A program made the position numbers and the translations under genes. The notes under the pieces were generated by a model. That model worked only from the letters and a program-made list of their open reading frames with translations, did not search any database and was not told the origin of the DNA. From Sabulicella rubraurantiaca (lineage in GTDB: Bacteria > Pseudomonadota > Alphaproteobacteria > Acetobacterales > Acetobacteraceae), in assembly GCF_017355885.1 (NCBI RefSeq), contig NZ_JAFEUU010000001.1, positions 124,001 through 188,000 of the forward strand: a stretch of DNA of 64,000 nt. Direction: 5' to 3'. Of this stretch, positions 1 to 64,000 are shown piece after piece. Every line of letters begins with the position of its first letter. Within the stretch, counting starts at the first letter, position 1.

Positions 1-163
1 GCCCCTCCGGGTCGGCGCCGGAGAGAGTGTACTTGTCGGTGTGGCACAGACCGGTAGCCATGATCTCCACCAGGACCTCGCCCGCGCGCGGGCCTTCCAG
101 CTCCACTTCGACGATCTCAAGCGGCTTCTTCGCCTCGAAGGCGACGGCAGCACGTGTCTTCAT
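1..163 (-). CDS. frmA: S-(hydroxymethyl)glutathione dehydrogenase (class III alcohol dehydrogenase), 5' part only
   Basis: The reverse strand from 163 encodes the first 54 residues of a class III alcohol dehydrogenase; the rest lies beyond the left edge. The start [20 protein letters not shown] and the zinc-binding motif [17 protein letters not shown] are typical of glutathione-dependent formaldehyde dehydrogenase, a cytosolic enzyme that oxidises S-hydroxymethylglutathione. The ATG at 161-163 has a GGAGGA ribosome site just upstream. It lies 11 nt after the Bug receptor at 175-1131 on the same strand and could be co-transcribed with it. The identification rests on the N-terminus alone but that region is very characteristic. 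Confidence 0.88.
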
Positions 164-174
164 GGAATTCCTCC

Positions 175-1131
175 TCAGCCGACGGTCAGGTTGCGACGCC
201 GGATGAACTCACCCCAGAGCGCGCTTTCCCGGTCCAGCCGCGCCTGCATCTCTGCCGCCGATCCCTGGAGCGGGATCAGAAACTGGTCGCGCAGGCGGCG
301 CTGCACCGTTTCGTCCCCCAACGCGCCGCGAATGGCGGCGTTCAGCGTCTCCACCGCCGGTGCGGGCATTCCGGCAACGCCCACCATAGCGAACCAGCCC
401 GGCATGACCGGTGCGTCCAGCCCGGCCTCGGCCTGGGTCGGGAGATCGGGCATCTGCGGCACGCGCTCCGTCCCCACCACGGCCAGCGCATTCACCGCGC
501 CGGACTGGATCTGCGGATAGGCCACGCCGAAGGTCGGGATCATCGCATCCACCTCGCCGGTGATGACAGCGGTCACGCCCTGCGCCGTGCCGGGGTAGGG
601 CACATGCGTCATTCGCACGCCCGCGCGGTCGCACAGCATCTCCATCGCCAGATGCGTGGAATTGCCGTTGCCGGCGGAGGAAAAGGACAGGTCGCGCTGC
701 TTCGCCGCCTCGATCAGCGCGGGCAGGGACGTGATGCTGCTGCGCTTGCTGGTGATCAGCACAAAGGGCGTGTCGGTGCAGGGTGCGATCATGGTGAAGT
801 CGCGCGCCACGTCATAGGGCAGGGTGCGATAGAGATGCGGATTGAAGGCCAGTTGCGACACGCCGGTCAGAAGGATGGTCTGCCCGTCGTTGCGCGCCTG
901 CTTCAGCGCATTGATCGCCACCGCGCCATTCGCGCCGGGCCGGTTCTCGACCACCACGGGCTGGCGCAGGGCGGAGGACATCGGATCCTGGATGATGCGC
1001 GCGACCATGTCGTTGGAGGAACCGGGAGCCTGCGGCAGCAACATCCGCACCGGGCCGGATGGGAAACCCTGCGCCCGCGTGACGGAAGGGGCGGCCAGGA
1101 GAGGCAGGGCGAGGAGAGTGCGTCGGTTCAT
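175..1131 (-). CDS. Tripartite tricarboxylate transporter receptor (Bug/TctC family)
   Basis: 318 residues with a cleavable signal ([20 protein letters not shown]), then the family start [19 protein letters not shown] and the typical motifs [15 protein letters not shown] and [15 protein letters not shown]. Members are periplasmic solute receptors that usually bind a carboxylate and pass it to a TctAB membrane pair. No tctA or tctB gene is present in the window, so this is one of the many orphan Bug receptors found in Acetobacteraceae and Burkholderiales. It follows the CocE-type hydrolase by 3 nt, which suggests a shared transcript and perhaps a shared substrate. The ligand cannot be told from the sequence. 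Confidence 0.9.
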
Positions 1132-1134
1132 GAC

Positions 1135-2943
1135 TCATGCTCCGGAGCGGAGAGGTAGGTCCAGCGTGCTGCCCGCATGCAGCACGAAGCGCGGCGGTCG
1201 GCCATGCGGGGTCTGGATCATGTGATCCGCGTCGTGCCCCGCGACGGAGAGGCGCAGCTTGCTGCCCGCCTCGAAGCGCCAAGCGACCGGCAGCAAGGCT
1301 ATGCGCACGCGCTCGACCTTTCCCGGCTCCATCGGCGCCGCGTCCTCGCGCCGGTAGCTGCGCCAGGGCCAGGCGCAGCGATAGGTCGGCGGCGGCTCGG
1401 CCTCCTTGCGATGCAGGAGGCGCAGCAGGCCTTCCGTGACGTAGCGCACCGTGCCGTCCGCCTGGACCTCCGACAGGTAGAGCAGCAGCGCCCCGTCCCG
1501 CTCGGAGCATTCCAGCTGGATATCGGCGATCACGTGCCCAGCGAGGTCCAGCGCCGCCTCGAGGGGCGCGGTGGTGAAGCCGGAGAGGGCTCCCTGCCGT
1601 CCGGTCCAATCGGCGTGATAGGTGGTGCTGTTGATGCCGGCGATGCGCTCGTAGCGCGTGCCGTCGCCGCTGCCCCACGCGAAATCCGCCTGGATTTCCG
1701 CGCGCAATGCACCCGGTTCGCGCTCCAGCACGGCCCCGTCACGCAGGTTCAGGCGCAGGGAGTTCGGCGCGGGCGGCCACGAATCCGATGCATGCCACGC
1801 CTCCTCGTGCATGGCGAAGTAATGGATCGGCGCTTCGTTCCGCAGCCCGGTGTCGCGCCCCATCAGATACTCGTCGAAGAAGCGCGTCACCTCATGGACC
1901 AGGACGAAGTCCGGCTCGACCGCATTGCGCCACGGCGAGACGTTGCATCGCGCCCCATGATCCCATGGGCCGAGAAGCAGATGGCGCGGGTTCCGCGACA
2001 GCGTCAGGTAGCGCGCGATGGCGGAGTTGGCGTAGCCCGCCCCATCCAGCCACCCGGACACGCAACACACCGCCACGTCGTCCGGAATGGTGGGGCTCGC
2101 CGCGTAGGGGCTGATATTGGCCGAGGAGAAACTTGGGTCGTGCGGCAACGCTTCCTCGCGGAAGCGGAGGTCGGCCATGAAGTCGGGCTGGCGGAAATTG
2201 CCCAGGTGCTCGTGCACCGCGGCGCGGCACAGCGATCCGTCCGCATCCTCGTCCACGGGCGCGGGGCCGCGCAAATCGGGGTTGGCGAAATACGCGAAGT
2301 TCTTGAGCAGGTCGCGCCGGTCATGGTCCATCGCCACCATCAGGTCGTCATAGACCTGCGCGAGGCGGTTCAGGTACAGCCCGCCCGGATAGTAATGGTC
2401 GGCCCAGGTGTCCCACACAGCGAAGAGCGGCGCGATCGCCTTCACCGCCGGATGTGCGGTGGAAGCCAGGAAGTCCGATGCCGCGCCAGGATAGGAAATC
2501 CCCGTCGCGCCGATGCGTCCATTCGACCAGGGCTGGGCCACCACCCAGTCGGCCAGTTCCTTCGCGTCGTCGCGCTCGCGCGGCGAGCGGAAGGAATCGC
2601 GCGTGCCGAAGGATGCGCCGGTGCCGCGCACATCCACCACGACCAGCGCGTAGCCACGCGGCACGAAGGCCTCGCGGAACTTTGCCGTGTTGGGGCATGC
2701 CTCGGCGGCGCTGCCCGGTTCCAGGCTGAAGCGTCGATAATAGGGCGTGAGCACCATGATGGCAGGGAAGGGGCCATCGCCCCCCTCGGGCAGCCACGCA
2801 TCCACGGCGATCCGGCATCCGTCGCGCATGGTGACGTAGCGCGAGAGCGGCTTCGCCGGGACGCGGAACGGCACCTCCCTCCGGGCCCAATAGGCCGAAG
2901 GTGCTTCCTGCCATGCTGCGCTGCCCGTGTCCCGATCGCCCAT
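1135..2943 (-). CDS. CocE/NonD family alpha/beta hydrolase
   Basis: 602 residues, the usual size for the X-Pro dipeptidyl-peptidase/cocaine-esterase family. The nucleophile elbow GISYPG places the catalytic serine near residue 150. The early motif VVVDVRGTGASFGTRD and the C-terminal jelly-roll region with LLPVAWRFEAGSKLRLSVAG are typical. Such enzymes hydrolyse acyl esters or amides. The substrate here is unknown. An AGGA ribosome site precedes the ATG at 2943. It is divergent from the Bug receptor at 3032 and heads a probable operon with the Bug receptor at 175-1131 and frmA. Confidence 0.9.
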   Translation of the reverse strand: MGDRDTGSAAWQEAPSAYWARREVPFRVPAKPLSRYVTMRDGCRIAVDAWLPEGGDGPFPAIMVLTPYYRRFSLEPGSAAEACPNTAKFREAFVPRGYALVVVDVRGTGASFGTRDSFRSPRERDDAKELADWVVAQPWSNGRIGATGISYPGAASDFLASTAHPAVKAIAPLFAVWDTWADHYYPGGLYLNRLAQVYDDLMVAMDHDRRDLLKNFAYFANPDLRGPAPVDEDADGSLCRAAVHEHLGNFRQPDFMADLRFREEALPHDPSFSSANISPYAASPTIPDDVAVCCVSGWLDGAGYANSAIARYLTLSRNPRHLLLGPWDHGARCNVSPWRNAVEPDFVLVHEVTRFFDEYLMGRDTGLRNEAPIHYFAMHEEAWHASDSWPPAPNSLRLNLRDGAVLEREPGALRAEIQADFAWGSGDGTRYERIAGINSTTYHADWTGRQGALSGFTTAPLEAALDLAGHVIADIQLECSERDGALLLYLSEVQADGTVRYVTEGLLRLLHRKEAEPPPTYRCAWPWRSYRREDAAPMEPGKVERVRIALLPVAWRFEAGSKLRLSVAGHDADHMIQTPHGRPPRFVLHAGSTLDLPLRSGA

Positions 2944-3031
2944 GCTCTAATCCTGCTTCGTGAGGGGCGGAGATTGGCCCCGGTGCGGCTCTTCGCCAAG
3001 CTTGTCGCAGTGAATCACGGAGGAAACCACC

Positions 3032-3991
3032 ATGCTCACCCGCCGCAGCCTGCCGGGGCTGCTTCTCGCCTCGCCCGCCCTGGCGCAAGCCTTCCCACAG
3101 CGCCCGATCCGCCTCGTCATTCCCTTCACCGCCGGGGGCTCGAACGACATCCTGGGACGCATCCTCGCAGAGGGCATGGCCACGCGGCTCGGCGTGCCGA
3201 TCGTGGTGGAAAATCGCGGCGGCGCGGGCGGGGTGCTGGGCAATGATCTCGTCGCCAAGGCACCAGCCGACGGGCACACCATCCTGCTCGCCGGGTCGGG
3301 CTCCTTCGTCATCTCGGCACTGACGCATCCGCGGGTTCCTTACGACCCGGAGCGGGACTTCAGCCCCGTTGGGCTGATGGGCGCCTCACCGAACATCATT
3401 GCCGCTGACCCGCGGCTGGGCATCAACGACCTCGCCGCGCTGCGTGAGCGGGGGCGCAACGCCAATCCTTCGCTGACCTTCGGCACGGCAGGGGCGGGGA
3501 CGACCGCGCATGCGCTGGGGGCGATGACTTCACTCACCCTCGGCATCCCGCTGGAGTTCGTGCATTACCGCGGCACGGCGCCCGCACTTCAGGACGTGCT
3601 GGCAGGGCGCGTCTCACTCATCAGCAATGCCGCCGCGCCCTTCATTCCCTTCCTATCCGCCGGAACACTGCGTGGGATTGCGGTCGCAGGACGCGGCCGC
3701 TCCAAGGTTGCACCCACGATTCCAACCAGCGTCGAGCAAGGCTTCCCCGACCTCGACAGCGCGACCTGGTACGGGCTCGTCGCGCCGGCCGGCACGCCCG
3801 ACACCGTGCGAGCGCGCCTGCTGGAGGCGATGAACGCAACCCTGGCGGATGCTCCCACGGCCGCCCGCATCGAGGAGCAGGGCTGCGAGGTCGAAACCTC
3901 CCGGACGCCTGAGGAATTCGGCCGCTTCCTCGAGCGCGAGCGCCAGCGCTGGGGCGTGGTGGTGGAACGCGGCCGAATGCGCGAGGGGTGA
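3032..3991 (+). CDS. Tripartite tricarboxylate transporter receptor (Bug/TctC family)
   Basis: 319 residues with a short signal peptide (MLTRRSLPGLLLASPALAQ), followed by FPQRPIRLVIPFTAGGSND, VVENRGGAGGVLGND and the C-terminal RARLLEAMNATL region expected of a Bug periplasmic receptor. The start is supported by GGAGGAAA eight bases upstream. It is divergent from the CocE hydrolase, with an 88-bp gap that must hold promoters for both. There is no TctAB pair nearby. It is a distant paralogue of the receptor at 175-1131. Ligand unknown, probably a carboxylate by family. Confidence 0.9.
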   Translation: MLTRRSLPGLLLASPALAQAFPQRPIRLVIPFTAGGSNDILGRILAEGMATRLGVPIVVENRGGAGGVLGNDLVAKAPADGHTILLAGSGSFVISALTHPRVPYDPERDFSPVGLMGASPNIIAADPRLGINDLAALRERGRNANPSLTFGTAGAGTTAHALGAMTSLTLGIPLEFVHYRGTAPALQDVLAGRVSLISNAAAPFIPFLSAGTLRGIAVAGRGRSKVAPTIPTSVEQGFPDLDSATWYGLVAPAGTPDTVRARLLEAMNATLADAPTAARIEEQGCEVETSRTPEEFGRFLERERQRWGVVVERGRMREG

Positions 3992-4145
3992 TGCGCTGCG
4001 CTCCTGCTTCGTAACGACTTGATTCAGCAAGAGGAGATTGCCCTTCTCCTCCGGTCTGGGCCAATTTGCCCAGGCCGGGCCCCCAAGGGGCGGGCGAGGG
4101 CGGCACAAGCCACCCCTTGTCATGACTGGGAGGAGTAAACCGCAC

Positions 4146-5138
4146 ATGCAGCGACGCATTCTGCTGGCCGGGGCCACGCTTGGCCTGACCGCGCCCGCCA
4201 TCTTCGGCCGCGCCCACGCGCAGCCGCGCAATTCCAGCTGGCCGCGTGCCCTGAACATGGGCACCGCTGCGCCGGGTGGCACCTACGCTCTTTATGGACC
4301 TGTCTGGGGCCAGCTCGTGCAGGAAGCGACGGGCGTCAACATCTCCTATCGCACTACGCAGGGGCCGAATCAGAACATCGTGCTGGTGCAGCGCCGCGAG
4401 GTCGAGATCGGCATGGTGACGATGGGCGTGGCGCTCCAGGCCTGGAACGGCCAGGGCGACTGGACCCAGGGCAACCGCTTCCGCGAGATCCGGGCGCTCT
4501 TCCCCATGTACGACACGCCGTTCCACGGCATCTCACTGAAGCGCAGCGGCATCACGCAGATGTCCCAGCTGGCGGGCAAGAATATCGGCGTCGGGCCGCG
4601 CGGCGGCACGCCGGGCACCTACTTCCCGCTCATCATGAACACGCTTGGCTATCGCCCTGCCGCGATCCGCTATGGCTCGGGCAGCGACATGTCGGGGCAG
4701 CTGCAGGACGGGCTGCTGGATGCCTTCCTCTTCGCGTCCGGCGTGCCCATCCCCGCCTTCTCCGAGGCGGAGACGCAGGGCGAGGTAAACTTCCTCGACT
4801 ACACGCAGGACGAGGTGCAGAAGCTCACCCAGACCTTCCCGGAGCTCTCGGCTTCGACGCTGCCGGCCAGCACCTACCGCACGGCGGGGCGCGAACTGCG
4901 CGTGGTCGGCATGTTCAACTTCGCCATCGGCCACCGCTCCCTGCCCGAGGATCTCGTCTACGAGATGGTGAGGTCCGTGCTGGGGCAGCAGCCGCGCCTG
5001 CAGCAATCCATCGCCGCCGCCGCGGAAACGACGGCCTCGAATGCGACCAAGAACAGCTTTTTGCCTTACCACCCCGGCGCGGCGCGCTACCTGCGCGAGG
5101 TCGGGCAAACCATCCCGGACAATCTCGTCCTCGCCTGA
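4146..5138 (+). CDS. TAXI-type TRAP transporter solute receptor
   Basis: 330 residues from the ATG at 4146. The frame is open upstream to 4038, but only the downstream start gives a proper signal peptide (MQRRILLAGATLGLTAPAI), so it is preferred. The mature start has LNMGTAAPGGTYALYGP, the TAXI family signature, and later IGVGPRGGTPGTYFP and LDAFLFASGVPIPAF. TAXI receptors deliver organic acids or amino acids to fused TRAP permeases. The fused permease is the next gene but on the opposite strand, converging on this one. A strong terminator follows at 5177-5206. Confidence 0.9.
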   Translation: MQRRILLAGATLGLTAPAIFGRAHAQPRNSSWPRALNMGTAAPGGTYALYGPVWGQLVQEATGVNISYRTTQGPNQNIVLVQRREVEIGMVTMGVALQAWNGQGDWTQGNRFREIRALFPMYDTPFHGISLKRSGITQMSQLAGKNIGVGPRGGTPGTYFPLIMNTLGYRPAAIRYGSGSDMSGQLQDGLLDAFLFASGVPIPAFSEAETQGEVNFLDYTQDEVQKLTQTFPELSASTLPASTYRTAGRELRVVGMFNFAIGHRSLPEDLVYEMVRSVLGQQPRLQQSIAAAAETTASNATKNSFLPYHPGAARYLREVGQTIPDNLVLA

Positions 5139-5176
5139 GGCGGAGAGGGGGTGCCACGGCGCCCCCGGCCCATTTG

Positions 5177-5206
5177 GCCGCCCTGGTTGAACCGGGGCGG
5201 CTTTTT
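5177..5206 (+). terminator. Rho-independent terminator after the TAXI receptor gene
   Basis: A 10-bp GC-rich stem (5177-5186 with 5192-5201, one G-T pair) closes a 5-base loop and is followed by five T residues. A second 9-bp hairpin (GGGGGTGCC/GGCGCCCCC) lies just upstream at about 5147-5166. The T run touches the stop codon of the convergent TRAP permease gene, so the element ends the plus-strand transcript. Confidence 0.85.
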
Positions 5207-7212
5207 CATGTCGGGCGAACTGCCGCCGGAACGATCTCTTCTGGATAGGTGCGCTTCTGCCAGAGCAGCAGAGCGATGCCGACGGCGATGCCGGTCACAT
5301 CGGTGACCACCTCAGGCACCATCAGCAACAACCCCGCGGCGCCGGAAACGAAGCGCAGCGGCAGGGCGAGCGGCCCGTTCCACATCCAGCCTTCCGTCGC
5401 GCAGGCCAGCAGGAAGACGCCGCAGCACGCCGTCGCGAAGGCGACCAGGATGAGCAGAAGCGGCCCCTGCGCTAGCAGGGCAGGCGACATCCAGAACAGG
5501 TAGGGCACGATGAAGGTGGCGAGGCTGAGCTTCACCGCGATGACGCTGGTGCGCCACATATCTGCTCCGGCCATGGAGGCGGCGGCGAAGGAGGCCAGCG
5601 CGACCGGCGGCGTGATGGATGAGAGGACGGCAAAGTAGAAGATGAACATATGCGCCACCAGCGGCTCGACCCCGATGCGGATCAGCCCGGGTGCGACCAC
5701 CGCGCCAGCGATTGCATAGGCAGCCGTCGTCGGCACCCCCATGCCCAGGATCACCGCCACCACCATGGCGAAGATCATGGCGAGAATTGAGGACGCGCCG
5801 GCCACCTCCAGCAGCATGGTTGCGAAGCGCCCACCCACACCCGTCACGCCGATCACCCCTGCCACGATACCAGCGGCGGCGCAGACGGCGATAAGCTGCA
5901 TCACCTCCTTCATGCTGTTGTGCATCGTGGCGTAGATGGCCTGACCCGTCTCGACGAAGGTGGCGACCGTCGCGGCAAGGATGTTCTGCCTCTGCACCAT
6001 CACGCGGTGGACGAGGGTGGTGCCGAACATGATCAGCAGCGTCGCGGCGATGCCCCAGGCGGCGGCGCGGAAGGGCGAGTAGCCCTGGAACAGCATCACC
6101 ATCAGCAGCACCAGCGGTGCGGCCATGTAGAGGTGGCGGAGGATGTAGCTCCAGCGGGGAAGCTCCTCGCGCGGCAGGCCGCGAATGCCGAGCTTGCGGG
6201 CGTTCAGGTCGCAATGGATGTAGTTGGCGACATAGAAGAGCAGCGCCGGGATCAGACCGGCCAGGGCGATCTCCATGTAGGGAACGCCCAGCACCTCGGC
6301 CATGATGAAGGCGCCGGCACCCATCACCGGCGGCGTGATCTGGCCGCCCGTCGAGGAACTCGCCTCGATGGCAGCGGCGGTGGGGCGGTCGTATCCGACG
6401 CGGCGCATCATCGGAATGGTGAAGGCGCCCGAGGCCACCACGTTGGCGACGGCCGAGCCGGAAATGGCGCCGAACATGATGCCGGACAGCACCGTCACCT
6501 TCGCCGGCCCGCCGCGCAGCCGCCCGACCAGGGTGAGGGCCACGTCGTTGAAGTAGTCGCCGGCACGTGAGGTCTGCAGGAAGGTCGCGAAGACCACGAA
6601 CATGATGATGAAGGACGCGCTGACCTGCACGATCGTGCCGAGCACGCCGTTGTTGTTGAACAGCTCCACCAGCGCCTGATCGAAGGCCACGCCGCGATGG
6701 TAGAGGATGCCTGGTAGCCAGGGTCCGACGAAGCAGTAGCCGATGAAGACGCAAGCGATCAGCGGCATGACGAGTCCCGCCGTCCGCCGCGTGAATTCGA
6801 GCACCAGGAGGATGCCGATCCCGGCCACCCAGAGATCGGTGGCGTTCGGCCCCATGAAGGATCGCATCTCGATCCCATCCGCATCCAGGATGTAGTGGAA
6901 GGGGATGGCGATGCTGGCGAGCACCAGCACCCAGTCAAGGAGCGGGACCCGCGTCGCTTGGCTGGTGGCGGCGCGCGGCGCGAAGAGTGTGAAGCCCAGC
7001 GCTGCGCCGAAGAAGACGTGGATGGCACGCGAGATGGTCGGGTCAACCGGCTCGACCAGCAGGATCCAGAGGTGGAAGCCGACGAAGGCCGCCGCCGCCG
7101 CGCGCCACGCCAAACCTATGAAGCCTGGGAGCTCGCGACGGGCGGTCGCGAACTCCATGTCGTCAACCGCGGTGTTCACCTCCGCGGTCGTCTTGAGGGT
7201 GTCCCCCTGCAT
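5206..7212 (-). CDS. Fused TRAP transporter permease (DctQ-DctM type, TAXI class)
   Basis: About 668 residues with many membrane segments: four N-terminal helices of DctQ character, then a DctM-like core with FGAISGSAVANVVASGAF, SSSTGGQITPPVMGAGAF and MGVPTTAAYAIAGAVVAP. It forms the inner-membrane part of a TRAP carrier driven by an ion gradient. The frame stays open to 7779, but that extension covers the neighbouring ABC permease. The ATG at 7212 has GGGGAG upstream and is preferred. An ATG at 7254 is the alternative. Its receptor is most likely the convergent TAXI gene at 4146-5138. Confidence 0.9.
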   Translation of the reverse strand: MQGDTLKTTAEVNTAVDDMEFATARRELPGFIGLAWRAAAAAFVGFHLWILLVEPVDPTISRAIHVFFGAALGFTLFAPRAATSQATRVPLLDWVLVLASIAIPFHYILDADGIEMRSFMGPNATDLWVAGIGILLVLEFTRRTAGLVMPLIACVFIGYCFVGPWLPGILYHRGVAFDQALVELFNNNGVLGTIVQVSASFIIMFVVFATFLQTSRAGDYFNDVALTLVGRLRGGPAKVTVLSGIMFGAISGSAVANVVASGAFTIPMMRRVGYDRPTAAAIEASSSTGGQITPPVMGAGAFIMAEVLGVPYMEIALAGLIPALLFYVANYIHCDLNARKLGIRGLPREELPRWSYILRHLYMAAPLVLLMVMLFQGYSPFRAAAWGIAATLLIMFGTTLVHRVMVQRQNILAATVATFVETGQAIYATMHNSMKEVMQLIAVCAAAGIVAGVIGVTGVGGRFATMLLEVAGASSILAMIFAMVVAVILGMGVPTTAAYAIAGAVVAPGLIRIGVEPLVAHMFIFYFAVLSSITPPVALASFAAASMAGADMWRTSVIAVKLSLATFIVPYLFWMSPALLAQGPLLLILVAFATACCGVFLLACATEGWMWNGPLALPLRFVSGAAGLLLMVPEVVTDVTGIAVGIALLLWQKRTYPEEIVPAAVRPT

Positions 7213-7292
7213 CCCCTGCGCTCCCCGGCTATTTTCTTGAGCTGGCGCTTCCATAGACGGAAGGGGCGGCAACGAAAACCGTCTTGTGCGGC

Positions 7293-7961
7293 CTAGCGCC
7301 GGGAAGCGAGTTGCCGGTTTTCCAGCCGCGACAGCATCCGCACGAAGGGCCAGAGCAGGAGGAAGTAGATCACCGCCGCTGCGACGATGGGAGTGGCGTT
7401 GTAGGTCACGCTCTGCGCCTGCCGTGCCTGGAAGAGCAACTCGGGCAGGGCCACCACGGCGGCGAGCGAGGTCAGCTTCACCACCTCCAGCGTGTTTGAC
7501 ACGAGGTCGGGCAGCACGTTCCGCACTGCCTGTGGCAGCACGACGAGTGCCAGTGCATGCGGTCGGCTCAAGCCGAGGGAGCGCGCGGCCTCCATCTGCC
7601 CCTTGGGGACGGAGGCGATGCCGGCGCGGAGGATCTCCCCATAATAGGCCCCGGTGTTCAGGAAGAAGCCGGTCGCCACGGCCTGCCAGGCCGAGACCTC
7701 CACCCCCGCGAAGGGCAGCCCGGCATAGACCACCACCAGCAGCACCAGGGGTGGCAGGGCGCGGAACACGTCCACCCACACGGCGACGCCCCAGCGCAAC
7801 CAGCGTCGCCGCGTCAGCGACAGCAGCGCCAGGATCAGCCCGCCCAGCAGGCCCAGCGGCACCACCAGCGCCGAGAGCAGCGCCGTCCGGCCCAAGCCAT
7901 CCAGCAGGATGGGCCAGGCTTCCCGGAGGATCTCGGTGTTCAGGAAGGCGTCAGCGAACAT
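7293..7961 (-). CDS. Polar amino acid ABC transporter permease
   Basis: 222 residues, about five membrane helices, of the HisMQ/GlnP class. The EAA loop is visible as EILRAGIASVPKGQMEAARS followed by LGLSRPHALALVVLPQAVR. It overlaps the upstream permease gene by 11 nt and belongs to the receptor-permease-permease operon 9452 to 7293. The two permeases probably form a heterodimer. No ATP-binding gene follows; the next gene downstream is the TRAP permease. Confidence 0.92.
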   Translation of the reverse strand: MFADAFLNTEILREAWPILLDGLGRTALLSALVVPLGLLGGLILALLSLTRRRWLRWGVAVWVDVFRALPPLVLLVVVYAGLPFAGVEVSAWQAVATGFFLNTGAYYGEILRAGIASVPKGQMEAARSLGLSRPHALALVVLPQAVRNVLPDLVSNTLEVVKLTSLAAVVALPELLFQARQAQSVTYNATPIVAAAVIYFLLLWPFVRMLSRLENRQLASRR

Positions 7962-8616
7962 GCCAGCGCCGCTCCACCCAGCGCCCCAGCACCACGACTG
8001 GCAGGAACAGCGCCAGATAGGCCAGCGCCGCCAGGGTGAGGGGAGTGGGATTGAAGGAGAAGGACACGCCCGCCTGCGCCGCGCCCAGGATCTCTGGCAC
8101 GGCCACCACGCTGGCCAGCGCCGTGCCCTTGGTGATGGCGATGGTGCGGTTCACCAGGGGCGGGATCACGATGCGCACGGCCTGGGGCAGCACGACCAGG
8201 AAGAAGGTCGGCGCGAAGCGCAGCCCCAGGGCGCGCGATGCCTCCCACTGGCCCTTCGGCAGAGTGGTGATCCCTGCCCAGAAGATCTCCTCGGCGAAGG
8301 CCATCAGCACCAGCGACAGGGCGAGCCACGCCGCGACGAACCCGTTCAGCGCCATGCCGGCGGCCGGCAGCCCGAAATACAGCAGCACGATTACGACCAG
8401 CGGCGGCACGGCGCGGAACAGGTCCACCACGAAGATGATGAGCCAGTTCAGCGGCCGCACCCCCAGCGCCCGCAGCACCGCGAGGCCGAGCCCCGCGGCG
8501 AGCCCGGTGGCGATGACGCAGCCCGCCAGCACCACGGTCACTCCCATCCCCTCGATGATCTTCGGCCCGTGCTCGACCGCGACGCGGAGGTTCAGGAAGC
8601 TGTCAGCGAAGCTCAC
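7951..8616 (-). CDS. Polar amino acid ABC transporter permease
   Basis: 221 residues, HisMQ-type inner-membrane permease with the EAA loop EEIFWAGITTLPKGQWEASR and then PQAVRIVIPPLVNRTIAITK. Its N-terminus (MSFADSFLNLRVAVEHGPKI) resembles that of the partner permease, so the pair probably arose by duplication. The start overlaps the receptor stop codon by 4 nt and its 3' end overlaps the next permease by 11 nt, showing tight translational coupling. Confidence 0.92.
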   Translation of the reverse strand: MSFADSFLNLRVAVEHGPKIIEGMGVTVVLAGCVIATGLAAGLGLAVLRALGVRPLNWLIIFVVDLFRAVPPLVVIVLLYFGLPAAGMALNGFVAAWLALSLVLMAFAEEIFWAGITTLPKGQWEASRALGLRFAPTFFLVVLPQAVRIVIPPLVNRTIAITKGTALASVVAVPEILGAAQAGVSFSFNPTPLTLAALAYLALFLPVVVLGRWVERRWHVR

Positions 8617-9452
8617 CCGCAGTTCGGATTCTGCGGCGTCGGGTCGTAGCCGGGCAGGTCGGGCGGGCCATAGCCGGGGAAGACGATGTTCTCGGCCTGG
8701 TCGGGGCCGGGGCGATCACCGAACCAGCGCTCGGAGATGCGGGCGATGAAGCCGTCGCGCTTCATGCAGGCCAGCACGTCCTCGACCTGGCGGCGCAGCT
8801 CCCCCGAGTCGCGGCGGAAGGGCGTGCCCCAGTGGAGCTGCGTCCCCGGCAGCACCCAGTCAGCCACGAATTGCGGCGTCCGCGACGCGGAGTAGCGCAC
8901 GACCGTGTTGCCGGAGAGGTTGGCGTAGGCCCGGCCCGACAGCACAGCCTGGACCGCATCCGGCTGGGTGTCGAAGGCGAGCAGGGTGAGGTTCAGACGC
9001 TCCGCATTGTTGCGGACCCACGCCTCGTAGGGCGTGCCCTTGTTCACGCTGATCGCCTTGCCGCGCAGATCCTCCTCCGACCGGATGGGCGTCGTGCCGC
9101 GGCGGATCCCGAATTGCAGCGCGGTCCAGAGATAGCCTTCGGTGAAGAGCAGGTTCTCCGCGCGTTCCCGCGTCACGGTCGTGGGGGCGCATAGAAAGTC
9201 GTAGCGCCCGGCGTTCAAGGCTGGGATCAGCCCGCCGAAGCTGGCCGATTCGATCGTGATCTCACGGCCCATGCGGCGCGCGACCTCGCGGAACAGGTCG
9301 ATCTGGAAGCCCTGAACGCCACCCTGGAGCGAGGGGAAAGCATGCGGGGCGAAGGTGCCGTCCACCCCGCATCGCAGCGGTGGCTGCGCCTGCTGTGCCA
9401 TGGCGGTGGTGGAGAGCGTGGCGGCAAGAATGCCGGCGAGAAGAACTCGCAT
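8613..9452 (-). CDS. Amino acid ABC transporter substrate-binding protein
   Basis: 279 residues. It has a signal peptide (MRVLLAGILAATLSTTAMAQ) and a SBP_bac_3 fold: LRCGVDGTFAPHAFPSLQGG, FQIDLFREVARRMGREITIE, FLCAPTTVTRERAENLLFTE and a second lobe with GKAISVNKGTPYEAW. It is a periplasmic receptor for an amino acid or related small polar solute. It is first in the operon, with a 157-bp region upstream shared with the divergent small membrane protein at 9610. Confidence 0.9.
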   Translation of the reverse strand: MRVLLAGILAATLSTTAMAQQAQPPLRCGVDGTFAPHAFPSLQGGVQGFQIDLFREVARRMGREITIESASFGGLIPALNAGRYDFLCAPTTVTRERAENLLFTEGYLWTALQFGIRRGTTPIRSEEDLRGKAISVNKGTPYEAWVRNNAERLNLTLLAFDTQPDAVQAVLSGRAYANLSGNTVVRYSASRTPQFVADWVLPGTQLHWGTPFRRDSGELRRQVEDVLACMKRDGFIARISERWFGDRPGPDQAENIVFPGYGPPDLPGYDPTPQNPNCG

Positions 9453-9609
9453 GCGTCGGCTCCTGTTCCGTGAAGGTTTGCGGTGCAGCGCAGCCTTCCA
9501 TGCCGGTCTGATCTGCGCAACATGCAGGGATTGCGGCAGGGCCTACCACAGTCTCGCCCTGATTGGGGGTCAGGAATCGATCGTCACGGTTCTCAAGGAG
9601 TGACCGCCC

Positions 9610-9819
9610 ATGCAACGTTTCGGCCTCGCCCTCACCCTTTCCGGCCTCGTCCTCGTGCTTGGCGTCGTTCTCATGGTCCTGTCCGGGGGCGCGAATGTCC
9701 TGCGTGCTTCGGCCTTCCTGCCGGCCGCCCTGGTGGCCTCGGGCGGCTCGCTGCTCGTGCTCGGCATGGTGCTGCTGGAGCGCGGGCGCGCCTCCGAAGT
9801 GGCGCGCATCCACGCTTGA
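9610..9819 (+). CDS. Small two-helix membrane protein
   Basis: 69 residues. Two hydrophobic segments, about residues 5-27 and 36-57, are separated by a short polar turn, and the tail ERGRASEVARIHA is charged. AAGGAG lies ten bases before the ATG, which supports real translation. I do not recognise a family. It ends 7 bp before the 3' end of mtnA on the opposite strand and is divergent from the amino acid ABC operon. Confidence 0.65.
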   Translation: MQRFGLALTLSGLVLVLGVVLMVLSGGANVLRASAFLPAALVASGGSLLVLGMVLLERGRASEVARIHA

Positions 9820-9826
9820 AGCGCCG

Positions 9827-10909
9827 CTACCCCTTCTCGGGGTAGAGGTCCAGCAGCGCGGCCTCGTTAGCCGCGCAACGCCCGCGCTCGGTGATGAGCC
9901 CCGTCACCAGCCGCGCCGGCGTCACGTCGAAGGCGGGATTTGCCGCCTCGCTTCCTTCCGCCACCACCCGCACCGTCTCGATCCGCCCATCGGCGGTGCG
10001 GCCCGTCACCTCCGTCACCTCGCTGCCCGAACGTTCCTCGATCGGGATCTCGGCCACGCCGTCGCGCACCGTCATGTCGAGGGTCGAGTGGGGCAGGGCG
10101 ACCCAGAAGGGCACCCCGTTGTCGCGCGCCGCCAACGCTTTGAGGTAGGTCCCGACCTTGTTGGCCACATCCCCCGTGCGCGTCACGCGGTCGGTGCCGA
10201 CGATCACGATGTCCACATCTCCGTGCTGCATCAGGTGGCCACCGGCATTGTCCGAGACGACGGTGTGCTTCACCCCGTGCGCGCCCAGTTCGAAGGCAGT
10301 CAGCGCGGCGCCCTGGTTGCGGGGCCGCGTCTCATCCACCCACACATGCACGTCCAAGCCCTTGTCGTGGGCCATGTAGATCGGGGCCAGCGCCGTGCCC
10401 CAATCCACCGTGGCCAGCCATCCGGCGTTGCAGTGGGTCAGCACGTTCACCTTTCCCTTGCGGGCTGCGATCTCCTCCAGCAGCGGCAATCCATTCTCGC
10501 CGATGCGGCGGCATGTTTCCGCGTCGTCATCGGCGATCTCGGCCGCCTCGGCATAAGCGGCCTCGGCGCGCTCGGAGGGAGGAAGATTGTGCAGGCGCGA
10601 CTTCTGCCGCTCCAGCGCCCAGCGCAGGTTGATGGCGGTCGGACGGGTCTCGGCCAACTCACGCAGCACTTCGTCCAGCTGTGACGGATCCTCGCGCATC
10701 GCCAGCGCGACGCCATAGGCTGCGACGGCACCGATCAGCGGCGCGCCGCGCACCTGCATGGTGCGGATGGCATGCGCGGCCTCCCGCCAAGTTGTGAGGC
10801 GCAGGGGCGCGACCTCCCAGGGCAGGCGGGTCTGGTCGAAGATGCGGACGGACCAGCCATCCTCGCGGTCCAGCCAGACAGAGCGATAGGAAACGCCGTT
10901 GATCTTCAT
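9827..10909 (-). CDS. mtnA: S-methyl-5-thioribose-1-phosphate isomerase
   Basis: 360 residues from the ATG at 10909; longer in-frame extensions run into the divergent gene. The enzyme isomerises methylthioribose-1-phosphate to methylthioribulose-1-phosphate in methionine salvage. The motif VLTHCNAGWLATVDWGTALA carries Cys160, and VIVGTDRVTRTGDVANKVGT carries Asp240. Both fall at exactly the numbers of the catalytic pair in the Bacillus subtilis enzyme. RTMQVRGAPLIG near residue 49 is the phosphate-binding region. No other salvage gene is in the window. It is divergent from the LysE-type exporter. Confidence 0.93.
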   Translation of the reverse strand: MKINGVSYRSVWLDREDGWSVRIFDQTRLPWEVAPLRLTTWREAAHAIRTMQVRGAPLIGAVAAYGVALAMREDPSQLDEVLRELAETRPTAINLRWALERQKSRLHNLPPSERAEAAYAEAAEIADDDAETCRRIGENGLPLLEEIAARKGKVNVLTHCNAGWLATVDWGTALAPIYMAHDKGLDVHVWVDETRPRNQGAALTAFELGAHGVKHTVVSDNAGGHLMQHGDVDIVIVGTDRVTRTGDVANKVGTYLKALAARDNGVPFWVALPHSTLDMTVRDGVAEIPIEERSGSEVTEVTGRTADGRIETVRVVAEGSEAANPAFDVTPARLVTGLITERGRCAANEAALLDLYPEKG

Positions 10910-11032
10910 GCGCCGACCCTCGTGATGTCGCTGCCGCATACCGGGTCCGCGGCGACCACCCAAGGGGCGTGGTTGCAGTGGACTGACCAGTTGGGGCAGC
11001 ATTGCTGTCCTATATGGAGTGAGGAGGATCTC

Positions 11033-11638
11033 ATGGAAGGCGCTGGCTGGCTTGCTGCCGTCACTGGCTTCGCCTTCGCCATGGCGGCTACGCCGGGGCC
11101 GAACAACGCGATGGTCACGGCCTCCGGCGCCAATTGGGGCTTCCGCCGCACCGTGCCGCATATCCTCGGCATTTCGCTGGGCTTTCCATTCATGTTCCTC
11201 GCCGTCGCGCTGGGCGCCGGAGAGGCCTTGCGCCTCCTGCCCTGGCTGAACGGCGTCCTACGCTGGGTCGGAGCCGCCTATCTTCTGTGGCTCGCCTGGC
11301 GCATCGCCACGGCTGTGCCCGCAACAGGCAAGGAGGCGCACGGGCGCCCCTTCTCCTTCCTGCAGGCCGCGCTGTTCCAGTGGGTGAACCCGAAGGCTTG
11401 GATGATCGCCCTGGGTGGCATCGCCGCCTATGCGACCGGCGAGGGCAGCGCCTTCCTGGTGCAGGCCGCGCTGCTCACGGCGATCTTCACAGCGGTGACC
11501 CTGCCGGTGGTAGCATTTTGGACCCTGGCCGGGGTCGGCGCCGCGCGCTTCCTGCGCAGCGAGGCAGCGCTTCGACGCTTCAACCTGGCGATGGCGCTGC
11601 TGCTGGTGCTGTCGCTCGTGCCAGTGCTGTGGTCGTAG
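11033..11638 (+). CDS. LysE/RhtB family amino acid exporter
   Basis: 201 residues with about six membrane helices. The N-terminus has the family signature ATPGPNNAMVTASGANWG, then HILGISLGF, and the middle has FQWVNPKAWMIALGG. The start at 11033 is fixed by GAGGAGG a few bases upstream; the frame is open further upstream but without a ribosome site. Members export amino acids or homoserine lactones. The stop codon directly abuts the end of the convergent UPF0262 gene, leaving no spacer. Confidence 0.9.
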   Translation: MEGAGWLAAVTGFAFAMAATPGPNNAMVTASGANWGFRRTVPHILGISLGFPFMFLAVALGAGEALRLLPWLNGVLRWVGAAYLLWLAWRIATAVPATGKEAHGRPFSFLQAALFQWVNPKAWMIALGGIAAYATGEGSAFLVQAALLTAIFTAVTLPVVAFWTLAGVGAARFLRSEAALRRFNLAMALLLVLSLVPVLWS

Positions 11639-12109
11639 TCAGACCCGCGCGTGCAACGCCGCGATCAGGGTGAAGAGGCGCCGGGCCGTCTCGAAATCCA
11701 CCGCGATCCGGCCTTCCAGTCGGGCTTGCAGCAACTCCGCTGCCTCGTTGTGCAGGCCACGCCGCCCCATGTCGATGGCCTGGACGCGGGCATCCATCGC
11801 GCCTTCCGTCACCGCCTGCTCGTGGCTCTCCACCAGCATGTGGTAGTCCTTGATCATCCGTCGGAACGGCCCGAGCACGAGGATGATCGCCCTCAGAGGC
11901 TGGTCCTCTCCGTCACGGATATCGAGGATCAGGCGCCCCTCCCGCACCATCAGGTGCAGGCCGAACGGGCCGGGACCGAGCCCTGTCGGATCGAAGCGGT
12001 TGCCCGCCAGCAAATCCTCGACCGCCTGCCGCCGGTCCGCCTCGGCATAGGCGGAAGGGGGCGGCGGCGCGCCCGGCAGTTCGATGCGAACCAGACAGGG
12101 TTGCGCCAC
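11639..12109 (-). CDS. UPF0262 family protein
   Basis: 156 residues from a GTG start at 12109 (VAQPCLVRIELPG), with GGAAGG upstream inside the end of the preceding gene. Matching features of this family are FDPTGLGPGPFGLHLMVREG, DIRDGEDQPLRAIILVLGPF and RRMIKDYHMLVESHEQAV, and the C-terminal ARRLFTLIAALHARV. The family is small and largely alphaproteobacterial, with no known function. The GTG lies two bases past the DUF983 stop codon, so translation is probably coupled. Confidence 0.85.
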   Translation of the reverse strand: MAQPCLVRIELPGAPPPPSAYAEADRRQAVEDLLAGNRFDPTGLGPGPFGLHLMVREGRLILDIRDGEDQPLRAIILVLGPFRRMIKDYHMLVESHEQAVTEGAMDARVQAIDMGRRGLHNEAAELLQARLEGRIAVDFETARRLFTLIAALHARV

Positions 12110-12111
12110 GC

Positions 12112-12528
12112 TCAGCCTTCCAGGCCGAGCCGCACCATCAGCCCGACCGTCGCGCCCTTGACGGGGCGCAGAAGCAGGGTGGTGAGGATGGCGAAAAGCG
12201 GCAATCCGACCAAGAGATAGAACCAGAAAGGTGGCTCCTGCGCGCGCTCCAGCCAGAAGATCGGCGGCACAAGGAGGTGGCCGACCAGGAAGATGGTGAA
12301 ATAGGGCGGTGCGTCGTCCGCGCGCAGGCGGCCCAGCGGCGCTTGGCATACCTCGCAGCGGTCGACGACGCGCAGGAAACCCTTGAAGACCTTGCCTTCG
12401 CCGCAGATGGGGCAGCGATTGAGCGCGCCGCGCCACATGGATTGGGCAAGCGGCAGGCGAGGCCAGGGGTACGGCAGGGGAGCGCCCGCCTCGTGGGGCA
12501 GGTGCTCAGCGGGGTGACTGTCGGGCAT
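12112..12528 (-). CDS. DUF983 family membrane protein
   Basis: About 138 residues from the ATG at 12528. A GTG four codons upstream (12540), with AAAGG in front, is an equally good start. The family signature is clear: RCPICGEGKVFKGFLRVVD with a second CEVC pair (a four-cysteine, possible zinc site), then ADDAPPYFTIFLVGHLLVPP and two membrane helices. Function is unknown; in other alphaproteobacteria it sits among envelope or housekeeping genes. It is coupled to the UPF0262 gene. Confidence 0.85.
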   Translation of the reverse strand: MPDSHPAEHLPHEAGAPLPYPWPRLPLAQSMWRGALNRCPICGEGKVFKGFLRVVDRCEVCQAPLGRLRADDAPPYFTIFLVGHLLVPPIFWLERAQEPPFWFYLLVGLPLFAILTTLLLRPVKGATVGLMVRLGLEG

Positions 12529-12597
12529 GTTGCGCTGCACAATGCTACCTTTCGGGCCGGCGTGGCAAGAACGGGCAACGCCTGCCATGCTCTGGTG

Positions 12598-13254
12598 ATG
12601 GCCCGGCGCATCCTCTTCATCAATCCCAACGCATCGTCCGCCTGCACGGCGGGCATCGCGGACGCAATCGCACCTTTCGGCCCAGGGCTGGAGGTGACCT
12701 CGCTGGAAGATGGCCCTCCCGCCATCGTCACCTGGCGCGACTGGTTCCGCGTCGCGGAGCCCTTGTGCCGCGTCATCGAGACGACGCCGGCCGACGCCTA
12801 TGTGATCGCCTGCGTGAGCGACCCCGGCCTGGAAGCGGCGCGCACGGTCACGGACCGGCCGGTGCTGGGCATGTTTCGTTGCGCCGTCGCCGCAGCGCTG
12901 GCCCGTGCCGAGCGCTTCGGCGTGATCGGCTTCACCTCAGCCTCCCTGCCGCGCCATCGCCGCATCCTCGCGGGCATGGGGGTGGAGGCGCGCATGGCGG
13001 GTTGGGTGCCGCTCAACCTGCCGATGGAGGCGCTCACCGACCCTGTCGCGCCGCAACGCCGCATCGCGGAAGCCGCGCGGCGCCTCGCCGATGAAGGGGC
13101 CGAGGTGGTGATCCTGGGCTGCGCCGGCATGGCCGGCCACGTCGCCGTGGCGCGGGAGGCGGCCGGCGTTCCGGTGATCGAGCCGTGCCGCGCCGCCGCC
13201 GCCGCGGCGGTGCTTGCCGCGATGGAGGAGGAGATGGCACCTCTCTCGGCATGA
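12598..13254 (+). CDS. Asp/Glu/hydantoin racemase family protein
   Basis: 218 residues, start ATG at 12598. The two cysteines that act as acid and base in this racemase fold are present: Cys72 in YVIACVSDPGL and Cys175 in VILGCAGM. The N-terminus MARRILFINPNASSACT is typical of the hydantoin racemase branch. It would racemise an amino acid or hydantoin in the cytosol, or act as a related decarboxylase/isomerase; the substrate cannot be named. The ribosome site is weak. Its last bases overlap the next gene by ATGA. Confidence 0.88.
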   Translation: MARRILFINPNASSACTAGIADAIAPFGPGLEVTSLEDGPPAIVTWRDWFRVAEPLCRVIETTPADAYVIACVSDPGLEAARTVTDRPVLGMFRCAVAAALARAERFGVIGFTSASLPRHRRILAGMGVEARMAGWVPLNLPMEALTDPVAPQRRIAEAARRLADEGAEVVILGCAGMAGHVAVAREAAGVPVIEPCRAAAAAAVLAAMEEEMAPLSA

Positions 13255-13652
13255 CCACCGAGATCTTGATCCGCGACTACTACGCAGCCTTCAACCGCGG
13301 CGACTGGGAGGCGATGCTCTCCCTCCTCACCGAGGACGTGGCGCATGACGTGAACCAGGGCACGCGGGAGACAGGCCGCGACGCCTTTCGCACATTCCTT
13401 GGCCGCATGGAGCGCGCCTATCGGGAGTGCGTCGAGGATCTCGTCGTCATGACCTCGTCCGACGGGGCGCGCGCGGCGGCGGAGTTCACCATCCACGGTC
13501 AATACCTGACGACCGATGAGGGCCTGCCCGCAGCGCGTGGCCAGCGCTACGTCCTGCCTGTCGGCGCCTTCTTCGAATTCCGGGACCGACGCATCGCCCG
13601 CGTCACGAACTACTACAACCTCGCCGACTGGCTGCAACAGGTCGGCGGCTGA
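13251..13652 (+). CDS. SnoaL-like / NTF2-fold protein
   Basis: 133 residues of the ketosteroid-isomerase-like NTF2 fold: IRDYYAAFNRGDWEAMLSLL at the start, HDVNQGTRETGRDAFRTFL in the middle, and the C-terminal strand FFEFRDRRIARVTNYYNLADW. Such proteins serve as isomerases, hydrolases or binding proteins, so the role is open. The start overlaps the racemase stop (ATGA), which makes the two an operon and suggests a shared substrate. Confidence 0.85.
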   Translation: MTTEILIRDYYAAFNRGDWEAMLSLLTEDVAHDVNQGTRETGRDAFRTFLGRMERAYRECVEDLVVMTSSDGARAAAEFTIHGQYLTTDEGLPAARGQRYVLPVGAFFEFRDRRIARVTNYYNLADWLQQVGG

Positions 13653-13710
13653 AGGGGCGCAACCTTCCCGATCCTGGCGGCTTCACGCTTCGATGCAGGG
13701 AAGCGATGCG

Positions 13711-14733
13711 ATGCCGGACCGAAGCGATGATGAGCGGAACTTTCTCCGCCGAGTGCTGATCGTCGCAGGCGTCGTGGTTCTTCTGCTCACCTTCTGGGCG
13801 GTGCGCGAGGCGCTGCTGATCGGCTTCGCCTCGCTCCTCGTCGCCGTGCTGCTCAGCGCCTGTGCCGAGCTCATCTGCAAGTATACCGGGCTGCGGCGGC
13901 GCTGGGCGCTGATCATCTCGGCCCTGCTCATCGTCGCATTCCTGGGACTTTGCGGCCTCCTTGTCGGATCCCAGCTTGCGAGTCAGGTGACGCAGCTCAT
14001 CACCGGTTTGCCGCGTGCGCTTGCCGAGGTGGAGAGCCGTCTTGGCATCGAGCTTCCAAGCGGCACTGATGCCTTGCCAGAGAACATCCTGGGCCAGGTC
14101 GCCGGCTTTGGGCGCGCGTTGGTGGATGCGACGACGGCGCTCATCCTCGCCGTGGTGGGCGGCGGGTTTCTGGCCGCGGACCCGGAGCGCTACCGTGCCG
14201 GTGTCGTGAAGCTGTTCCCCAAGGACCAGACCGCGCGCGTGGAAGACATGCTCGACACGCTCAGCACCGTGCTGCGCCGCTACCTGCTCGCGACACTCGT
14301 GGCGATGGTCATCATCGGCACGGCGGCGGGGCTTGCCTGCTGGTGGATCGGCCTGCCCGCACCGCTCGCGCTCGGGCTTTTCGCGGGGGTTGCGCAGTTC
14401 GTGCCGGTGATCGGCGCCGTGGTGGGAGCAGTCCCTGCGGTAATGCTGGCTGCGGCACAGGGGGGATCCGTCCTGCTCTGGACAATCGGCGCCTTCGTGG
14501 TGATCCAGCAGGTCGAAACCAACATGATCACCCCGGTGGTCGAGGAGCGGCTGGTGAACATCCCGGCCTTTGTCCTGCTCATCGGCATCGTGGCCGCCGG
14601 GGCCGTGTTCGGCCTGCCGGGGGTGGTGCTGGCGGCGCCCATCACCGTGGTCTGCTACGTCGCCGTCCAGAAGCTTTGGGTGCGCGAAACCCTGGAGCGC
14701 CAGGTCGAGGTGGCGGGCGAGGGCGAGGCGTGA
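13711..14733 (+). CDS. AI-2E family (PerM-type) membrane transporter
   Basis: 340 residues with about eight membrane helices. The diagnostic C-terminal region GVAQFVPVIGAVVGAVPAVM, NMITPVVEERLVNIPAFVLL and GVFGLPGVV-like AAGAVFGLPGVVLAAP is present. Family members export signals or small molecules, or act as Na+/H+ antiporters. The ATG at 13711 follows AGGGAAG; an in-frame ATG at 13693 is possible. Confidence 0.9.
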   Translation: MPDRSDDERNFLRRVLIVAGVVVLLLTFWAVREALLIGFASLLVAVLLSACAELICKYTGLRRRWALIISALLIVAFLGLCGLLVGSQLASQVTQLITGLPRALAEVESRLGIELPSGTDALPENILGQVAGFGRALVDATTALILAVVGGGFLAADPERYRAGVVKLFPKDQTARVEDMLDTLSTVLRRYLLATLVAMVIIGTAAGLACWWIGLPAPLALGLFAGVAQFVPVIGAVVGAVPAVMLAAAQGGSVLLWTIGAFVVIQQVETNMITPVVEERLVNIPAFVLLIGIVAAGAVFGLPGVVLAAPITVVCYVAVQKLWVRETLERQVEVAGEGEA

Positions 14734-14755
14734 GCGCAACCCCACGCTGGGGCTG

Positions 14756-15241
14756 ATGTTGCCGGAGGGACAGGCCCGGAGCCACCGATTGCGCGCGCTG
14801 ACCTTGCCCCTGCTGCTGGCGCTGATCGCCTGCGACGCCGAGCCCCCGCCGGAGCTTCGCGTGGCGGGCGGCGATGCCGATGCCGGTCGCGTCGTCGTCG
14901 CGGAGCATGGCTGCGGCGCTTGTCACGTCATTCCCGGCGTGCGCGGGGCCGTATCCTGGGCCGGGCCGCCGCTCGCGGAGTGGTCGCGGCGCGGCTGGCT
15001 CGCCGGGCGCTTCCCCAACCGGCCCGACACGCTGGTGGCCTGGCTGCTGGACCCGCAGGCCATGTCGCCCGGCACCGCAATGCCCAATCTGGGCCTGACC
15101 GAAGCCCAGGCGCGTGACGCTGCGGCCTTCCTGCTCTCGATTGGCGCCGGGCAGGCACAACGCATGCCGGCGGGAATGCCGCTCGGCCCCGGTGAGGGCG
15201 GGCCGCGCCCCGACGCGCGCATCCGCCCGCGCGACGGCTGA
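14756..15241 (+). CDS. Lipid-anchored single-heme cytochrome c
   Basis: 161 residues. The N-terminal segment ends in a lipobox LIAC (Cys26), so the protein is probably a lipoprotein facing the periplasm. The heme site is CGACH (Cys53, Cys56, His57), and the downstream SPGTAMPNLGL offers the distal methionine. The layout resembles the cytochrome c oxidase subunit II tail or small electron-shuttle cytochromes. The start (ATG 14756) lies 22 bases after the AI-2E gene. It probably works with the beta-propeller protein and second cytochrome that follow. Confidence 0.8.
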   Translation: MLPEGQARSHRLRALTLPLLLALIACDAEPPPELRVAGGDADAGRVVVAEHGCGACHVIPGVRGAVSWAGPPLAEWSRRGWLAGRFPNRPDTLVAWLLDPQAMSPGTAMPNLGLTEAQARDAAAFLLSIGAGQAQRMPAGMPLGPGEGGPRPDARIRPRDG

Positions 15242-15381
15242 GCGGTCCCCAGAAAAAAGAGAACCCCCCGGGCCGGTTCCGCTTCACGCCCCGGCAAGCG
15301 GCACCTTATCTTCCTGGCCGCTCGCCGTGTGAAAACGGATCCGGAACGCGGCGCAACGTGATTCAGGCAATGGAGGCCAGG

Positions 15382-16377
15382 ATGAAGCGTCGCTCCCTTT
15401 TCGGACTTGGTGCCGCGCTGGTGGCTCTTCCGGCCGGTGCCGTACCCAACGGCTTCCGCGTCACCTACTTCAACGCGGCCGCGCCCGGTGGCGGGCGCGT
15501 CGGCTCGCGCGACGTCACTGCCGCGGGCGACGGGACCATGTGGTTCTGCGGCCAGCGCAACGGAACGCTGAACCGGCTCGACCCACGCGACGGCTCCATC
15601 CGCGTGGTGGGTCTGCGCGTCCGCGGGGCGGAGCGCGCGGCGCCCCATGGGGTGGTGCGCGGGCCTGACGGCGCCGCCTGGGTGACGGAGGGCGGTCAGA
15701 ACGCGATCGCCCGCGTGGATCCCTCGGACCATCGCGTGCAGCTCTGGAACCTTCCCGAGCGCTTCGCCAATGCGAACCTCAACACCGGCGTGTTCGACGA
15801 CCGCGGCACCTATTGGTTCACGGGGCAGAACGGCGTGGTCGGCCGCTTCGTCCCGGCGACGGAGCGCATGGATGTCTGGGAGGCGCCGCGCGGGCCTGGC
15901 GCCTATGGCATCACCAAGACGCCGCAGGGCGGCATCTGGTACGTCTCGCTGGCGGGCAACCACCTCGCGCAGATCGAGGACCTGGAGACGGCGCGCATCC
16001 GCATCCTGGAGCCCCCGACACCGAACCAGGGCGCGCGGCGCGTCTGGAGCGACAGCCAGGGCCGGCTGTGGATCAGCGAATGGAATAGCGGCAACGTCTC
16101 GGTGCATGACCCGCGCGACGGGTCCTGGCGCCAGTGGCGCCTGCCTGGCGAGCGGCCGCGCGCCTATTCGGTCTGGGTGGATCCATCGGACAAGGTCTGG
16201 CTGACCGACTTCCCGGCCAACGCCATCGTGCGCTTCGACCCCGCCAACGAGTCCTTCCTGTCCTTCCCCTCCGACCGGCCGGGCGCGAACGTGCGACAGA
16301 TGGATGGGATCGAGGGCGAGGCCTGGGGTGGCGAAAGCGGCACCGACCGGATCGTGCGAATCCAGTACGGTCTGTGA
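15382..16377 (+). CDS. Vgb-like (virginiamycin B lyase-like) secreted beta-propeller protein
   Basis: 331 residues with a signal peptide (MKRRSLFGLGAALVALPAGA). At least six blade repeats of the form G-x-x-W-x-x-x-x-x-N-x-(L/I/V)-x-R-x-D/x-P are visible, for example GTMWFCGQRNGTLNRLDP, GAAWVTEGGQNAIARVDP and DKVWLTDFPANAIVRFDP. This is the Vgb/streptogramin-lyase fold. A lyase activity is not assured, because many such proteins have other or no known activity. GGAGG five bases before ATG 15382 selects this start over GTG 15358 and ATG 15370. Its stop overlaps the start of a cytochrome gene. Confidence 0.8.
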   Translation: MKRRSLFGLGAALVALPAGAVPNGFRVTYFNAAAPGGGRVGSRDVTAAGDGTMWFCGQRNGTLNRLDPRDGSIRVVGLRVRGAERAAPHGVVRGPDGAAWVTEGGQNAIARVDPSDHRVQLWNLPERFANANLNTGVFDDRGTYWFTGQNGVVGRFVPATERMDVWEAPRGPGAYGITKTPQGGIWYVSLAGNHLAQIEDLETARIRILEPPTPNQGARRVWSDSQGRLWISEWNSGNVSVHDPRDGSWRQWRLPGERPRAYSVWVDPSDKVWLTDFPANAIVRFDPANESFLSFPSDRPGANVRQMDGIEGEAWGGESGTDRIVRIQYGL

Positions 16378-16733
16378 GGGCGCTGGCCCTACTGGTGTTG
16401 CTGGCGCATCCGGCCATGGCGCAGGAGGGGGCGGCGCTGTTCCGCCGCCACTGCGCGTCCTGTCATGACGTCACGCCGGGCGCGCCCTTGGGCGCAGGAC
16501 CGAACCTCGCAGGTCTTGCTGCGCGGGGCGTCGCTGGAGATGCGCGGTTCGATTATTCACCCACCCTTCGGGCAGGCCGGGAGGCGGGACGGCGCTGGGA
16601 CGCGGCGTCGCTCGCTTCGTTCCTCGCCGATCCGGACGAGGCCTTCCCCGGCACCTGGATGAGTCCGGCCGGGCCAGCGACGGCGCCGCAGCGCGACGCC
16701 ATCGCCCGTTTCCTGCTGGGGGAGGGGGGCTAG
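16374..16733 (+). CDS. Periplasmic single-heme cytochrome c
   Basis: 119 residues from a GTG start that overlaps the beta-propeller stop codon (GTGA). A signal peptide (LALLVLLAHPAMAQ) is followed by the heme site CASCH (Cys27, Cys30, His31); Met96 in GTWMSPAG is a likely distal ligand. The size and GPNLAGLAARG segment match small class I cytochromes such as c552/c-550. Translational coupling suggests that it accepts electrons from, or works beside, the propeller protein. Confidence 0.85.
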   Translation: MRALALLVLLAHPAMAQEGAALFRRHCASCHDVTPGAPLGAGPNLAGLAARGVAGDARFDYSPTLRAGREAGRRWDAASLASFLADPDEAFPGTWMSPAGPATAPQRDAIARFLLGEGG

Positions 16734-16742
16734 CCCCCCTCC
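16721..16742. repeat. 22-bp perfect palindrome between convergent genes
   Basis: Positions 16721-16742 read the same on both strands (GGAGGGGGGC then its complement around a central TA). It spans the stop codon of the cytochrome gene and ends seven bases before the end of the ferritin-like gene. It could halt transcription from either side as a hairpin, but lacks a T run on both strands, so its role is uncertain. Confidence 0.55.
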
Positions 16743-16748
16743 GTCGCT

Positions 16749-17252
16749 TCAGGCAGCCTTGCGGTTCACCCGGCTCTCGGCCACCGCCGTCAGCTTCTTG
16801 TCCGCGGCATATTCCTCATCGAGATTCTGCTGCAGGACGCTGGCGCAGTCATGGCGGCCAAGCTGCTTGGCGAAGGCGATCAGCGTGCCGTAGCGGGTGA
16901 TCTCGTAATGCTCCACCGCCTGGGCGGAGGAGATGATGGCGGCGTCGATCACGTCCTGGTCGGACACGTCGCCCAGGATGTCCTTTGCCTCGGAAATGAT
17001 GCCGTCCATGGCGGCGCAGGTCGTGCCCTTCACTTCCTGGCCATGCATCTGGAAGACCTGCTCCAGACGCTTGATCTGGTTCTGCGTCTCCGTGAGGTGC
17101 TGTTCCAGCCCCTGCTTGAGCTGTGAGTCACCGGCCTTGGAGATCATGGTCGGCAGGTTCTTCGCGATCTGCTGTTCGGCATAATAGATGTCCTGCAGCG
17201 TGTGCACGAACAGGTCGTCGAGGGTCTTGATCGGCTTCGAGAACAGGCCCAT
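16749..17252 (-). CDS. DUF892 ferritin-like protein (YciE/YciF type)
   Basis: 167 residues. The family opening SKPIKTLDDLFVHTLQDIYY is followed by AEQQIAKNLP, and the four-helix bundle carries E/H residues in LTETQNQIKRLEQVF, QAVEHYEITRYGTLIAFA and NLDEEYAADKKL. These could form a di-iron site. Homologues such as YciE/YciF are induced by stress and their function is not settled. AAGGA precedes ATG 17252. It is divergent from the SOS-controlled imuA. Confidence 0.9.
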   Translation of the reverse strand: MGLFSKPIKTLDDLFVHTLQDIYYAEQQIAKNLPTMISKAGDSQLKQGLEQHLTETQNQIKRLEQVFQMHGQEVKGTTCAAMDGIISEAKDILGDVSDQDVIDAAIISSAQAVEHYEITRYGTLIAFAKQLGRHDCASVLQQNLDEEYAADKKLTAVAESRVNRKAA

Positions 17253-17335
17253 GGCGTGGCATCCTTATGCTGATGGTAACGGCTCGCCGTCGCGGAAGGA
17301 ACGCGTTGCGCCGGGGGCGGTTTATCCAACGATAA

Positions 17336-17350
17336 GTTCTTGATCCGTTC
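17336..17350 (+). promoter_or_regulatory. LexA-binding site (SOS box) of imuA
   Basis: The sequence GTTC-TTGATCC-GTTC is a perfect match to the alphaproteobacterial LexA operator GTTC-N7-GTTC. It lies 27 bases before the imuA start, the expected place for a repressor site over a promoter. It also lies 83 bases upstream of the divergent ferritin-like gene. Confidence 0.85.
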
Positions 17351-17377
17351 TGAGGTGCGTGTCAGCGTCGCCGGCCT

Positions 17378-18097
17378 ATGCCCGATTCGCCCGCTCCTCA
17401 GGAATCCTCTCTCGATCCGCGTGGGATGGACCGCGCCGCGGTGCTGGCCGCGCTGCGCGCCCGCGTCGCCCGGCACAACCTGGCACCTGAAGCTGGCGAG
17501 ATCCCTCTGGCACCCGGCCTTCCCGGCATCGCCCGCGCGGCGGTGCATGAGATCCGCGCCACGGCGATCGGTTCCGGGACCGCGTTCAGCGCGATGGTGC
17601 TGGGACGCAGCGGGGGCACAGTGCTTTGGATCTCCGATGATCTGCTGCTCGCGCCCTGGCCCCCTGGCCTCGCCGCCCTCGGCCTAACGCCGGACCGGCT
17701 GGTGCTGGCGCAGGCGTCGCGTCCCATGGATGCACTCTGGGCGATGGAGGAGGCCCTGCGAAGCCCGGCGATCTCCGGGGTGTTGCTGCTGGGTGGGGCG
17801 GAGCCGGATTTGTCCGCGCAGCGGCGCCTGCAGCTTGCGGCCGCAGCGGGGGGCGGCGTCGGCCTCATCCTGCGGACGGAGGAGGAGCCGCCGCTGGCCG
17901 GCACGGCATCGCGGTGGCGCGTCGGCGGCATCGCCGGGATCGGTGGTCTTGCCGATCCGCGCTGGTCGCTGGAATTGCTGCGCGTCCGTGCAGGACGGCC
18001 CGCAGGCCCCTGGGCCGTGACTTGGCGCGCCTCCTCGGGCGAGATCGAACTGGACGAGGAGACGACGGCGGCGCTGCGCCAAACGAAAGCGGGCTAG
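17378..18097 (+). CDS. imuA: ImuA-type DNA damage mutagenesis protein
   Basis: 239 residues. The ImuA core is recognisable: AAVHEIRATAIGSGTAFSAM, a hydrophobic strand GGTVLWISDDLLLAPW, LAALGLTPDRLVLAQASRPM and ALWAMEEALRS. ImuA is a RecA-like accessory factor without a working Walker A motif that acts with ImuB and DnaE2 in error-prone lesion bypass. The LexA box upstream agrees. Unlike the usual imuA-imuB-dnaE2 cassette, no imuB or dnaE2 follows; the next gene is a convergent histidine kinase. ATG 17426 is an alternative start, giving 223 residues. Confidence 0.85.
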   Translation: MPDSPAPQESSLDPRGMDRAAVLAALRARVARHNLAPEAGEIPLAPGLPGIARAAVHEIRATAIGSGTAFSAMVLGRSGGTVLWISDDLLLAPWPPGLAALGLTPDRLVLAQASRPMDALWAMEEALRSPAISGVLLLGGAEPDLSAQRRLQLAAAAGGGVGLILRTEEEPPLAGTASRWRVGGIAGIGGLADPRWSLELLRVRAGRPAGPWAVTWRASSGEIELDEETTAALRQTKAG

Positions 18098-18103
18098 CGC
18101 CTG

Positions 18104-19555
18104 TCAGCCCAGGCTTTCGGCGGTGAGGAGCATGCGGCAAGTCACGCCTTCCGGGCGGTATTCCACTGTCGTGCCGCCGCCGGCGAACTGACCGAGGCCG
18201 CGGGCGATCACCGTCTCGCCAAAGCCGCGTCGCGCGGGCGGGCGGACCGGCGGGCCTCCCGCTTCCTCCCAAAGGATCTCGAGCCCGCCATCCTGGAGAC
18301 GCTGCCCAAGGATGGAGACGCGCCCGCTCTCGTTCGAGAGGGCGCCGTACTTCACGGCGTTGGTCACGAGTTCATGGAAGACGAGGCCGAGCGCGACCGC
18401 TGCGTCGCGCGACACCTCAACCTCCAGCCCCTGCATCGAGATGCGGGCGGAAAGGGCGGACACGTAGGGCGCCACCTCGGCGGCGATGAGTTGCTGCAAG
18501 GACAGGCCCGACAGCACCTTGCCTGCCAGGAGGTCCTGCGTCGCGGCGAGGGCCGAGAGTCGCTGGGTGAAGCGCTCCGCGAAGTCCTGCAGCCCCGTCG
18601 CGCCTTCCAGAGTGCGTGCGCTGATGGAGAGCACGAGGGCCAGCATGTTCTTCATGCGGTGGTCCAGCTCGCGCATCAGCAGTTCCTGGCGCTTCTCCAG
18701 TGCCCGCCGCTCCGACACGTCCATCAGCGTGACGATGCAGCCGCCCACCGCGCCGCCCGCCTTCCGAAGCGGCGAGACGCTGAGCAGGATGTCGCGCGTG
18801 CGCTGCGCCGTGCGGAGCGTCGCCTCCATCGCACGCGCCGCGCCGCCACGCAGCGCGACGGCCACGAGGTCGCCCGCATCCATCGCCCCGGCGCCCGGCG
18901 CGAAGGCGAGGGGGAAGGCTTCGCTGAAAGGTCGGCCCAGCGGGGAGACGCCCAGCATCTGCGTGGCGGCCGGGCTGGCATGGGAGACGATGCCTTGCGC
19001 GTCGCACACCGCCACCGCCTCTATCGCGGAGGCCATGATGGCGCGGCCGATGCGTTCGCTCTCCTCCCTCGCCACGGCATCCAGGCGTTGGGTGATATCG
19101 GTGAAGGTCAGGGCATGGCCTTCGCCATAGGGAAGGGGAAGGGGCGCCGCCGTGACCAGGAGGTGGCGCTGCCTCCCGTCAAGTTGCAGCGTTACCTCGG
19201 CGCTGCGCCGGCAGTTCTGTTCTGGCGCCAGCAGATCGCGCAGCGCCGCCCCCGCGACGCCCAGCGTCTCGAGCAAGCCCTGGCTCTCCAACATTCCTGC
19301 CGGGACGCCAAGCAGCCCCGGCAGCGCGGCATTGACGTAGAGGAGGCGGCCATCCGCATCCAGCGCCGCCGCGCCCAGCTCCATGGATTCCATGAAGGCG
19401 CGATAGGTCTCGTCACCGCCGACGAGATGGAAGACCTGCTCCCGTTCGACGCTCCGAACCACCAGCGCGTCCACCTCGCCCTCGCGGATGGCGCGCAACG
19501 TGTCCTCCGCCTCGGCTAGGCGGCGGCGCAGCTCGGACAGCTCGGGAGCGGACAC
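18104..19555 (-). CDS. PAS-domain sensor histidine kinase (HWE/HisKA_2 type) in the kai operon
   Basis: 483 residues from a GTG start at 19555. An N-terminal coiled segment leads into two PAS-like domains, about residues 45-155 and 165-285. The phospho-acceptor is His299 in LLMRELDHRMKNMLALVLSI, and the ATPase domain begins with HELVTNAVKYGAL (Asn399) and has WEEAGGPPVRPPARRGFGE. No membrane segment is seen, so it is probably cytosolic. It starts 2 bases past the kaiB stop, so it is the third gene of kaiC-kaiB-kinase. It is the likely output kinase of the Kai proteins. No response regulator gene is adjacent. Confidence 0.88.
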   Translation of the reverse strand: MSAPELSELRRRLAEAEDTLRAIREGEVDALVVRSVEREQVFHLVGGDETYRAFMESMELGAAALDADGRLLYVNAALPGLLGVPAGMLESQGLLETLGVAGAALRDLLAPEQNCRRSAEVTLQLDGRQRHLLVTAAPLPLPYGEGHALTFTDITQRLDAVAREESERIGRAIMASAIEAVAVCDAQGIVSHASPAATQMLGVSPLGRPFSEAFPLAFAPGAGAMDAGDLVAVALRGGAARAMEATLRTAQRTRDILLSVSPLRKAGGAVGGCIVTLMDVSERRALEKRQELLMRELDHRMKNMLALVLSISARTLEGATGLQDFAERFTQRLSALAATQDLLAGKVLSGLSLQQLIAAEVAPYVSALSARISMQGLEVEVSRDAAVALGLVFHELVTNAVKYGALSNESGRVSILGQRLQDGGLEILWEEAGGPPVRPPARRGFGETVIARGLGQFAGGGTTVEYRPEGVTCRMLLTAESLG

Positions 19556-19557
19556 GC

Positions 19558-19866
19558 TCAGCCCTCCCGATCCACCTGGAGGCTCACCAGCACCTTCTGC
19601 GTGTCTGACAGGTCGCCGATGATCTTCTGGATCGGCACCGGCAATTGCCGCACCAGCGTCGGGATTGCGACGATGTTGTGCTCCCGCGCCAGATGCGGCG
19701 AGACGCGAAGGTCCACCACCTCGATCGCATAGGAATCGCTACCGAGATGCTCCGCGCAGATCCGCTCCAGGTTGCGGATGGCGGCGACGGATTTCGGCGT
19801 CTGCCCCGCTACATAGAGGGTCAGCCGCAGGATGCCTGCGCCGTCCTCGTCCTGATTGCCCGTCAT
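19558..19866 (-). CDS. kaiB: Circadian clock protein KaiB
   Basis: 102 residues, the standard KaiB length. The thioredoxin-like fold is visible in [44 protein letters not shown] and [20 protein letters not shown]. KaiB binds KaiC and, in cyanobacteria, switches fold as part of the clock. The start overlaps the kaiC stop (ATGA), so expression is coupled. In proteobacteria KaiB-KaiC pairs act in timing or stress control. Confidence 0.95.
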
Positions 19867-21542
19867 TGCCGCCCCGTCCTGCGCCGCGCCTGCGCCATGT
19901 CCTGCCGGTCCTGGTCCATCGCACCGCGCAGGACACGTTCCGCTTCCAGCGAGTTCTCGTGTTCCAGCGTGTCCATCTCGAGTTCCGCCTGCAGAGCGGC
20001 CACCTGCGCCTCGGTGCGCCGCTGCCGCAGGGCTAGCTTGCGCTGCTCGATCTCCACCGCCGCGCGGCGCGCCGCTTCATCGCGCCGCGCCCGCGCCTCT
20101 TCCGCCCGGCGAGCCGAGCCGGTGAGGGCGCCGTGTTCGCCCAGATAGGGATCGAGCAGGCGGATGCCCTCGGAGTCCATCACGAACTCGCGCACCTGAT
20201 TGGAATGAGCGATACCGCGCGCCTTCAGCAGATAAAGCTCGCGGTTGAATTCGCCGCTCGCCTCGCGATTCAGCAGCAGGATCCAGCCATCCATCAGCGA
20301 GGACAGCCCGGCATCCGTCTCCGCGCGCCCTTGCTCATGCGCGAGGTGAGAGAACACGCCGGTGATTCCATTCGACTTCAGGAAGTCGATGATCCGCAGC
20401 AGCATGGACTGCACCTCGAGCGGATCGCCGGCATCGAGGAAGGCCGAGATCGGATCGAGCGCCACGATGGAGGGGCGGAAGCGCACCACCTCGCGCAGGA
20501 TCACGGCGAGATGCATTTCAAGGCTGTAGAAGGTCGGGCGGGCGGCCAGCATCCGCAGCAGGCCGCTCTCCACGCAGGGGCCGAGATCGATCCCGACGGA
20601 GCGCATGTTGCGGATCGTCTGCGGGCCCGACTCCTCGAAGGAGATGTAGAGCGCCCTTTCCCCGGCCCGGCACGCGGCGGCCAGGAACGAAGCGACGATC
20701 GTGCTCTTGCCCGAGCCCGCGACGCCGGTCAGCAGGATGGAGGAGCCGCGATGGAAGCCGCCCCCCTCCATCATCGCGTCCAGGTCCGGAATGCCGCTAG
20801 CGATGCGATCCTCCGACACCTTGTGCTGGAGCCCGACCGAGGAGACGGGCAGGACGCTGAAGCCGTCCGTGTCGATCAGGAACGGATATTCATTGGTTCC
20901 GTGGGCCGAGCCACGATACTTCACGATCCGGAGGCGCCGGGTGGAGACCTGGTTGTTGACGCGGTGGTCCAGCAGGATCACGCAATCGGAGACATATTCC
21001 TCCAGGCCCTGCCGCGTCAGCGCGCCGTCGCCGCGCTCGCCGGTGATGACGGCGGTCAGGCCCTTCTGCTTCAGCCAGTCGAAGAGGCGCCGGATCTCAG
21101 CACGCAGGATCGCCTGGTTGGTGAAGGCGGAAAACAGGCTCTCCACCGTGTCGAGCACGATGCGCTTCGCGCCGACGGAATCGACCGCCAGCTCCAGCCG
21201 CAGGAACAGCCCCTCGAGGTCGTAATCGCCTGCCTCGGCCAGTTGTGAGGGGTCGAGGGCGATATGCTCGAAGGCGACCCGCCCCTCGGCGACCAGCTCA
21301 TCCAGAGCGAAGCCCAGCGAGGCGACATTGTCGACGATGTCCTCGGGCCGCTCCTCGAAGGTGACGAAGACGCCCGGTTCGTCGAACTCACGCGCCCCGT
21401 TGATGAGGAAGGTCGAGGCGAAAAGCGTCTTGCCGCACCCGGCGGAGCCGCAGACGAGCGTCGGCCGGCCGGCGGGAAGCCCACCCAGCGTCAACTCGTC
21501 AAAACCCTCGACCCCCGTCGGCGCCTTCCGGATCCCCGCCAT
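19863..21542 (-). CDS. kaiC: Circadian clock ATPase/kinase KaiC
   Basis: 559 residues from ATG 21542 (GAGG five bases upstream; ATG 21614 is an alternative). Two RecA-like domains each keep a Walker A motif (GSAGCGKT 32-39; GVAGSGKST 273-281) and a catalytic glutamate pair (63-64 and 303-304). The CII phosphorylation pair, Ser431-Thr432 in Synechococcus, aligns with Ser414-Ser415 in LSSLMD. After the core, residues about 476-559 form a charged coiled-coil tail absent from the cyanobacterial protein, as in KaiC2-type proteins. First gene of the kai operon. Confidence 0.95.
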
Positions 21543-21729
21543 CCCTGCCTCTGTCGGCTCTTCTTCATCGGTTATGACAGCAAATCGGGCGAGGGCAATG
21601 CTCTCGTAGATCATGGATGCCAAGACAGGCTTTTGGCCTGGGTCTCCGGCACCAAGGGCCAGGAAACCCGGCACCCCGCGCTGCCCTTGAAAGGCCGCGC
21701 GGGCCGCCGCGCCGACCGACGGAGAACGC

Positions 21730-23031
21730 ATGATCAGCGCGACCCTCCCGCCCAGTGCGGCCGAGGCCTTACACCCGGCCGACCTTGCGACCCTCCTGGA
21801 GAAGCGGGCGCCGGCGACGGCTTGGGAAACCCTTACGACCTTGCCTCTCCCCCGGCGCGCCGAGACCTTCGGATACCTTTCCCCGGCCTGCCAAGCCGCG
21901 TTGGCGGGTGTCAGCCCGACTCCGGCCCTGGCGGAACTCCTGACCGCCATGGACGCGGATGAGCGGGCCGATCTTTGGGGACGTCTGCCCGAAGAGGCGC
22001 GCGAGGCCGTGGGCCGCGCCCTTGCCGCGGCGGAGCGCGAGGACATCCGGCGCCTTGCTTCCTATCCACCCGGCACGGCCGGCGCGGTGATGACCAGCGA
22101 ATACGCGGTGCTCTCGCCCGGACTTTCGGCGCGAGACGCGATAGAGGCGCTGCGTGGCCAGGCGGCGACGAAGGAAACCATCCTCGTCGCCTATGTGCTT
22201 TCCCCCGAGCGCCGCCTGCTGGGGACCGTGTCTCTGGAAGATCTGGTCCTGTCGCCCGCCACGCTCAGCGCCGCGGCCCTGATGCGGCCGGACCCGCCCT
22301 CCGTAGGAGCGGAGGAGCCGGCGTCCCACGCCGCGCGCGTCGTGCAGCATTACGACCTCCCCGCCGTGCCGGTGCTGGACGCGACCGGGGCCATGGTCGG
22401 CATCGTGACCGCCGACGACGCCATGGACGTGGCCGAAGCCGAGGCGACGGAGGATTTCGAGAAGTCGAGCGGCACCGGGGCGGGACTTGTCGCCGAGATG
22501 GGGCGCGCCAGCGTGCCGCTTCTCTACAGCAAGCGCGTCGGATGGCTGGTCGCGCTGGTCTTCGCCAATATCCTTTCCGGTGCCGGGATCGCCGCCTTCG
22601 AGGAGACAATCAGCGCCAACCTTGCCTTGGTGTTCTTCCTGCCTCTGCTGATCGCCAGCGCGGGCAATGCCGGTGCCCAGGCGGCGACGCTCACCGTGCG
22701 CGCCATGGCGACGGGAGAGGTCCGCATGGCGGATTGGGGCCGCCTGATCTCGCGCGAGGCGCTGGTGGCACTCGCCCTCGGCGTCACCATGGCAGTGGCG
22801 GTGGCAGGAATCGGCATATGGCGGGGCGGGGCGGAGATCGCGCTGGTAGTGGCGCTGACCATGGTGCTGGTGGTGCTGGCGGGCAGCCTGGTCGGGCTGT
22901 CCTTGCCCTTCCTGCTGGACCGATTGCATCTCGATCCGGCTTCGGCCAGCGCGCCGCTCGTCACCTCGCTCGCCGACATCGCGGGGGTGATGATCTATTT
23001 CAGCATCGCCTCCGTGGTGCTGAGTAGCTGA
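21730..23031 (+). CDS. mgtE: MgtE-type magnesium transporter
   Basis: 433 residues. The N-terminal helical domain (about 1-120) is followed by paired CBS domains (about 125-245; DLPAVPVLDATGAMVGIVTA) and five membrane helices. The pore region has FFLPLLIASAGNAGAQAATL and the last helix pair has DPASASAPLVTSLADIAG. MgtE channels import Mg2+ and are gated by cytosolic Mg2+ binding at the N and CBS domains. It is divergent from kaiC across 187 bp and ends 6 bp from mnhG on the other strand. Confidence 0.92.
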   Translation: MISATLPPSAAEALHPADLATLLEKRAPATAWETLTTLPLPRRAETFGYLSPACQAALAGVSPTPALAELLTAMDADERADLWGRLPEEAREAVGRALAAAEREDIRRLASYPPGTAGAVMTSEYAVLSPGLSARDAIEALRGQAATKETILVAYVLSPERRLLGTVSLEDLVLSPATLSAAALMRPDPPSVGAEEPASHAARVVQHYDLPAVPVLDATGAMVGIVTADDAMDVAEAEATEDFEKSSGTGAGLVAEMGRASVPLLYSKRVGWLVALVFANILSGAGIAAFEETISANLALVFFLPLLIASAGNAGAQAATLTVRAMATGEVRMADWGRLISREALVALALGVTMAVAVAGIGIWRGGAEIALVVALTMVLVVLAGSLVGLSLPFLLDRLHLDPASASAPLVTSLADIAGVMIYFSIASVVLSS

Positions 23032-23037
23032 ACCCGG

Positions 23038-23394
23038 TCAGGGCGCACCGTGGGTTCCGGGCGGCGGCACGTCGTCCCGGCCTTCGCGCCGATCGCGATA
23101 CAGCGCCGCGCGTGCCAGCAGCATCAGCGTGACCGGCGTCGTCACGCTGATGAAGACAGCAATCAGGATCTCAAGCAGGACGGGGCGCGATCTGGTCACC
23201 GCGAAGTAGAGAATCGAGGCCAGCAGGGTACAGAACATCCCCATCGTCGTGCCGAGCGTGGGAGCATGGACCCGCGCGTAGAAACTTTTCAGACGCAGCA
23301 AGCCGATGCAGCCGGAGAGTGTGAGCCCCGCGCCGAGCAGCAGCAGCACCGATACCGGAAGCGCGGCCCAAAGCGGCAGGTCGGAATCGTTCAT
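23038..23394 (-). CDS. mnhG: Mrp/Mnh cation-proton antiporter subunit G
   Basis: 118 residues, three membrane helices. The motifs GCIGLLRLKSFYARVHAPTL and TTMGMFCTLLASILYF are typical of MnhG/PhaG. It is the last gene of the operon; its ATG overlaps the mnhF stop (ATGA). Subunit G is needed for assembly of the multi-subunit Na+(K+)/H+ antiporter. Confidence 0.92.
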   Translation of the reverse strand: MNDSDLPLWAALPVSVLLLLGAGLTLSGCIGLLRLKSFYARVHAPTLGTTMGMFCTLLASILYFAVTRSRPVLLEILIAVFISVTTPVTLMLLARAALYRDRREGRDDVPPPGTHGAP

Positions 23395-23672
23395 TCGATG
23401 ACCTCGCCGCGCATGAGGAACTTTGACAGCGCCGCTGTCGAAACGAAGCCCAGGAGGGCGATCACCAGCGCCGCCTCGAAATAGAGCGCGCTGCTGGTGC
23501 GGATGCCGAACACCAGAAGCAGCATGGCCGCGTTGACGTAGAGCGTGTCGAGGCCAAGGATGCGGTCCTGCGCGCGCGGTCCCGCCAGGATGCGCCAGGC
23601 GGCGCAGCCCATTGCGAGCGCGAGCATCGCCTGCGCCAGGAAGACCGACCATTCGAGCAGCGTAGCGCTCAT
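23391..23672 (-). CDS. mnhF: Mrp/Mnh cation-proton antiporter subunit F
   Basis: 93 residues, three membrane helices, with the family motif GPRAQDRILGLDTLYVNAAM and then ALYFEAALVIALLGFVSTAA. It overlaps mnhE upstream by 4 nt and mnhG downstream by 4 nt. MnhF is a small core subunit and has been linked to cholate or cation efflux in Bacillus; here it is one part of the complex. Confidence 0.92.
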   Translation of the reverse strand: MSATLLEWSVFLAQAMLALAMGCAAWRILAGPRAQDRILGLDTLYVNAAMLLLVFGIRTSSALYFEAALVIALLGFVSTAALSKFLMRGEVIE

Positions 23673-24157
23673 GTGAGAATTTCCATCAACCGACGCTCAT
23701 AGCGGTTCTTGATGATGCCGACCCATTCCGCCTCGTCGATCAGGTCGAGGACGTGCAGAAGCATGGAATCATCCGCGGAATCATACTCAACCCAGACTGT
23801 TCCCGGCGTGGCCGTGATGATGAAGGCCAGCGCTGTCAGGCCGATCGGATCGCGCATCTCGAGCGGGATGCGGACGAAGCCGGAAGAAATGGCGCGCGGA
23901 CGTGGCGCCAGCACGATGCGCGCGACGGCAAAGTTGGACCGCACGATCTCTACCAGCACCACTCGAACCAGTTCGAAGAGCACGCCGAAGCGTCGCAGCC
24001 GCAGCCGTGGCGGCTGCACCTCCCGCAGGAGCCAGGATCCGAGGATCGCGATCACGACGCCCAGGATCAGCGAGCCGGGCGAGAAATCCCCGACCAGCAG
24101 CAGCCACGCGATCAGCAGCGCCAACGCGGCCAGCGGGTGCGGAAGGATGCGCCTCAT
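23669..24157 (-). CDS. mnhE: Mrp/Mnh cation-proton antiporter subunit E
   Basis: 162 residues. Two N-terminal helices (PLAALALLIAWLLLVGDFS and SLILGVVIAILGSWLL) precede the cytosolic part with IVRSNFAVARIVLAP and LTALAFIITATPGTVWVEYD, all typical of MnhE. The reading frame is open far upstream through mnhD, but ATG 24157 overlaps the mnhD stop (ATGA) and gives the family length. Confidence 0.92.
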   Translation of the reverse strand: MRRILPHPLAALALLIAWLLLVGDFSPGSLILGVVIAILGSWLLREVQPPRLRLRRFGVLFELVRVVLVEIVRSNFAVARIVLAPRPRAISSGFVRIPLEMRDPIGLTALAFIITATPGTVWVEYDSADDSMLLHVLDLIDEAEWVGIIKNRYERRLMEILT

Positions 24158-25770
24158 GGCGACCGCTCGGCAGGAGCGCCGCTGGATGGCAGCACGCCCT
24201 CGATATAGCTGCGCGGCGCATGCAGCGCACTGGCCGTCTCGCTCATGTACTGCATTGCGGGTCCGCCAAGGACCGTGAGGCCAAGGGCAAGGGCAAGAAG
24301 CGCCACGATCGGTCCTGCCTCCAGGGCCGCTACGCGAGGCGGCGAGGTGGGCGGCGATGTCCAGAAGGCCTCGATCCCCGCCCGCAAGAGTGCGATGAGC
24401 GTCGCGAGGCCGGACAGGATGAGCGCCGCGAGCAACAGCCAGGTCAATGGCGGCAGCCCGCCCGACGCAGCCGCCAGCAACGGCGCCAGGATGGCGAACT
24501 TCGCCAGGAAGCCGGAGAGTGGCGGCAGCCCCGCCAGCAGCAGCGCGCAGCACAGGAAGGCGCCGCCCAGCACGGCCATGGCGCCAGGGATGGGCGCATC
24601 CACCGCTTGCATATCCTCCGGATCGGTCTCCTCCCGCTGCGTCCCGAAGGCTTCGCGCGTCACGGCCAGCACGTCGGCGCCGACCTCGCGCCCTCGCTCC
24701 ACCAGCTCGACGAGGAGGAAGAAGGCACCGATCGCAAGGACCGAGCTGACGAGGTAGTAGAGCGCGCCCGCCGTCACGCCTGGAAGTCCTGCGCCGATCG
24801 CCGCCAGAAGCGTGCCGGAGGAGACGAGCACGCTTGCCCCTGCCAGCCGCGAGAAGTCCTGCGTCGCCAGCACGGCGATCGAGCCGAATGCGATGGTGGC
24901 GAGGCCACCCGCCATGAGCCAAGTCCCGCCGAAGCCGGCCGAATGGGCGGCCCCGTCGCCGAACAGCATCAGCCAGAGCCGCAGGATCGCGCAGATGCCG
25001 ACCTTGCTGAGGATCGATAGGACCGCGGCCGAGGGGGCGCCCGCTGCCGCATAGGTGCCCGGCAGCCAGAAGCCCAGCGGCCACATCGCCGCCTTCACCA
25101 GGAAGGCAAGGCCCAGCACGGCTGCCCCCGCCTCCACCAATGCGCGGTCCTCCGCGGCGACAGCAGGAATGCGCATGGCGAGATCCGCCATGCTGAGCGT
25201 CCCGCCCACCCCATACAGGACGCTGACGCCGATCAGGAACAGCAGCGAGGCGACGAGGTTGACCGCGATGTAGTGCAGCCCAGCGCGGACACGCGCCGGA
25301 CCCGAGCCGTGCAGCGCGAGCCCGTAGGAGGCGGCGAGCATCACCTCGAAGAACACGAAGAGGTTGAACAGGTCGCCGGTGAGGAAAGCGCCGTTCAGCC
25401 CCATGAGCTGGAATTGCAGCAACGGATGGAAATGCGCCCCCGCCCCCTGCCATCGTGCGAGGGAAAAGACCAGGGCCGCGAGGCCCAGCACCGCCACCAG
25501 CGCCACCATCATCGCGGAGAGCCGGTCCAGCACCAGCACGATGGCGAAGAAGGACGGCCAGTTGCCTAGACGGTAGACGCGCACCGCGTCGCCCGGACTA
25601 TCCGCCACGCCCACTAGCACGATTGCCACCGCCAGCAGCATTACGGCGGAAGCAAGGGCGATTCCCGCACGCAGCTTGCGCCGCCGCTCGCTCAGCAGCA
25701 CCAGCACCGTCCCGGCTAGGAGCGGCAGGACGATGGGCGCGATGACGAGGTGGTCCGTCCAATTCGTCAC
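24154..25770 (-). CDS. mnhD: Mrp/Mnh cation-proton antiporter subunit D
   Basis: 538 residues from a GTG start overlapping the mnhC stop (GTGA). It is a NuoN/NuoM-like protein with about 14 helices: FNLFVFFEVMLAASYGLALH, AFLVKAAMWPLGFWLPGTYA and GLPPLSGFLAKFAIL mark the proton-antiporter core. The lysine in LVKAAMWPLGFWLP is the conserved proton-path residue of this superfamily. It works in the inner membrane with MnhA as a proton-translocating module. Confidence 0.92.
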   Translation of the reverse strand: MTNWTDHLVIAPIVLPLLAGTVLVLLSERRRKLRAGIALASAVMLLAVAIVLVGVADSPGDAVRVYRLGNWPSFFAIVLVLDRLSAMMVALVAVLGLAALVFSLARWQGAGAHFHPLLQFQLMGLNGAFLTGDLFNLFVFFEVMLAASYGLALHGSGPARVRAGLHYIAVNLVASLLFLIGVSVLYGVGGTLSMADLAMRIPAVAAEDRALVEAGAAVLGLAFLVKAAMWPLGFWLPGTYAAAGAPSAAVLSILSKVGICAILRLWLMLFGDGAAHSAGFGGTWLMAGGLATIAFGSIAVLATQDFSRLAGASVLVSSGTLLAAIGAGLPGVTAGALYYLVSSVLAIGAFFLLVELVERGREVGADVLAVTREAFGTQREETDPEDMQAVDAPIPGAMAVLGGAFLCCALLLAGLPPLSGFLAKFAILAPLLAAASGGLPPLTWLLLAALILSGLATLIALLRAGIEAFWTSPPTSPPRVAALEAGPIVALLALALGLTVLGGPAMQYMSETASALHAPRSYIEGVLPSSGAPAERSP

Positions 25771-26111
25771 CGGTCGCGTTCCCGCCCGTCCACATGGTCG
25801 GTGCCGGTCAGGCCGCGCGAGGCCAGCAGCACGACAAGGAAAAGTGCCGTGGTCGCAAAGCCGATGACGATAGCTGTCAGCACCAACGCCTGGGGTAGGG
25901 GGTCTGCGTACTCCAGAAGGTTGCCCGCCCCTCCTTGCGGCAGGATGGGCGGCTGTCCCGTCCTGAGCCCGCCCGTCGAGAAGATGAACAGGTTCACCGC
26001 GTAGGAGAGCAATGACAGCCCGATGATCACCTGGAAGGTGCGCGGCCGCAGCAGCAGCCACACACCCGAGCCGGTGAGCACGCCAATGCCGAGGGCGACG
26101 ATCAGTTCCAT
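25767..26111 (-). CDS. mnhC: Mrp/Mnh cation-proton antiporter subunit C
   Basis: 114 residues, three helices, NuoK-like. The motifs TFQVIIGLSLLSYAVNLFIF and DPLPQALVLTAIVIGFATTA are diagnostic. The ATG shares one base with the mnhA stop (TGATG), and the 3' end overlaps mnhD. Confidence 0.93.
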   Translation of the reverse strand: MELIVALGIGVLTGSGVWLLLRPRTFQVIIGLSLLSYAVNLFIFSTGGLRTGQPPILPQGGAGNLLEYADPLPQALVLTAIVIGFATTALFLVVLLASRGLTGTDHVDGRERDR

Positions 26112-29038
26112 CAGAGCGCCTCCGGCGTGGCGCCGCGGGCGGCCCGCGCTTCCTCCACGCGCTGCCCGCGCACCGACTGGTGCGCCAGCGCGATGAGCAT
26201 CAGCACGACCGCCCCCACCACCAGGGCAAAGACACCGATGTCGAACAGCAGCGCGCTGGACATAGGCGCCTTCCCGATCAGCGGGATCTCCGCATAATCG
26301 TAGTAGGATGTAAGGAAGGGTTTCCCGAACGCCCAGGCCGCCAGCCCAGTCAGCAAAGCCAAAAGCAGGCCGGACCCCATCCACCACAGCGGCAGCACGC
26401 GCAGCCGCGCCTCCGTCCACTGCGCCCCGCCGATCATGTATTGGAGGATGATGGCAATGGATGCGGTGATCCCGGCTGCGAAACCGCCGCCCGGCAGATT
26501 GTGTCCACGCAGGAGCAGATAGAGGGCCACCACCGCGATGACGGGAAAGAGCAGGCGCGACACCACCGAGGGGATCAGAAGCCAATCCTCGACCGTCGCT
26601 CCCTCGCGCCGTGCTGGATGGGCCGCGTCGAAGGCGGCCTGAAGGCGCTGCTGCTCCGGCACCTCGATGCTGTCCGGGGCTGGGCGGAAGCGGCGCAACA
26701 GCGCGTAGACCGTCAGCGCGACGATGCTCACCACCACGATCTCGCCCAAGGTGTCGAAGCCACGGAAATCCACCAGGATCACATTCACCACGTTGGTCCC
26801 GCCACCCTCCAGATAGGAACGCTCCAGGAAGTGCCGGGCCAAGAGGTCGGGCGGGGTGCGCGTCATCACCAGAAAGGCGAGCCCCGCCATGCCGAACCCC
26901 GCCCCCACGGCGAGGCCGAGATCACGCAATCGCCGCGCCACCGAGACCACCTCTGCCTCCTCGCCTCCCACCCCTTCGAAACGCTTGGGCAGCCAGCGCA
27001 GCCCCAGCAGCAGCAGCACCGTCGTCACAATTTCCACGAGGAGTTGTGTGAGGGCGAGGTCAGGCGCCGAGAACCAGACGAAGGTGACGCAGACGACGAG
27101 GCCTGCCCCGCCCATCAGGATCAGCGCAGCGAGACGGTGATACTTTGCCTGCCAGGCCGCGCCGATGGAGCAGGCCGCGCCCACGAGCCATACCAGGGCG
27201 ATGATCGGGTCGATCGCGTGCGGCGCCATATTGCCAGGCCCGACGCCGCGAACGAGCGCTGCCCCGCCGCCGGCCAGCAGTGCGACGAGCAGGATCAGGC
27301 GAAGCTGAGGCTGCAGGTTGCGCGTGCCCAGCAACCTTTCGCCCGTGCGCGCGAGACGCCATGAGAGCGTGACCATGGCGCGCTCGAAGATGCGCCGGCC
27401 ATCCAGGCGCCGCACCAAGGGCGGCCCCTCCGGCCCGCTCCTCAGCCATTTCTGCAGGCCCATGTAGAGCGCCACTCCCCCGCCCATGGCGATCAAGCTC
27501 ATCATCAGCGGCAGGTTGAAGCCGTGCCACACGGCGAGGCTGTAGGGCGGAATCTCCGGCCCCAGCACCGAACGCGCCGCGAGGTCGAGGAAGGGGCCGA
27601 TCGTGGCAGCGGGCAATATGCCCACCATGATGCAGGCCAGCACCAAGATCTCCACCGGGAAGCGCATCCAGGCGGGCGGCTCATGCGGCGTGCGCGGCAG
27701 GTCCACAGGATCCGGCCCGAAGAAGGTGCCGTGGATGAAGCGCAGCGAATAGGCGACGCTAAAGGCACTCGCCACCATCGCCGCGAGGGGCAGGGCTGCC
27801 AGGAGGGCGGGCACGGGCGCCTGTGCGGTCAACGCCTCCTCGAAGAACATCTCCTTGGAGATGAAGCCGTTGAGCAACGGCACGCCGGCCATCGCCGCAG
27901 CCGCCACCAGGGCGAGACGGCCCGTGAAGGGCATCGTGCGGTTCAGCCCCGAGAGGCGGCGGATGTCGCGCGTTCCCGTCTCATGGTCGATGATGCCCGC
28001 GGCCATGAAGAGCGACGCCTTGAAGGTGGCGTGGTTCATCAGATGGAAGATCGCCGCGACCATGGCGAGATCGCTGTTGAGCCCCAGCAGCAGGGTGATG
28101 AGCCCAAGATGGCTGATGGTGGAATAGGCAAGCAGACCCTTCAGGTCATGCTGGAAGATCGCGACATAGGCGCCGAGCACCAGCGTCACCAGCCCGGCTG
28201 AGCCGACCATCCAGAACCACGCATCCGTTCCTGCCAGTACGGGCCAGAGCCGCGCCATGAGGAAGATGCCCGCCTTCACCAGCGTCGCCGAATGCAGATA
28301 GGCCGAAACGGGCGTCGGCGCCGCCATCGCGTGCGGGAGCCAGAAATGGAAGGGGAACTGTGCGCTCTTGGTCAATGCGCCGAGCAGGATCAGCACCAGC
28401 GCGGGCAGATAGAGTGCGTGCTCGCGAATCTGTGGCCCGGCGGCCAGCACCACGTCCAGGTCGTAGCTTCCAGCCATCTGACCCAGCAGCAGCATCCCCG
28501 CAAGCAGGCATAGCCCGCCCGTCGCCGTCACGGTCAGCGCCATGCGCGCACCATCCCGCGCCGCCGGGGTATGAGACCAGTAACCGATGAGCAGGAAGGA
28601 AAAGAGGCTGGTCAGTTCCCAGAAGAAGGCGATCTGGATCAGGTTCCCCGACAAGACCAGCCCCGTCATCGCCCCCATGAAGGCCAGAAGGAAGGCGAAG
28701 AAGCGCGGGACCGGGTCCTCCTCGGCCATGTAGTAGCGCGCATAGACGACGATCAGCGAGCCGATGCCGTAGATCAGCCCGGTAAAGAGCCAGGCAAACC
28801 CATCCATCCGCAGTTTGAAGGACAGGCCGAGCGTCGGGATCCAGGCGGACTCCGTTCGCAGCACCTCATGCGCCGAAATCGTCGAATAGGCGGCCCAGAC
28901 CAGGGCAAGGCTCGACAACGCCACGGCCCCCGCAAGGCGGGCGGCGGCCAGCCGCGCCTGGGTGGGCAGCATCACGGTGATCGCCGCCCCGGCGAAGGGC
29001 ATGGCGACAAGCATCAGCAGCAGGGCGGTCTCCGTCAT
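26111..29038 (-). CDS. mnhA: Fused Mrp/Mnh cation-proton antiporter subunit A-B
   Basis: 975 residues. The N-terminal part is NuoL-like (FAWLFTGLIYGIGSLIVVYA, FFWELTSLFSFLLIGYW, FHFWLPHAMAAPTPVSAYLH), and the middle has the MnhA-specific helices (APDLALTQLLVEIVTTVLLL). From about residue 823 a complete MnhB domain follows (SRLLFPVIAVVALYLLLRGH, NLPGGGFAAGITASIA), so A and B are one polypeptide as in PhaAB proteins. It is the first antiporter gene, 28 bp after the EIIA-like gene. Confidence 0.93.
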   Translation of the reverse strand: MTETALLLMLVAMPFAGAAITVMLPTQARLAAARLAGAVALSSLALVWAAYSTISAHEVLRTESAWIPTLGLSFKLRMDGFAWLFTGLIYGIGSLIVVYARYYMAEEDPVPRFFAFLLAFMGAMTGLVLSGNLIQIAFFWELTSLFSFLLIGYWSHTPAARDGARMALTVTATGGLCLLAGMLLLGQMAGSYDLDVVLAAGPQIREHALYLPALVLILLGALTKSAQFPFHFWLPHAMAAPTPVSAYLHSATLVKAGIFLMARLWPVLAGTDAWFWMVGSAGLVTLVLGAYVAIFQHDLKGLLAYSTISHLGLITLLLGLNSDLAMVAAIFHLMNHATFKASLFMAAGIIDHETGTRDIRRLSGLNRTMPFTGRLALVAAAAMAGVPLLNGFISKEMFFEEALTAQAPVPALLAALPLAAMVASAFSVAYSLRFIHGTFFGPDPVDLPRTPHEPPAWMRFPVEILVLACIMVGILPAATIGPFLDLAARSVLGPEIPPYSLAVWHGFNLPLMMSLIAMGGGVALYMGLQKWLRSGPEGPPLVRRLDGRRIFERAMVTLSWRLARTGERLLGTRNLQPQLRLILLVALLAGGGAALVRGVGPGNMAPHAIDPIIALVWLVGAACSIGAAWQAKYHRLAALILMGGAGLVVCVTFVWFSAPDLALTQLLVEIVTTVLLLLGLRWLPKRFEGVGGEEAEVVSVARRLRDLGLAVGAGFGMAGLAFLVMTRTPPDLLARHFLERSYLEGGGTNVVNVILVDFRGFDTLGEIVVVSIVALTVYALLRRFRPAPDSIEVPEQQRLQAAFDAAHPARREGATVEDWLLIPSVVSRLLFPVIAVVALYLLLRGHNLPGGGFAAGITASIAIILQYMIGGAQWTEARLRVLPLWWMGSGLLLALLTGLAAWAFGKPFLTSYYDYAEIPLIGKAPMSSALLFDIGVFALVVGAVVLMLIALAHQSVRGQRVEEARAARGATPEAL

Positions 29039-29066
29039 GCCTTGCTGGCTCCGGGCCGCTCAGCCC

Positions 29067-29519
29067 TCATGCCTCGCCTGCTTGCAGGAGGGTGGTCACT
29101 TCCTCGGGCGTGGCTGCGGAACGCAGGCGACGGAGTACCTGTGGGTCGCGGAGAGAGCGGCACACCTCGGACAAGGTGGGAAGGAAGCCATCCGCCTCCG
29201 CTTCGGGCCAAAGGACGAGGATCACGAGATCCACTGGCTCCTCGTCCCGCGCCTCGTAGCCGATCGGCCGCCGCAAGCGGAGGAAGCGCATCACCGGGCG
29301 GTCCATCCCGGTCAGGCGCGCATGGGGCAGGGCCACGCCGCGGCCCAAGGCCGTTGACCCCAGCTTCTCCCGCGAGGTCAGCGCCTCCAGGATCTCGGTT
29401 TCCGGCAGGCCAGCCTCGGGCGCCACCGTCGCCGCAAGCGTCTGGAGCAGGTCCCGCTTCCCGTCGGTCGGGAAGTCCAGGATCACGTCCTGCGCAGTCA
29501 ATCTTTCAGCGATCGGCAT
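29067..29519 (-). CDS. PTS EIIA-like (fructose/nitrogen type) protein preceding the mnh operon
   Basis: 150 residues from ATG 29519, with GGAGG eight bases upstream. The fold is PTS_EIIA_2: LLQTLAATVAPEAGLPETEI, ALTSREKLGSTALGRGVALP and the phospho-acceptor His66 in ALPHARL, matching His73 of PtsN. No sugar-permease domain is attached, so a regulatory EIIA-Ntr-like role is more likely than sugar uptake. It lies 28 bp before mnhA on the same strand. E. coli EIIA-Ntr controls K+ transport proteins, which makes control of this antiporter an attractive guess. Confidence 0.85.
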   Translation of the reverse strand: MPIAERLTAQDVILDFPTDGKRDLLQTLAATVAPEAGLPETEILEALTSREKLGSTALGRGVALPHARLTGMDRPVMRFLRLRRPIGYEARDEEPVDLVILVLWPEAEADGFLPTLSEVCRSLRDPQVLRRLRSAATPEEVTTLLQAGEA

Positions 29520-30007
29520 GCTCTCCCCTCCGTAACCACCCTTCCACGCTTCGGGAGCGCAATGTGTAAGCGCCGTCGAGGATGCGTGAATGGAAGGCAG
29601 TCCCAACACATTACGCGATCCCGCGCAATTCGTTGGGCGGAAGCCAACCCCTTCCACCCGCGCAACGGCAGGGTCGGTTTATTCGATGCATTGTTGGAAG
29701 CCTGGCCTTTGGCAAAGATCCATAACTGGAGTGCTTGGCCCGCGATCGAATGACCGGTCTGCGAGACGCGGCGGTGACCGGCGCCTTTGAGTAGGTGACG
29801 ATCAGTCGCGGCAACTGGGCCATCCGGCTGCGAGGGCCGGCGGACATCGGCGCGCCACTCCCAACTTTGCCTGAGAGGTGGTGTCATCGCGAATGCGACG
29901 CGGGCTTCGCGGAAGCGGTAACTGCGCCGGGGTGACGTTGGGCTCGCGGGTGGCTTCAATGCCGGGGAAGAAACAGGATGGATGCAGCGCGCCGCTGGAA
30001 AGCCGCG
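29520..30007. other. 488-bp stretch with no convincing gene
   Basis: The gap between the EIIA-like gene and the flavoprotein gene looks less GC-biased than its neighbours. Reading frames exist on both strands, the longest on the reverse strand at 29498-29959, but none has a ribosome site, a known motif or a wobble-GC pattern I would trust. The right-hand end (29520-29560) should hold the promoter of the EIIA-mnh operon. I see no tRNA, terminator or clear transposon remnant. Confidence 0.5.
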
Positions 30008-30949
30008 TCACGCCTCGCCCTTGGGCTCGTCCTCAGTCGGCAACTCGCAGCGATTGTGGATATGCGTAGCGGCGATGGCCGCGTGGCCCATCCCCACGAC
30101 GATCTGGTCCAGGCCGCGCACGATGGAGCCGGCGGCGTAGAGGCCGGGTACGGTGGTCTGGTTGTGCTCATCCACCAGGAGCGCGCCCTCCTCGTCGTGT
30201 TCGGCACCAAGGGCGAGGGCCAGGTCGCTGCGCCAGCGCAGGCCGAGGGCGGAATAGAGCACTTCGAAGCGATGCTCGCCGCCCGCGCGCAGCGCGGCGA
30301 TGCGGTCGCCCTCCATTTCCAGCGCTTCGACGGGATCCTCTACGATCCGCACCCCGTATTGCTCGGCCTCCGCACGGCGCTCGGGGTCGAGGTCCAGCTT
30401 GCGGCCCAGGGTGAGTAGCGTGACACGTTGGGAGTAGGTGCGGGCGATGAAGATTGCCTCGCCCAGCCCGCGGTCTCCGGGCCCGATCACCGCGATGTCC
30501 CTGCCGCGTGCCTCGAACCCGTCGCAGATCGGGCAGTAGCGGACAAGGCCACGCTGAATCGCGTCGGGCAGGCCGGGAAGGTCCGGCTCGATATCCACCG
30601 CCCCGGTGGCGAGGAGGACGCGCCGCGCGCGGATCTGCCGCGCGTCGCCCTCTGGTGTTTCCGCCATAACGATGAACCCGTCCTGCTCGCGCTGGATGGC
30701 GGAAACGGTGGCGCGCTCAGCTTCGACGCCGTAGCGCGCGAGGTGGCCGCGCAGCGTGTCCAGCATCTCGGGGCCCGGCATGCCCTCCGCGAAGAAGGGA
30801 ATGTTGTGGCTCACGGGGATCCACGCGGCGCGCGGATGCCCGGCATCCAGCAGACGGAAGCGCCGCCGGAACCGGGCCAGGTAGAGGGCGGCGGTCATTC
30901 CCGCCGGCCCGCCCCCAACGATCACGCAATCGAGTCTTGCCTCCGCCAT
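30008..30949 (-). CDS. Thioredoxin-reductase-like FAD/NAD(P) oxidoreductase
   Basis: 313 residues. The FAD-binding GGGPAG (12-17), a redox pair Cys139-Cys142 in YCPICDGFE, the second dinucleotide motif GPGDRG near 156 and the C-terminal TTVPGLYAAGSIVRGLDQIV match the thioredoxin reductase fold. Classical thioredoxin reductase has CATCDG, and this branch with CPICDG is usually annotated only as NAD(P)/FAD-dependent oxidoreductase. The redox partner is unknown. It stands alone between the 488-bp gap and a hydroxyacid dehydrogenase on the same strand. Confidence 0.88.
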   Translation of the reverse strand: MAEARLDCVIVGGGPAGMTAALYLARFRRRFRLLDAGHPRAAWIPVSHNIPFFAEGMPGPEMLDTLRGHLARYGVEAERATVSAIQREQDGFIVMAETPEGDARQIRARRVLLATGAVDIEPDLPGLPDAIQRGLVRYCPICDGFEARGRDIAVIGPGDRGLGEAIFIARTYSQRVTLLTLGRKLDLDPERRAEAEQYGVRIVEDPVEALEMEGDRIAALRAGGEHRFEVLYSALGLRWRSDLALALGAEHDEEGALLVDEHNQTTVPGLYAAGSIVRGLDQIVVGMGHAAIAATHIHNRCELPTEDEPKGEA

Positions 30950-30998
30950 CCGCGCCTCCCCTGCAAGGGGCGCAAGCGCGCGGCGGGGCGGGGCGGTT

Positions 30999-32045
30999 TC
31001 ACACCCCCGGCGTCAATCCCATCTCCTCCGCGAGGCGCTGGCGGAAGCGGGGCAGCACCTCGGGATTGACGATGCGCGGCGGCAGCCGCCCGGCCGCGAG
31101 GTCCGAGAAGGCGAGGGCGGCGATGCGGGTGATGTTCGCGCGGCTTTCCTGCGTCACCCCGGCCGTGTGCTGGCTGGCGATGACGGCCGGGTGGTACAGC
31201 AGGGGATGATCCACTGGGGGCGGCTCCAGCTCCCAGACATCCAATCCCGCCGAGGCGATGTGGCCTGAATCCAGCGCAGACAGCAGTGCCGCCTCGTCAT
31301 GGATGGAGCCGCGCGCCGTGGTGACGAAGACGGCGCCGCGCTTCATCGCCGCGAATTGCGCCGCCCCGATCATCCCGCGTGTCTCGCGCGTCAGGGGGCA
31401 GTGCAGGCTGACCACGTCGGACTCGGCCAGCAGGGTCGGCAGGTCCACCTTGCGGGCACCGCGCTCGGCCAGGGTCGCCTCGTCCAGGGCAGGGTCAGTC
31501 GCCAGGATCTTGCATCCGAAGGCGTCGCGCAGCATGCGGGACACCAGCGTGCCGACATGGCCGCATCCGACCAGTCCCACGGTGCGACAGGACAGCTCCC
31601 GCCCCATCAGCGCCGCACGGTCGCGCGCCTGCCCGGCCTTCATCGCCGCATGGGCCTCGGGCATCCGCTTCAGGCAGGCGAGCATCATGCCCACCGCGTG
31701 CTCCGCCACGCCGCGCGCATTGCCGCCGGACTGGTTCACCAAGAGGACACCGGCCTCCGTACAGGCATCGGGGTCCAGCGGGTCGTAGCCGGCGCCGTAG
31801 GATGCCGCCATCAGCAGGCGCGGCAGCTTCGCCAGCAACTCGCGGTGGACATGCAGGGGCTGCGGCAATTCGTCGCGCGCCGCCATGACATAGTAGCCCT
31901 GGCAGGTGGCGAGCAGGGCGACCTGCTCGTCCAGCGGCATCTCCAGCGGCACGCGGATGATTTCGAGGCGCGGATCCTCCGCGCAGGTCTCAAGGAAGGC
32001 GGGGTGCGGCACGAAGCCGACATAGCCGATACGGAACGGGTTCAT
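30999..32045 (-). CDS. D-isomer 2-hydroxyacid dehydrogenase (SerA-like)
   Basis: 348 residues from ATG 32045. The Rossmann motif GLVGCGHVGTLVSRMLRDAF, the substrate-binding NQSGGNARGVAEHAVGMML, and the catalytic arginine (TTARGSIHDE), glutamate (DVWELEPP) and histidine (ASQHTAG) are all visible. It would reduce a 2-oxoacid or oxidise a D-2-hydroxyacid with NAD(P). It lacks the ACT domain of biosynthetic SerA, so a catabolic role is likely. It is divergent from the GalB-like gene across 69 bp. Confidence 0.9.
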   Translation of the reverse strand: MNPFRIGYVGFVPHPAFLETCAEDPRLEIIRVPLEMPLDEQVALLATCQGYYVMAARDELPQPLHVHRELLAKLPRLLMAASYGAGYDPLDPDACTEAGVLLVNQSGGNARGVAEHAVGMMLACLKRMPEAHAAMKAGQARDRAALMGRELSCRTVGLVGCGHVGTLVSRMLRDAFGCKILATDPALDEATLAERGARKVDLPTLLAESDVVSLHCPLTRETRGMIGAAQFAAMKRGAVFVTTARGSIHDEAALLSALDSGHIASAGLDVWELEPPPVDHPLLYHPAVIASQHTAGVTQESRANITRIAALAFSDLAAGRLPPRIVNPEVLPRFRQRLAEEMGLTPGV

Positions 32046-32114
32046 CCCCCCAGGCTTGCGCGGCTTGGGCCCGAGGGCAATCCTGCCGCCGCAAGCAAGA
32101 AGGGGAGCATGCCC

Positions 32115-32828
32115 ATGCCGGGTGTCCTGGTCGTCACCGCCCATCCGGGGGATTTCGTCTGGCGTGCGGGCGGCGCCATCGCGCTGCACGCCGCGCGCGG
32201 CGATTCGGTGCACATTGTCTGTCTTTCCTTCGGCGAGCGGGGCGAGAGCCAGGGCGAATGGGCCAAGCCCGGAGCGACGCTGGAAAAGGTAAAGGCCGCC
32301 CGGAAGGTCGAGGCGGAAGCCGCGGCCGGCATACTGGGCGCGACCATCGAGTTCCATGACGCAGGAGACTACCCGCTGGTGACCACACCGGAGATGCTCG
32401 ACCGCGTGACGGACACGTTCCGCTCGGTGAAGCCCGACGTGGTGCTGACCCATGCAGACGAGGACCCCTACAACCTCGACCACCCCACCGCGAACCGCCT
32501 GGCCCGCGCGGCGCGCATCGTGGCGCAGGCGGCGGGGCACAAGCCCGGCCCGGACGCGGTCTATCGCGCGCCGCAGCTCTACATGTTCGAGCCTCACCAG
32601 ACCGAGATGTGCCGCTTCCGCCCCGACGTGATCCTCAACATCGACAGCGCCTGGGAGACGAAGCGCCGCGCCTTCGAATGCCTGCCGACCCAGACCCATC
32701 TCTGGACCTATTACGAGCGTGTGGCGCTGAACCGGGGACAGCAGGGCGCACGCAACTCGGGCCGCAAGATGACCTATGGCGAGGCGTATCAGCGCGGCTT
32801 TCCGGAAGCCCTCGACGCCCTGCGATGA
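32115..32828 (+). CDS. PIG-L family metalloenzyme, probably 4-oxalomesaconate hydratase (GalB)-like
   Basis: 237 residues from ATG 32115 (AGGGGAG seven bases upstream; ATG 32109 also possible). The family motif AHPDDE is replaced by AHPGDF (His10, Gly12, Asp13), followed by VWRAGGAIALHAARG and CLSFGERGES, a pattern I associate with GalB of gallate degradation. The general-base aspartate of PIG-L deacetylases is absent while metal ligands are kept (with His in YNLDHPTA), which fits a hydratase rather than a deacetylase. The next gene, a CoA transferase, overlaps it by 4 nt. Confidence 0.72.
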   Translation: MPGVLVVTAHPGDFVWRAGGAIALHAARGDSVHIVCLSFGERGESQGEWAKPGATLEKVKAARKVEAEAAAGILGATIEFHDAGDYPLVTTPEMLDRVTDTFRSVKPDVVLTHADEDPYNLDHPTANRLARAARIVAQAAGHKPGPDAVYRAPQLYMFEPHQTEMCRFRPDVILNIDSAWETKRRAFECLPTQTHLWTYYERVALNRGQQGARNSGRKMTYGEAYQRGFPEALDALR

Positions 32829-33949
32829 GCGGTCCTCTTGCCGGCATCCGCGTCCTCGACCTGACGACGGTCCTTCTCGGCCCCTACGCCACGCAGATCC
32901 TCGCAGAATACGGGGCCGAGGTGATCAAGCTGGAGCCGCCCGAGGGCGACGTGGTGCGCCAGATCGGCCCGGAGCGGCATGCAGGGATGGGGGCGATGTT
33001 TCTCACCCTCAACCGTGGCAAGAAGGGGGTCATGCTCGACCTCAAGCGGCCCGAGGCGCGGGAGGAGGCGCGGCGCATCGCGGCCTCGGTGGACGTGGTG
33101 GTGACCAATATTCGCCCCGCCGCCATGCGTCGCCTGGGGATGGACGCGGCGACGCTGCGCGCATCCAACAAGGCCCTGGTCTATTGCGGCATTGTCGGCT
33201 TCGGGCAGTCCGGCCCCTATGCAGCGCGCCCGGCCTATGACGACCTGATCCAGGGCATCGCCGGCATTCCTATGCTGGCGCAGCGCCAGACCGGCGAGGC
33301 GCGCTACGCTCCGCTTGCTTTGGCCGACCGCGTGACAGGGTTGCACGCGCTCTCGGCCATCCTTGCCGCGCTGGTGGAGCGTGGACGAACGGGCGAGGGG
33401 CAGGAGATCGAGGTGCCGATGTTCGAGACCATGGCCTCCTTCGTGTTGGGCGACCACCTCGGCGGCATGGTCTTCGATCCCCCGATGGACGGGGGCGGCT
33501 ATGCGCGCCTCCTCAGCCCCGACCGCAAGCCCTACGCGACGAAGGACGGCTTCATCTGCGCCATGATCTACAGTGACGGTCAGTGGCGCCGCTTCTTCGA
33601 GGCGATCGGCCAGGAGGAGCGATTCGCCAGCGACCCACGCATGACGAACCACGCCGCCCGGACCCGACACATCGACGCGATCTACGCCGAGCTGGCCGCC
33701 ATCTTCAGCACCCGCACCACCGCCGAGTGGCTCGCGCTGCTGGAGGCGGCCGACCTGCCTTGTGCGCCCGCCCACACGCTGGAATCGCTGCGCGACGATC
33801 CGCACCTCGCCGCTGTTGGCTTCTTCACGAAGGAGGAGCACCCGACGGAGGGAAGCCTGACCCGTGTGGCTCCGCCGGTGCGTTTCGGCAATCACGAACG
33901 CAACATCCCCCGCCCCGCGCCGCGCCTCGGCGAGGACAACAAGGCGTAG
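32825..33949 (+). CDS. CaiB/BaiF family CoA-transferase
   Basis: 374 residues. GPLAGIRVLDLTTVLLGPYA, YGAEVIKLEPPEGD, LNRGKKGVMLDLKRPE and RPAYDDLIQGIAG (the catalytic aspartate region) are typical of type III CoA-transferases. These move CoA between carboxylic acids; the pair used here is unknown. It is coupled to the GalB-like gene by ATGA, so it probably activates a product of the same pathway. Confidence 0.92.
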   Translation: MSGPLAGIRVLDLTTVLLGPYATQILAEYGAEVIKLEPPEGDVVRQIGPERHAGMGAMFLTLNRGKKGVMLDLKRPEAREEARRIAASVDVVVTNIRPAAMRRLGMDAATLRASNKALVYCGIVGFGQSGPYAARPAYDDLIQGIAGIPMLAQRQTGEARYAPLALADRVTGLHALSAILAALVERGRTGEGQEIEVPMFETMASFVLGDHLGGMVFDPPMDGGGYARLLSPDRKPYATKDGFICAMIYSDGQWRRFFEAIGQEERFASDPRMTNHAARTRHIDAIYAELAAIFSTRTTAEWLALLEAADLPCAPAHTLESLRDDPHLAAVGFFTKEEHPTEGSLTRVAPPVRFGNHERNIPRPAPRLGEDNKA

Positions 33950-34011
33950 CCGCGATGGACAGCGCGTCACAGCTGAGGCAGGAACCCGGCATCCGACAGG
34001 AGGAAAAATCC

Positions 34012-34386
34012 ATGAGCCAGCGCGAGGAGTTCCACAACCTCGACGACACGACGCAGGGCATCGCGCGCGAGCTTGCACCCGGTGTGACGACGCGCATCTT
34101 CCCGGGCGAGCAGGCGATGCTCTCCGTCGTTTCCATTGCCCCCAATGGCGAGGGCACCATGCACTCGCACCCCGAGGAGCAGTGGGGCGTGCTGCTGGAA
34201 GGCTCGGCGGTCCGAATCCAGGGTGGCGAGGAGATCCCGGTGAAGCAGGGCGATTTCTGGCGCACCCCCGGCGGCGTCCCGCACACGATGCGCGCGGGAC
34301 CGGAAGGCTGCCGGGTGCTCGACATCTTCGCCCCGCCGCGCGACGCCTACCGCAAGGCCGGCAAGGGCTTCGCCTCGGCGACCTGA
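34012..34386 (+). CDS. Cupin-domain protein
   Basis: 124 residues with one cupin barrel. The metal-binding set is His51, His53, Gln57 (MHSHPEEQWG) and His91 (GVPHTM). AGGAGG eight bases before ATG 34012 picks this start; an ATG at 33955 without a ribosome site is less likely. It follows the CoA-transferase by 62 bp on the same strand. Small cupins here could be decarboxylases, isomerases or sensors; the function is not clear. Confidence 0.85.
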   Translation: MSQREEFHNLDDTTQGIARELAPGVTTRIFPGEQAMLSVVSIAPNGEGTMHSHPEEQWGVLLEGSAVRIQGGEEIPVKQGDFWRTPGGVPHTMRAGPEGCRVLDIFAPPRDAYRKAGKGFASAT

Positions 34387-34390
34387 GGCA

Positions 34391-35737
34391 TCACCCCATC
34401 CGGCGCAGCACCTGGTCCACGAAGGCTCCGGCGCTGCCCAGGTAATTGGCCGGGTCGCACAACTCTGCGATCCGGTCGCGCTCGATGCGCGATGCCACCT
34501 CCGGCTCCTCCTCCAGCGCCTGCGCCAGGGGGATGCCGCGGGCGATGGCGGTGTCGCAAGCGCGGTTCACCACATGATGCGCCTCGCCGCGCCCCAGCAC
34601 GGGAGCGAGGCCCATCATCACCTGCTCCCCCGCGATGAGCCCGCCTGTGGCGTCCAAGTTCCGCCGCATCCGCGCCGGGTCCACTACCAGCCCCTCGGCC
34701 AGGAAGCGCGCCTGGGCCAGCGCCCCGTGGGCGAGGTTGAAGCATTGGCCGATCGCCAGCGCCTCGGCCTGCCAGGGACCTGTGCCGCGCTCCAGGTCCT
34801 GCGCCATCGCCGCCAGCACCTGCGGTACCAGCGCATGCACGCCGCGCGACTGCGCCAGGATGTACTCGCAGGCGATGGGGTTGCGCTTCTGCGGCATGGT
34901 GGAGGAACCGCCGCGCCCGAAGACATGCGGCTCGTTCACCTCGCCCAGCTCCGTCTGCATCATCAGCATGACGTCGGTGGCGATCTTCGACAGCGCGCCG
35001 CAAAGCAGACCCAGGAAGCAAATTGCCTCGCCGATGCCATCGCGCGCGACGTGCCAGGGGATGTCCGGAAGGGCGAGTCCGAGTTCCTTCGCCAGCTCGC
35101 GCTGGACGGCAAGGCCCTGGTCGCCCAGCGAGGCCAGCGTGCCCGCCGCGCCGCCGAATTGCAGCCGCTCCACGCGCGGTCGCATCTGGTCCAGCCGCTC
35201 CACCATCGTCAGCAGCGGCGCGAGCCACACCGCGACCTTGTAGCCGAAGGTGACGGGCAGGGCGTGCTGGAGATGGGTGCGGCCCGCCATCAGCGTGTCG
35301 CGATGCTCGCGCGCCATGCGGGAGAACCCGGCATTGGTGGCCAGAAGTTCGGCGCGGATGAGGCCCAGCCCCTCCCGCATCTGCAGCACCACGGCCGTGT
35401 CCATGATGTCCTGGGTCGTGGCGCCCCAATGGGTCCAGCGCCCGGCCGCCTCGCCCGCCAGGGCGGTCAGCTGCTTCACCAGCCCGACCACGGGGTAGCC
35501 GGTGTTGCGCGTCGCGGCGCCCAGCGCCTTGAGGTCCAGCCGGTCCACATCGGCGGCACGGGTAATGGCCTCGGCCGCCTCGGCAGGAACGATGCCGAGC
35601 CGCGCCTGGGCACGGGCCAGCGCGGCCTCAACCTCCAACATGCGTCGGAGGAAGGCGCGCTCGCCCATCGCGTCGCGCATGGCATCGGTGCCGTAGAGGA
35701 CGCCCAGCACGGGCGAGTCGGCGGGATTCACGGGCAT
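34391..35737 (-). CDS. pcaB: 3-carboxy-cis,cis-muconate cycloisomerase
   Basis: 448 residues from ATG 35737. It belongs to the fumarase/aspartase superfamily with the signature GSSTMPQKRNPIACEYILAQ, plus THWGATTQDIMDTAVVLQM and RTHLQHALPVTFG. PcaB turns carboxymuconate into 4-carboxymuconolactone in the beta-ketoadipate pathway. It lies 4 bp after pcaG and ends the dctPQM-pcaHGB operon. No pcaC or pcaD is present in the window. Confidence 0.93.
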   Translation of the reverse strand: MPVNPADSPVLGVLYGTDAMRDAMGERAFLRRMLEVEAALARAQARLGIVPAEAAEAITRAADVDRLDLKALGAATRNTGYPVVGLVKQLTALAGEAAGRWTHWGATTQDIMDTAVVLQMREGLGLIRAELLATNAGFSRMAREHRDTLMAGRTHLQHALPVTFGYKVAVWLAPLLTMVERLDQMRPRVERLQFGGAAGTLASLGDQGLAVQRELAKELGLALPDIPWHVARDGIGEAICFLGLLCGALSKIATDVMLMMQTELGEVNEPHVFGRGGSSTMPQKRNPIACEYILAQSRGVHALVPQVLAAMAQDLERGTGPWQAEALAIGQCFNLAHGALAQARFLAEGLVVDPARMRRNLDATGGLIAGEQVMMGLAPVLGRGEAHHVVNRACDTAIARGIPLAQALEEEPEVASRIERDRIAELCDPANYLGSAGAFVDQVLRRMG

Positions 35738-35741
35738 GGTG

Positions 35742-36275
35742 TCAGATATCCAGAAAGACGGTTTCGCCATCGCCGCGCAGGCGGATGTCCAGCACCCACT
35801 CGCCGGCCGCGCCCGGCTTGGCAATGAGCGTGCCGCGACGTTCCTCCGGCACCAGGGCCAACAAGGGGTCGGAATGGTTCAGCGCCTCGCCGGCGAAATA
35901 GGCGCGGGTGGTGAGGTGGCGCAGCAGGCCCCGCGCGAAGATCTGCAGCTGGATGTGCGGCGCCTGGGTGGCGTTGCCGCGACCCGGAACCGGGCCGGGC
36001 TTCACGGTGCGGAAGCGGAAGCGTCCGGCTTCGTCAGTTCGGGCGCGGCCGAAGCCGTGGAAGGCGCCGTCGTAGCGTCCCTCCGGGTCGGCCTGCCAGA
36101 TCTCGATCTGCGCGTCCGTCACCGGGGCGCCGGCGCCATCGGTGATGCGGCCGGTCAGGGTGACTGCCTCGCCCTCCATTCCCGCATTGGGCCCACCTTC
36201 GCGCAGCAAGTCGTCCCAGCCCTCGTACTCCAGCAGATGCCAGTAGGGGCCGACGGTCTGGTGCGCGGTGCTCAT
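35742..36275 (-). CDS. pcaG: Protocatechuate 3,4-dioxygenase alpha subunit
   Basis: 177 residues. QTVGPYWHLLEYEGWDD, GRITDGAGAPVTDAQIEIWQ and GRGNATQAPHIQLQIFARGL match PcaG. The alpha subunit has no iron site of its own but completes the active site with the beta subunit. The ATG overlaps the pcaH stop (ATGA), as expected for equal synthesis of the two subunits. Confidence 0.94.
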   Translation of the reverse strand: MSTAHQTVGPYWHLLEYEGWDDLLREGGPNAGMEGEAVTLTGRITDGAGAPVTDAQIEIWQADPEGRYDGAFHGFGRARTDEAGRFRFRTVKPGPVPGRGNATQAPHIQLQIFARGLLRHLTTRAYFAGEALNHSDPLLALVPEERRGTLIAKPGAAGEWVLDIRLRGDGETVFLDI

Positions 36276-36982
36276 GCGTGGCCGTCCTCGAAGGGCGTTG
36301 CGTCGCGGCCGCGCAGGACGATGTCGAAGCGGTAGCCCAGCGCGTATTCGGGCACGGTCAGGTCTAGCTCGAAGCGGCTGACGAGCCGCTCCCGCGCCAC
36401 CGCATTGGGGATGGTGTTGAAGATCGGGTCCAGGGCCAGGAGCGGGTCGCCGGGGAAGTACATCTGCGTGATCAGGCGCTGCGCCGACCCGGCGCCATGC
36501 ACGCCGAAATGAATGTGGTTCGGCCGCCAGGCATTGTGATGGTTGCCCCAAGGATAGGCGCCGGGCTTGATCGTCTCGAAGCGGTACTCGCCATTCCCGT
36601 CCGTGAAGAGGCGGCCTCGGCCGAGGAAGTTCGGGTCAAGCGGCGCGTCGTGCTGGTCGCCCGGATGGTCGTAGCGCCCGGCGGCATTGGCCTGCCAGAT
36701 TTCGATCATCGCATTCGCCACCGGCCGCCCATCCTCCTCGGTCAGCCTGCCGGCGACGATGATCCGCTCGCCCAGGGCCGGCCGCCCTTCCAGCCGCGAG
36801 AGGTCGAGGCGCGTCGGGTAATGCGCCGGATCGAAGCGGGGCGCAGAAGCCTCCGTCACTGTGATTGGCGCACGGATCGGCGCCAGCAGGGGTGCGCGGC
36901 CCTGGGTGGAGCGGTAGGAAGGCGCATGCAGCGGCGGCTGGTGGGTTGGGTCGTCGCGACGGAAGGGCAGGGGATCGGCCAT
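36272..36982 (-). CDS. pcaH: Protocatechuate 3,4-dioxygenase beta subunit
   Basis: 236 residues from ATG 36982 (GAGGAG upstream). The four iron ligands are visible as Tyr104 (GRYDHPGD), Tyr143 (GAYPWGNHHN) and His156/His158 (RPNHIHFG), with the same spacing (39, 13, 2) as Tyr408, Tyr447, His460 and His462 of the Pseudomonas enzyme. It cleaves protocatechuate between the hydroxyls to 3-carboxymuconate. It lies 14 bp after the TRAP large permease gene in one operon. Confidence 0.95.
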   Translation of the reverse strand: MADPLPFRRDDPTHQPPLHAPSYRSTQGRAPLLAPIRAPITVTEASAPRFDPAHYPTRLDLSRLEGRPALGERIIVAGRLTEEDGRPVANAMIEIWQANAAGRYDHPGDQHDAPLDPNFLGRGRLFTDGNGEYRFETIKPGAYPWGNHHNAWRPNHIHFGVHGAGSAQRLITQMYFPGDPLLALDPIFNTIPNAVARERLVSRFELDLTVPEYALGYRFDIVLRGRDATPFEDGHA

Positions 36983-36996
36983 GGAAGTGGCTCCTC

Positions 36997-38319
36997 TCAC
37001 GTCAGGGCGCGCACCAGCCAAAGGCTGATGGCGGGAAACAGGACCAGCAGGCCCAGGCGCAGCAGGTCGGACACAAGATAGGGCAAGACGCCGCGATAGG
37101 TGTGAGCGATCGGCACTTCCCGCGCGATGGAGGCGATGACGAAGACATTGAGCCCGATGGGCGGCGCCGTCAGCCCGATCCCCACCACCACCAGGACCAG
37201 GATCCCGAACCAGATCGCCGTCTCCTCCGTCGTCAGCCCGAAATCGAGGGCGGTGATGACGGGAAAGAACACCGGCAGGGTCAGCAGGATCATCGCCAGC
37301 TCATCCATGACGGCGCCGAGCACGATGTATGTGACCAGCAGCAGCAGCAGCACGCCATAGGGCGGGAAGCCCTGATCCGTCACCCACAGCGCCAGGAGGT
37401 CCGGCGCCTGCGATAGGGCAAGAAAGGCATTGAACACCTCTGCGCCCAGCAGGATGGCGAAGATCATCGCCGTCGTCTCGGCGGTGCCGAGCAGTGCCTC
37501 GCGAAGCTCCGCCCCGCGCAGCGTTCCGCGAAGCACGCCCACGAGCAGCACGGCGATGCAGCCGATGGCGGCGCTTTCCGTCGGCGTGAACACCCCGCCA
37601 TAGATGCCGCCCACCACCACGATGGCGATGCCCAGCACGGGAATGACGTTGCGGAAGGCCCGCGCGCGCTCCCCAGCCTCCAGCGGTGGCGTGGCTGGGC
37701 CGAGCGCCGGGTTCAGCCGCATCCAGATCGCGATTGTGACCATGTAGAGCAGCGTTGTGATCAGCCCGGGGATCAGCGCCGCCATGAAAAGCTTGGCGAT
37801 GTTCTGCTCGGTCGAGATCGCATAGACGACCAGGATCACCGAGGGCGGTATCAGGATGCCGAGCGTTCCGCCCACCGCGATGGTGCCTGTCGCAAAGCCT
37901 GGATCGTAGCCATAGCGCCGCAACTCGGGCAGTGCCGCGCGCCCGAATGTCGCGGTCGTGGCGACGGAAGAGCCGCAGACTGCCCCGAAGGCCGCCGAGG
38001 CGCCGATCACCCCCATCGCCATCCCGCCCGGGCGCCGTCCCATCACCGCATTTGCCGCGTTGAACAGGTCGCGCGCCAGCCCGCCCCGCTCCGCCAGCGC
38101 GCCCATCAAGATGAAGAGCGGGATGACCGAAAGCGTGTAGTTGGCGAAGAGGTGATAGGGCGTGGTCTTGAGGTAGTTGAACAGTGCCGCCCAGTCGAGG
38201 ATGTGGACATAGCCCAGCGCCCCAACGAGCAGCATGGCGAGGGCAATCGGCGCCCGCAGCGCGATCAGGCCGAGCAGCGCCGCGAAGCCGGTCGCAGCGA
38301 GGACGAATTCCGGCGCCAT
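36997..38319 (-). CDS. TRAP transporter large permease (DctM)
   Basis: 440 residues, about 12 helices, with VIPLFILMGALAERGGLARD, GASAAFGAVCGSSVATTATF, GGTLGILIPPSVILVVYAIS and GLTAPPIGLNVFVIASIARE. It is the ion-coupled transport subunit of a TRAP system. The ATG shares a base with the dctQ stop (TGATG). Its place directly before pcaHGB suggests that it imports protocatechuate or a precursor. Confidence 0.92.
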   Translation of the reverse strand: MAPEFVLAATGFAALLGLIALRAPIALAMLLVGALGYVHILDWAALFNYLKTTPYHLFANYTLSVIPLFILMGALAERGGLARDLFNAANAVMGRRPGGMAMGVIGASAAFGAVCGSSVATTATFGRAALPELRRYGYDPGFATGTIAVGGTLGILIPPSVILVVYAISTEQNIAKLFMAALIPGLITTLLYMVTIAIWMRLNPALGPATPPLEAGERARAFRNVIPVLGIAIVVVGGIYGGVFTPTESAAIGCIAVLLVGVLRGTLRGAELREALLGTAETTAMIFAILLGAEVFNAFLALSQAPDLLALWVTDQGFPPYGVLLLLLVTYIVLGAVMDELAMILLTLPVFFPVITALDFGLTTEETAIWFGILVLVVVGIGLTAPPIGLNVFVIASIAREVPIAHTYRGVLPYLVSDLLRLGLLVLFPAISLWLVRALT

Positions 38320-38777
38320 CAGCCCCGTGCCAGCCGCAAGGCGATCAGGAGCGCGGCCAGTCCAGTCAGTGCGAAACAGACCGCCCCCACCGCCACCGCC
38401 CACCAATAAGGCAGGGCGAGCAACCCGATGGTGCGCGTGCCCGAGGCCCAGGTGTCCAGCGCTCCGCGTGCCATGCGCTCCGCGATCAGGAGAGTCACGG
38501 CGGCCCATACCAATGACCAGAATGCATCCACCCAATCACTGAGGCGCGACGGCAGCCAGGTGGTGAAACTGTCCACGATGATGTTGGCGCGGCGATAGGT
38601 GCCCCAGGCGAGGAAGCCCAACACCGCGAGGCCGGAGCCGAGCGAGACGAGCTCGAAATCGCCGCGCACCGGCTGGCTGGTCAGCCAACGCAACACGACG
38701 GAGACGCAGGTGAGCGCTGCCGCGGAAAGCAGCGCGACGCCGCCAGCAAGGGCCAGGAGCGACGCCGCGCGGCGCAT
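38319..38777 (-). CDS. TRAP transporter small permease (DctQ)
   Basis: 152 residues with four predicted helices and the family pattern SLGSGLAVLGFLAWGTYRRA and NIIVDSFTTWLPSRLSDWVD. DctQ supports DctM in the membrane. It lies between the receptor gene (4 bp) and dctM (overlap). Confidence 0.88.
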   Translation of the reverse strand: MRRAASLLALAGGVALLSAAALTCVSVVLRWLTSQPVRGDFELVSLGSGLAVLGFLAWGTYRRANIIVDSFTTWLPSRLSDWVDAFWSLVWAAVTLLIAERMARGALDTWASGTRTIGLLALPYWWAVAVGAVCFALTGLAALLIALRLARG

Positions 38778-38781
38778 CGCC

Positions 38782-39819
38782 TCAGGAGACGCCCTGGCCG
38801 TGCTGCGCGATCAACGCCCGCGTCCGTTCCAGCAGCGTGGCGCCGTTGATGTTGCGCTCGCCCATGGCGCGTACCCAGTTATCCACGACCGGTTGGGTCT
38901 GGCGCATCCAGCGCGTGCGCTCCTCCTCCGACAATTCCACGATCTGGTTGCCGCGGCGCCGCACCTGCTGCTCGACAGCAGGACCCTGTTCGTCCCAGAC
39001 CTTCGCCGCCATTGCCGCCGCGACCTGGCCGCTATTCGCGTCCACCACGCGCTTGAGTTCCGCTGACAGACCTTCATAGCGGGCCTTGTTCATCGCAAGC
39101 ACGAAGGAGGCGGTGTAGAAGGTGGGGGATCCGGGGAATTCAGTATGGTTTCTCACCATCTCCTGCAGGCGGATGGAGGGCACGACTTCCCACGGCACCA
39201 CGGCGCCATCGATGACGCCAGAGGACATCGCCTCCGGCACCTGCGGCACGGGCATCCCGACGGGCGCGGCGCCGAGGGCGCGAAGGGCCTCGCCGGCCTG
39301 GCGCGTCGGGAAGCGCAGCTTCAGCCCGTTCATGTCCTCCAGCCGCTTCACCTCGCGCCGCGCATGGATCACGCCCGCGTCATGCGCCCAGGCGCAAAGG
39401 ATCTGCGTGTCCGCAAACTCGTTGCGGAAGACGGCGTCGTGCAGTTCCTGCACCACGCGCGCATTCACGCTGGCGCGGCGATGCGCGACGAAGGGAAGCT
39501 CGATTACCTCGATGGAGGGGAAGCGACCGGGCGTGTTGCCCGGCAGCGTCCAGATGATGTCCACCACGCCGTCCCGGGCTTGGTCGTAAAGCTGCGGCGG
39601 GGCGCCGCCCAGCTGCATCGCTGGGAAGATCTGCACACGCAGCCGCCCGCCCGACTCAGTCCCCACCTTCTGTGCCCAGGGCTGCAGGAAGTGCCGATGC
39701 ACATTCGAAACCGCCGGCAGGAAATGATGCAGCCGCAGCGTCACCTCCTGCGCGGAGGCAGGGTGGACCAACGCCGGCGCGGCCAGCGTGCCGAGAAGCA
39801 AGGTGCGGCGTGGGGTCAT
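38782..39819 (-). CDS. TRAP transporter solute receptor (DctP)
   Basis: 345 residues from ATG 39819, with a signal peptide (MTPRRTLLLGTLAAPALVHP). The mature part has LRLHHFLPAVSNVHRHFLQP, VDIIWTLPGNTPGRFPSIEV, and the conserved arginine segment GLKLRFPTRQAGEALRALGA that binds the substrate carboxylate. It heads the dctPQM-pcaHGB operon. Promoters for it and for the divergent EamA gene lie in 39820-39914. Confidence 0.9.
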   Translation of the reverse strand: MTPRRTLLLGTLAAPALVHPASAQEVTLRLHHFLPAVSNVHRHFLQPWAQKVGTESGGRLRVQIFPAMQLGGAPPQLYDQARDGVVDIIWTLPGNTPGRFPSIEVIELPFVAHRRASVNARVVQELHDAVFRNEFADTQILCAWAHDAGVIHARREVKRLEDMNGLKLRFPTRQAGEALRALGAAPVGMPVPQVPEAMSSGVIDGAVVPWEVVPSIRLQEMVRNHTEFPGSPTFYTASFVLAMNKARYEGLSAELKRVVDANSGQVAAAMAAKVWDEQGPAVEQQVRRRGNQIVELSEEERTRWMRQTQPVVDNWVRAMGERNINGATLLERTRALIAQHGQGVS

Positions 39820-39914
39820 TGAACGGCGTGGCTCCCTGACGTTTCGTTGGTTCCCTCGCTTATGCGGCGGGACCCCGCTTCCTTTCAAGCAGGACCTCTG
39901 AAATCCTCACCGGG

Positions 39915-40802
39915 ATGGAGAAAGGCGTGAAGGAAGCGAAGCCGGCCTGGCTGCCCCTGGCGCCCTTCCTGTTCGTGCTGCTCTGGTCGGGCGGCTTCAC
40001 CGCGGTGAAGGCGGCGTTGCCCTATGCCGAGGCACTGACCCTCCAGGCAGTGCGGTATGTCTGCGTCGTGGCGATCCTCCTGCCGCTCTGGCTGGTCCTG
40101 CGCCCGCCCGTGCCGGACCGGGCGACGCTGACCCACCTGGTCCGCATGGGGCTCGTGGTGCAGTTCGGCTACTTCGCCGCGATGAATCTGGGCCAGCAAT
40201 TCGGCATGGGGCCGGGGGCTATCGCCCTCATCATCGGATTGCAGCCGGTGGTGGTGGCGCTGCTGGCGCCTGCCGTCGCGGGGGACCCGCCCGTGGGGGC
40301 ACGGGGCTGGGCGGGGCTCGTCCTGGGGCTGCTCGGCGCTGCCATGGTGATCCTGTCCGGGTCCGGCATCAGCGCGGGAGGGTGGCTTGGCCTGTTCTTT
40401 TCCGTGCTGGCGCTTGTGCTGATGGCCGCGGGCGCGCTGATGGAGCGGCGCGGCGGCCGGCCCTGCGACCTCGTCACAGCGAACCTCGTGATGTGCGGGG
40501 TTGCGCTGGTGGCGACCCTACCGATGGCATGGGGCGTGGAGGCGATGCGGGTGCGCTGGACATGGGAGTTCGTTGCGGCGCTCGCCTATCTCGTGCTGGT
40601 GAATTCGCTGATCTCGCTGTCGCTGCTGTTCCTGATGCTGCGCCATGGCGAGGCGGCGCGCGCCTCCAGCGTCTTCTTCCTGGTGCCGCCCGTCGCGGCC
40701 GCCATCGCCTGGGTGGTGCTGGGGGCGGCCATGACCCCGCTGGCCATGGCGGGGACGGCAGTGGCGGCGGTGGGGGTCGCCCTCGTGGTCGCCCGGCGCT
40801 AG
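39915..40802 (+). CDS. EamA/DMT family membrane transporter
   Basis: 295 residues with ten predicted helices in two EamA repeats: PFLFVLLWSGGFTAVKAALP at the start and SVFFLVPPVAAAIAWVVLGA near the end. These are exporters of metabolites such as amino acids, or carriers of unknown cargo. A GTG at 39927 with GGAGAAAGG in front could be the true start. It is divergent from the dctP operon. Confidence 0.9.
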   Translation: MEKGVKEAKPAWLPLAPFLFVLLWSGGFTAVKAALPYAEALTLQAVRYVCVVAILLPLWLVLRPPVPDRATLTHLVRMGLVVQFGYFAAMNLGQQFGMGPGAIALIIGLQPVVVALLAPAVAGDPPVGARGWAGLVLGLLGAAMVILSGSGISAGGWLGLFFSVLALVLMAAGALMERRGGRPCDLVTANLVMCGVALVATLPMAWGVEAMRVRWTWEFVAALAYLVLVNSLISLSLLFLMLRHGEAARASSVFFLVPPVAAAIAWVVLGAAMTPLAMAGTAVAAVGVALVVARR

Positions 40803-40835
40803 GTTTTTCCGAAGGAACCTCCAGGGATAAGCGCA

Positions 40836-42026
40836 ATGCCCCATGCCGGCCTGAAGTTCGGCATCTTCCTCGCCCCGTTTCACCGGCTGGGCGACAATCC
40901 GACCCTTGCCCTCGCACGCGACCTGGAGCTGATCGAGCGCCTGGATGCGCTCGGCTATGACGAGGCCTGGATCGGCGAGCACCATTCTGCCGGCTGGGAA
41001 ACCATCGCCAGCCCCGAGATCATGATCGGCGCGGCGCTGGAGCGGACACGCCTCATCCACCTGGGGTCCGGTGTCACCAGCCTGCCCTATCACCATCCCT
41101 TCCTGGTGGCGCAGCGCTTCGTCCAGCTCGACCACATGTCGCGCGGGCGGGTGATGCTGGGGTGCGGGCCGGGCGCCCTCGTCTCCGACGCGACGATGAT
41201 GGGCATCGAGGCGAAGGACCAGCGCCGCCGCATGGAGGAGGCGCTCACCGCGATCGTCGCCCTGCTGCGCTGTGACGGCCCGGTGACGATGAAGACCGAG
41301 TGGTTCGAGCTGCGCGACGCGCGCCTTCACCTCGCTCCCTATACGCACCCGCGCTTTCCGGTCAGCGTCGCCTCCTCGACCACCCCATCCGGTGCGCTGG
41401 CGGCGGCGCGGCATGGGCTCGGCCTCATCTCGCTCGGCGCTGGGCTGCCGGGCGGGCCGGAGAAGTTGGCCGAGCAATGGCGCATGGCCGAGGAGGAAGC
41501 GGCGAAGCATGGCAAGACGATGAACCGGGCCGATTGGCGCCTCGTCGTCAACCTGCACGTGGCCGAGGACGACGCCACCGCCATGGATCAGGTACGGGTC
41601 GGCGAGCGGCTGGAAACCGTGACCTATTTCGGCGAGACGCTGGGCCGCCCACCCACGCGCACAGAGGACCCGTTGGGGGACGGGCTGCGCGCTGGCACCA
41701 CGCTGGTCGGCAGCCCGAAGACGGTGGCAGCGGGAATCGAGCGCCTCATCGGCTTCACCGAGGGCGGCGCGGGCGGCATCCTGTTCCGGTCGCACGAATG
41801 GGCGGACCGGCGGCAGACGCTGAACAGCTACGAACTATTCGCCCGCTGGGTGATGCCGCGCTTCCAGAACTCGCTGCTCCAGCCGCAGGCCAGCCGCGAA
41901 TGGTGCGTCGCCAATCGCGAGGGCATCTTTGCCCCCAACATCGCGGCGCTTCGCCAAGCCTTCACCGATGCCGGCAAGCCAGTCCCGGAGGTGGCCCGGC
42001 TGAAGCTATGGGACAGCAAGTCCTAG
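40836..42026 (+). CDS. LLM-class flavin-dependent oxidoreductase (luciferase-like)
   Basis: 396 residues. KFGIFLAPFHRLGDNPTLAL, LIERLDALGYDEAWIGEHHS, HLGSGVTSLPYHHPFLVAQR and LVGSPKTVAAGIERLIGFTE mark a bacterial-luciferase-like, FMN-using monooxygenase of the TIM-barrel type. A flavin reductase partner is needed but not present nearby. The substrate is unknown. It ends 9 bp from the convergent molybdenum hydroxylase gene. Confidence 0.9.
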   Translation: MPHAGLKFGIFLAPFHRLGDNPTLALARDLELIERLDALGYDEAWIGEHHSAGWETIASPEIMIGAALERTRLIHLGSGVTSLPYHHPFLVAQRFVQLDHMSRGRVMLGCGPGALVSDATMMGIEAKDQRRRMEEALTAIVALLRCDGPVTMKTEWFELRDARLHLAPYTHPRFPVSVASSTTPSGALAAARHGLGLISLGAGLPGGPEKLAEQWRMAEEEAAKHGKTMNRADWRLVVNLHVAEDDATAMDQVRVGERLETVTYFGETLGRPPTRTEDPLGDGLRAGTTLVGSPKTVAAGIERLIGFTEGGAGGILFRSHEWADRRQTLNSYELFARWVMPRFQNSLLQPQASREWCVANREGIFAPNIAALRQAFTDAGKPVPEVARLKLWDSKS

Positions 42027-42035
42027 GGGCGCGGC

Positions 42036-44318
42036 TCAGGCCGCGCTCCGCTCGCGCAGGGCGCGCCACACGCTTTCCGGCGTCAGCGGCATGTCGACAT
42101 GGCTGACGCCTAGCGCATCGCACACTGCACCGACGATGGCGGGCGGTGCGCCACAGGCCCCGCCTTCTCCGGCGCCCTTCACGCCGAGGTCGTTGGACGG
42201 GCAGGGCACCACGTTCAGCCCGACCACGAGTTCAGGCACGTCGCCTGCGCGCGGCAGCGCATAGTCCTGGAAGGAGGCGGAAAGGAACTGCCCGCTTTCT
42301 CCCTCATAGGCCGTGCGCTCCAGCACCGCCTGTCCGATGCCAGCGACGATGCCGCCGTGGCACTGTCCGTGCACGAGCATGGGGTTCAGCGGCACACCCA
42401 CATCGTCCACCGCCGCATAACGCACCACCGCGACCTCGCCCGTGTCGGGGTCGACCTCCACTTCCGCAAGGTGGCAGCCATTGGGGAAGTTGCACTCCGT
42501 GTCGCGCTTGTAGGTCAGCGCCTCGTCCAGCGAGCCGCCGCGCGCCAGCTCGCCCCAGGTGATGCGGCGATCCGTGCCGGCGATGCGGAACCCCTCCGGC
42601 CCGTGCTCCAGATCGGCCTCCGCCGCCTCCAGCCGCTCGGACGCGATGCGGCGCGCCTTTTCCAGCACGCGCTCCGAGGCGCGTGCCACCGCTACGCCGC
42701 CCATCTGCGAGGAACGCGACCCGCCCGTGCCACCGCCGGTGGGAACGACGTCGGAATCCCCCTGCACCAGCCGCACCTTGTCGAAGGGGATGCCGAGCCG
42801 CGCATGCAACACCTGGGCAAAAGCCGTCTCGTGGCCCTGGCCGTGGCTGAAGGTGCCGACATGAACCAGCGCCTCGCCTGTTTCGGTGATGCGGACCCGC
42901 GCCCATTCGGCGGGCTGCCCGCCCGAGGCTTCGATGAAGTAGCCAATGCCGCGCCCGCGCAGCTTGCCGCGCGCCCGGCTTTCCGCCTGCCGCGTCGCGA
43001 ACCCGTCCCAGCCCATGAGGTCGAGCGCCTGGCGCTGCGTGTCGAGGAAGGCACCGCTGTCGATGGCGTTGCCGGCGCAGTTCACATATGGGATCTGCTC
43101 GGGCCGCACGTAGTTGCGGGCACGGATCTCCTCGCGCGTCAGGCCGAAGGCGACGGCACCCTGGTCCAGCAGGCGCTCGATCACATAAGCCACTTCCGGG
43201 CGCCCCGCGCCGCGATAGGCATCGGTGGGGACGGTGTTGGTGAAGACGCAGCGTACCTGCGCGTTCACCGCCTGCATGTCGTAGACTGTGCCCTGGATGC
43301 GCCCACCGGCCACAGTCGGGACGCGCGGTCCGAAATCCAGCAGGTAGGCGCCCATCGCCGCGACGGTCCGCACCTTCATGCCCAGGATGCGCGCATTTCC
43401 GTCGAAGGCCATCTCGGCCTCCGTGACGTGGTCGCGGCCATGCGGGTCGCACATGAAGGTCTCGGTCCGGCCCGCGAGCCACTTCACCGGCCGCCCCAAC
43501 CGCTTCGCCGCCCAGAGCACCATCGCTGATTCGGGGAACAGCTTGCCGCGCAGACCGAACCCGCCCCCGACATCGGGCGAGACGACGCGCATCTGGTCGA
43601 GCGGCACGTTGAAGATGTGCTTCGCCAAGCCTTCACGCACGCGCACCACGCCCTGGGTCGGGCTGGTGAGGGTGAAGCGCGTCCCGTCCCACTCGCCGAG
43701 CGCCACGCGCGGTTCCATCGGGTTGCCGACGACGCGGTTGTTCACGAGGCGCACTGAGACGCTGCGGTCGGCGCGCGCAAAGGCCCCATCCGCCTCCTTC
43801 TCGCGGCCCGAGGACCAGTGAACGCAGAGGTTGGAGCCGCGCTCCGGCCAGATGACCGGCGCGTCGGGCGCCAGCGCTGCGGCCGTATCGGTCACGGCGG
43901 GCAGCATCTCGTAATCCACCAGAATCAACTCGCAGGCATCGAGAGCCTGCGCGCGGGTCTCGGCCACCACCAGCGCCACCGGGTCGCCGACGAAGCGCAC
44001 CGCCTCGGTCTGCAGGATGGCACGGGGCGGGCACCAGACCGGCGAGCCATCAACCCCCGGCACCTCGACGAGCACGGGGAAGAGCCCGAGCCCGTCGGCC
44101 GCTGCGTCATGGCCCGTCAGCACCGCAACCACGCCGGGTGCTGCCTTCGCGGCCGAGACATCGATCGAGAGGATGCGCGCATGGGCATGGGGTGAGCGCA
44201 GCACGGCAGCATGCACCATCCCGTCGCGCACGAGGTCGTCGGTGAACTGGCCGCGCCCGGTAAGCAGGCGGACATCCTCCTTGCGTCGCACAGGCTGGCC
44301 GATGCCGAACTGGTCCAT
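42036..44318 (-). CDS. Molybdenum hydroxylase large subunit (xanthine dehydrogenase/CoxL family), stand-alone
   Basis: 760 residues from ATG 44318 (AGGGGAG upstream). Family motifs: GQPVRRKEDVRLLTGRGQFT at the N-terminus, TAYRGAGRPEVAYVIERLLD in the molybdopterin region, and VKGAGEGGACGAPPAIVGAV with the catalytic glutamate at the C-terminus. The AYRGAGR form is not the AYxCSFR of true CO dehydrogenase, so it is a form II or aldehyde-oxidase-like hydroxylase. No FeS or FAD subunit gene is adjacent. It is divergent from the acyl-CoA dehydrogenase genes. Confidence 0.9.
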   Translation of the reverse strand: MDQFGIGQPVRRKEDVRLLTGRGQFTDDLVRDGMVHAAVLRSPHAHARILSIDVSAAKAAPGVVAVLTGHDAAADGLGLFPVLVEVPGVDGSPVWCPPRAILQTEAVRFVGDPVALVVAETRAQALDACELILVDYEMLPAVTDTAAALAPDAPVIWPERGSNLCVHWSSGREKEADGAFARADRSVSVRLVNNRVVGNPMEPRVALGEWDGTRFTLTSPTQGVVRVREGLAKHIFNVPLDQMRVVSPDVGGGFGLRGKLFPESAMVLWAAKRLGRPVKWLAGRTETFMCDPHGRDHVTEAEMAFDGNARILGMKVRTVAAMGAYLLDFGPRVPTVAGGRIQGTVYDMQAVNAQVRCVFTNTVPTDAYRGAGRPEVAYVIERLLDQGAVAFGLTREEIRARNYVRPEQIPYVNCAGNAIDSGAFLDTQRQALDLMGWDGFATRQAESRARGKLRGRGIGYFIEASGGQPAEWARVRITETGEALVHVGTFSHGQGHETAFAQVLHARLGIPFDKVRLVQGDSDVVPTGGGTGGSRSSQMGGVAVARASERVLEKARRIASERLEAAEADLEHGPEGFRIAGTDRRITWGELARGGSLDEALTYKRDTECNFPNGCHLAEVEVDPDTGEVAVVRYAAVDDVGVPLNPMLVHGQCHGGIVAGIGQAVLERTAYEGESGQFLSASFQDYALPRAGDVPELVVGLNVVPCPSNDLGVKGAGEGGACGAPPAIVGAVCDALGVSHVDMPLTPESVWRALRERSAA

Positions 44319-44429
44319 GGTTACGCTCCCCTGATTTGGCGGTGAAGCTATCGGCACGGGCGCGGAAGGGAAGGGGGGCAGTTTGCGCGCCGCGAAATCG
44401 GCCCTAGCTTGGCCAAAGAAGGAAACGTC

Positions 44430-45551
44430 ATGCGCTTCGACCTGCCCGACCTGCCCGACACGCGTGCCCTCCGTGCCGAGTTGCGCGAATTCCTCGCCGA
44501 AGCCGGGCGCAACTGGACGCCCGAGACCCGTGCCCGTTCCTGGATGGGATTCGACCGCGACTTCTCCCGTTCCGTCGGCGCGCGCGGCTGGATCGGCATG
44601 ACCTGGCCGAAGGCATATGGCGGGCACGAGCGCAGCGCCATGGAGCGCGTGGTGGTGCTGGAGGAGATGCTGGCCGCTGGCGCCCCGGTCGGAGCGCATT
44701 GGATCGGCGACCGTCAGTCAGGGCCCCTCATTCTGCGCCTGGGCACGGAGGAGCAGCGCAAGCGCATCCTGCCTGGCATCGCGCGCGGCGAACTGGCCTT
44801 CTGCATCGGGCTGTCGGAGCCGGACTCAGGCAGCGACCTCGCCAGCCTCCGCACAAAGGCCGAGCGGGTGCCGGGCGGCTGGAGGCTGAACGGCCGCAAG
44901 ATCTGGACCACCTTCGCGCACAAGAGCGACTACATGATCGCCCTGGTGCGGACCTCCCCCGCGCCGGAGGGCGGGGCGCGCCATGCCGGTCTGTCGCAAT
45001 TCCTGGTGGATCTGCGCCTGTCCGGCATCTCCATCCGGCCGATCCGGGACCTCGCGGGGGAGGACAGCTTTAACGAGGTGACCTTCGACGACGTCCTGCT
45101 TCGGGAGGATGACCTGCTGGGCGCGGAGGGACAGGGTTGGGCGCAGGCAACGAGTGAACTCGCCTTCGAGCGGTCCGGCCCCGACCGCTACTTGTCCAGC
45201 TATCCGGCCCTGGTCGCCGGGCTGACCGCGCTGCGTCCGGGCCATGAGGCCGAGGCGGGGCGCATCGTCGCGCGCCTCGCCACGCTGCGCGCCATGTCGC
45301 TCTCCGTCACCGGCATGCTGCAGCGCGGCGAGGATCCGGCGGTGGAGGCGGCGCTGGTGAAGGATGCCGGCAACGGCTTCGAGCAGGCCTTGCCCGAGCG
45401 GCTTCGAGCCATGCTGGAACCGGAGGAACGGCCCGAAGACCTGTCCCGGATGCTGGAGACGCTTGCCATGCTGGCCCCCACCTTCTCGTTGCGTGGCGGC
45501 ACGCGGGAAATCCTGCGCGGCATCATCGCCCGCGACCTTGGCCTGCGGTGA
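44430..45551 (+). CDS. Acyl-CoA dehydrogenase family protein
   Basis: 373 residues from ATG 44430 (AAGGA six bases upstream). FCIGLSEPDSGSDLASLRTK (FAD/substrate loop), GWRLNGRKIWTTFAHKSDYM and the C-terminal LRGGTREILRGIIARDLGLR are typical. The usual catalytic glutamate in the YEGT motif is replaced here by glycine (RGGT), so the base may lie elsewhere or in the partner subunit encoded next. It starts an operon with a second dehydrogenase and an enoyl-CoA hydratase. Confidence 0.9.
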   Translation: MRFDLPDLPDTRALRAELREFLAEAGRNWTPETRARSWMGFDRDFSRSVGARGWIGMTWPKAYGGHERSAMERVVVLEEMLAAGAPVGAHWIGDRQSGPLILRLGTEEQRKRILPGIARGELAFCIGLSEPDSGSDLASLRTKAERVPGGWRLNGRKIWTTFAHKSDYMIALVRTSPAPEGGARHAGLSQFLVDLRLSGISIRPIRDLAGEDSFNEVTFDDVLLREDDLLGAEGQGWAQATSELAFERSGPDRYLSSYPALVAGLTALRPGHEAEAGRIVARLATLRAMSLSVTGMLQRGEDPAVEAALVKDAGNGFEQALPERLRAMLEPEERPEDLSRMLETLAMLAPTFSLRGGTREILRGIIARDLGLR

Positions 45552-45564
45552 GAGGGCAGTGCCG

Positions 45565-46569
45565 ATGAGCGAGATGCGCGCCCTGCTCGTGGAGCAGCTG
45601 GACCGATTGCTGACGGAGCAGGGCGGCGTCGCCGTTCTGCGTGAGGTGGAACGCGGCACTTGGCCGGAGGCGCTCTGGGCCGAAGTCGAGGCGCAAGGCC
45701 TCGCACTCGCCCTGGTGCCGGAGGTGGCCGGCGGCGCCGGGCTTGGCTGGGGGGATGCTGCCGCGCTGTGGCACGTGCTTGGAAGCCACGCCGCTCTGAT
45801 TCCGCTCGGTGAGGCGATGCTGGCCGGTGCCTTTCTCGGCGCCGCTGGGATCGAGCAGCCTGAGGGCTTCACCACCCTGGCTGCCGCCGGGGAGGCTGCC
45901 CCCTTCGGCCGTCATGCCTCGACGCTGGCCATGCTGGACGGTCCTCACGTCACGCTGCGCCAGCCCGGTGAGACGACCAATGGACAGAACACCGGCCGCG
46001 AGCCGCGCGACCGGGTTACCCCTGGCGCAACCACCGCCGAGGGGGACCTGCCCAACGGATTCGGCGCCCGCGCGGCCCGGCTGGGCCTCGCCCTGCTTCG
46101 CGCAGCGCAGATTGGCGGGGCACTGGAAAAGGTGCTGGCCCTGACTGTGGACTGGGCGAACACCCGCAAGCAGTTCGGCCGGCCCATCGGCAAGTTCCAG
46201 GCCATCCAGCAATCCCTGGCGGCCATGGCGGCCGAAGTCGCCTCCGTGCAGGTCGCTGTTGCCGCCGCCGCCCGCGCCGCCGATGCGCGCGGCCTGGATG
46301 GCGCGGCCTTCGAGATCGGCTGTGCCAAGATCGTCGCTGGCGAGGCCGCGACCCTCGGCGCGGCCACGGCGCATCAGGTCTTCGCCGCCATCGGCATCAC
46401 CGAGGAGCATGAGCTGCACCACTTCACCCGCCGGCTGTGGTCCTGGCGGGAGGAGGGGGGCACCGAGCGTGCCTGGGCGGAGGAGATCGGCCGCGACGCC
46501 ATGGCGCGGGGCGGCGATGCCCTCTGGCCCGATCTCACCGCCCGCGACATTTCCGGAGTTTCCGCATGA
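45565..46569 (+). CDS. Acyl-CoA dehydrogenase family protein (short form)
   Basis: 334 residues, shorter than a typical acyl-CoA dehydrogenase (about 380). The C-terminal helical half is clear: ALTVDWANTRKQFGRPIGKF, AIQQSLAAMAAEVASVQVAV and HQVFAAIGITEEHELHHFTR, while the central beta domain is reduced. A REEGGTE motif sits where the catalytic glutamate loop is expected. Adjacent pairs like this often form a heteromeric enzyme. It lies 13 bp after the first dehydrogenase and overlaps the hydratase gene by ATGA. Confidence 0.85.
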   Translation: MSEMRALLVEQLDRLLTEQGGVAVLREVERGTWPEALWAEVEAQGLALALVPEVAGGAGLGWGDAAALWHVLGSHAALIPLGEAMLAGAFLGAAGIEQPEGFTTLAAAGEAAPFGRHASTLAMLDGPHVTLRQPGETTNGQNTGREPRDRVTPGATTAEGDLPNGFGARAARLGLALLRAAQIGGALEKVLALTVDWANTRKQFGRPIGKFQAIQQSLAAMAAEVASVQVAVAAAARAADARGLDGAAFEIGCAKIVAGEAATLGAATAHQVFAAIGITEEHELHHFTRRLWSWREEGGTERAWAEEIGRDAMARGGDALWPDLTARDISGVSA

Positions 46570-47366
46570 GTTTCCTCCGCATCGAGCAGGAGGGCCCTCT
46601 GGCCATCCTGACCCTGAATGCCCCCGAGCGGCGCAACGCCATTTCCTCCTTCGCCGATTGCGAGGAGGTCGAGGCGGCCTGCCGCCGGATCGCGCGGGAT
46701 TCCACTGTGCGCTGCGTCATCGTTACCGGCGCCGACCCCGCCTTCTGTGCAGGCGGCGACCTCAAGGCGATGCGCGACCGCACCGGCATCATGGAAGCGG
46801 AGGGCCCCGCGGGCATGCGGGAGAATTACCGCAATGGCATCCAGCGCATCCCCTTGGCGCTGTGGGAACTGGACGTGCCGACCATCGCGGCGGTGAACGG
46901 GCCTGCCATCGGTGCCGGTCTCGACCTTGCCTGCATGTGCGACATCCGCATCGCATCCGAGAAGGCGGTCTTTGCCGAGAGCTTCGTCCGCGTGGGCATC
47001 GTCCCTGGCGACGGCGGAGCTTGGCTGTTGCCGCGCGCCGTAGGCCTATCCCGCGCCGCCGAGATGTCCTTCACCGGGGATCCGCTCAATGCGCAGGAAG
47101 GGCTGGAGGCCCGGCTTGTCAGCCGCGTCGTGCCCCATGGCGAGTTGATGGATGCCGCTCGCGCATTGGCGGCTCGCATCACGCGAAACCCTCCGACCGT
47201 GTTGCGGATGACGAAGCGCCTGCTTCGGGAAGGGCAGCACATGTCCCTCGCATCCCTGCTTGAAATGAGCGCGGCGTACCAAGCGATCGCCCAGGAAACC
47301 GAGGATCACCGGGAGGCGGTGGATGCCATGCTATCCAAGCGGGAACCGCGCTTCACCGGACGTTGA
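46566..47366 (+). CDS. Enoyl-CoA hydratase/isomerase family protein
   Basis: 266 residues. The crotonase fold is shown by LAILTLNAPERRNAISSFAD, FCAGGDLKAMRD (oxyanion hole) and AAVNGPAIGAGLDLACMCDI, then FAESFVRVGIVPGDGGAWLL, where a glutamate would act in the hydratase. It probably performs the hydration step after the paired acyl-CoA dehydrogenases. The start overlaps the previous stop codon. Confidence 0.92.
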   Translation: MSFLRIEQEGPLAILTLNAPERRNAISSFADCEEVEAACRRIARDSTVRCVIVTGADPAFCAGGDLKAMRDRTGIMEAEGPAGMRENYRNGIQRIPLALWELDVPTIAAVNGPAIGAGLDLACMCDIRIASEKAVFAESFVRVGIVPGDGGAWLLPRAVGLSRAAEMSFTGDPLNAQEGLEARLVSRVVPHGELMDAARALAARITRNPPTVLRMTKRLLREGQHMSLASLLEMSAAYQAIAQETEDHREAVDAMLSKREPRFTGR

Positions 47367-47403
47367 GCGCAACCGCAGCATTCACGGGGCGTTCCCATCC
47401 ATC

Positions 47404-47589
47404 ATGGCCCCTTTGGACGTATCAACGGATAGCGAGTTGGAAGCAGCGATCCGCGACTTGATGGCGCGGACGCCGACCGCCCCACGCGATCCTACCCGCA
47501 CGCGCATCATGCAGATGGCGGGCGGGCAGGAAGCAATGCTCGCGGCGCTGCAGTTCGCCCAGGCCTCGGGCACGCGCCGCCGGCACTGA
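47404..47589 (+). CDS. Possible small protein
   Basis: A 61-codon frame (MAPLDVSTDSELEAAIRDLM) lies between the enoyl-CoA hydratase and the convergent SDR gene. It has no clear ribosome site and no family I recognise; the composition is mildly protein-like with a helical centre. It may be real or chance. Confidence 0.35.
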   Translation: MAPLDVSTDSELEAAIRDLMARTPTAPRDPTRTRIMQMAGGQEAMLAALQFAQASGTRRRH

Positions 47590-47592
47590 GCG

Positions 47593-48336
47593 TCAGCCGC
47601 GCCCTTCAAAGGGCATGGCTGTTGCCTTGATGGTCATGAACAGAACGTTGGCGTCGAGCGTCAGGCTGTCCATGAACAGGATCGCGTTGCCGACATTCTG
47701 AACGTCCATGGTCGGCTCGACCTTGGTTTCCCCATTCGCCTGCTTCACGCCGCGCTGCATGCGCTGCGTCATCGGCGTGGCGGCGTTGCCGATATCCACC
47801 TGGCCCGCGGCGATGTCGTATTTCCGGCCGTCCAATGCCAGCGACTTGGTCAGCCCCGTCACGGCGTGCTTGGTGGCGGTGTAGGGCGCGCTGTCGGGGC
47901 GCGGCGCGTGGGCGCTGATGCTGCCGTTGTTGATGATGCGGCCACCGCGCGGCGACTGATCCTTCATCATCCGGAAGGCGTGCTGGGCGCAGAGGAAGGA
48001 GCCGGTGAGGTTGACCGCCACGATCTCTTCCCACTTATCGACCGGCAGATCCTCGAAGGGAACGCCCGGCGCGTTCAGGCCGGCATTGTTGAACAGCAGG
48101 TCCACTCGGCCCCACTTGTCCTTCACCGCCGCGAACAGCTTTGCCACATCCGCCGCCTTCGCCACGTCGGTCGCGATGGGAAGGGCCTCGCCGCCGCCGA
48201 TCTGCGCGGTTTCGCCCAGCGGCTCCTGCCGGCGTCCGGCCAGGGCGACGCGGTAGCCCGCCTTCAGCAGCGTGATCGCCACCGAGCGGCCGATGCCCGT
48301 GCCCGCGCCCGTCACCACCGCAACCTTGCCCGTCAT
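47593..48336 (-). CDS. Short-chain dehydrogenase/reductase (SDR)
   Basis: 247 residues from ATG 48336 (AAGGGAG upstream). The classical SDR set is complete: cofactor motif TGAGTGIG near residues 9-16, NNAG at 83-86, Ser139, Tyr152 and Lys156 (APYTATK). It reduces or oxidises an alcohol/ketone with NAD(P); the substrate is unknown. It is divergent from the amidohydrolase at 48365 with only 28 bp between them, so the promoters must overlap the genes. Confidence 0.92.
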
Positions 48337-48364
48337 GCGCTTCTCCCTTGAAGATGGCGGCACC

Positions 48365-49201
48365 ATGGACTTCACCTGCGCCCCCGCCAAGCCCCGCACC
48401 ACCCCACCCCGGACCCGCGCGCCGGAGGGAAGCTGCGACAGCCACTTCCACATCTTCGGGCCGTATGACCGCTTCCCGCTGGATCCCGGCCGCCCGTACA
48501 CGCCCCCGCCGGCGCTGGTGCCGCACTACCTCGACATGGCGGGGACGTTGGGCCTCACCCGGCGGGTGGTGGTGCAGGCCAGCGTCTATGGAACCGACAA
48601 CCGGGTGACGATGGATGCCGTCCAGGCGCTGGGCCGCGCCGATACTCGGGCCGTCGTGGTGGTGGACGAGGCGGCCGACCTTCGGGAGCTGGCGCGCGGC
48701 GGCGCGGTGGGGGTTCGCTTCAACGTTGTCAGCGGCAATGGCGCGCCGCTGGAGCAGCTCGAGGCGCTGGCCCGACGCGTCGCGCCCCTGGGCTGGCATA
48801 TCCAGATCTACACCACAGACATCGAGGAACTGGCGCCACGCCTGTCGGGCCTGCCCGTGCCGGTCGTACTCGACCACATGGGCGGCGTGGACGCGACCGA
48901 AGGCCCGGACTCCCCGGCTATGCGCGCCCTGATGCGCCTTCTCGAAGGGGGCGGCGCATGGGTGAAGCTGTCGGGCTACCGTGCCAGCAAGCCGCCTTAT
49001 GATGACCTCGCCGCGATCGCGCGCGCCTTGGCGAAGGCAGCACCCACGCGCTGCGTCTGGGGCACGGACTGGCCGCACACCCAGTTCCGCACGGAAGCGG
49101 AGATGCTGGATGACGGCACGCTGCTGGACTGGCTCTACGACTGGATACCCGACCCGCGCGCCATCCTGGTGGAGAATCCGGCCCGGCTCTACGGGTTCTG
49201 A
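48365..49201 (+). CDS. Amidohydrolase family protein, 2-pyrone-4,6-dicarboxylate hydrolase-like
   Basis: 278 residues from ATG 48365. The TIM-barrel opening [16 protein letters not shown] (His27, His29), [28 protein letters not shown] and CVWGTDWPH match the LigI/PDC-hydrolase and related lactonase group. LigI opens 2-pyrone-4,6-dicarboxylate to 4-oxalomesaconate, which a GalB-type enzyme such as 32115-32828 would hydrate. Other dicarboxylic lactones are possible. Its 3' end overlaps the convergent metallo-hydrolase gene by 13 bp. Confidence 0.85.
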
Positions 49202-50181
49202 AGCGGGAGCAAGATCGTTTCGCCGAAGCGGGGGATGCGGAAGTCCTGGTCCCCCACCGCGGCGCGCAGCCTGTCCACTGGCTCGCCGATCGGCTCGCGC
49301 GTCAACTTGAAGGTGCCGAAATGCATCGCGATGGCGGTCCGGGCGCGCAGGTCGCGCTGGGCTGCCACCGCCTGCTCCGGCGTGATGTGGACGGCCTGCA
49401 TGAACCATTCCGGGTCATAAGCGCCGATCGGGATCATCGCGGCGTCAAAAGGTCCGAACTCCTGGCCAATGGCGGCGAGGTGCTCACCCCACGCCGTGTC
49501 GCCGCAGTGCATGAACCGTCCGCCGCCTGCCGCTTCAATGGCGAAGCCGCCCCAGAGGGTTCGCGACCGGTCGCGCCAAGTGCGGGCCGCGAAGTGTCGC
49601 ATGGGCAGGAACACCACCACGTGCCCGCCGGGAAGCGTGGCGCGCCTACCCCAATCAAGCTCCGTGACGTCGGGGATGCCATGCCGGGCCAGGAAGGCCG
49701 CATTGCCGAGGCCGGCGACGAAGCGAGGCGCGAAGCGGGCGTGCAACTCGCGCAGGCTGGGCAGGTCCATGTGGTCGTAATGGGCGTGGCTCACCAGCAC
49801 CACATCCACCCGGTCAAGTGCGGCAAGGCTGAGGGCAGGGGGGCGCACGCGGCGCGGCCCGGCCCAGGCGACGGGTGAGCAGCGCTCGCTGAAGACCGGG
49901 TCGAAGAGCAGGACCCGCCCATCATCCAGACGCACCAGGAAGGTCGAATGGCCGATGAAGGTGAAGGCCGCATAACCCGCCGGGATGTCGCGCGGCGGTG
50001 GTGCTTCGCGGGGGTCTTCCAGCGGGGCGGGCCAAGGGGTTCCGAACCCCTCGCGCCACAGCCGCCAAAGGGCGCGCAGCCCCTGGCCGGCGCGGGACCC
50101 GTCCGGATTGAGGAAGCGCCCGTCAGCCCCGCGCTGGGCTGGGCCGATCACCACATGCTGGCCTTGGCGCGTTCCGGCCAT
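49189..50181 (-). CDS. MBL-fold metallo-hydrolase (UlaG/NAPE-PLD-like)
   Basis: 330 residues. The zinc motif HAHYDHMDLPSL is preceded by AAFTFIGHSTFLVRLDDGRV and LLFDPVFSERCSP, and later histidines lie in MRHFAARTWRDRS, MHCGDTAWG and IAMHFGTFKL. This resembles the lactonase/phospholipase D-like branch, probably acting on a phosphoester or lactone. The start overlaps the preceding flavoprotein gene by 34 nt, so downstream starts remain possible. Confidence 0.9.
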   Translation of the reverse strand: MAGTRQGQHVVIGPAQRGADGRFLNPDGSRAGQGLRALWRLWREGFGTPWPAPLEDPREAPPPRDIPAGYAAFTFIGHSTFLVRLDDGRVLLFDPVFSERCSPVAWAGPRRVRPPALSLAALDRVDVVLVSHAHYDHMDLPSLRELHARFAPRFVAGLGNAAFLARHGIPDVTELDWGRRATLPGGHVVVFLPMRHFAARTWRDRSRTLWGGFAIEAAGGGRFMHCGDTAWGEHLAAIGQEFGPFDAAMIPIGAYDPEWFMQAVHITPEQAVAAQRDLRARTAIAMHFGTFKLTREPIGEPVDRLRAAVGDQDFRIPRFGETILLPLQNP

Positions 50182-50753
50182 TCGCGGTCATAGGCCTTAC
50201 CGCCGACTTCGCCCGCCGTCATCCCCGCCAGGATCTGGCCGGGCGTCGGAAGGGTGGGAGCTTCATGCGGCTCCCACAGCCGGGCGCGGATCACGGCGCG
50301 CGCGCACTGGAAATATACCGTCTCGATCTGGATCAGGGCGACGGTGCGGGGCGCCTTGCCTTCCATCATGAAGCTGCCGAGCAAGGCGCGATCCGCCGTG
50401 AGCCGCGCCGTGCCATTCACCCGCAGCGCGTTGCCGCTGCCGGGCACCAGGAACATCAGCGCCACGCGCGGGTCGCGCAGGATGTTGCGCAGGCTGTCGA
50501 TCCGGTCATTGCCGCGCCGGTCGGGCAGGGCCAGGGTGCGGTCGTCCAGGATGCGGACGAGCTGCCCCGGCAGGTCGCCGCGTGGCGAGCAGTCCAGCCC
50601 CTCTGGCCCTGAGGTGGCGAGGGCCAGGAAGGGAGCGGCCTCGATGATGCGCCGGTACTCCGGCGTCAGGCGGGACGCCTCCTTCCGCAGACTGGCTGGG
50701 CCTGGGGTGCCGTAATGCGCGTGGAGTTCGTCCAGCGTCTCGATGAATTTCAT
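50148..50753 (-). CDS. Pyridoxamine 5'-phosphate oxidase-fold flavoprotein (MSMEG_1061-like)
   Basis: 201 residues from ATG 50753. The split-barrel core is seen in FLALATSGPEGLDCSPRGDL, LALPDRRGNDRIDSLRNILR and VALMFLVPGSGNALRVNGTA. Members bind FMN (or F420) and reduce small molecules; they are not true pyridoxine oxidases. The ATG overlaps the DUF815 stop codon (ATGA) and the 3' end overlaps the metallo-hydrolase gene. Confidence 0.88.
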   Translation of the reverse strand: MKFIETLDELHAHYGTPGPASLRKEASRLTPEYRRIIEAAPFLALATSGPEGLDCSPRGDLPGQLVRILDDRTLALPDRRGNDRIDSLRNILRDPRVALMFLVPGSGNALRVNGTARLTADRALLGSFMMEGKAPRTVALIQIETVYFQCARAVIRARLWEPHEAPTLPTPGQILAGMTAGEVGGKAYDREWPERAKASMW

Positions 50754-51589
50754 CCCTTGACCCCCAGCCGCCCGGCCATGTCCTGGATGAACTGCCAGGC
50801 TACCCGGCCCGATCGTCCTCCGCGGGTGACACTCCACTCGACGGCCGCCGCGCGCAGTTCGGAGGCTTCGACCGGAAGGTCCATGGCGCGGGCATAGCCC
50901 TCGATCATCGCGAAGAAGGTCGGCTGGTCGCAATTGTGGAACCCGACCCAGAGGCCGAAGCGGTCCGAGAGGGAGACCTTCTCCTCCACCGCCTCAGAGG
51001 GGTTGATGGCGGAGGAGCGCTCATTCTCGATCATGTCACGCGGCATCAGGTGCCGGCGGTTGGAGGTGGCGTAGAACAGCACGTTGGGCGGCCGCCCCTC
51101 GATCCCGCCATCGAGCACGCTCTTGAGCGCCTTGTAGTCTGCGTCCTCCTTCTCGAAGGACAGGTCGTCGCAGAAGACCAGGGCCCGCCGCTCCTGCCCG
51201 CGCAGGATGTTCAGCAGCTCCGGCAAGGTGCGGATGTCCTCGCGGTGGATCTCGATCAGGGCGAGGGAGCCGGGGTGCAGGCGGTTGGCCTCGGCATGGG
51301 CGGCCTTGACCAGAGAGGACTTGCCCATGCCGCGCGCCCCCCAGAGCATCGCGTTATTTGCAGGCAGGCCGCTGGCGAAGCGCAGCGTGTTTTCCAGGAT
51401 GATCTCGCGCTGCCGCTCCACGCCCTGGAGCAGTTCGATCTCCACCCGCGACACGCGTGGCACCGGGCTCAGCGTGGCCGGCGGGTGCCAGACGAAGGCG
51501 TCGGCCCCCTCCAGGCGGGGCGGCAAGGCCGGGGGCGGGGCGAGGCGTTCCAGGGCCTCGGCGATGCGGGTCAGCAGGGCGGCGTCCAT
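50750..51589 (-). CDS. DUF815 family ATP-binding protein
   Basis: 279 residues. The Walker A motif GARGMGKSS lies at 84-92, and LVFCDDLSFEKEDADYKALK holds Walker B; VLFYATSNRRHLMPRDM and SDRFGLWVGFHNCDQPTFFA are hallmarks of DUF815. It is an AAA+-like ATPase of unknown function. It is divergent from yajC, a neighbour arrangement common in alphaproteobacteria. It heads a coupled group with the flavoprotein and metallo-hydrolase genes. Confidence 0.93.
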   Translation of the reverse strand: MDAALLTRIAEALERLAPPPALPPRLEGADAFVWHPPATLSPVPRVSRVEIELLQGVERQREIILENTLRFASGLPANNAMLWGARGMGKSSLVKAAHAEANRLHPGSLALIEIHREDIRTLPELLNILRGQERRALVFCDDLSFEKEDADYKALKSVLDGGIEGRPPNVLFYATSNRRHLMPRDMIENERSSAINPSEAVEEKVSLSDRFGLWVGFHNCDQPTFFAMIEGYARAMDLPVEASELRAAAVEWSVTRGGRSGRVAWQFIQDMAGRLGVKG

Positions 51590-51676
51590 GCTGGGGTTTG
51601 AAGCGCCCGAACGCGGTTGACGCAAGGGCCGGGGCGGGTCACATCCGCCAGGATTCCCCAAAGGACGCGAGGAAAC

Positions 51677-52015
51677 ATGTTCATCTCCCCCGCTTACGCC
51701 CAGGATGCCGCCGCGGCCGGCGCGGGCGCCGTGGTCATGCAGCTGCTGCCGCTGCTGCTGATCTTCGTTGTCTTCTACTTCCTGCTGATCCGGCCGCAGC
51801 AGAAGAAGATGAAGGAGCATCGTTCCATGCTCGCCGCGCTCAAGCGCGGGGATAAGGTCGTGACCGCCGGCGGCATCGTCGGCGAGGTGAAGAAGGTGAA
51901 CGAGACGAGCGACGTGGTGGAGGTCGAGATCGCCCCCAACATCCGCGTCGAGGTGGTGCGCGGCACCATCGCCAGCGTGGTTCGCCCCGAGGCGGCGAAC
52001 GACGTCAAGGTCTGA
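51677..52015 (+). CDS. yajC: Preprotein translocase subunit YajC
   Basis: 112 residues. A single helix (VVMQLLPLLLIFVVFYFLLI) is followed by the YajC signature RPQQKKMKEHRSMLAALKRG and GDKVVTAGGIVGEVKKV. YajC joins SecDF and YidC in the inner membrane to aid protein export. GAGGAAAC precedes ATG 51677. The usual partners secD and secF do not follow; a terminator ends the transcript after this gene. Confidence 0.95.
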   Translation: MFISPAYAQDAAAAGAGAVVMQLLPLLLIFVVFYFLLIRPQQKKMKEHRSMLAALKRGDKVVTAGGIVGEVKKVNETSDVVEVEIAPNIRVEVVRGTIASVVRPEAANDVKV

Positions 52016-52036
52016 GGTTTCAGGCCGAAAAAGTAA

Positions 52037-52062
52037 GGGGGGCCGCGAGGCCCCCCTTTTTT
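52037..52062 (+). terminator. Rho-independent terminator after yajC
   Basis: A perfect 8-bp stem (GGGGGGCC with GGCCCCCC) closes a GCGA tetraloop and is followed by six T residues. It lies 22 bases after the yajC stop and 19 bases before the end of the convergent livM gene, and a short A-rich run on its left side (52028-52032) could let it act in both directions. Confidence 0.92.
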
Positions 52063-52080
52063 GTGCGCGGCGCCCGGCGG

Positions 52081-53067
52081 TCAGAGCCGCACGCGCAGCC
52101 AGTTGCCAATCTCGCCCACGATGCCGCGGCGGAAGGCCAGCACGCAGAGCACGAAGATGATGCCTTGGATCACCGTCACCCAGGCGCCGAACTCCGCGAG
52201 GTAGTTCTGCATGGTGATGATGACGGCGGCGCCCACCACGGGCCCGAAGATCGTTCCGAGCCCGCCGACGAGCGACATCAGCACGACCTCGCCGGACATG
52301 GTCCAGAACACGTCGGTGAGGGTCGCGATGCCGAAGACGATAGACTTGAGCCCGCCTGCAACGCCCGAGAGCGCGGCGGAGAGCACGAAGGCCATCAGCT
52401 TGTAATCGTCAGTCCGGTAGCCGAGTGAGGTGGCGCGCGGCTCATTCTCGCGGATGGATTTCATCACCATGCCGAAGGGCGAGTGGATGACGCGGTGGAT
52501 GAACAGGAAGCCGATGAGGAACACCGCCGCCGTCAGCCAGTACATGGTGATGTCGGCGCTCAGCGGGATCATCCCGAACAGGTTGCCGCGCGGGATGGAC
52601 TGGATGCCGTCCTCGCCGCCTGTGAAAGGCGCCTGTACGCAGAAGAAGTAGACCATCTGCGCGAAGGCCAGGGTGATCATGGCGAAGTAGATGCCTTGTC
52701 GCCGGATCGCGAGCCAGCCGATGAGGAGACCGAGCAACGCGCCCACCGCGCCGCCGATCAGCACTGCGATCTCAGGTGTGAAACCCCACACTTTGGCCGC
52801 GTGGCCAGCGAGGTAGCCGCCCATCCCGAAATACGCTGCATGGCCAAAGGAAAGCAGGCCGACATAGCCGATCAGCAGATTGAAGGCGCAGGCAAACAGG
52901 GCGAAGCACAGAACCTTCATCAGGAAGACGGGGTAGAGAAAGAAGGGGCTGACCACGATGAAGGCCACCATCACCAGGAAGGCGACGAGCTGCGTCCGCG
53001 TGAAGCCGAGGAAGACTGTTTCCTCGGTCTTGAAGTCGGTGCCGGAGAAACCGCCGGGTGCCGCCAT
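52081..53067 (-). CDS. livM: Branched-chain-type ABC transporter permease LivM
   Basis: 328 residues, about nine helices. FNLLIGYVGLLSFGHAAYFG, FAMITLAFAQMVYFF, RVIHSPFGMVMKSIRENEPR (EAA-like loop) and SLVGGLGTIFGPVVGAAVII are diagnostic of LivM. It pairs with LivH in the inner membrane. It is last in the operon, 3 bp after livH. The family carries amino acids, urea, amides or aromatic acids, so leucine is not assured. Confidence 0.92.
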   Translation of the reverse strand: MAAPGGFSGTDFKTEETVFLGFTRTQLVAFLVMVAFIVVSPFFLYPVFLMKVLCFALFACAFNLLIGYVGLLSFGHAAYFGMGGYLAGHAAKVWGFTPEIAVLIGGAVGALLGLLIGWLAIRRQGIYFAMITLAFAQMVYFFCVQAPFTGGEDGIQSIPRGNLFGMIPLSADITMYWLTAAVFLIGFLFIHRVIHSPFGMVMKSIRENEPRATSLGYRTDDYKLMAFVLSAALSGVAGGLKSIVFGIATLTDVFWTMSGEVVLMSLVGGLGTIFGPVVGAAVIITMQNYLAEFGAWVTVIQGIIFVLCVLAFRRGIVGEIGNWLRVRL

Positions 53068-53070
53068 GGA

Positions 53071-53955
53071 TCAGGCCCTCCCGAACAGGCCGGCGGGCCG
53101 CAGCAGCAGGACGATGGCCATGACCACGAAGATCACGGTGGCGGAAGCTTCCGGATAGAACACCTTGGTCAGGCCCTCGATGATGCCAAGCCCGAAGCCC
53201 GTGACGACCGAGCCCAGAATCGAGCCCATGCCGCCGATCACGACCACGGCGAAGACGATGATGATGAGGTTGGACCCCATTTGCGGATTCACGCTGTAGA
53301 TCGGCGCCGCCAGGACGCCGGCGAATGCGGCCAGGGCAACGCCCGCGCCATAGGTCAGGGTCATCATGCGCGGCACGTTGATGCCGAAGGCCTGCACCAG
53401 CGCTGGGTTCTCCGTCGCCGCGCGCAGATAGGAGCCGATCTTGGTCTTCTCGATCACCAGCCAGGTCGCGATGCAGGCAACGAGGGCCACAATCACCACC
53501 CATCCGCGATAGACGGGCATGAACATGAAGCCGAGGTCCCAGGCCCCCGTCAGCTCCGTCGGGATCCGGTAGGGCAGGCCGGAGGAGCCGAACTCGTTCC
53601 GCACCAGCCCCTCGACGATCAGCCCGACGCCGAAGGTGAGCAGCAGGCCGTAGAGGTGATCCAGCTTGTAGAGCTGTGAGATCATAGTTCGTTCGAGCAG
53701 CACGCCGAACAGCCCGACGACGATGGGTGCCAGCAGCAGCGCCCACCAATAGCCGAGGCCAAGAAAGTTCAGCATCGCCCAGGCCACGAAGGCACCCAGC
53801 ATGAACTGGGCGCCATGCGTGAAGTTGATGACGTTCAGCATCCCGAAGATGACGGCGAGGCCGAGCGAGAGGAGCGCGTAGAAGGCCCCATTGATGAGAC
53901 CGAGCAGCAACTGCCCGAAGAGCAGTGGTGCCGGGATGCCGAAGATCTCGTCCAT
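53071..53955 (-). CDS. livH: Branched-chain-type ABC transporter permease LivH
   Basis: 294 residues, eight or so helices: QLLLGLINGAFYALLSLGLA, VIFGMLNVINFTHGAQFMLG, and VIFAVVVIGGMGSILGSVVT-like VFAVVVIGGMGSILGSVVTG. This is the LivH permease that dimerises with LivM. It lies 9 bp after the third receptor gene. Confidence 0.93.
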   Translation of the reverse strand: MDEIFGIPAPLLFGQLLLGLINGAFYALLSLGLAVIFGMLNVINFTHGAQFMLGAFVAWAMLNFLGLGYWWALLLAPIVVGLFGVLLERTMISQLYKLDHLYGLLLTFGVGLIVEGLVRNEFGSSGLPYRIPTELTGAWDLGFMFMPVYRGWVVIVALVACIATWLVIEKTKIGSYLRAATENPALVQAFGINVPRMMTLTYGAGVALAAFAGVLAAPIYSVNPQMGSNLIIIVFAVVVIGGMGSILGSVVTGFGLGIIEGLTKVFYPEASATVIFVVMAIVLLLRPAGLFGRA

Positions 53956-53964
53956 ACGCGTATC

Positions 53965-55188
53965 TTACCCCCTGACGAGCGGGCAATTTCCCTCGGCCAT
54001 GGGGCGGAAAGCCTCCTCGGCCGGGTTGGTCGCCGCGATGTTGTAGTAATCCCACGTCCCACGCGATTCGCGGGGCGTCTTCACCTGGAAGAGATAGGTT
54101 GGGTGGATCTTGCGTCCGTCCGGCCGGATGCGCCCGGTGCCGAAGGCGTCGTCATCCGTTTCCATGGACTTCATGCGTTCCGCCACCGCGCGGGCATCGG
54201 CCTTGGCGGCGGCGGCGCCCAGTGCGCCGGCGGCCTTCAGGTAATGCACCGTCGCGCTGTAGCACCCCGCCTGTACCTGGGCGGGCATGGCGCGGTTTGG
54301 CATCCGCGGCTGGACACGCTGGCTGAAGGCGCGGGTTCGGTCGTTCAGGTCCCAGTAGAAGGACTCGGTCAACAGCAGGCCCTGCGCCGTATCGAGGCTG
54401 AGGGAATGGACCTCCATGAAAGACATCAGCAGCCCGGCGATCCGCATGTTGCGTGTCAATCCGAATTCGCGCGCCTGCTTGATGCAGTTCGCCGTATCCG
54501 TCCCGGCATTGGCGAGGCCGAGCACTTTGGCCCGGCTGGCCTGGGCCTGGACGAGGTAGGAGGAGAAATCCGTCGTCTGCGGGAAGGGGTAGCGTGCCGA
54601 GCCGAGCACCCGCCCGCCGCCCTGCTCTACGAAGGAGGAGGTGTCGCGCTGGAGCGCGTGGCCGAAGGCATAGTCCGCCGTGATGAAGAACCAAGTATCG
54701 CCCCCCGCGCGGGTCAAGGCGGCTCCGGTTCCCTTGGCGAGCATGTAGGTGTCGTAGGTCCAGTGCACCGTGTTCGGCGAGCATGCAGAACCGGTCAGGT
54801 CGCTGGTGGCAGCACCAGAGTTGAGGAAGAGCTTGTTCTTCTCCCGCGCGATCTGGCTGATCGCTAGTGCGACAGAAGAGGTGGGAACATCGACGATGAC
54901 GTCCACGCCCTGGTCGTACCACTGGCGTGCGATGTTGGAGCCGACATCAGGGCGGTTCTGGTGGTCGGCCTGGATCACCTCGGCCTGGACGCCAAGGCGC
55001 GAGGCGAATTCCATCACCGCCTGCTGCGTGCAGATCGCGGAACCGGGACCGGTCGGGTCGCGGTAGGGGCCCGACATGTCGGTCAGGACGCCCAAGCGCA
55101 GCGTGTTGGCCTGCTGGGCACGCAGTGAAGCAAAGGGCAGTGTCGTGGCGGCTGCGCCGGCCAGGAGGCCGCGGCGGTGGATGGTCAT
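53965..55188 (-). CDS. ABC transporter periplasmic receptor (HAAT/LivJ-like), copy 1
   Basis: 407 residues from ATG 55188 (AAGGAA upstream), with a twin-arginine-like signal (MTIHRRGLLAGAAATTLPFA). The body matches hydrophobic-amino-acid-type receptors: RLGVLTDMSGPYRDPTGPGS, QADHQNRPDVGSNIARQWYD and DVPTSSVALAISQIAREKNK. It is the most diverged of three tandem paralogues. Ligand unknown; the conserved DHQNRPD and TATSDLTG-like GAATSDLTG segments probably shape one ligand class for all three. Confidence 0.92.
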   Translation of the reverse strand: MTIHRRGLLAGAAATTLPFASLRAQQANTLRLGVLTDMSGPYRDPTGPGSAICTQQAVMEFASRLGVQAEVIQADHQNRPDVGSNIARQWYDQGVDVIVDVPTSSVALAISQIAREKNKLFLNSGAATSDLTGSACSPNTVHWTYDTYMLAKGTGAALTRAGGDTWFFITADYAFGHALQRDTSSFVEQGGGRVLGSARYPFPQTTDFSSYLVQAQASRAKVLGLANAGTDTANCIKQAREFGLTRNMRIAGLLMSFMEVHSLSLDTAQGLLLTESFYWDLNDRTRAFSQRVQPRMPNRAMPAQVQAGCYSATVHYLKAAGALGAAAAKADARAVAERMKSMETDDDAFGTGRIRPDGRKIHPTYLFQVKTPRESRGTWDYYNIAATNPAEEAFRPMAEGNCPLVRG

Positions 55189-55213
55189 GCTGGCGTTTCC
55201 TTGCTCGTGTTGC

Positions 55214-55264
55214 CCCCGTTGCGACGGGGCCGGCATGGATTCTTCGCGCCCATGTCCGGCCCCG
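55214..55264 (-). other. Overlapping GC-rich stem-loops between receptor copies 2 and 1
   Basis: Arm 55225-55238 (CGGGGCCGGCATGG) pairs with 55250-55264 around an 11-base loop, with one bulged base. A second stem (55214-55219 with 55224-55229, loop of four) reuses bases 55225-55229, so the two cannot form together. The element lies between the receptor stop and the next ribosome site. It may protect mRNA ends or tune expression. Confidence 0.6.
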
Positions 55265-55283
55265 CCCTCTCCTTGTCTCTCTC

Positions 55284-56528
55284 CTAGCTGCGGACGAGTG
55301 AGCAGCCGCCTTCGCTCATCGGGCGGAAGGCTTCCTCCGCCGGGGTGGTCTGCAGCAGCTTGTAGTAGTCCCACGGGCCGCGGCTTTCGCGCGGCGTCTT
55401 CACCTCGAACAGGTAGGAGGGCTGGATCCGCCGCCCATCGGGGCGAATTGAGCCCTGGCCCATTGCATCGTCGTCAGTGGGCATCGCCTTCATGCGGTTC
55501 ACCGTCTCGACACCGCTGGCCTTGGCCTGCTGCGCGCCCATATCGGCCACGGCCTTCAGGTAGTGGACGATCGCGCTGTAGCAGCCCGCCTGGCCCATGC
55601 CCGGCCGGAGCTGGTTGGGCATGTTGGGCAGGACGCGCTGGGTGAAGGCGCGGGTGCGGTCATTCAGGTCCCAGTAGAAGGTCTCGGTGCAGACCAGCCC
55701 CTGTGCCGTCTCCAGCCCCAGCGAATGCACGTCGGAAATGAACATCAGCAGTGCAGCCAACTTCACGCCACGTCGCGTCAGCCCGAACTCGGCTGCCTGC
55801 TTGATGGAGTTGATGGTGTCGCCGCCCGCATTGGCGAGGCCGACGACCTTGGCGCGCGACGCCTGAGCCTGCACCAGGAAGCCCGAGAAGTCAGTGCCCG
55901 GGAAGGGCGTCCGCACCGCGCCCAGCACGCGGCCACCTGCGGCGCGCACGAAGTTCGAGGTGTCGCGCTCCAGCGCATGGCCGAAGGCGTAGTCCGCCGT
56001 CAGGAAGAACCAGGTGTCGCCGCCGGCCCGCACCATGGCGCCGCCCGTGGACTTGGCGAGCATGTATGTGTCGTAGGTCCAGTGGATGGTGTTCGGGCTG
56101 CACTGCGCGCCCGTCAGGTCGCTGGTCGCGGCGCTGCTGTTCAGGAAGATCTTGTTGCGTTCGCGCACCACGGTGTTGATGGCGAGCGCGACAGAGGAGG
56201 TCGGAACGTCGAGGATGACATCCACCCCGTCCCGGTCCATCCATTGCCGCGCGATGTTGGAGCCGACATCCGGGCGGTTCTGGTGGTCGCCCACCAGCAC
56301 CTCGACATTGATGCCGCGCTGCGTGACGCCGGAATCGGCAATGGCCTGCCGTACGCAGGCGACAGAGCCGGGGCCGTTCACGTCACGATACAGACCGGAC
56401 TGGTCGTTCAGCACGCCAATCCGGATGGTGTTCTGCGCCTGGGCGCGGGCCTGCCAGGTGGGCAGGGCGCCGAAGGCGGTACTGGCGGCGGCGCCCGCCA
56501 GCAAGCGGCGGCGATTAATCTCAGACAT
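55284..56528 (-). CDS. ABC transporter periplasmic receptor (HAAT/LivJ-like), copy 2
   Basis: 414 residues from ATG 56528. A GTG at 56537 is too close to the GGGAG ribosome site to be used. A twin-arginine-like signal (MSEINRRRLLAGAAASTAFG) precedes TIRIGVLNDQSGLYRDVNGP. It is nearly identical in long stretches to copy 3, including a 90-bp DNA segment with no change. It probably binds a related solute and competes for the same LivHM permease. Confidence 0.92.
   Translation of the reverse strand: MSEINRRRLLAGAAASTAFGALPTWQARAQAQNTIRIGVLNDQSGLYRDVNGPGSVACVRQAIADSGVTQRGINVEVLVGDHQNRPDVGSNIARQWMDRDGVDVILDVPTSSVALAINTVVRERNKIFLNSSAATSDLTGAQCSPNTIHWTYDTYMLAKSTGGAMVRAGGDTWFFLTADYAFGHALERDTSNFVRAAGGRVLGAVRTPFPGTDFSGFLVQAQASRAKVVGLANAGGDTINSIKQAAEFGLTRRGVKLAALLMFISDVHSLGLETAQGLVCTETFYWDLNDRTRAFTQRVLPNMPNQLRPGMGQAGCYSAIVHYLKAVADMGAQQAKASGVETVNRMKAMPTDDDAMGQGSIRPDGRRIQPSYLFEVKTPRESRGPWDYYKLLQTTPAEEAFRPMSEGGCSLVRS
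55960..56049. repeat. 90-bp perfect direct repeat, copy A (inside receptor copy 2)
   Basis: Identical base for base to 57298-57387 (offset 1338). It encodes the segment GGAMVRAGGDTWFFLTADYA and onward. Flanking bases differ, so the identity is bounded, suggesting recent duplication or gene conversion. Confidence 0.9.
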
Positions 56529-56555
56529 TCTTTTCACGCTCCCTGTTTTGGTCTT

Positions 56556-56575
56556 CCGCCGGCGAGGGCCGGCGG
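56556..56575 (-). other. GC-rich stem-loop between receptor copies 3 and 2
   Basis: CCGCCGGC (56556-56563) and GCCGGCGG (56568-56575) form a perfect 8-bp stem with a four-base loop. It lies after the stop of copy 3 and before the ribosome site of copy 2. No T run follows on the reverse strand, so it is more likely an mRNA-stabilising or processing element than a terminator. Confidence 0.65.
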
Positions 56576-56621
56576 ATTATTGGGCGGCCGGTCTGCGCCG
56601 GCTCGCCCCTCGGTGGTCAAC

Positions 56622-57863
56622 TCAGCCGCGGACGAGGCTGCACCCGCCTTGGCCCACTGGCCGGAAGGCTTCATCCGCCGGCACGGTGGACAGAAGCTTG
56701 TAGTAGTCCCACGCCCCGCGGCTCTCCTGCGGGGTCTTCACCTCGAACAGGTAGGCGGGGTGGATCTTGCGGCCATCGGGACGGATGGAGCCCTGGCCGA
56801 AGGCGTCGTCGTCGGTCGGCATGGCTTTCATGCGGTTCACCGCCTCGGCGCCGCTGGCCTTGGCCTGCTGCACACCCATGTCGGCAACGGCCTTCAGGTA
56901 GTGCAGCACTGCGGAGTAGCAGCCCGCCTGCACCATGGTCGGGCGCAGCCCGCCCGGCATGTTGCCCAGGCGCTGCGTCAGGGCGCGAGTGCGGTCGTTC
57001 AGGTCCCAATAGAAAGTTTCGGTCAGGACGAGGCCCTGCGCCGTCTGAAGGCCGAGCGAATGCACGTCGGTCACGAAGACCAGCAGCCCCGCCAGCTTCA
57101 CGCCGCGGCGCGTCAGCCCGAATTCTGCCGCCTGCTTGATGGAGTTGATGGTGTCGCCGCCCGCATTCGCGAGGCCGATCACCTTCGCCCGGCTCGCCTG
57201 TGCCTGCACGAGATAGGAGGAGAAGTCGGTCGTGCCTGGGAAGGGGGTGCGGACCTGACCGAGGACGCGTCCACCCGCGGCGCGCACGAACTCCGCCGTG
57301 TCGCGCTCCAGCGCATGGCCGAAGGCGTAGTCCGCCGTCAGGAAGAACCAGGTGTCGCCGCCGGCCCGCACCATGGCGCCGCCCGTGCCGCGCGCGAGCA
57401 TCCAGGTATCATAGGTCCAGTGGATGGTGTTCGGGCTGCACTGCGCGCCCGTCAGGTCGCTCGTGGCAGCGCCGGAGTTCAGGAAGACCTTGTTGCGCTC
57501 ACGCACCACCGTGTTCACGGCCAGGGCCACGGAGGAGGTCGGCACGTCCACGATCACGTCCACGCCGTCCCGGTCGATCCATTGGCGGGCGACGGTCGAG
57601 CCGACATCGGGGCGGTTCTGGTGGTCGGCCTGCACCACCTCCACGTTGATGCCGCGCTGGGTGATGCCGCTATCCTGGATGGCGAGGCGCACGGCCTGGG
57701 TGGAGCCAGGGCCGGACAGGTCACGATACAGGCCCGACTGGTCATTGAGGACGCCGATGCGGATGGTGTTCTGCGCCTGCGCCCGCGCACCGGACATGGG
57801 CAGCCCGGCAGCAAGGGGCGTGGCCGCAGCGGCGGCGAGGAGGTTGCGGCGGTTCAACGTCAT
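56622..57863 (-). CDS. ABC transporter periplasmic receptor (HAAT/LivJ-like), copy 3
   Basis: 413 residues (AAAGGA before ATG 57863), signal MTLNRRNLLAAAAATPLAAG with paired arginines. TIRIGVLNDQSGLYRDLSGP, QADHQNRPDVGSTVARQWID and GAATSDLTGAQCSPNTIHWT follow. It is the first receptor after the ATPase genes and the closest paralogue of copy 2. Confidence 0.92.
   Translation of the reverse strand: MTLNRRNLLAAAAATPLAAGLPMSGARAQAQNTIRIGVLNDQSGLYRDLSGPGSTQAVRLAIQDSGITQRGINVEVVQADHQNRPDVGSTVARQWIDRDGVDVIVDVPTSSVALAVNTVVRERNKVFLNSGAATSDLTGAQCSPNTIHWTYDTWMLARGTGGAMVRAGGDTWFFLTADYAFGHALERDTAEFVRAAGGRVLGQVRTPFPGTTDFSSYLVQAQASRAKVIGLANAGGDTINSIKQAAEFGLTRRGVKLAGLLVFVTDVHSLGLQTAQGLVLTETFYWDLNDRTRALTQRLGNMPGGLRPTMVQAGCYSAVLHYLKAVADMGVQQAKASGAEAVNRMKAMPTDDDAFGQGSIRPDGRKIHPAYLFEVKTPQESRGAWDYYKLLSTVPADEAFRPVGQGGCSLVRG
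57298..57387. repeat. 90-bp perfect direct repeat, copy B (inside receptor copy 3)
   Basis: Matches 55960-56049 without mismatch. A further near-identical run of about 50 bp follows in both genes (around 56076-56125 and 57414-57463), broken by a few changes in between. Confidence 0.9.
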
Positions 57864-57885
57864 AGGATCAGTCCTTTCGAGTGCC

Positions 57886-58590
57886 TTACACGCCCAGGTA
57901 TTCGTTCAGGCGGTCCATCGAGGTCGCGAGCTCGGCATTGGTCACGGTCGCCTTCACCTCGCCATGCTCCATTACGTAGTGGCGGTCGGCCACGGTTTGC
58001 GCGAAGCGGAAATTCTGCTCCACGAGCAGCACGGTGAAGCCGCGGCTCTTCAGCTCGCGGATGGTGCGGCCTATCTGCTGCACGATGACCGGCGCCAGCC
58101 CCTCCGAAGGCTCATCCAGCAGAAGCAGCTTGGCCCCCGTGCGCAGGATGCGGCCGATCGCCAGCATCTGCTGTTCGCCACCCGACAGCTTGGTGCCCGG
58201 CGAGCGTGCGCGTTCCTTCAGGTTCGGGAAGAGCGTGTAGATTTCGTCCACTGAGAGCCCGCCCGACCGCACTGCCGGCGGCAGCAGGAGATTCTCAGTC
58301 ACGTCCAGCGAGGCGAAGATGCCCCGCTCCTCCGGGCAATAGGCAATGCCCGAACGGGCAATCAGGTCGGGGCGCAGCCCGATCGTCTCCTTGCCCTCGA
58401 AGACGATGGAGCCGGCACGGCGGCCGGTGAGCCCCATGATGGCGCGCAGCGTGGAGGTCTTGCCGGCGCCGTTGCGCCCCAGCAGGGTGACCACCTCGCC
58501 CTCGTGGATGTCGAGGGAGACGCCGTGCAGCACGTGGCTCTCGCCGTACCATGCCTCGAGGCCACGGACCTTCAGCATCGGCTCAGCCAT
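57886..58590 (-). CDS. livF: Branched-chain-type ABC transporter ATP-binding protein LivF
   Basis: 234 residues from ATG 58590. Walker A GRNGAGKTST, signature LSGGEQQMLAIGRIL and Walker B LLLLDEPSEGLAPVIVQQIG are complete. The short C-terminus ending MDRLNEYLGV is typical of LivF. The start overlaps livG by 8 nt; it lies 22 bp before receptor copy 3. Confidence 0.94.
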   Translation of the reverse strand: MAEPMLKVRGLEAWYGESHVLHGVSLDIHEGEVVTLLGRNGAGKTSTLRAIMGLTGRRAGSIVFEGKETIGLRPDLIARSGIAYCPEERGIFASLDVTENLLLPPAVRSGGLSVDEIYTLFPNLKERARSPGTKLSGGEQQMLAIGRILRTGAKLLLLDEPSEGLAPVIVQQIGRTIRELKSRGFTVLLVEQNFRFAQTVADRHYVMEHGEVKATVTNAELATSMDRLNEYLGV

Positions 58591-59377
58591 GGGCGACTCC
58601 TCCCGCAGCGTTGGGGGCGCCGACGCTGGCCGGGTCGGTGCCGAGATAGGCGGCCTGGACATCGGGGTTGCGACTCACCGTCGCGTAATTGCCCTGGGCC
58701 AGGACCTCGCCGCGCGCCAGCACGGTGATCTCATCGCAGAGGCCTTCGACGACCTTCAGATTGTGCTCCACCAGCAGCACGGTCCGCCCGGCCGAGACGC
58801 GCTTCACCAGTGCCACGATGCGATCCACGTCCGCATGCGTCATGCCGGCGGTGGGTTCGTCCAACAGCATCATGACGGGGTCGAGAGCGAGGGTGGTCGC
58901 GATCTCCAGCGCCCGCTTGCGGCCGTAGGGCAGCTGGCCGGCCTGCACGCGCTCATACTCCGTGAGCGCCACATCCTCGAGGAGCTCGCGCGCCCGCGTG
59001 TCATACTCGCGCAGCACAGAATCACTGCGCCAGAAATCGAAGGAACCGCCGCGCTGGCGCTGCAGGGCCAGCTTCACGTTCTCCAGCACCGTGAGGTTCG
59101 GGAAGACGGCGGAGATCTGGAAGGAGCGCACGAGGCCGAGGCGCGCCACCTCGGCCGGCTTCAGCGAGGTGATGTCGCGTCCATCATAGGTGATGGTTCC
59201 GCGTGTCGGAATCAGGAACTTGGTGAGCAGGTTGAAGCACGTTGTCTTGCCGGCGCCGTTCGGGCCGATCAGCCCATGGATCGAGCCGCGGCGGATCGCG
59301 AGATTCACGTCCTTCACCGCGACGAAGCCACGGAACTCCTTGGTCAGTCCTTCCGCCTTGAGGATCGTGTCGCTCAC
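58583..59377 (-). CDS. livG: Branched-chain-type ABC transporter ATP-binding protein LivG
   Basis: 264 residues. Walker A GPNGAGKTTCFNLLTKFL, the signature region LPYGRKRALEIATTLALDPV and Walker B MMLLDEPTAGM are present, and the LivG-specific AEVARLGLVRSFQISAVFPN lies between them. It is the first gene of the operon livG-livF-receptor x3-livH-livM. A palindromic site lies 41-59 bases upstream. Confidence 0.94.
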   Translation of the reverse strand: MSDTILKAEGLTKEFRGFVAVKDVNLAIRRGSIHGLIGPNGAGKTTCFNLLTKFLIPTRGTITYDGRDITSLKPAEVARLGLVRSFQISAVFPNLTVLENVKLALQRQRGGSFDFWRSDSVLREYDTRARELLEDVALTEYERVQAGQLPYGRKRALEIATTLALDPVMMLLDEPTAGMTHADVDRIVALVKRVSAGRTVLLVEHNLKVVEGLCDEITVLARGEVLAQGNYATVSRNPDVQAAYLGTDPASVGAPNAAGGVAHG

Positions 59378-59417
59378 CCGGCCCAGCCTCCCATTCCAAC
59401 CGGCATTTCAGCCGCGC

Positions 59418-59436
59418 TTGCCAAACTGTATGGCAA
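59418..59436 (-). promoter_or_regulatory. Inverted repeat upstream of livG, possible operator
   Basis: TTGCCA (59418-59423) and TGGCAA (59431-59436) form a perfect 6-bp inverted repeat with a 7-base spacer, inside a wider imperfect repeat of GCCGC and GCGGC (59411-59415 and 59456-59460). It lies 41-59 bases before the livG start in the only intergenic gap of the operon, where a GntR- or LysR-type regulator could bind. No regulator gene is nearby. Confidence 0.45.
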
Positions 59437-59486
59437 TGCGGTGAGCCATGTGCAAGCGGCATCACAGTTCCCACCAAGGCGGGAAG

Positions 59487-61724
59487 CTAGCGATTCCTGA
59501 TCGCTGCCAGGAGGCGCTCAGCCGTGGCCGGGAGGCCGAGGCTCGGCACCCCCGTGGCATCGCGCAGGGCATTCACAACCGCCGTCGCGAGCAGGAGCGG
59601 CGGCTCCCCAACTGCCTTGGAGCGGAAGAGCGCTCCTGCCCGTGCCTCCGAGCCTTCTAGAAGCCGGGCCCGCAGCACGGGGGGCACGTCGCGGGAACCC
59701 GGAATCTTATAGGTGGACGGGCCAAGAGTGCGCTGCCGCCCGTCCCCGTCCCACCACAACTCCTCGCTGGTCAGCCAGCCCATTCCCTGCACGAAGGCGC
59801 CCTCGATCTGGCCGAGGTCGATGGCCGGGTTCAGGCTGCGTCCGCAATCCTGCACGAGATGCGCCGAAAGGCACCGATGCTCGCCGGTCAACGTGTCCAG
59901 CAGCACCTCCGCAACCGCCGCGCCATAGGTGAAGTAGAAGAATGGTTCCCCTCGCATGCGTCCCGCATCCCAATGGATGTCCGGCGTCCGGTAGAACCCG
60001 GTCGCGGAGAGGCTGACCCGTTCCCGCCAGCAAAGCTTCGCCAGTTCGCCGAAGCGCATTCCCTCATTGCCGCCGGGCGGGAGGACATGGCCGTCCTCGA
60101 AGCGCAGGCTCTCCGGCGTGCAGCGAAGGTGCCGCGCGGCGACCTCCGCCATCCGGTCACGGACCGCCATGGCCGCCGCATGGGCCGCCCAGCCGTTCAG
60201 ATCGCTGCCCGTGCTGGCGGCTGTGGCGCTGGTATTGGGGATCTCGGCCGTCGAGGTGGGGGCGAGGCCGACCGCTTCGACCGGCATGCCGAACACTTCC
60301 GCCACCACCTGCGCCACCTTGATAAACAGCCCTTGGCCCATTTCGGTCCCGCCATGGGCCAGGCGGATGGAGCCATCCGTGTAGACATGCACCAGGGCGC
60401 CGGCTTGGTTCAGGTGCGGGATGCCGAAGGCGATGCCGAATGCGCAGCAGAAGGAGCCCACCCCCTTCCGGAGCGTCGGATGCTCGGCGTTGAACGAAGC
60501 CGCCTCTGCCCGCAACCGGTCCCATTCGGCATCAGCCTTGGCCTCGGCCAGGACGCGGCGGGTCAGGGCGGGCTCTAGCCTCTGGCCGTAAGGAGTCCGA
60601 TCCGCGAGGTTGCGCAGGCGCAGGGATTCCACGTCGTGGCCAAGCTGCGCCGCGGCCCGGTGCAGCACATCCTCCATCAGCAGCGCGCCCTGCGGGCCGC
60701 CGAAGCCGCGAAAGGCCGTGTTGCTGACATGATTGGTCTTCACGGCGCAGGCTAAGACGCGCAGCGCCGGCGCGCCGTAGCAGTTCAGCGCATGGGTGAG
60801 GGCACGGAACACTACCCCGCCGGACATATCCAGCGAATGGCCGCCATCGGCCGCCAAGGTGGCGTCCAGCGCCAGCAGGCGCCCCTCCTCGTCGAAGCCG
60901 GCCTGCCAGCGATACAGGAAAGGGTGGCGCTTGCCCGTCGCCGCCATGTCGGCGCGGCGGGACAGGCGCAGCTTGACCGGGTGGCCCGTCACTCGCGCGG
61001 CGAGTGCCGCCGCCGCCGCGACCCAGGAGGCGTTGCTCTCCTTCCCGCCGAACCCGCCGCCAAGACGCCGGCACTGCACGGTCACCCGATGATAGGGCTC
61101 ACCCAGCACGCGCGCGACAACGTGCTGCACCTCCGTCGGGTGCTGGGTCGAGGAGTGGACGAGCATCTCGCCTTCCTCACCGGGGATGGCGAGGGCGATC
61201 TGGCCCTCCAGGTAGAAATGCTCCTGGCCGCCGGCGCGGAACTCTCCGGTCAGGCGGTGCGGCGCGGCCGCGAGCGCGGCCTCGACATCCCCTTCGGCGA
61301 TGATCTGCGGCGGGACGAGGAAGGAGCCTGTCTCCAGCGCCGCCTCGATGCTCAACACGGGTGGTAGCGTTTCGATACGCGGACGGGCCGCTGCGGCGGC
61401 GCGCAGGGCGGCGTCGCGCGTCGGCGCGACAAGGATGGCGAGGGGCTGCCCGTGATGCTCGACCAGGGTTTCCGCCAAGAGCACCTCGCCATGGCCAATG
61501 GGCGCGATGTCGTTCTGACCCGGAATGTCGGCGGGCAGGATGGCTCGCACCCCTTCGGGCAGGTCGAGGCCGCGCAATCGCCCATGCGCGACCGGCGACA
61601 GTGCCAGCGCCGCGTGCCAAGTCCCCGCAGGTTCGGGCAGATCGTCGAGGAAGCGCGCTTCGCCGCTCGCGTGGCGCAACGCGCTGTCATGGCGCAGGGC
61701 ATGGCCGACGATGGCGGTGTTCAT
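59487..61724 (-). CDS. xdhB: Xanthine dehydrogenase-type molybdopterin-binding subunit
   Basis: 745 residues. Motifs of the XdhB branch: GEARFLDDLPEPAGTWHAAL, CRRLGGGFGGKESNASWVAA (molybdopterin), NTAFRGFGGPQGALLMEDVL (Arg for purine-type substrates) and FRSKAVGEPPLLLATAVVNA (catalytic glutamate). It hydroxylates purines or other N-heterocycles with water as the oxygen source. It overlaps the XdhA gene by 4 nt. The downstream neighbour is the liv-type operon after a 109-bp gap. Confidence 0.92.
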   Translation of the reverse strand: MNTAIVGHALRHDSALRHASGEARFLDDLPEPAGTWHAALALSPVAHGRLRGLDLPEGVRAILPADIPGQNDIAPIGHGEVLLAETLVEHHGQPLAILVAPTRDAALRAAAAARPRIETLPPVLSIEAALETGSFLVPPQIIAEGDVEAALAAAPHRLTGEFRAGGQEHFYLEGQIALAIPGEEGEMLVHSSTQHPTEVQHVVARVLGEPYHRVTVQCRRLGGGFGGKESNASWVAAAAALAARVTGHPVKLRLSRRADMAATGKRHPFLYRWQAGFDEEGRLLALDATLAADGGHSLDMSGGVVFRALTHALNCYGAPALRVLACAVKTNHVSNTAFRGFGGPQGALLMEDVLHRAAAQLGHDVESLRLRNLADRTPYGQRLEPALTRRVLAEAKADAEWDRLRAEAASFNAEHPTLRKGVGSFCCAFGIAFGIPHLNQAGALVHVYTDGSIRLAHGGTEMGQGLFIKVAQVVAEVFGMPVEAVGLAPTSTAEIPNTSATAASTGSDLNGWAAHAAAMAVRDRMAEVAARHLRCTPESLRFEDGHVLPPGGNEGMRFGELAKLCWRERVSLSATGFYRTPDIHWDAGRMRGEPFFYFTYGAAVAEVLLDTLTGEHRCLSAHLVQDCGRSLNPAIDLGQIEGAFVQGMGWLTSEELWWDGDGRQRTLGPSTYKIPGSRDVPPVLRARLLEGSEARAGALFRSKAVGEPPLLLATAVVNALRDATGVPSLGLPATAERLLAAIRNR

Positions 61725-63064
61725 GCGTGGACCGTCGCAGGCAAGTCCGGCCGCGCGTGACGCAGGGCGAGCCGGCGCAGGAGGCCGCGCGCCGCTTCCA
61801 GACGGTAGGCGGCCGCGCCGCGATGATCGTCCATCGGTGCAAAGCGCAGAGCGGCGCCGGCTTCGCGTGCCGCATCGTCATCCAGGCTGCGGCCGGTCAA
61901 CACCGCTTCGGCCTCGCGCGCCCGCATGGCCGTCGCCGCCATGCCCCCAAATGCAAGGCGGGCGCGTGACACGGTTTCCCCCGCGAACTCGACACAGGCG
62001 GCCAGCGAGACGGCGCTGATATCCTGATCATGGCGGCGCGACAGTTTCTCCGCTGCCAGCAGCGCGCCCGGCGGTGGCGCCGGAAGTTCGATCGCGACGA
62101 TGATCTCGTCCGACGCCAGGGCGTTGCGCCGGTAGCCGAGCAGGAACTCTTCCACCGGAACCCGACGCGCGCCGCGCGGAGAGGCACACTCCACGACGGC
62201 CCCAAGCGCCAGCAGCACCGGCAGCGCATCTCCAATGGGTGAAGCCGTACCCAAATTCCCGCCAACGGTCCCGAGCGTGCGGATCTGCCGCGACCCCAGC
62301 CGTTCCAGATAGGGGACGAGCGGGGCGAAGCGCGCATCCGCACGACAGGCTTCGAGCCACTCCGCATAAGGGGCCGCCGCGCCGATGCGCTGGCAGGCCT
62401 CGCCCACTGTCACACCCTGCATCTCGCGCACGTTCAGCAGGCAGATCACCTCGGCCGGGTGCTCGCGATGCTCAGAGAATCTGAGGCCGAGATCCGTGCC
62501 GCCCGCGAGCAGCATCGCATCAGGGAAGGCAGCACGCAGCGCCACGGCCTCCTCCAAGGTGGCTGGAAGGTGGAAGCCGCCGAATTGAGAGGAAGCTGCG
62601 GCGAAGCCCGGCGCCGTCTCGCCGTCATCCGACATCGCCGCCATGGCGTCGAGGATGGGGCGGTAGCCGGTGCAGCGGCACAGGTTTCCGGCGAGCGCGG
62701 CGTGCGGGTCGCCGCCCGATCGGGTCCAGGCCCAGGCCGCCATGACGATACCGGGGGTGCAGAACCCGCATTGCGTGGCGCCGCCCTCGGCCAGGGCCCG
62801 CACCACCGGATGGTCACGTCCCAGGCCTTCCACGGCGCGGATTGCGCGTCCATGCATCTGGCCGAGCACGCACAGGCAGGCATTGACCGGGCGGCGCGAG
62901 GCGCCTGCCTCGATGACGACCGTGCATGCGCCGCAATCCCCCTCGGCGCAGCCTTCCTTGGCGCCTGTCAGCCCCTCGGCGCGCAGCCAGTCGAGCAGCG
63001 TGGTGGTGGGCGGCGCCTCAATCGTCCGGCGCGCGCCGTTCAGCGTGATCTCGATCGAAGCCAT
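61721..63064 (-). CDS. xdhA: Xanthine dehydrogenase-type FeS/FAD subunit
   Basis: 447 residues from ATG 63064. The N-terminal domain carries two [2Fe-2S] sets: Cys39, Cys44, Cys47 with Cys63 or Cys65, and Cys99, Cys102, Cys129, Cys131 (QCGFCTPG and LCRCTGY). From about residue 175 a FAD-binding domain follows (MLLAGGTDLGLRFSEHREHP, TVGGNLGTASPIGDALPVLL). It passes electrons from the molybdenum subunit to NAD+. A chaperone gene xdhC is not seen. Confidence 0.92.
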   Translation of the reverse strand: MASIEITLNGARRTIEAPPTTTLLDWLRAEGLTGAKEGCAEGDCGACTVVIEAGASRRPVNACLCVLGQMHGRAIRAVEGLGRDHPVVRALAEGGATQCGFCTPGIVMAAWAWTRSGGDPHAALAGNLCRCTGYRPILDAMAAMSDDGETAPGFAAASSQFGGFHLPATLEEAVALRAAFPDAMLLAGGTDLGLRFSEHREHPAEVICLLNVREMQGVTVGEACQRIGAAAPYAEWLEACRADARFAPLVPYLERLGSRQIRTLGTVGGNLGTASPIGDALPVLLALGAVVECASPRGARRVPVEEFLLGYRRNALASDEIIVAIELPAPPPGALLAAEKLSRRHDQDISAVSLAACVEFAGETVSRARLAFGGMAATAMRAREAEAVLTGRSLDDDAAREAGAALRFAPMDDHRGAAAYRLEAARGLLRRLALRHARPDLPATVHA

Positions 63065-63095
63065 GCCGCATGATGGGCGCGGCACAGCACGGCTG

Positions 63096-63677
63096 TCACC
63101 GCAAACCATCCTCGCCGACGATTTCGTCAACAGTCAGGCCGCCGATGCGGGGCAGGGGGCGCCCGCCCGTCGTCAGCGCAAGGCAGAGCAGGATCTCGTC
63201 GCGCCGCGGCGCGTCGGGCATCCGCACCTCGATCGCGTCGAAATGCGAGCGGACGAAGGCGGCGTCCTTGTGCCCCAGCGGGACGTCCACCGCCGTGCCC
63301 ATGCCGCCGCGCTTCTTGGCAGAGGGAATGAGCGCCGGCCCCTTGCCGAGCGCCGCGCGCACCGACGCGCCCATCTTTGGATGCAGCAGCGCGGCAGCGT
63401 GCTCTAGCTCGCCATCCTCGCCCACGACGGCAGCCTTCCCGAAGGAATGGACCTGCTCTCCCGGGATGCCGAGCGCCCCGATGGCCCGCGTGGCGAGTTC
63501 CGCCCCGAGCGTCGCGCCCAGTTCGACCAGGGTGGTCAGGTCCTCCTCGAAGCGGCCAGCGAAGGGATTTCGCAGCACAGCCATGGCGACGGCGCGGCGA
63601 ATGGGCGGGGAAACGGGGCGCCCGACCTCCATCGCGGTTTCCTCGACGAGGACGGCCCATTTGCGGATCGCGGTCAT
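63096..63677 (-). CDS. Amino acid synthesis family protein (DUF1185)
   Basis: 193 residues from ATG 63677. IRKWAVLVEETAMEVGRPVS, VAMAVLRNPFAGRFEEDLTT and GGMGTAVDVPLGHKDAAFVR match DUF1185, annotated as amino acid synthesis. Family members often accompany genes for heterocycle or amide breakdown. It overlaps the enamidase-like gene upstream (ATGA) and precedes xdhA by 31 bp, so the four genes form one operon. Confidence 0.85.
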   Translation of the reverse strand: MTAIRKWAVLVEETAMEVGRPVSPPIRRAVAMAVLRNPFAGRFEEDLTTLVELGATLGAELATRAIGALGIPGEQVHSFGKAAVVGEDGELEHAAALLHPKMGASVRAALGKGPALIPSAKKRGGMGTAVDVPLGHKDAAFVRSHFDAIEVRMPDAPRRDEILLCLALTTGGRPLPRIGGLTVDEIVGEDGLR

Positions 63678-64000
63678 GCCAGCACCTCCGGGATTCGGGC
63701 GGCGGGCGGCGTGTTGCGCGAACGGCCGCAACGCACCTCGCCATCCACGATCACCATGCCGATCCCGGGCAGTTCACCATGGATGAAGGCTTCTGCTGCA
63801 TCCTCTCCGGCACCGCCGATCGGCGCATCCAGGAACACGAGGTCAGCGGGGCGTCCCATGGCGATGGTCCCGGCTTCGATCCCGCGCCAGCGCGCCGTGT
63901 TGCCGCCCGCCGCCGCGATGGCGATGCCCGGGTCGAGTTCGCCGAGCGAGCAGAGCAGCGAGATCGTCCGCAGCACGCCGAGCGGCTGTACGCCCGATCC
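63674..64000 (-). CDS. Amidohydrolase, enamidase-like, 3' part only
   Basis: The window ends inside this gene; the last 108 codons are present. The C-terminus has LDPGIAIAAAGGNTARWRGI, EAGTIAMGRPADLVFLDAPI and HGELPGIGMVIVDGEVRCGR followed by SRNTPPAARIPEVL, which resembles enamidase of nicotinate fermentation. Enamidase hydrolyses a cyclic enamide. Its place before DUF1185 and XdhAB fits ring hydroxylation followed by ring opening of an N-heterocycle. Confidence 0.72.
   Translation of the reverse strand, partial: GSGVQPLGVLRTISLLCSLGELDPGIAIAAAGGNTARWRGIEAGTIAMGRPADLVFLDAPIGGAGEDAAEAFIHGELPGIGMVIVDGEVRCGRSRNTPPAARIPEVLA

What the first reader, a model, noticed from the sequence alone, without database searches (positions are those of the whole stretch)
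18104..21542. A three-gene kaiC-kaiB-histidine kinase operon outside cyanobacteria
Seen: kaiC, kaiB and a PAS/HWE-type kinase are on one strand, joined by ATGA overlap and a 2-bp gap with a GTG start. Known: cyanobacterial KaiC signals through a separate kinase (SasA), and some purple bacteria have kaiBC linked to a kinase. Inference: this is a complete input-output unit of a proto-clock or stress timer, without KaiA. HWE-type kinases in alphaproteobacteria often feed general stress response regulators, so the output may be the PhyR-EcfG pathway.
Basis: partly seen in the sequence, partly recalled or inferred. Interest (0 to 1): 0.7.

Follow-up and report, generated by a model that had tools for sequence, protein, structure and literature searches.

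The report
Kai timer operon with shared adaptor
The three genes are a known kind of simple bacterial day-night timer plus a signalling kinase, but the kinase starts with a short conserved piece that is also found on quite different signalling enzymes beside the same timer genes in bacteria and archaea, which may be how this timer passes on its signal.

Summary
Observation confirmed. Minus strand: kaiC 21542-19863, kaiB 19866-19558 (ATGA overlap), GTG-start PAS-PAS-HWE kinase 19555-18104 (2-bp gap). The operon is not new: it is the Rhodobacter sphaeroides/Rhodopseudomonas KaiC2-type kaiC-kaiB-kinase unit, already published.

What I did not find described is how the kinase could read the timer. 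It lacks SasA's KaiB-like domain. Instead residues ~8-62 form a conserved module (LRxRLxEAEETLRAIRxGEVDALVV...); residues 8-34 are the most conserved 27-residue window of the kinase. I searched 1242 genomes (alpha- and gammaproteobacteria, Bacteroidia, an archaeal phylum) with it. All 37 non-seed hits of 33 bits or more lie in a kaiB locus: 34 directly after or fused to kaiB, 3 as second effectors beside it. None of the 8 hits below 25 bits has kaiB within 1.5 kb. The module heads HWE, HisKA and HisKA_2 kinases, hybrid kinases and GGDEF-EAL enzymes; two ORFs fuse KaiB directly to it.

Best reading: an energy-state hourglass whose KaiB/KaiC state is read by this plug-in module. Physical binding is inferred, not shown. 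PhyR exists in the genome, but a PhyR output is untested.

The parts
19863..21542 (-). kaiC, KaiC2 / R. sphaeroides type, 559 aa
   Evidence: Pfam PF06745 in two stretches; PDB 8dba E 2e-267 over residues 3-547
20298..20303 (-). Ser-Ser phosphorylation pair of KaiC (S414, S415 in this numbering), in [11 protein letters not shown]
   Evidence: aligned with the pair that is SS in 8dba and E-E in 8fwi
19863..20105 (-). C-terminal extension of KaiC (about residue 480 on), coiled-coil-forming in the R. sphaeroides protein
   Evidence: alignment to 8dba runs through the tail to residue 547; tails of relatives printed; coiled coil itself from PMC10076222 (abstract and passages)
19558..19866 (-). kaiB, 102 aa, ATGA overlap with kaiC
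   Evidence: Pfam PF07689 86.1 bits; PDB 8fwj KaiB E 6e-34
18104..19555 (-). PAS-PAS-HWE histidine kinase, 483 aa, GTG start
   Evidence: Pfam PAS_4, HWE_HK; catalytic part like blue-light-activated histidine kinase 5epv/6ph4
19370..19534 (-). kai-linked N-terminal module (kinase residues 8-62)
   Evidence: alignment A1; genome scans with kaiB neighbourhood checks
19454..19534 (-). module core, residues 8-34 (ELRRRLAEAEDTLRAIREGEVDALVVR), most conserved 27-residue window of the kinase
   Evidence: rank 1 of 457 windows of 27 residues over 41 kinases
19076..19390 (-). PAS domain 1 of the kinase (about residues 56-160)
   Evidence: Pfam PAS_7 56-160
18701..19045 (-). PAS domain 2 of the kinase (about residues 171-285)
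   Evidence: Pfam PAS 171-280 / PAS_4 179-285
18428..18670 (-). HWE dimerisation/phospho-acceptor region, conserved H299
   Evidence: Pfam HWE_HK 296-376; H299 invariant in 41 kinases

Best explanation
It is a KaiC2-KaiB hourglass operon of the R. sphaeroides type (no kaiA in the operon) with its dedicated effector. KaiC (Ser-Ser sites, coiled-coil tail) would autophosphorylate when ATP/ADP is high and be switched by KaiB as ATP/ADP falls (shown for the R. sphaeroides proteins by others; inferred here from sequence). The kinase carries no SasA-like KaiB domain; instead its N-terminal ~55-residue module, placed before PAS1, is the piece that docks on KaiB, or on the KaiB-KaiC complex, and transmits the timer state through the PAS domains to the catalytic part. 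The same module is put on other catalytic parts (HisKA, HisKA_2, hybrid kinases, GGDEF-EAL) after kaiC-kaiB(-kaiB') in other lineages, so it behaves as a general plug between this timer and different signalling outputs. Shown: operon structure, family membership, the module's linkage to kaiB loci, its conservation, its presence on different effectors, two KaiB-module fusion ORFs. Inferred: physical binding, direction of signal, target regulator.
For: Operon and KaiC2-type KaiC; the same trio is annotated on R. sphaeroides 2.4.1 plasmid pB and its kinase has the module (82 bits). Linkage: 41 hits of 33.3 bits or more in 1242 genomes (4 in seed genomes); all 37 non-seed hits are in a kaiB locus, 34 directly after or fused to kaiB and 3 as second effectors in the same locus; all 8 hits of 24.4 bits or less have no kaiB within 1.5 kb (with 37, 41, 60, 62; tally). 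The 37 are at most 69.1% identical to any seed row. Of 38 kai genomes searched whole (38 of the 80 loci were given), 37 have exactly one module hit. Different effectors: 30 module proteins scanned one by one. Conservation at the level of the catalytic motifs. KaiB-module fusions: L118 and L252.
Against: The module search was trained on kai-linked proteins only, so a diverged kai-free branch scoring under about 25 bits would be missed or counted as noise. Linkage could mean common descent of the effector N-terminus rather than binding. L113 keeps kaiC-kaiB without the module. Of 14 kaiB-positive alphaproteobacterial genomes 9 lack it, as do 13 of 19 gammaproteobacterial ones. The short H-box and N-box segments (19 residues each, 3.71 and 3.78 bits a column) are as conserved as or slightly more than the module core (3.68), so its conservation is equal to, not above, that of the catalytic motifs. 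The L252 module match is weak (33 bits), and L118 is one metagenome-assembled contig.
Confidence: 0.6

Rival explanations
1. The module is only a dimerising N-cap of PAS1 inherited from one ancestral effector; contact with KaiB/KaiC is made by PAS1 or the coiled linker, and the module relays the signal or holds the dimer.
For: A PAS match follows the module in all 30 module proteins scanned; heptad-like spacing of L9, L13, A16, L20, I23 is visible in the sequence; M58, G61, A62 at the module end and N75 in PAS1 are invariant too.
Against: PAS1 is the least conserved of the regions compared (2.26 bits a column against 3.68 for residues 8-34); two ORFs put KaiB directly before the module.
Confidence: 0.22
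2. The kinase is an input: it senses redox or another cue through PAS and acts on KaiB/KaiC, rather than reading them.
For: PMC5520375 (passage) reports that the R. [quoted passage not shown]
Against: Effectors of other operons have GGDEF-EAL (c-di-GMP) or receiver domains, which fit outputs better (inference); KaiC of this type already responds to ATP/ADP (PMC10076222, abstract).
Confidence: 0.12
3. The kinase feeds the PhyR-NepR-EcfG general stress response, as the first reader proposed (compatible with the main explanation; concerns only the downstream step).
For: HWE-type kinase; weak similarity of its catalytic part to PhyK (NF051872, 30 bits against a cut-off of 750); a PhyR homologue in the genome; no response regulator in the operon.
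Against: No linkage to the PhyR locus (other contig); HWE kinases have other targets too (recalled); the module also sits on non-HWE effectors.
Confidence: 0.25
4. The three genes are only co-inherited and the kinase has no functional tie to KaiBC.
For: No experiment here shows an interaction; L113 and, with a more distant KaiC, L172 and L174 do without such an effector next to kaiB.
Against: Linkage over bacteria and archaea with different catalytic parts behind the same module, correlated KaiC and kinase distances over 63 trios (r 0.81), two KaiB fusions.
Confidence: 0.03

Closest known systems
R. sphaeroides KaiC-KaiB hourglass (PDB 8dba, 8fwi, 8fwj; PMC10076222, abstract and passages)
   Same: KaiC alignable over residues 3-547 incl. 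Ser-Ser pair and C-terminal tail, KaiB E 6e-34, same kaiC-kaiB-HWE kinase order on plasmid pB, kinase with the same module
   Different: 'histidine kinase' and 'operon' do not occur in that paper's main text. Dodecamer and kinetics not tested for this protein
R. palustris kaiC-kaiB-PAS/HK proto-circadian operon (PMC4794148, passages)
   Same: Same gene order; Rhodopseudomonas loci L050, L052, L054, L074 carry the same trio with module
   Different: Role of the kinase not described in the passages seen
Cyanobacterial SasA output kinase
   Same: Kinase dedicated to reading Kai proteins; the fused ORF L252 (KaiB-module-PAS-PAS-HisKA-HATPase) comes close to SasA's layout
   Different: Window kinase has no KaiB-like domain and is of HWE type (SasA's HisKA type is recalled); it has the module instead
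RtaNt kinases of kaiC-HK pairs without kaiB (Ramlibacter, PMC3164672, section 17 read)
   Same: A kinase proposed to read KaiC through a specific N-terminus
   Different: That group lacks kaiB, and its N-terminus was likened to SasA/KaiB; all 41 strong module hits here are in kaiB loci. The RtaNt sequence itself was not compared here

Membership tests
KaiC2 / R. sphaeroides-type KaiC | two KaiC ATPase domains | tested here: met
   PF06745, two stretches, 346.9 bits
KaiC2 / R. sphaeroides-type KaiC | Ser-Ser phosphorylation pair | tested here: met
   [11 protein letters not shown] aligned to the same sites of 8dba
KaiC2 / R. sphaeroides-type KaiC | C-terminal extension of about 50 residues | tested here: met
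   alignment to 8dba through residue 547 of 559
KaiC2 / R. sphaeroides-type KaiC | dodecamer through coiled-coil bundle; ATP/ADP-driven hourglass | not testable with these tools
   needs purified protein
KaiC2 / R. sphaeroides-type KaiC | absence of KaiA from the genome | not tested
   no kaiA in the operon; genome not searched for it
SasA | N-terminal KaiB-like domain on the kinase | tested here: not met
   no KaiB match on the kinase in Pfam or NCBIfam at E 0.001
HWE histidine kinases | HWE phospho-acceptor region with conserved His; W-x-E in the catalytic domain | tested here: met
   PF07536 73.7 bits; H299, W429, E431 invariant in 41 kinases; that W-x-E is a signature is recalled
PhyR-EcfG general stress response input kinase | phosphotransfer to PhyR | not testable with these tools
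   PhyR homologue present in the genome; no linkage
kai-linked module proteins (this report) | module directly after kaiC-kaiB(-kaiB') or fused to KaiB | tested here: met
   window kinase residues 8-62, 98.4 bits, about 40 nt after the KaiB match

The most novel reading that the evidence does not exclude
The N-terminal module is an undescribed, ancient KaiB/KaiC-reading domain, a second solution beside SasA's KaiB-like domain. It plugs the KaiC2-KaiB energy-state hourglass into whatever signalling enzyme is at hand (HWE, HisKA and HisKA_2 kinases, phosphorelays, c-di-GMP enzymes) in bacteria and archaea, and in some lineages drives two effectors from one timer.
Probability: 0.45. Interest if true: 0.8.

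Novelty: new variant of a known kind. Interest (0 to 1): 0.6.

Why it matters
How KaiBC timers outside cyanobacteria signal is open: PMC5520375 (passage) concluded that SasA homologues there lack the KaiB-like domain, so that stimulation by KaiC is very unlikely. A short module that is tied to kaiB loci and carried by different effectors gives a concrete candidate for the missing link. It can be tested at once in R. sphaeroides 2.4.1, where KaiC and KaiB are already solved and the kinase with the module is the next gene. It would also give a sequence marker for finding functional KaiC2 timers and predicting their outputs, c-di-GMP included.

Tried and rejected
Considered and rejected: (a) a SasA-like KaiB domain on the window kinase: none at E 0.001. 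(b) The module as a common PAS extension: the own genome has one hit with the single query (next best E 0.08) and with the profile, and 37 of 38 kai genomes have exactly one. (c) The module as a general KaiC partner: the own genome has three other double-domain KaiC paralogues, while kaiB has one copy; two of the three are followed by HisKA hybrid kinases (the third was not scanned), and no module match lies near them. (d) Every kaiB locus has the module: not so. In the loci fetched with long flanks, kaiB loci without the module have a KaiC of at most 365 bits to this KaiC, except L113 (666), while those with it have 508 bits or more, except where kaiC is in fragments (L177, L178, L254) or absent (L252). 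In the gammaproteobacterial loci with 1.5-kb flanks two (L209, L222) show no KaiC at all, so nothing can be said of theirs.

Led nowhere: PDB search with the module profile gave nothing better than E 0.03. Promoter scan: no sigma-70-like site in 17300-21900; three terminator-like matches against 1.7 in shuffles, one of them on the right strand at the kinase stop (18111-18090). Literature: no papers for the fusion terms, for a five-term kaiBC/kinase query or for four module peptides. These searches cover only openly licensed PubMed Central papers, so 'not described' is limited to them.

Full report
1. The observation. Reading the minus strand, kaiC (21542-19863), kaiB (19866-19558) and a histidine kinase (19555-18104, GTG) follow each other with an ATGA overlap and a 2-bp gap, exactly as reported. 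Pfam and NCBIfam confirm KaiC (two ATPase stretches), KaiB, and a kinase with two PAS domains and an HWE region. Upstream lies a divergent magnesium transporter gene (mgtE); downstream an ImuA-like gene points towards the kinase and ends 6 bp from its stop. The unit therefore contains three genes and no response regulator.

2. What it is. KaiC matches the solved R. sphaeroides KaiC (8dba) with E 2e-267 from residue 3 to 547, including the Ser-Ser phosphorylation pair and the C-terminal tail. KaiB is nearest to the KaiB of 8fwj. In R. sphaeroides 2.4.1 itself the same three genes are annotated on plasmid pB. The genome is probably a Roseococcus: the nearest KaiC in named genomes, at 94%, is from Roseococcus sp. 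MDT2-1-1; this is inferred from one gene. The operon is patchy. A match to the kinase with E <= 1e-60 occurs in 2 of 60 genomes drawn from the family, the own genome and one of its genus, and KaiB (E <= 1e-8) in 14 of 385 drawn from the class, the own genome included. Two other Roseococcus species (L083, L099) have a trio whose kinase is closest, after each other, to Devosia (73-75%), whereas the window's is closest, after Roseococcus sp. L041 (92%), to Paracraurococcus and Belnapia (58-59%) and then Sphingomonadales. KaiC and kinase distances over 63 trios (the window and 62 of the 80 loci; 18 were dropped for a missing part, a short kinase or a KaiC below 800 bits) correlate (r 0.81, Mantel p 0.001). 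The trio thus seems to move between lineages as a unit.

3. Is it known? Yes as an operon. PMC4794148 speaks of 'a kaiC-B-PAS/HK operon (as in R. palustris)' in R. sphaeroides (passage). PMC5520375 mentions the kinase in an operon with kaiBC (passage), PMC6627678 the PAS protein (passage). PMC3164672 found, outside cyanobacteria, a kinase or GGDEF/EAL protein immediately downstream of kaiC or kaiB in almost all kaiC-kaiB clusters it compared (section 17 read in full). PMC10076222 explains the KaiC-KaiB hourglass of this type: a dodecamer through the tail, driven by ATP/ADP (abstract and passages); 'histidine kinase' does not occur in its main text.

4. The open point and the new observation. 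PMC5520375 concludes that kinases outside cyanobacteria lack SasA's KaiB-like domain and so are very unlikely to be stimulated by KaiC (passage). The window kinase indeed lacks it. Comparing the 80 KaiC loci (the best 80 of 142), I saw that in the distant ones the downstream effector shares little more than the N-terminus with the window kinase. That shared piece, residues about 8-62, was aligned from 28 sequences (A1). No Pfam or NCBIfam best stretch shown starts before residue 49 of the kinase, and no solved structure matches A1 better than E 0.03. Over 41 kinases (the window and 40 of the alphaproteobacterial loci) residues 8-34 are the most conserved window of 27 residues out of 457 (3.68 bits a column); the next, apart from its neighbours, lie around the phospho-acceptor His (3.59). 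Taken as 19-residue segments, the H-box (3.71) and N-box (3.78) are equal or slightly higher. PAS1 (2.26) is the least conserved region compared. The module is thus conserved like the catalytic motifs.

5. Test of linkage. A1 was run against genomes drawn from four groups: 385 of the window's class (alphaproteobacteria), 258 of the class of L117, a Comamonadaceae MAG (Gammaproteobacteria in GTDB, recalled), 295 of the class of L115, Pedobacter (Bacteroidia), and 304 of the archaeal phylum of L107, Candidatus Methanoperedens; 1242 in all. The 49 hits with E <= 1e-3 fall into two sets: 41 with 33.3 bits or more and 8 with 24.4 or less. Four of the 41 are in genomes that gave a row of A1. The other 37 are at most 69.1% identical to any row. 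KaiB (a profile built from these loci) and KaiC were sought around every hit. All 37 lie in a kaiB locus: 34 directly downstream of kaiB or fused to it (4 alpha, 5 gamma, 12 Bacteroidia, 13 archaeal), and 3 archaeal ones as second effectors of the same locus, one in tandem (L259) and two divergent beyond kaiC (L253, L255). None of the 8 low hits has kaiB within 1.5 kb. At genome level, the 5 alphaproteobacterial genomes with a strong hit are all among the 14 with KaiB, and the 6 gammaproteobacterial ones among the 19 with KaiB (hypergeometric 3e-8 and 7e-8; without the seed genomes about 1e-6 each; relatedness not corrected). Of 38 kai genomes searched whole, 37 have exactly one hit and L113's genome has none. 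Two limits: A1 was built from kai-linked proteins, so diverged kai-free relatives could score too low to be seen; and the converse does not hold, since 9 of 14 alpha and 13 of 19 gamma kaiB genomes lack the module. In the loci with long flanks, those without it have a more distant KaiC (at most 365 bits to this KaiC) except L113, and those with it 508 bits or more unless kaiC is fragmented (L177, L178, L254) or absent (L252).

6. Different outputs. Of 30 module proteins scanned one by one, 5 are HWE kinases, 1 HisKA_2, 6 HisKA without a receiver domain, 4 HisKA with a receiver domain, 5 GGDEF-EAL, 7 have an HATPase domain but no HisKA match, and 2 (L179, a 218-aa ORF, and L259's second effector) show PAS only. 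In all 30 a PAS match follows the module. In two ORFs KaiB and the module are one frame: L118 (KaiB-module-PAS-GAF-GGDEF-EAL; the near relative L116 has the two genes separate) and the archaeal L252 (KaiB-module-PAS-PAS-HisKA-HATPase, no kaiC seen in its 12 kb, in a genome with a complete kai operon elsewhere, L251). L118 is a single metagenome contig and the module in L252 is a weak match.

7. Mechanism. The simplest reading is that KaiC2-KaiB forms an ATP/ADP-driven hourglass, and that the module, next to PAS1, lets the effector read the KaiB/KaiC state. The invariant residues (L9, R12, E15, A16, E17, A22, I23, D29, A30) would suit a helix with a coiled-coil face (L9, L13, A16, L20, I23) and a conserved second face; this is inference from spacing, as no structure could be predicted. 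The fusions and the gene order point to KaiB as the partner. Whether the kinase is output or input, and its target regulator, are not shown.

8. Verdict. The operon is a member of a known kind and would alone rate low. The kai-linked N-terminal module, found on different effectors in bacteria and archaea and not met in the paper searches made, is what raises the interest: it turns an open question into a direct test in an organism with solved Kai proteins.

Noticed in passing
window 17378-18097 (+): ImuA/SulA-like gene (NF033429, 52 bits, under its cut-off of 150), convergent with the kinase gene, 6 bp apart.
   Followed up: no
window 16749-17252 (-): DUF892 protein (PF05974, 209.8 bits) close to the operon.
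   Followed up: no
L009, L010, L011 (own genome C14, C11 near 471.6 kb, C58): Three further double-domain KaiC paralogues beside a single kaiB in the genome; those in L009 and L010 are followed by HisKA hybrid kinases, and no module match lies there.
   Followed up: partly
L253, L255, L259: Archaeal kai loci with two module-bearing effectors each, divergent (L253, L255) or in tandem (L259): one timer, possibly two outputs.
   Followed up: partly
L106, L107, L110-L112, L115-L119, L176, L181-L192, L194-L196, L249-L251, L253, L255-L261: A second kaiB gene between kaiB and the effector in most operons outside the close alphaproteobacterial trio; role unknown, perhaps a SasA-like reader in split form.
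   Followed up: no
L172, L174: kaiC-kaiB pairs with long KaiC tails but no module; the next ORF downstream is YdjM-like or SHMT, not a signalling effector.
   Followed up: partly
L167: kaiB-kaiC order with REC-domain proteins on both sides, perhaps related to the KaiA3-KaiB3-KaiC3 system of PMC11372060 (passages); not tested.
   Followed up: no
G544 kai locus (L163, L179, L221): kaiB with an internal stop and a module ORF of 218 aa showing PAS only: a probably decayed or misassembled operon.
   Followed up: no
L177, L178, L254: Module loci in which kaiC matches lie in fragments of different frames: decay or sequence errors.
   Followed up: no
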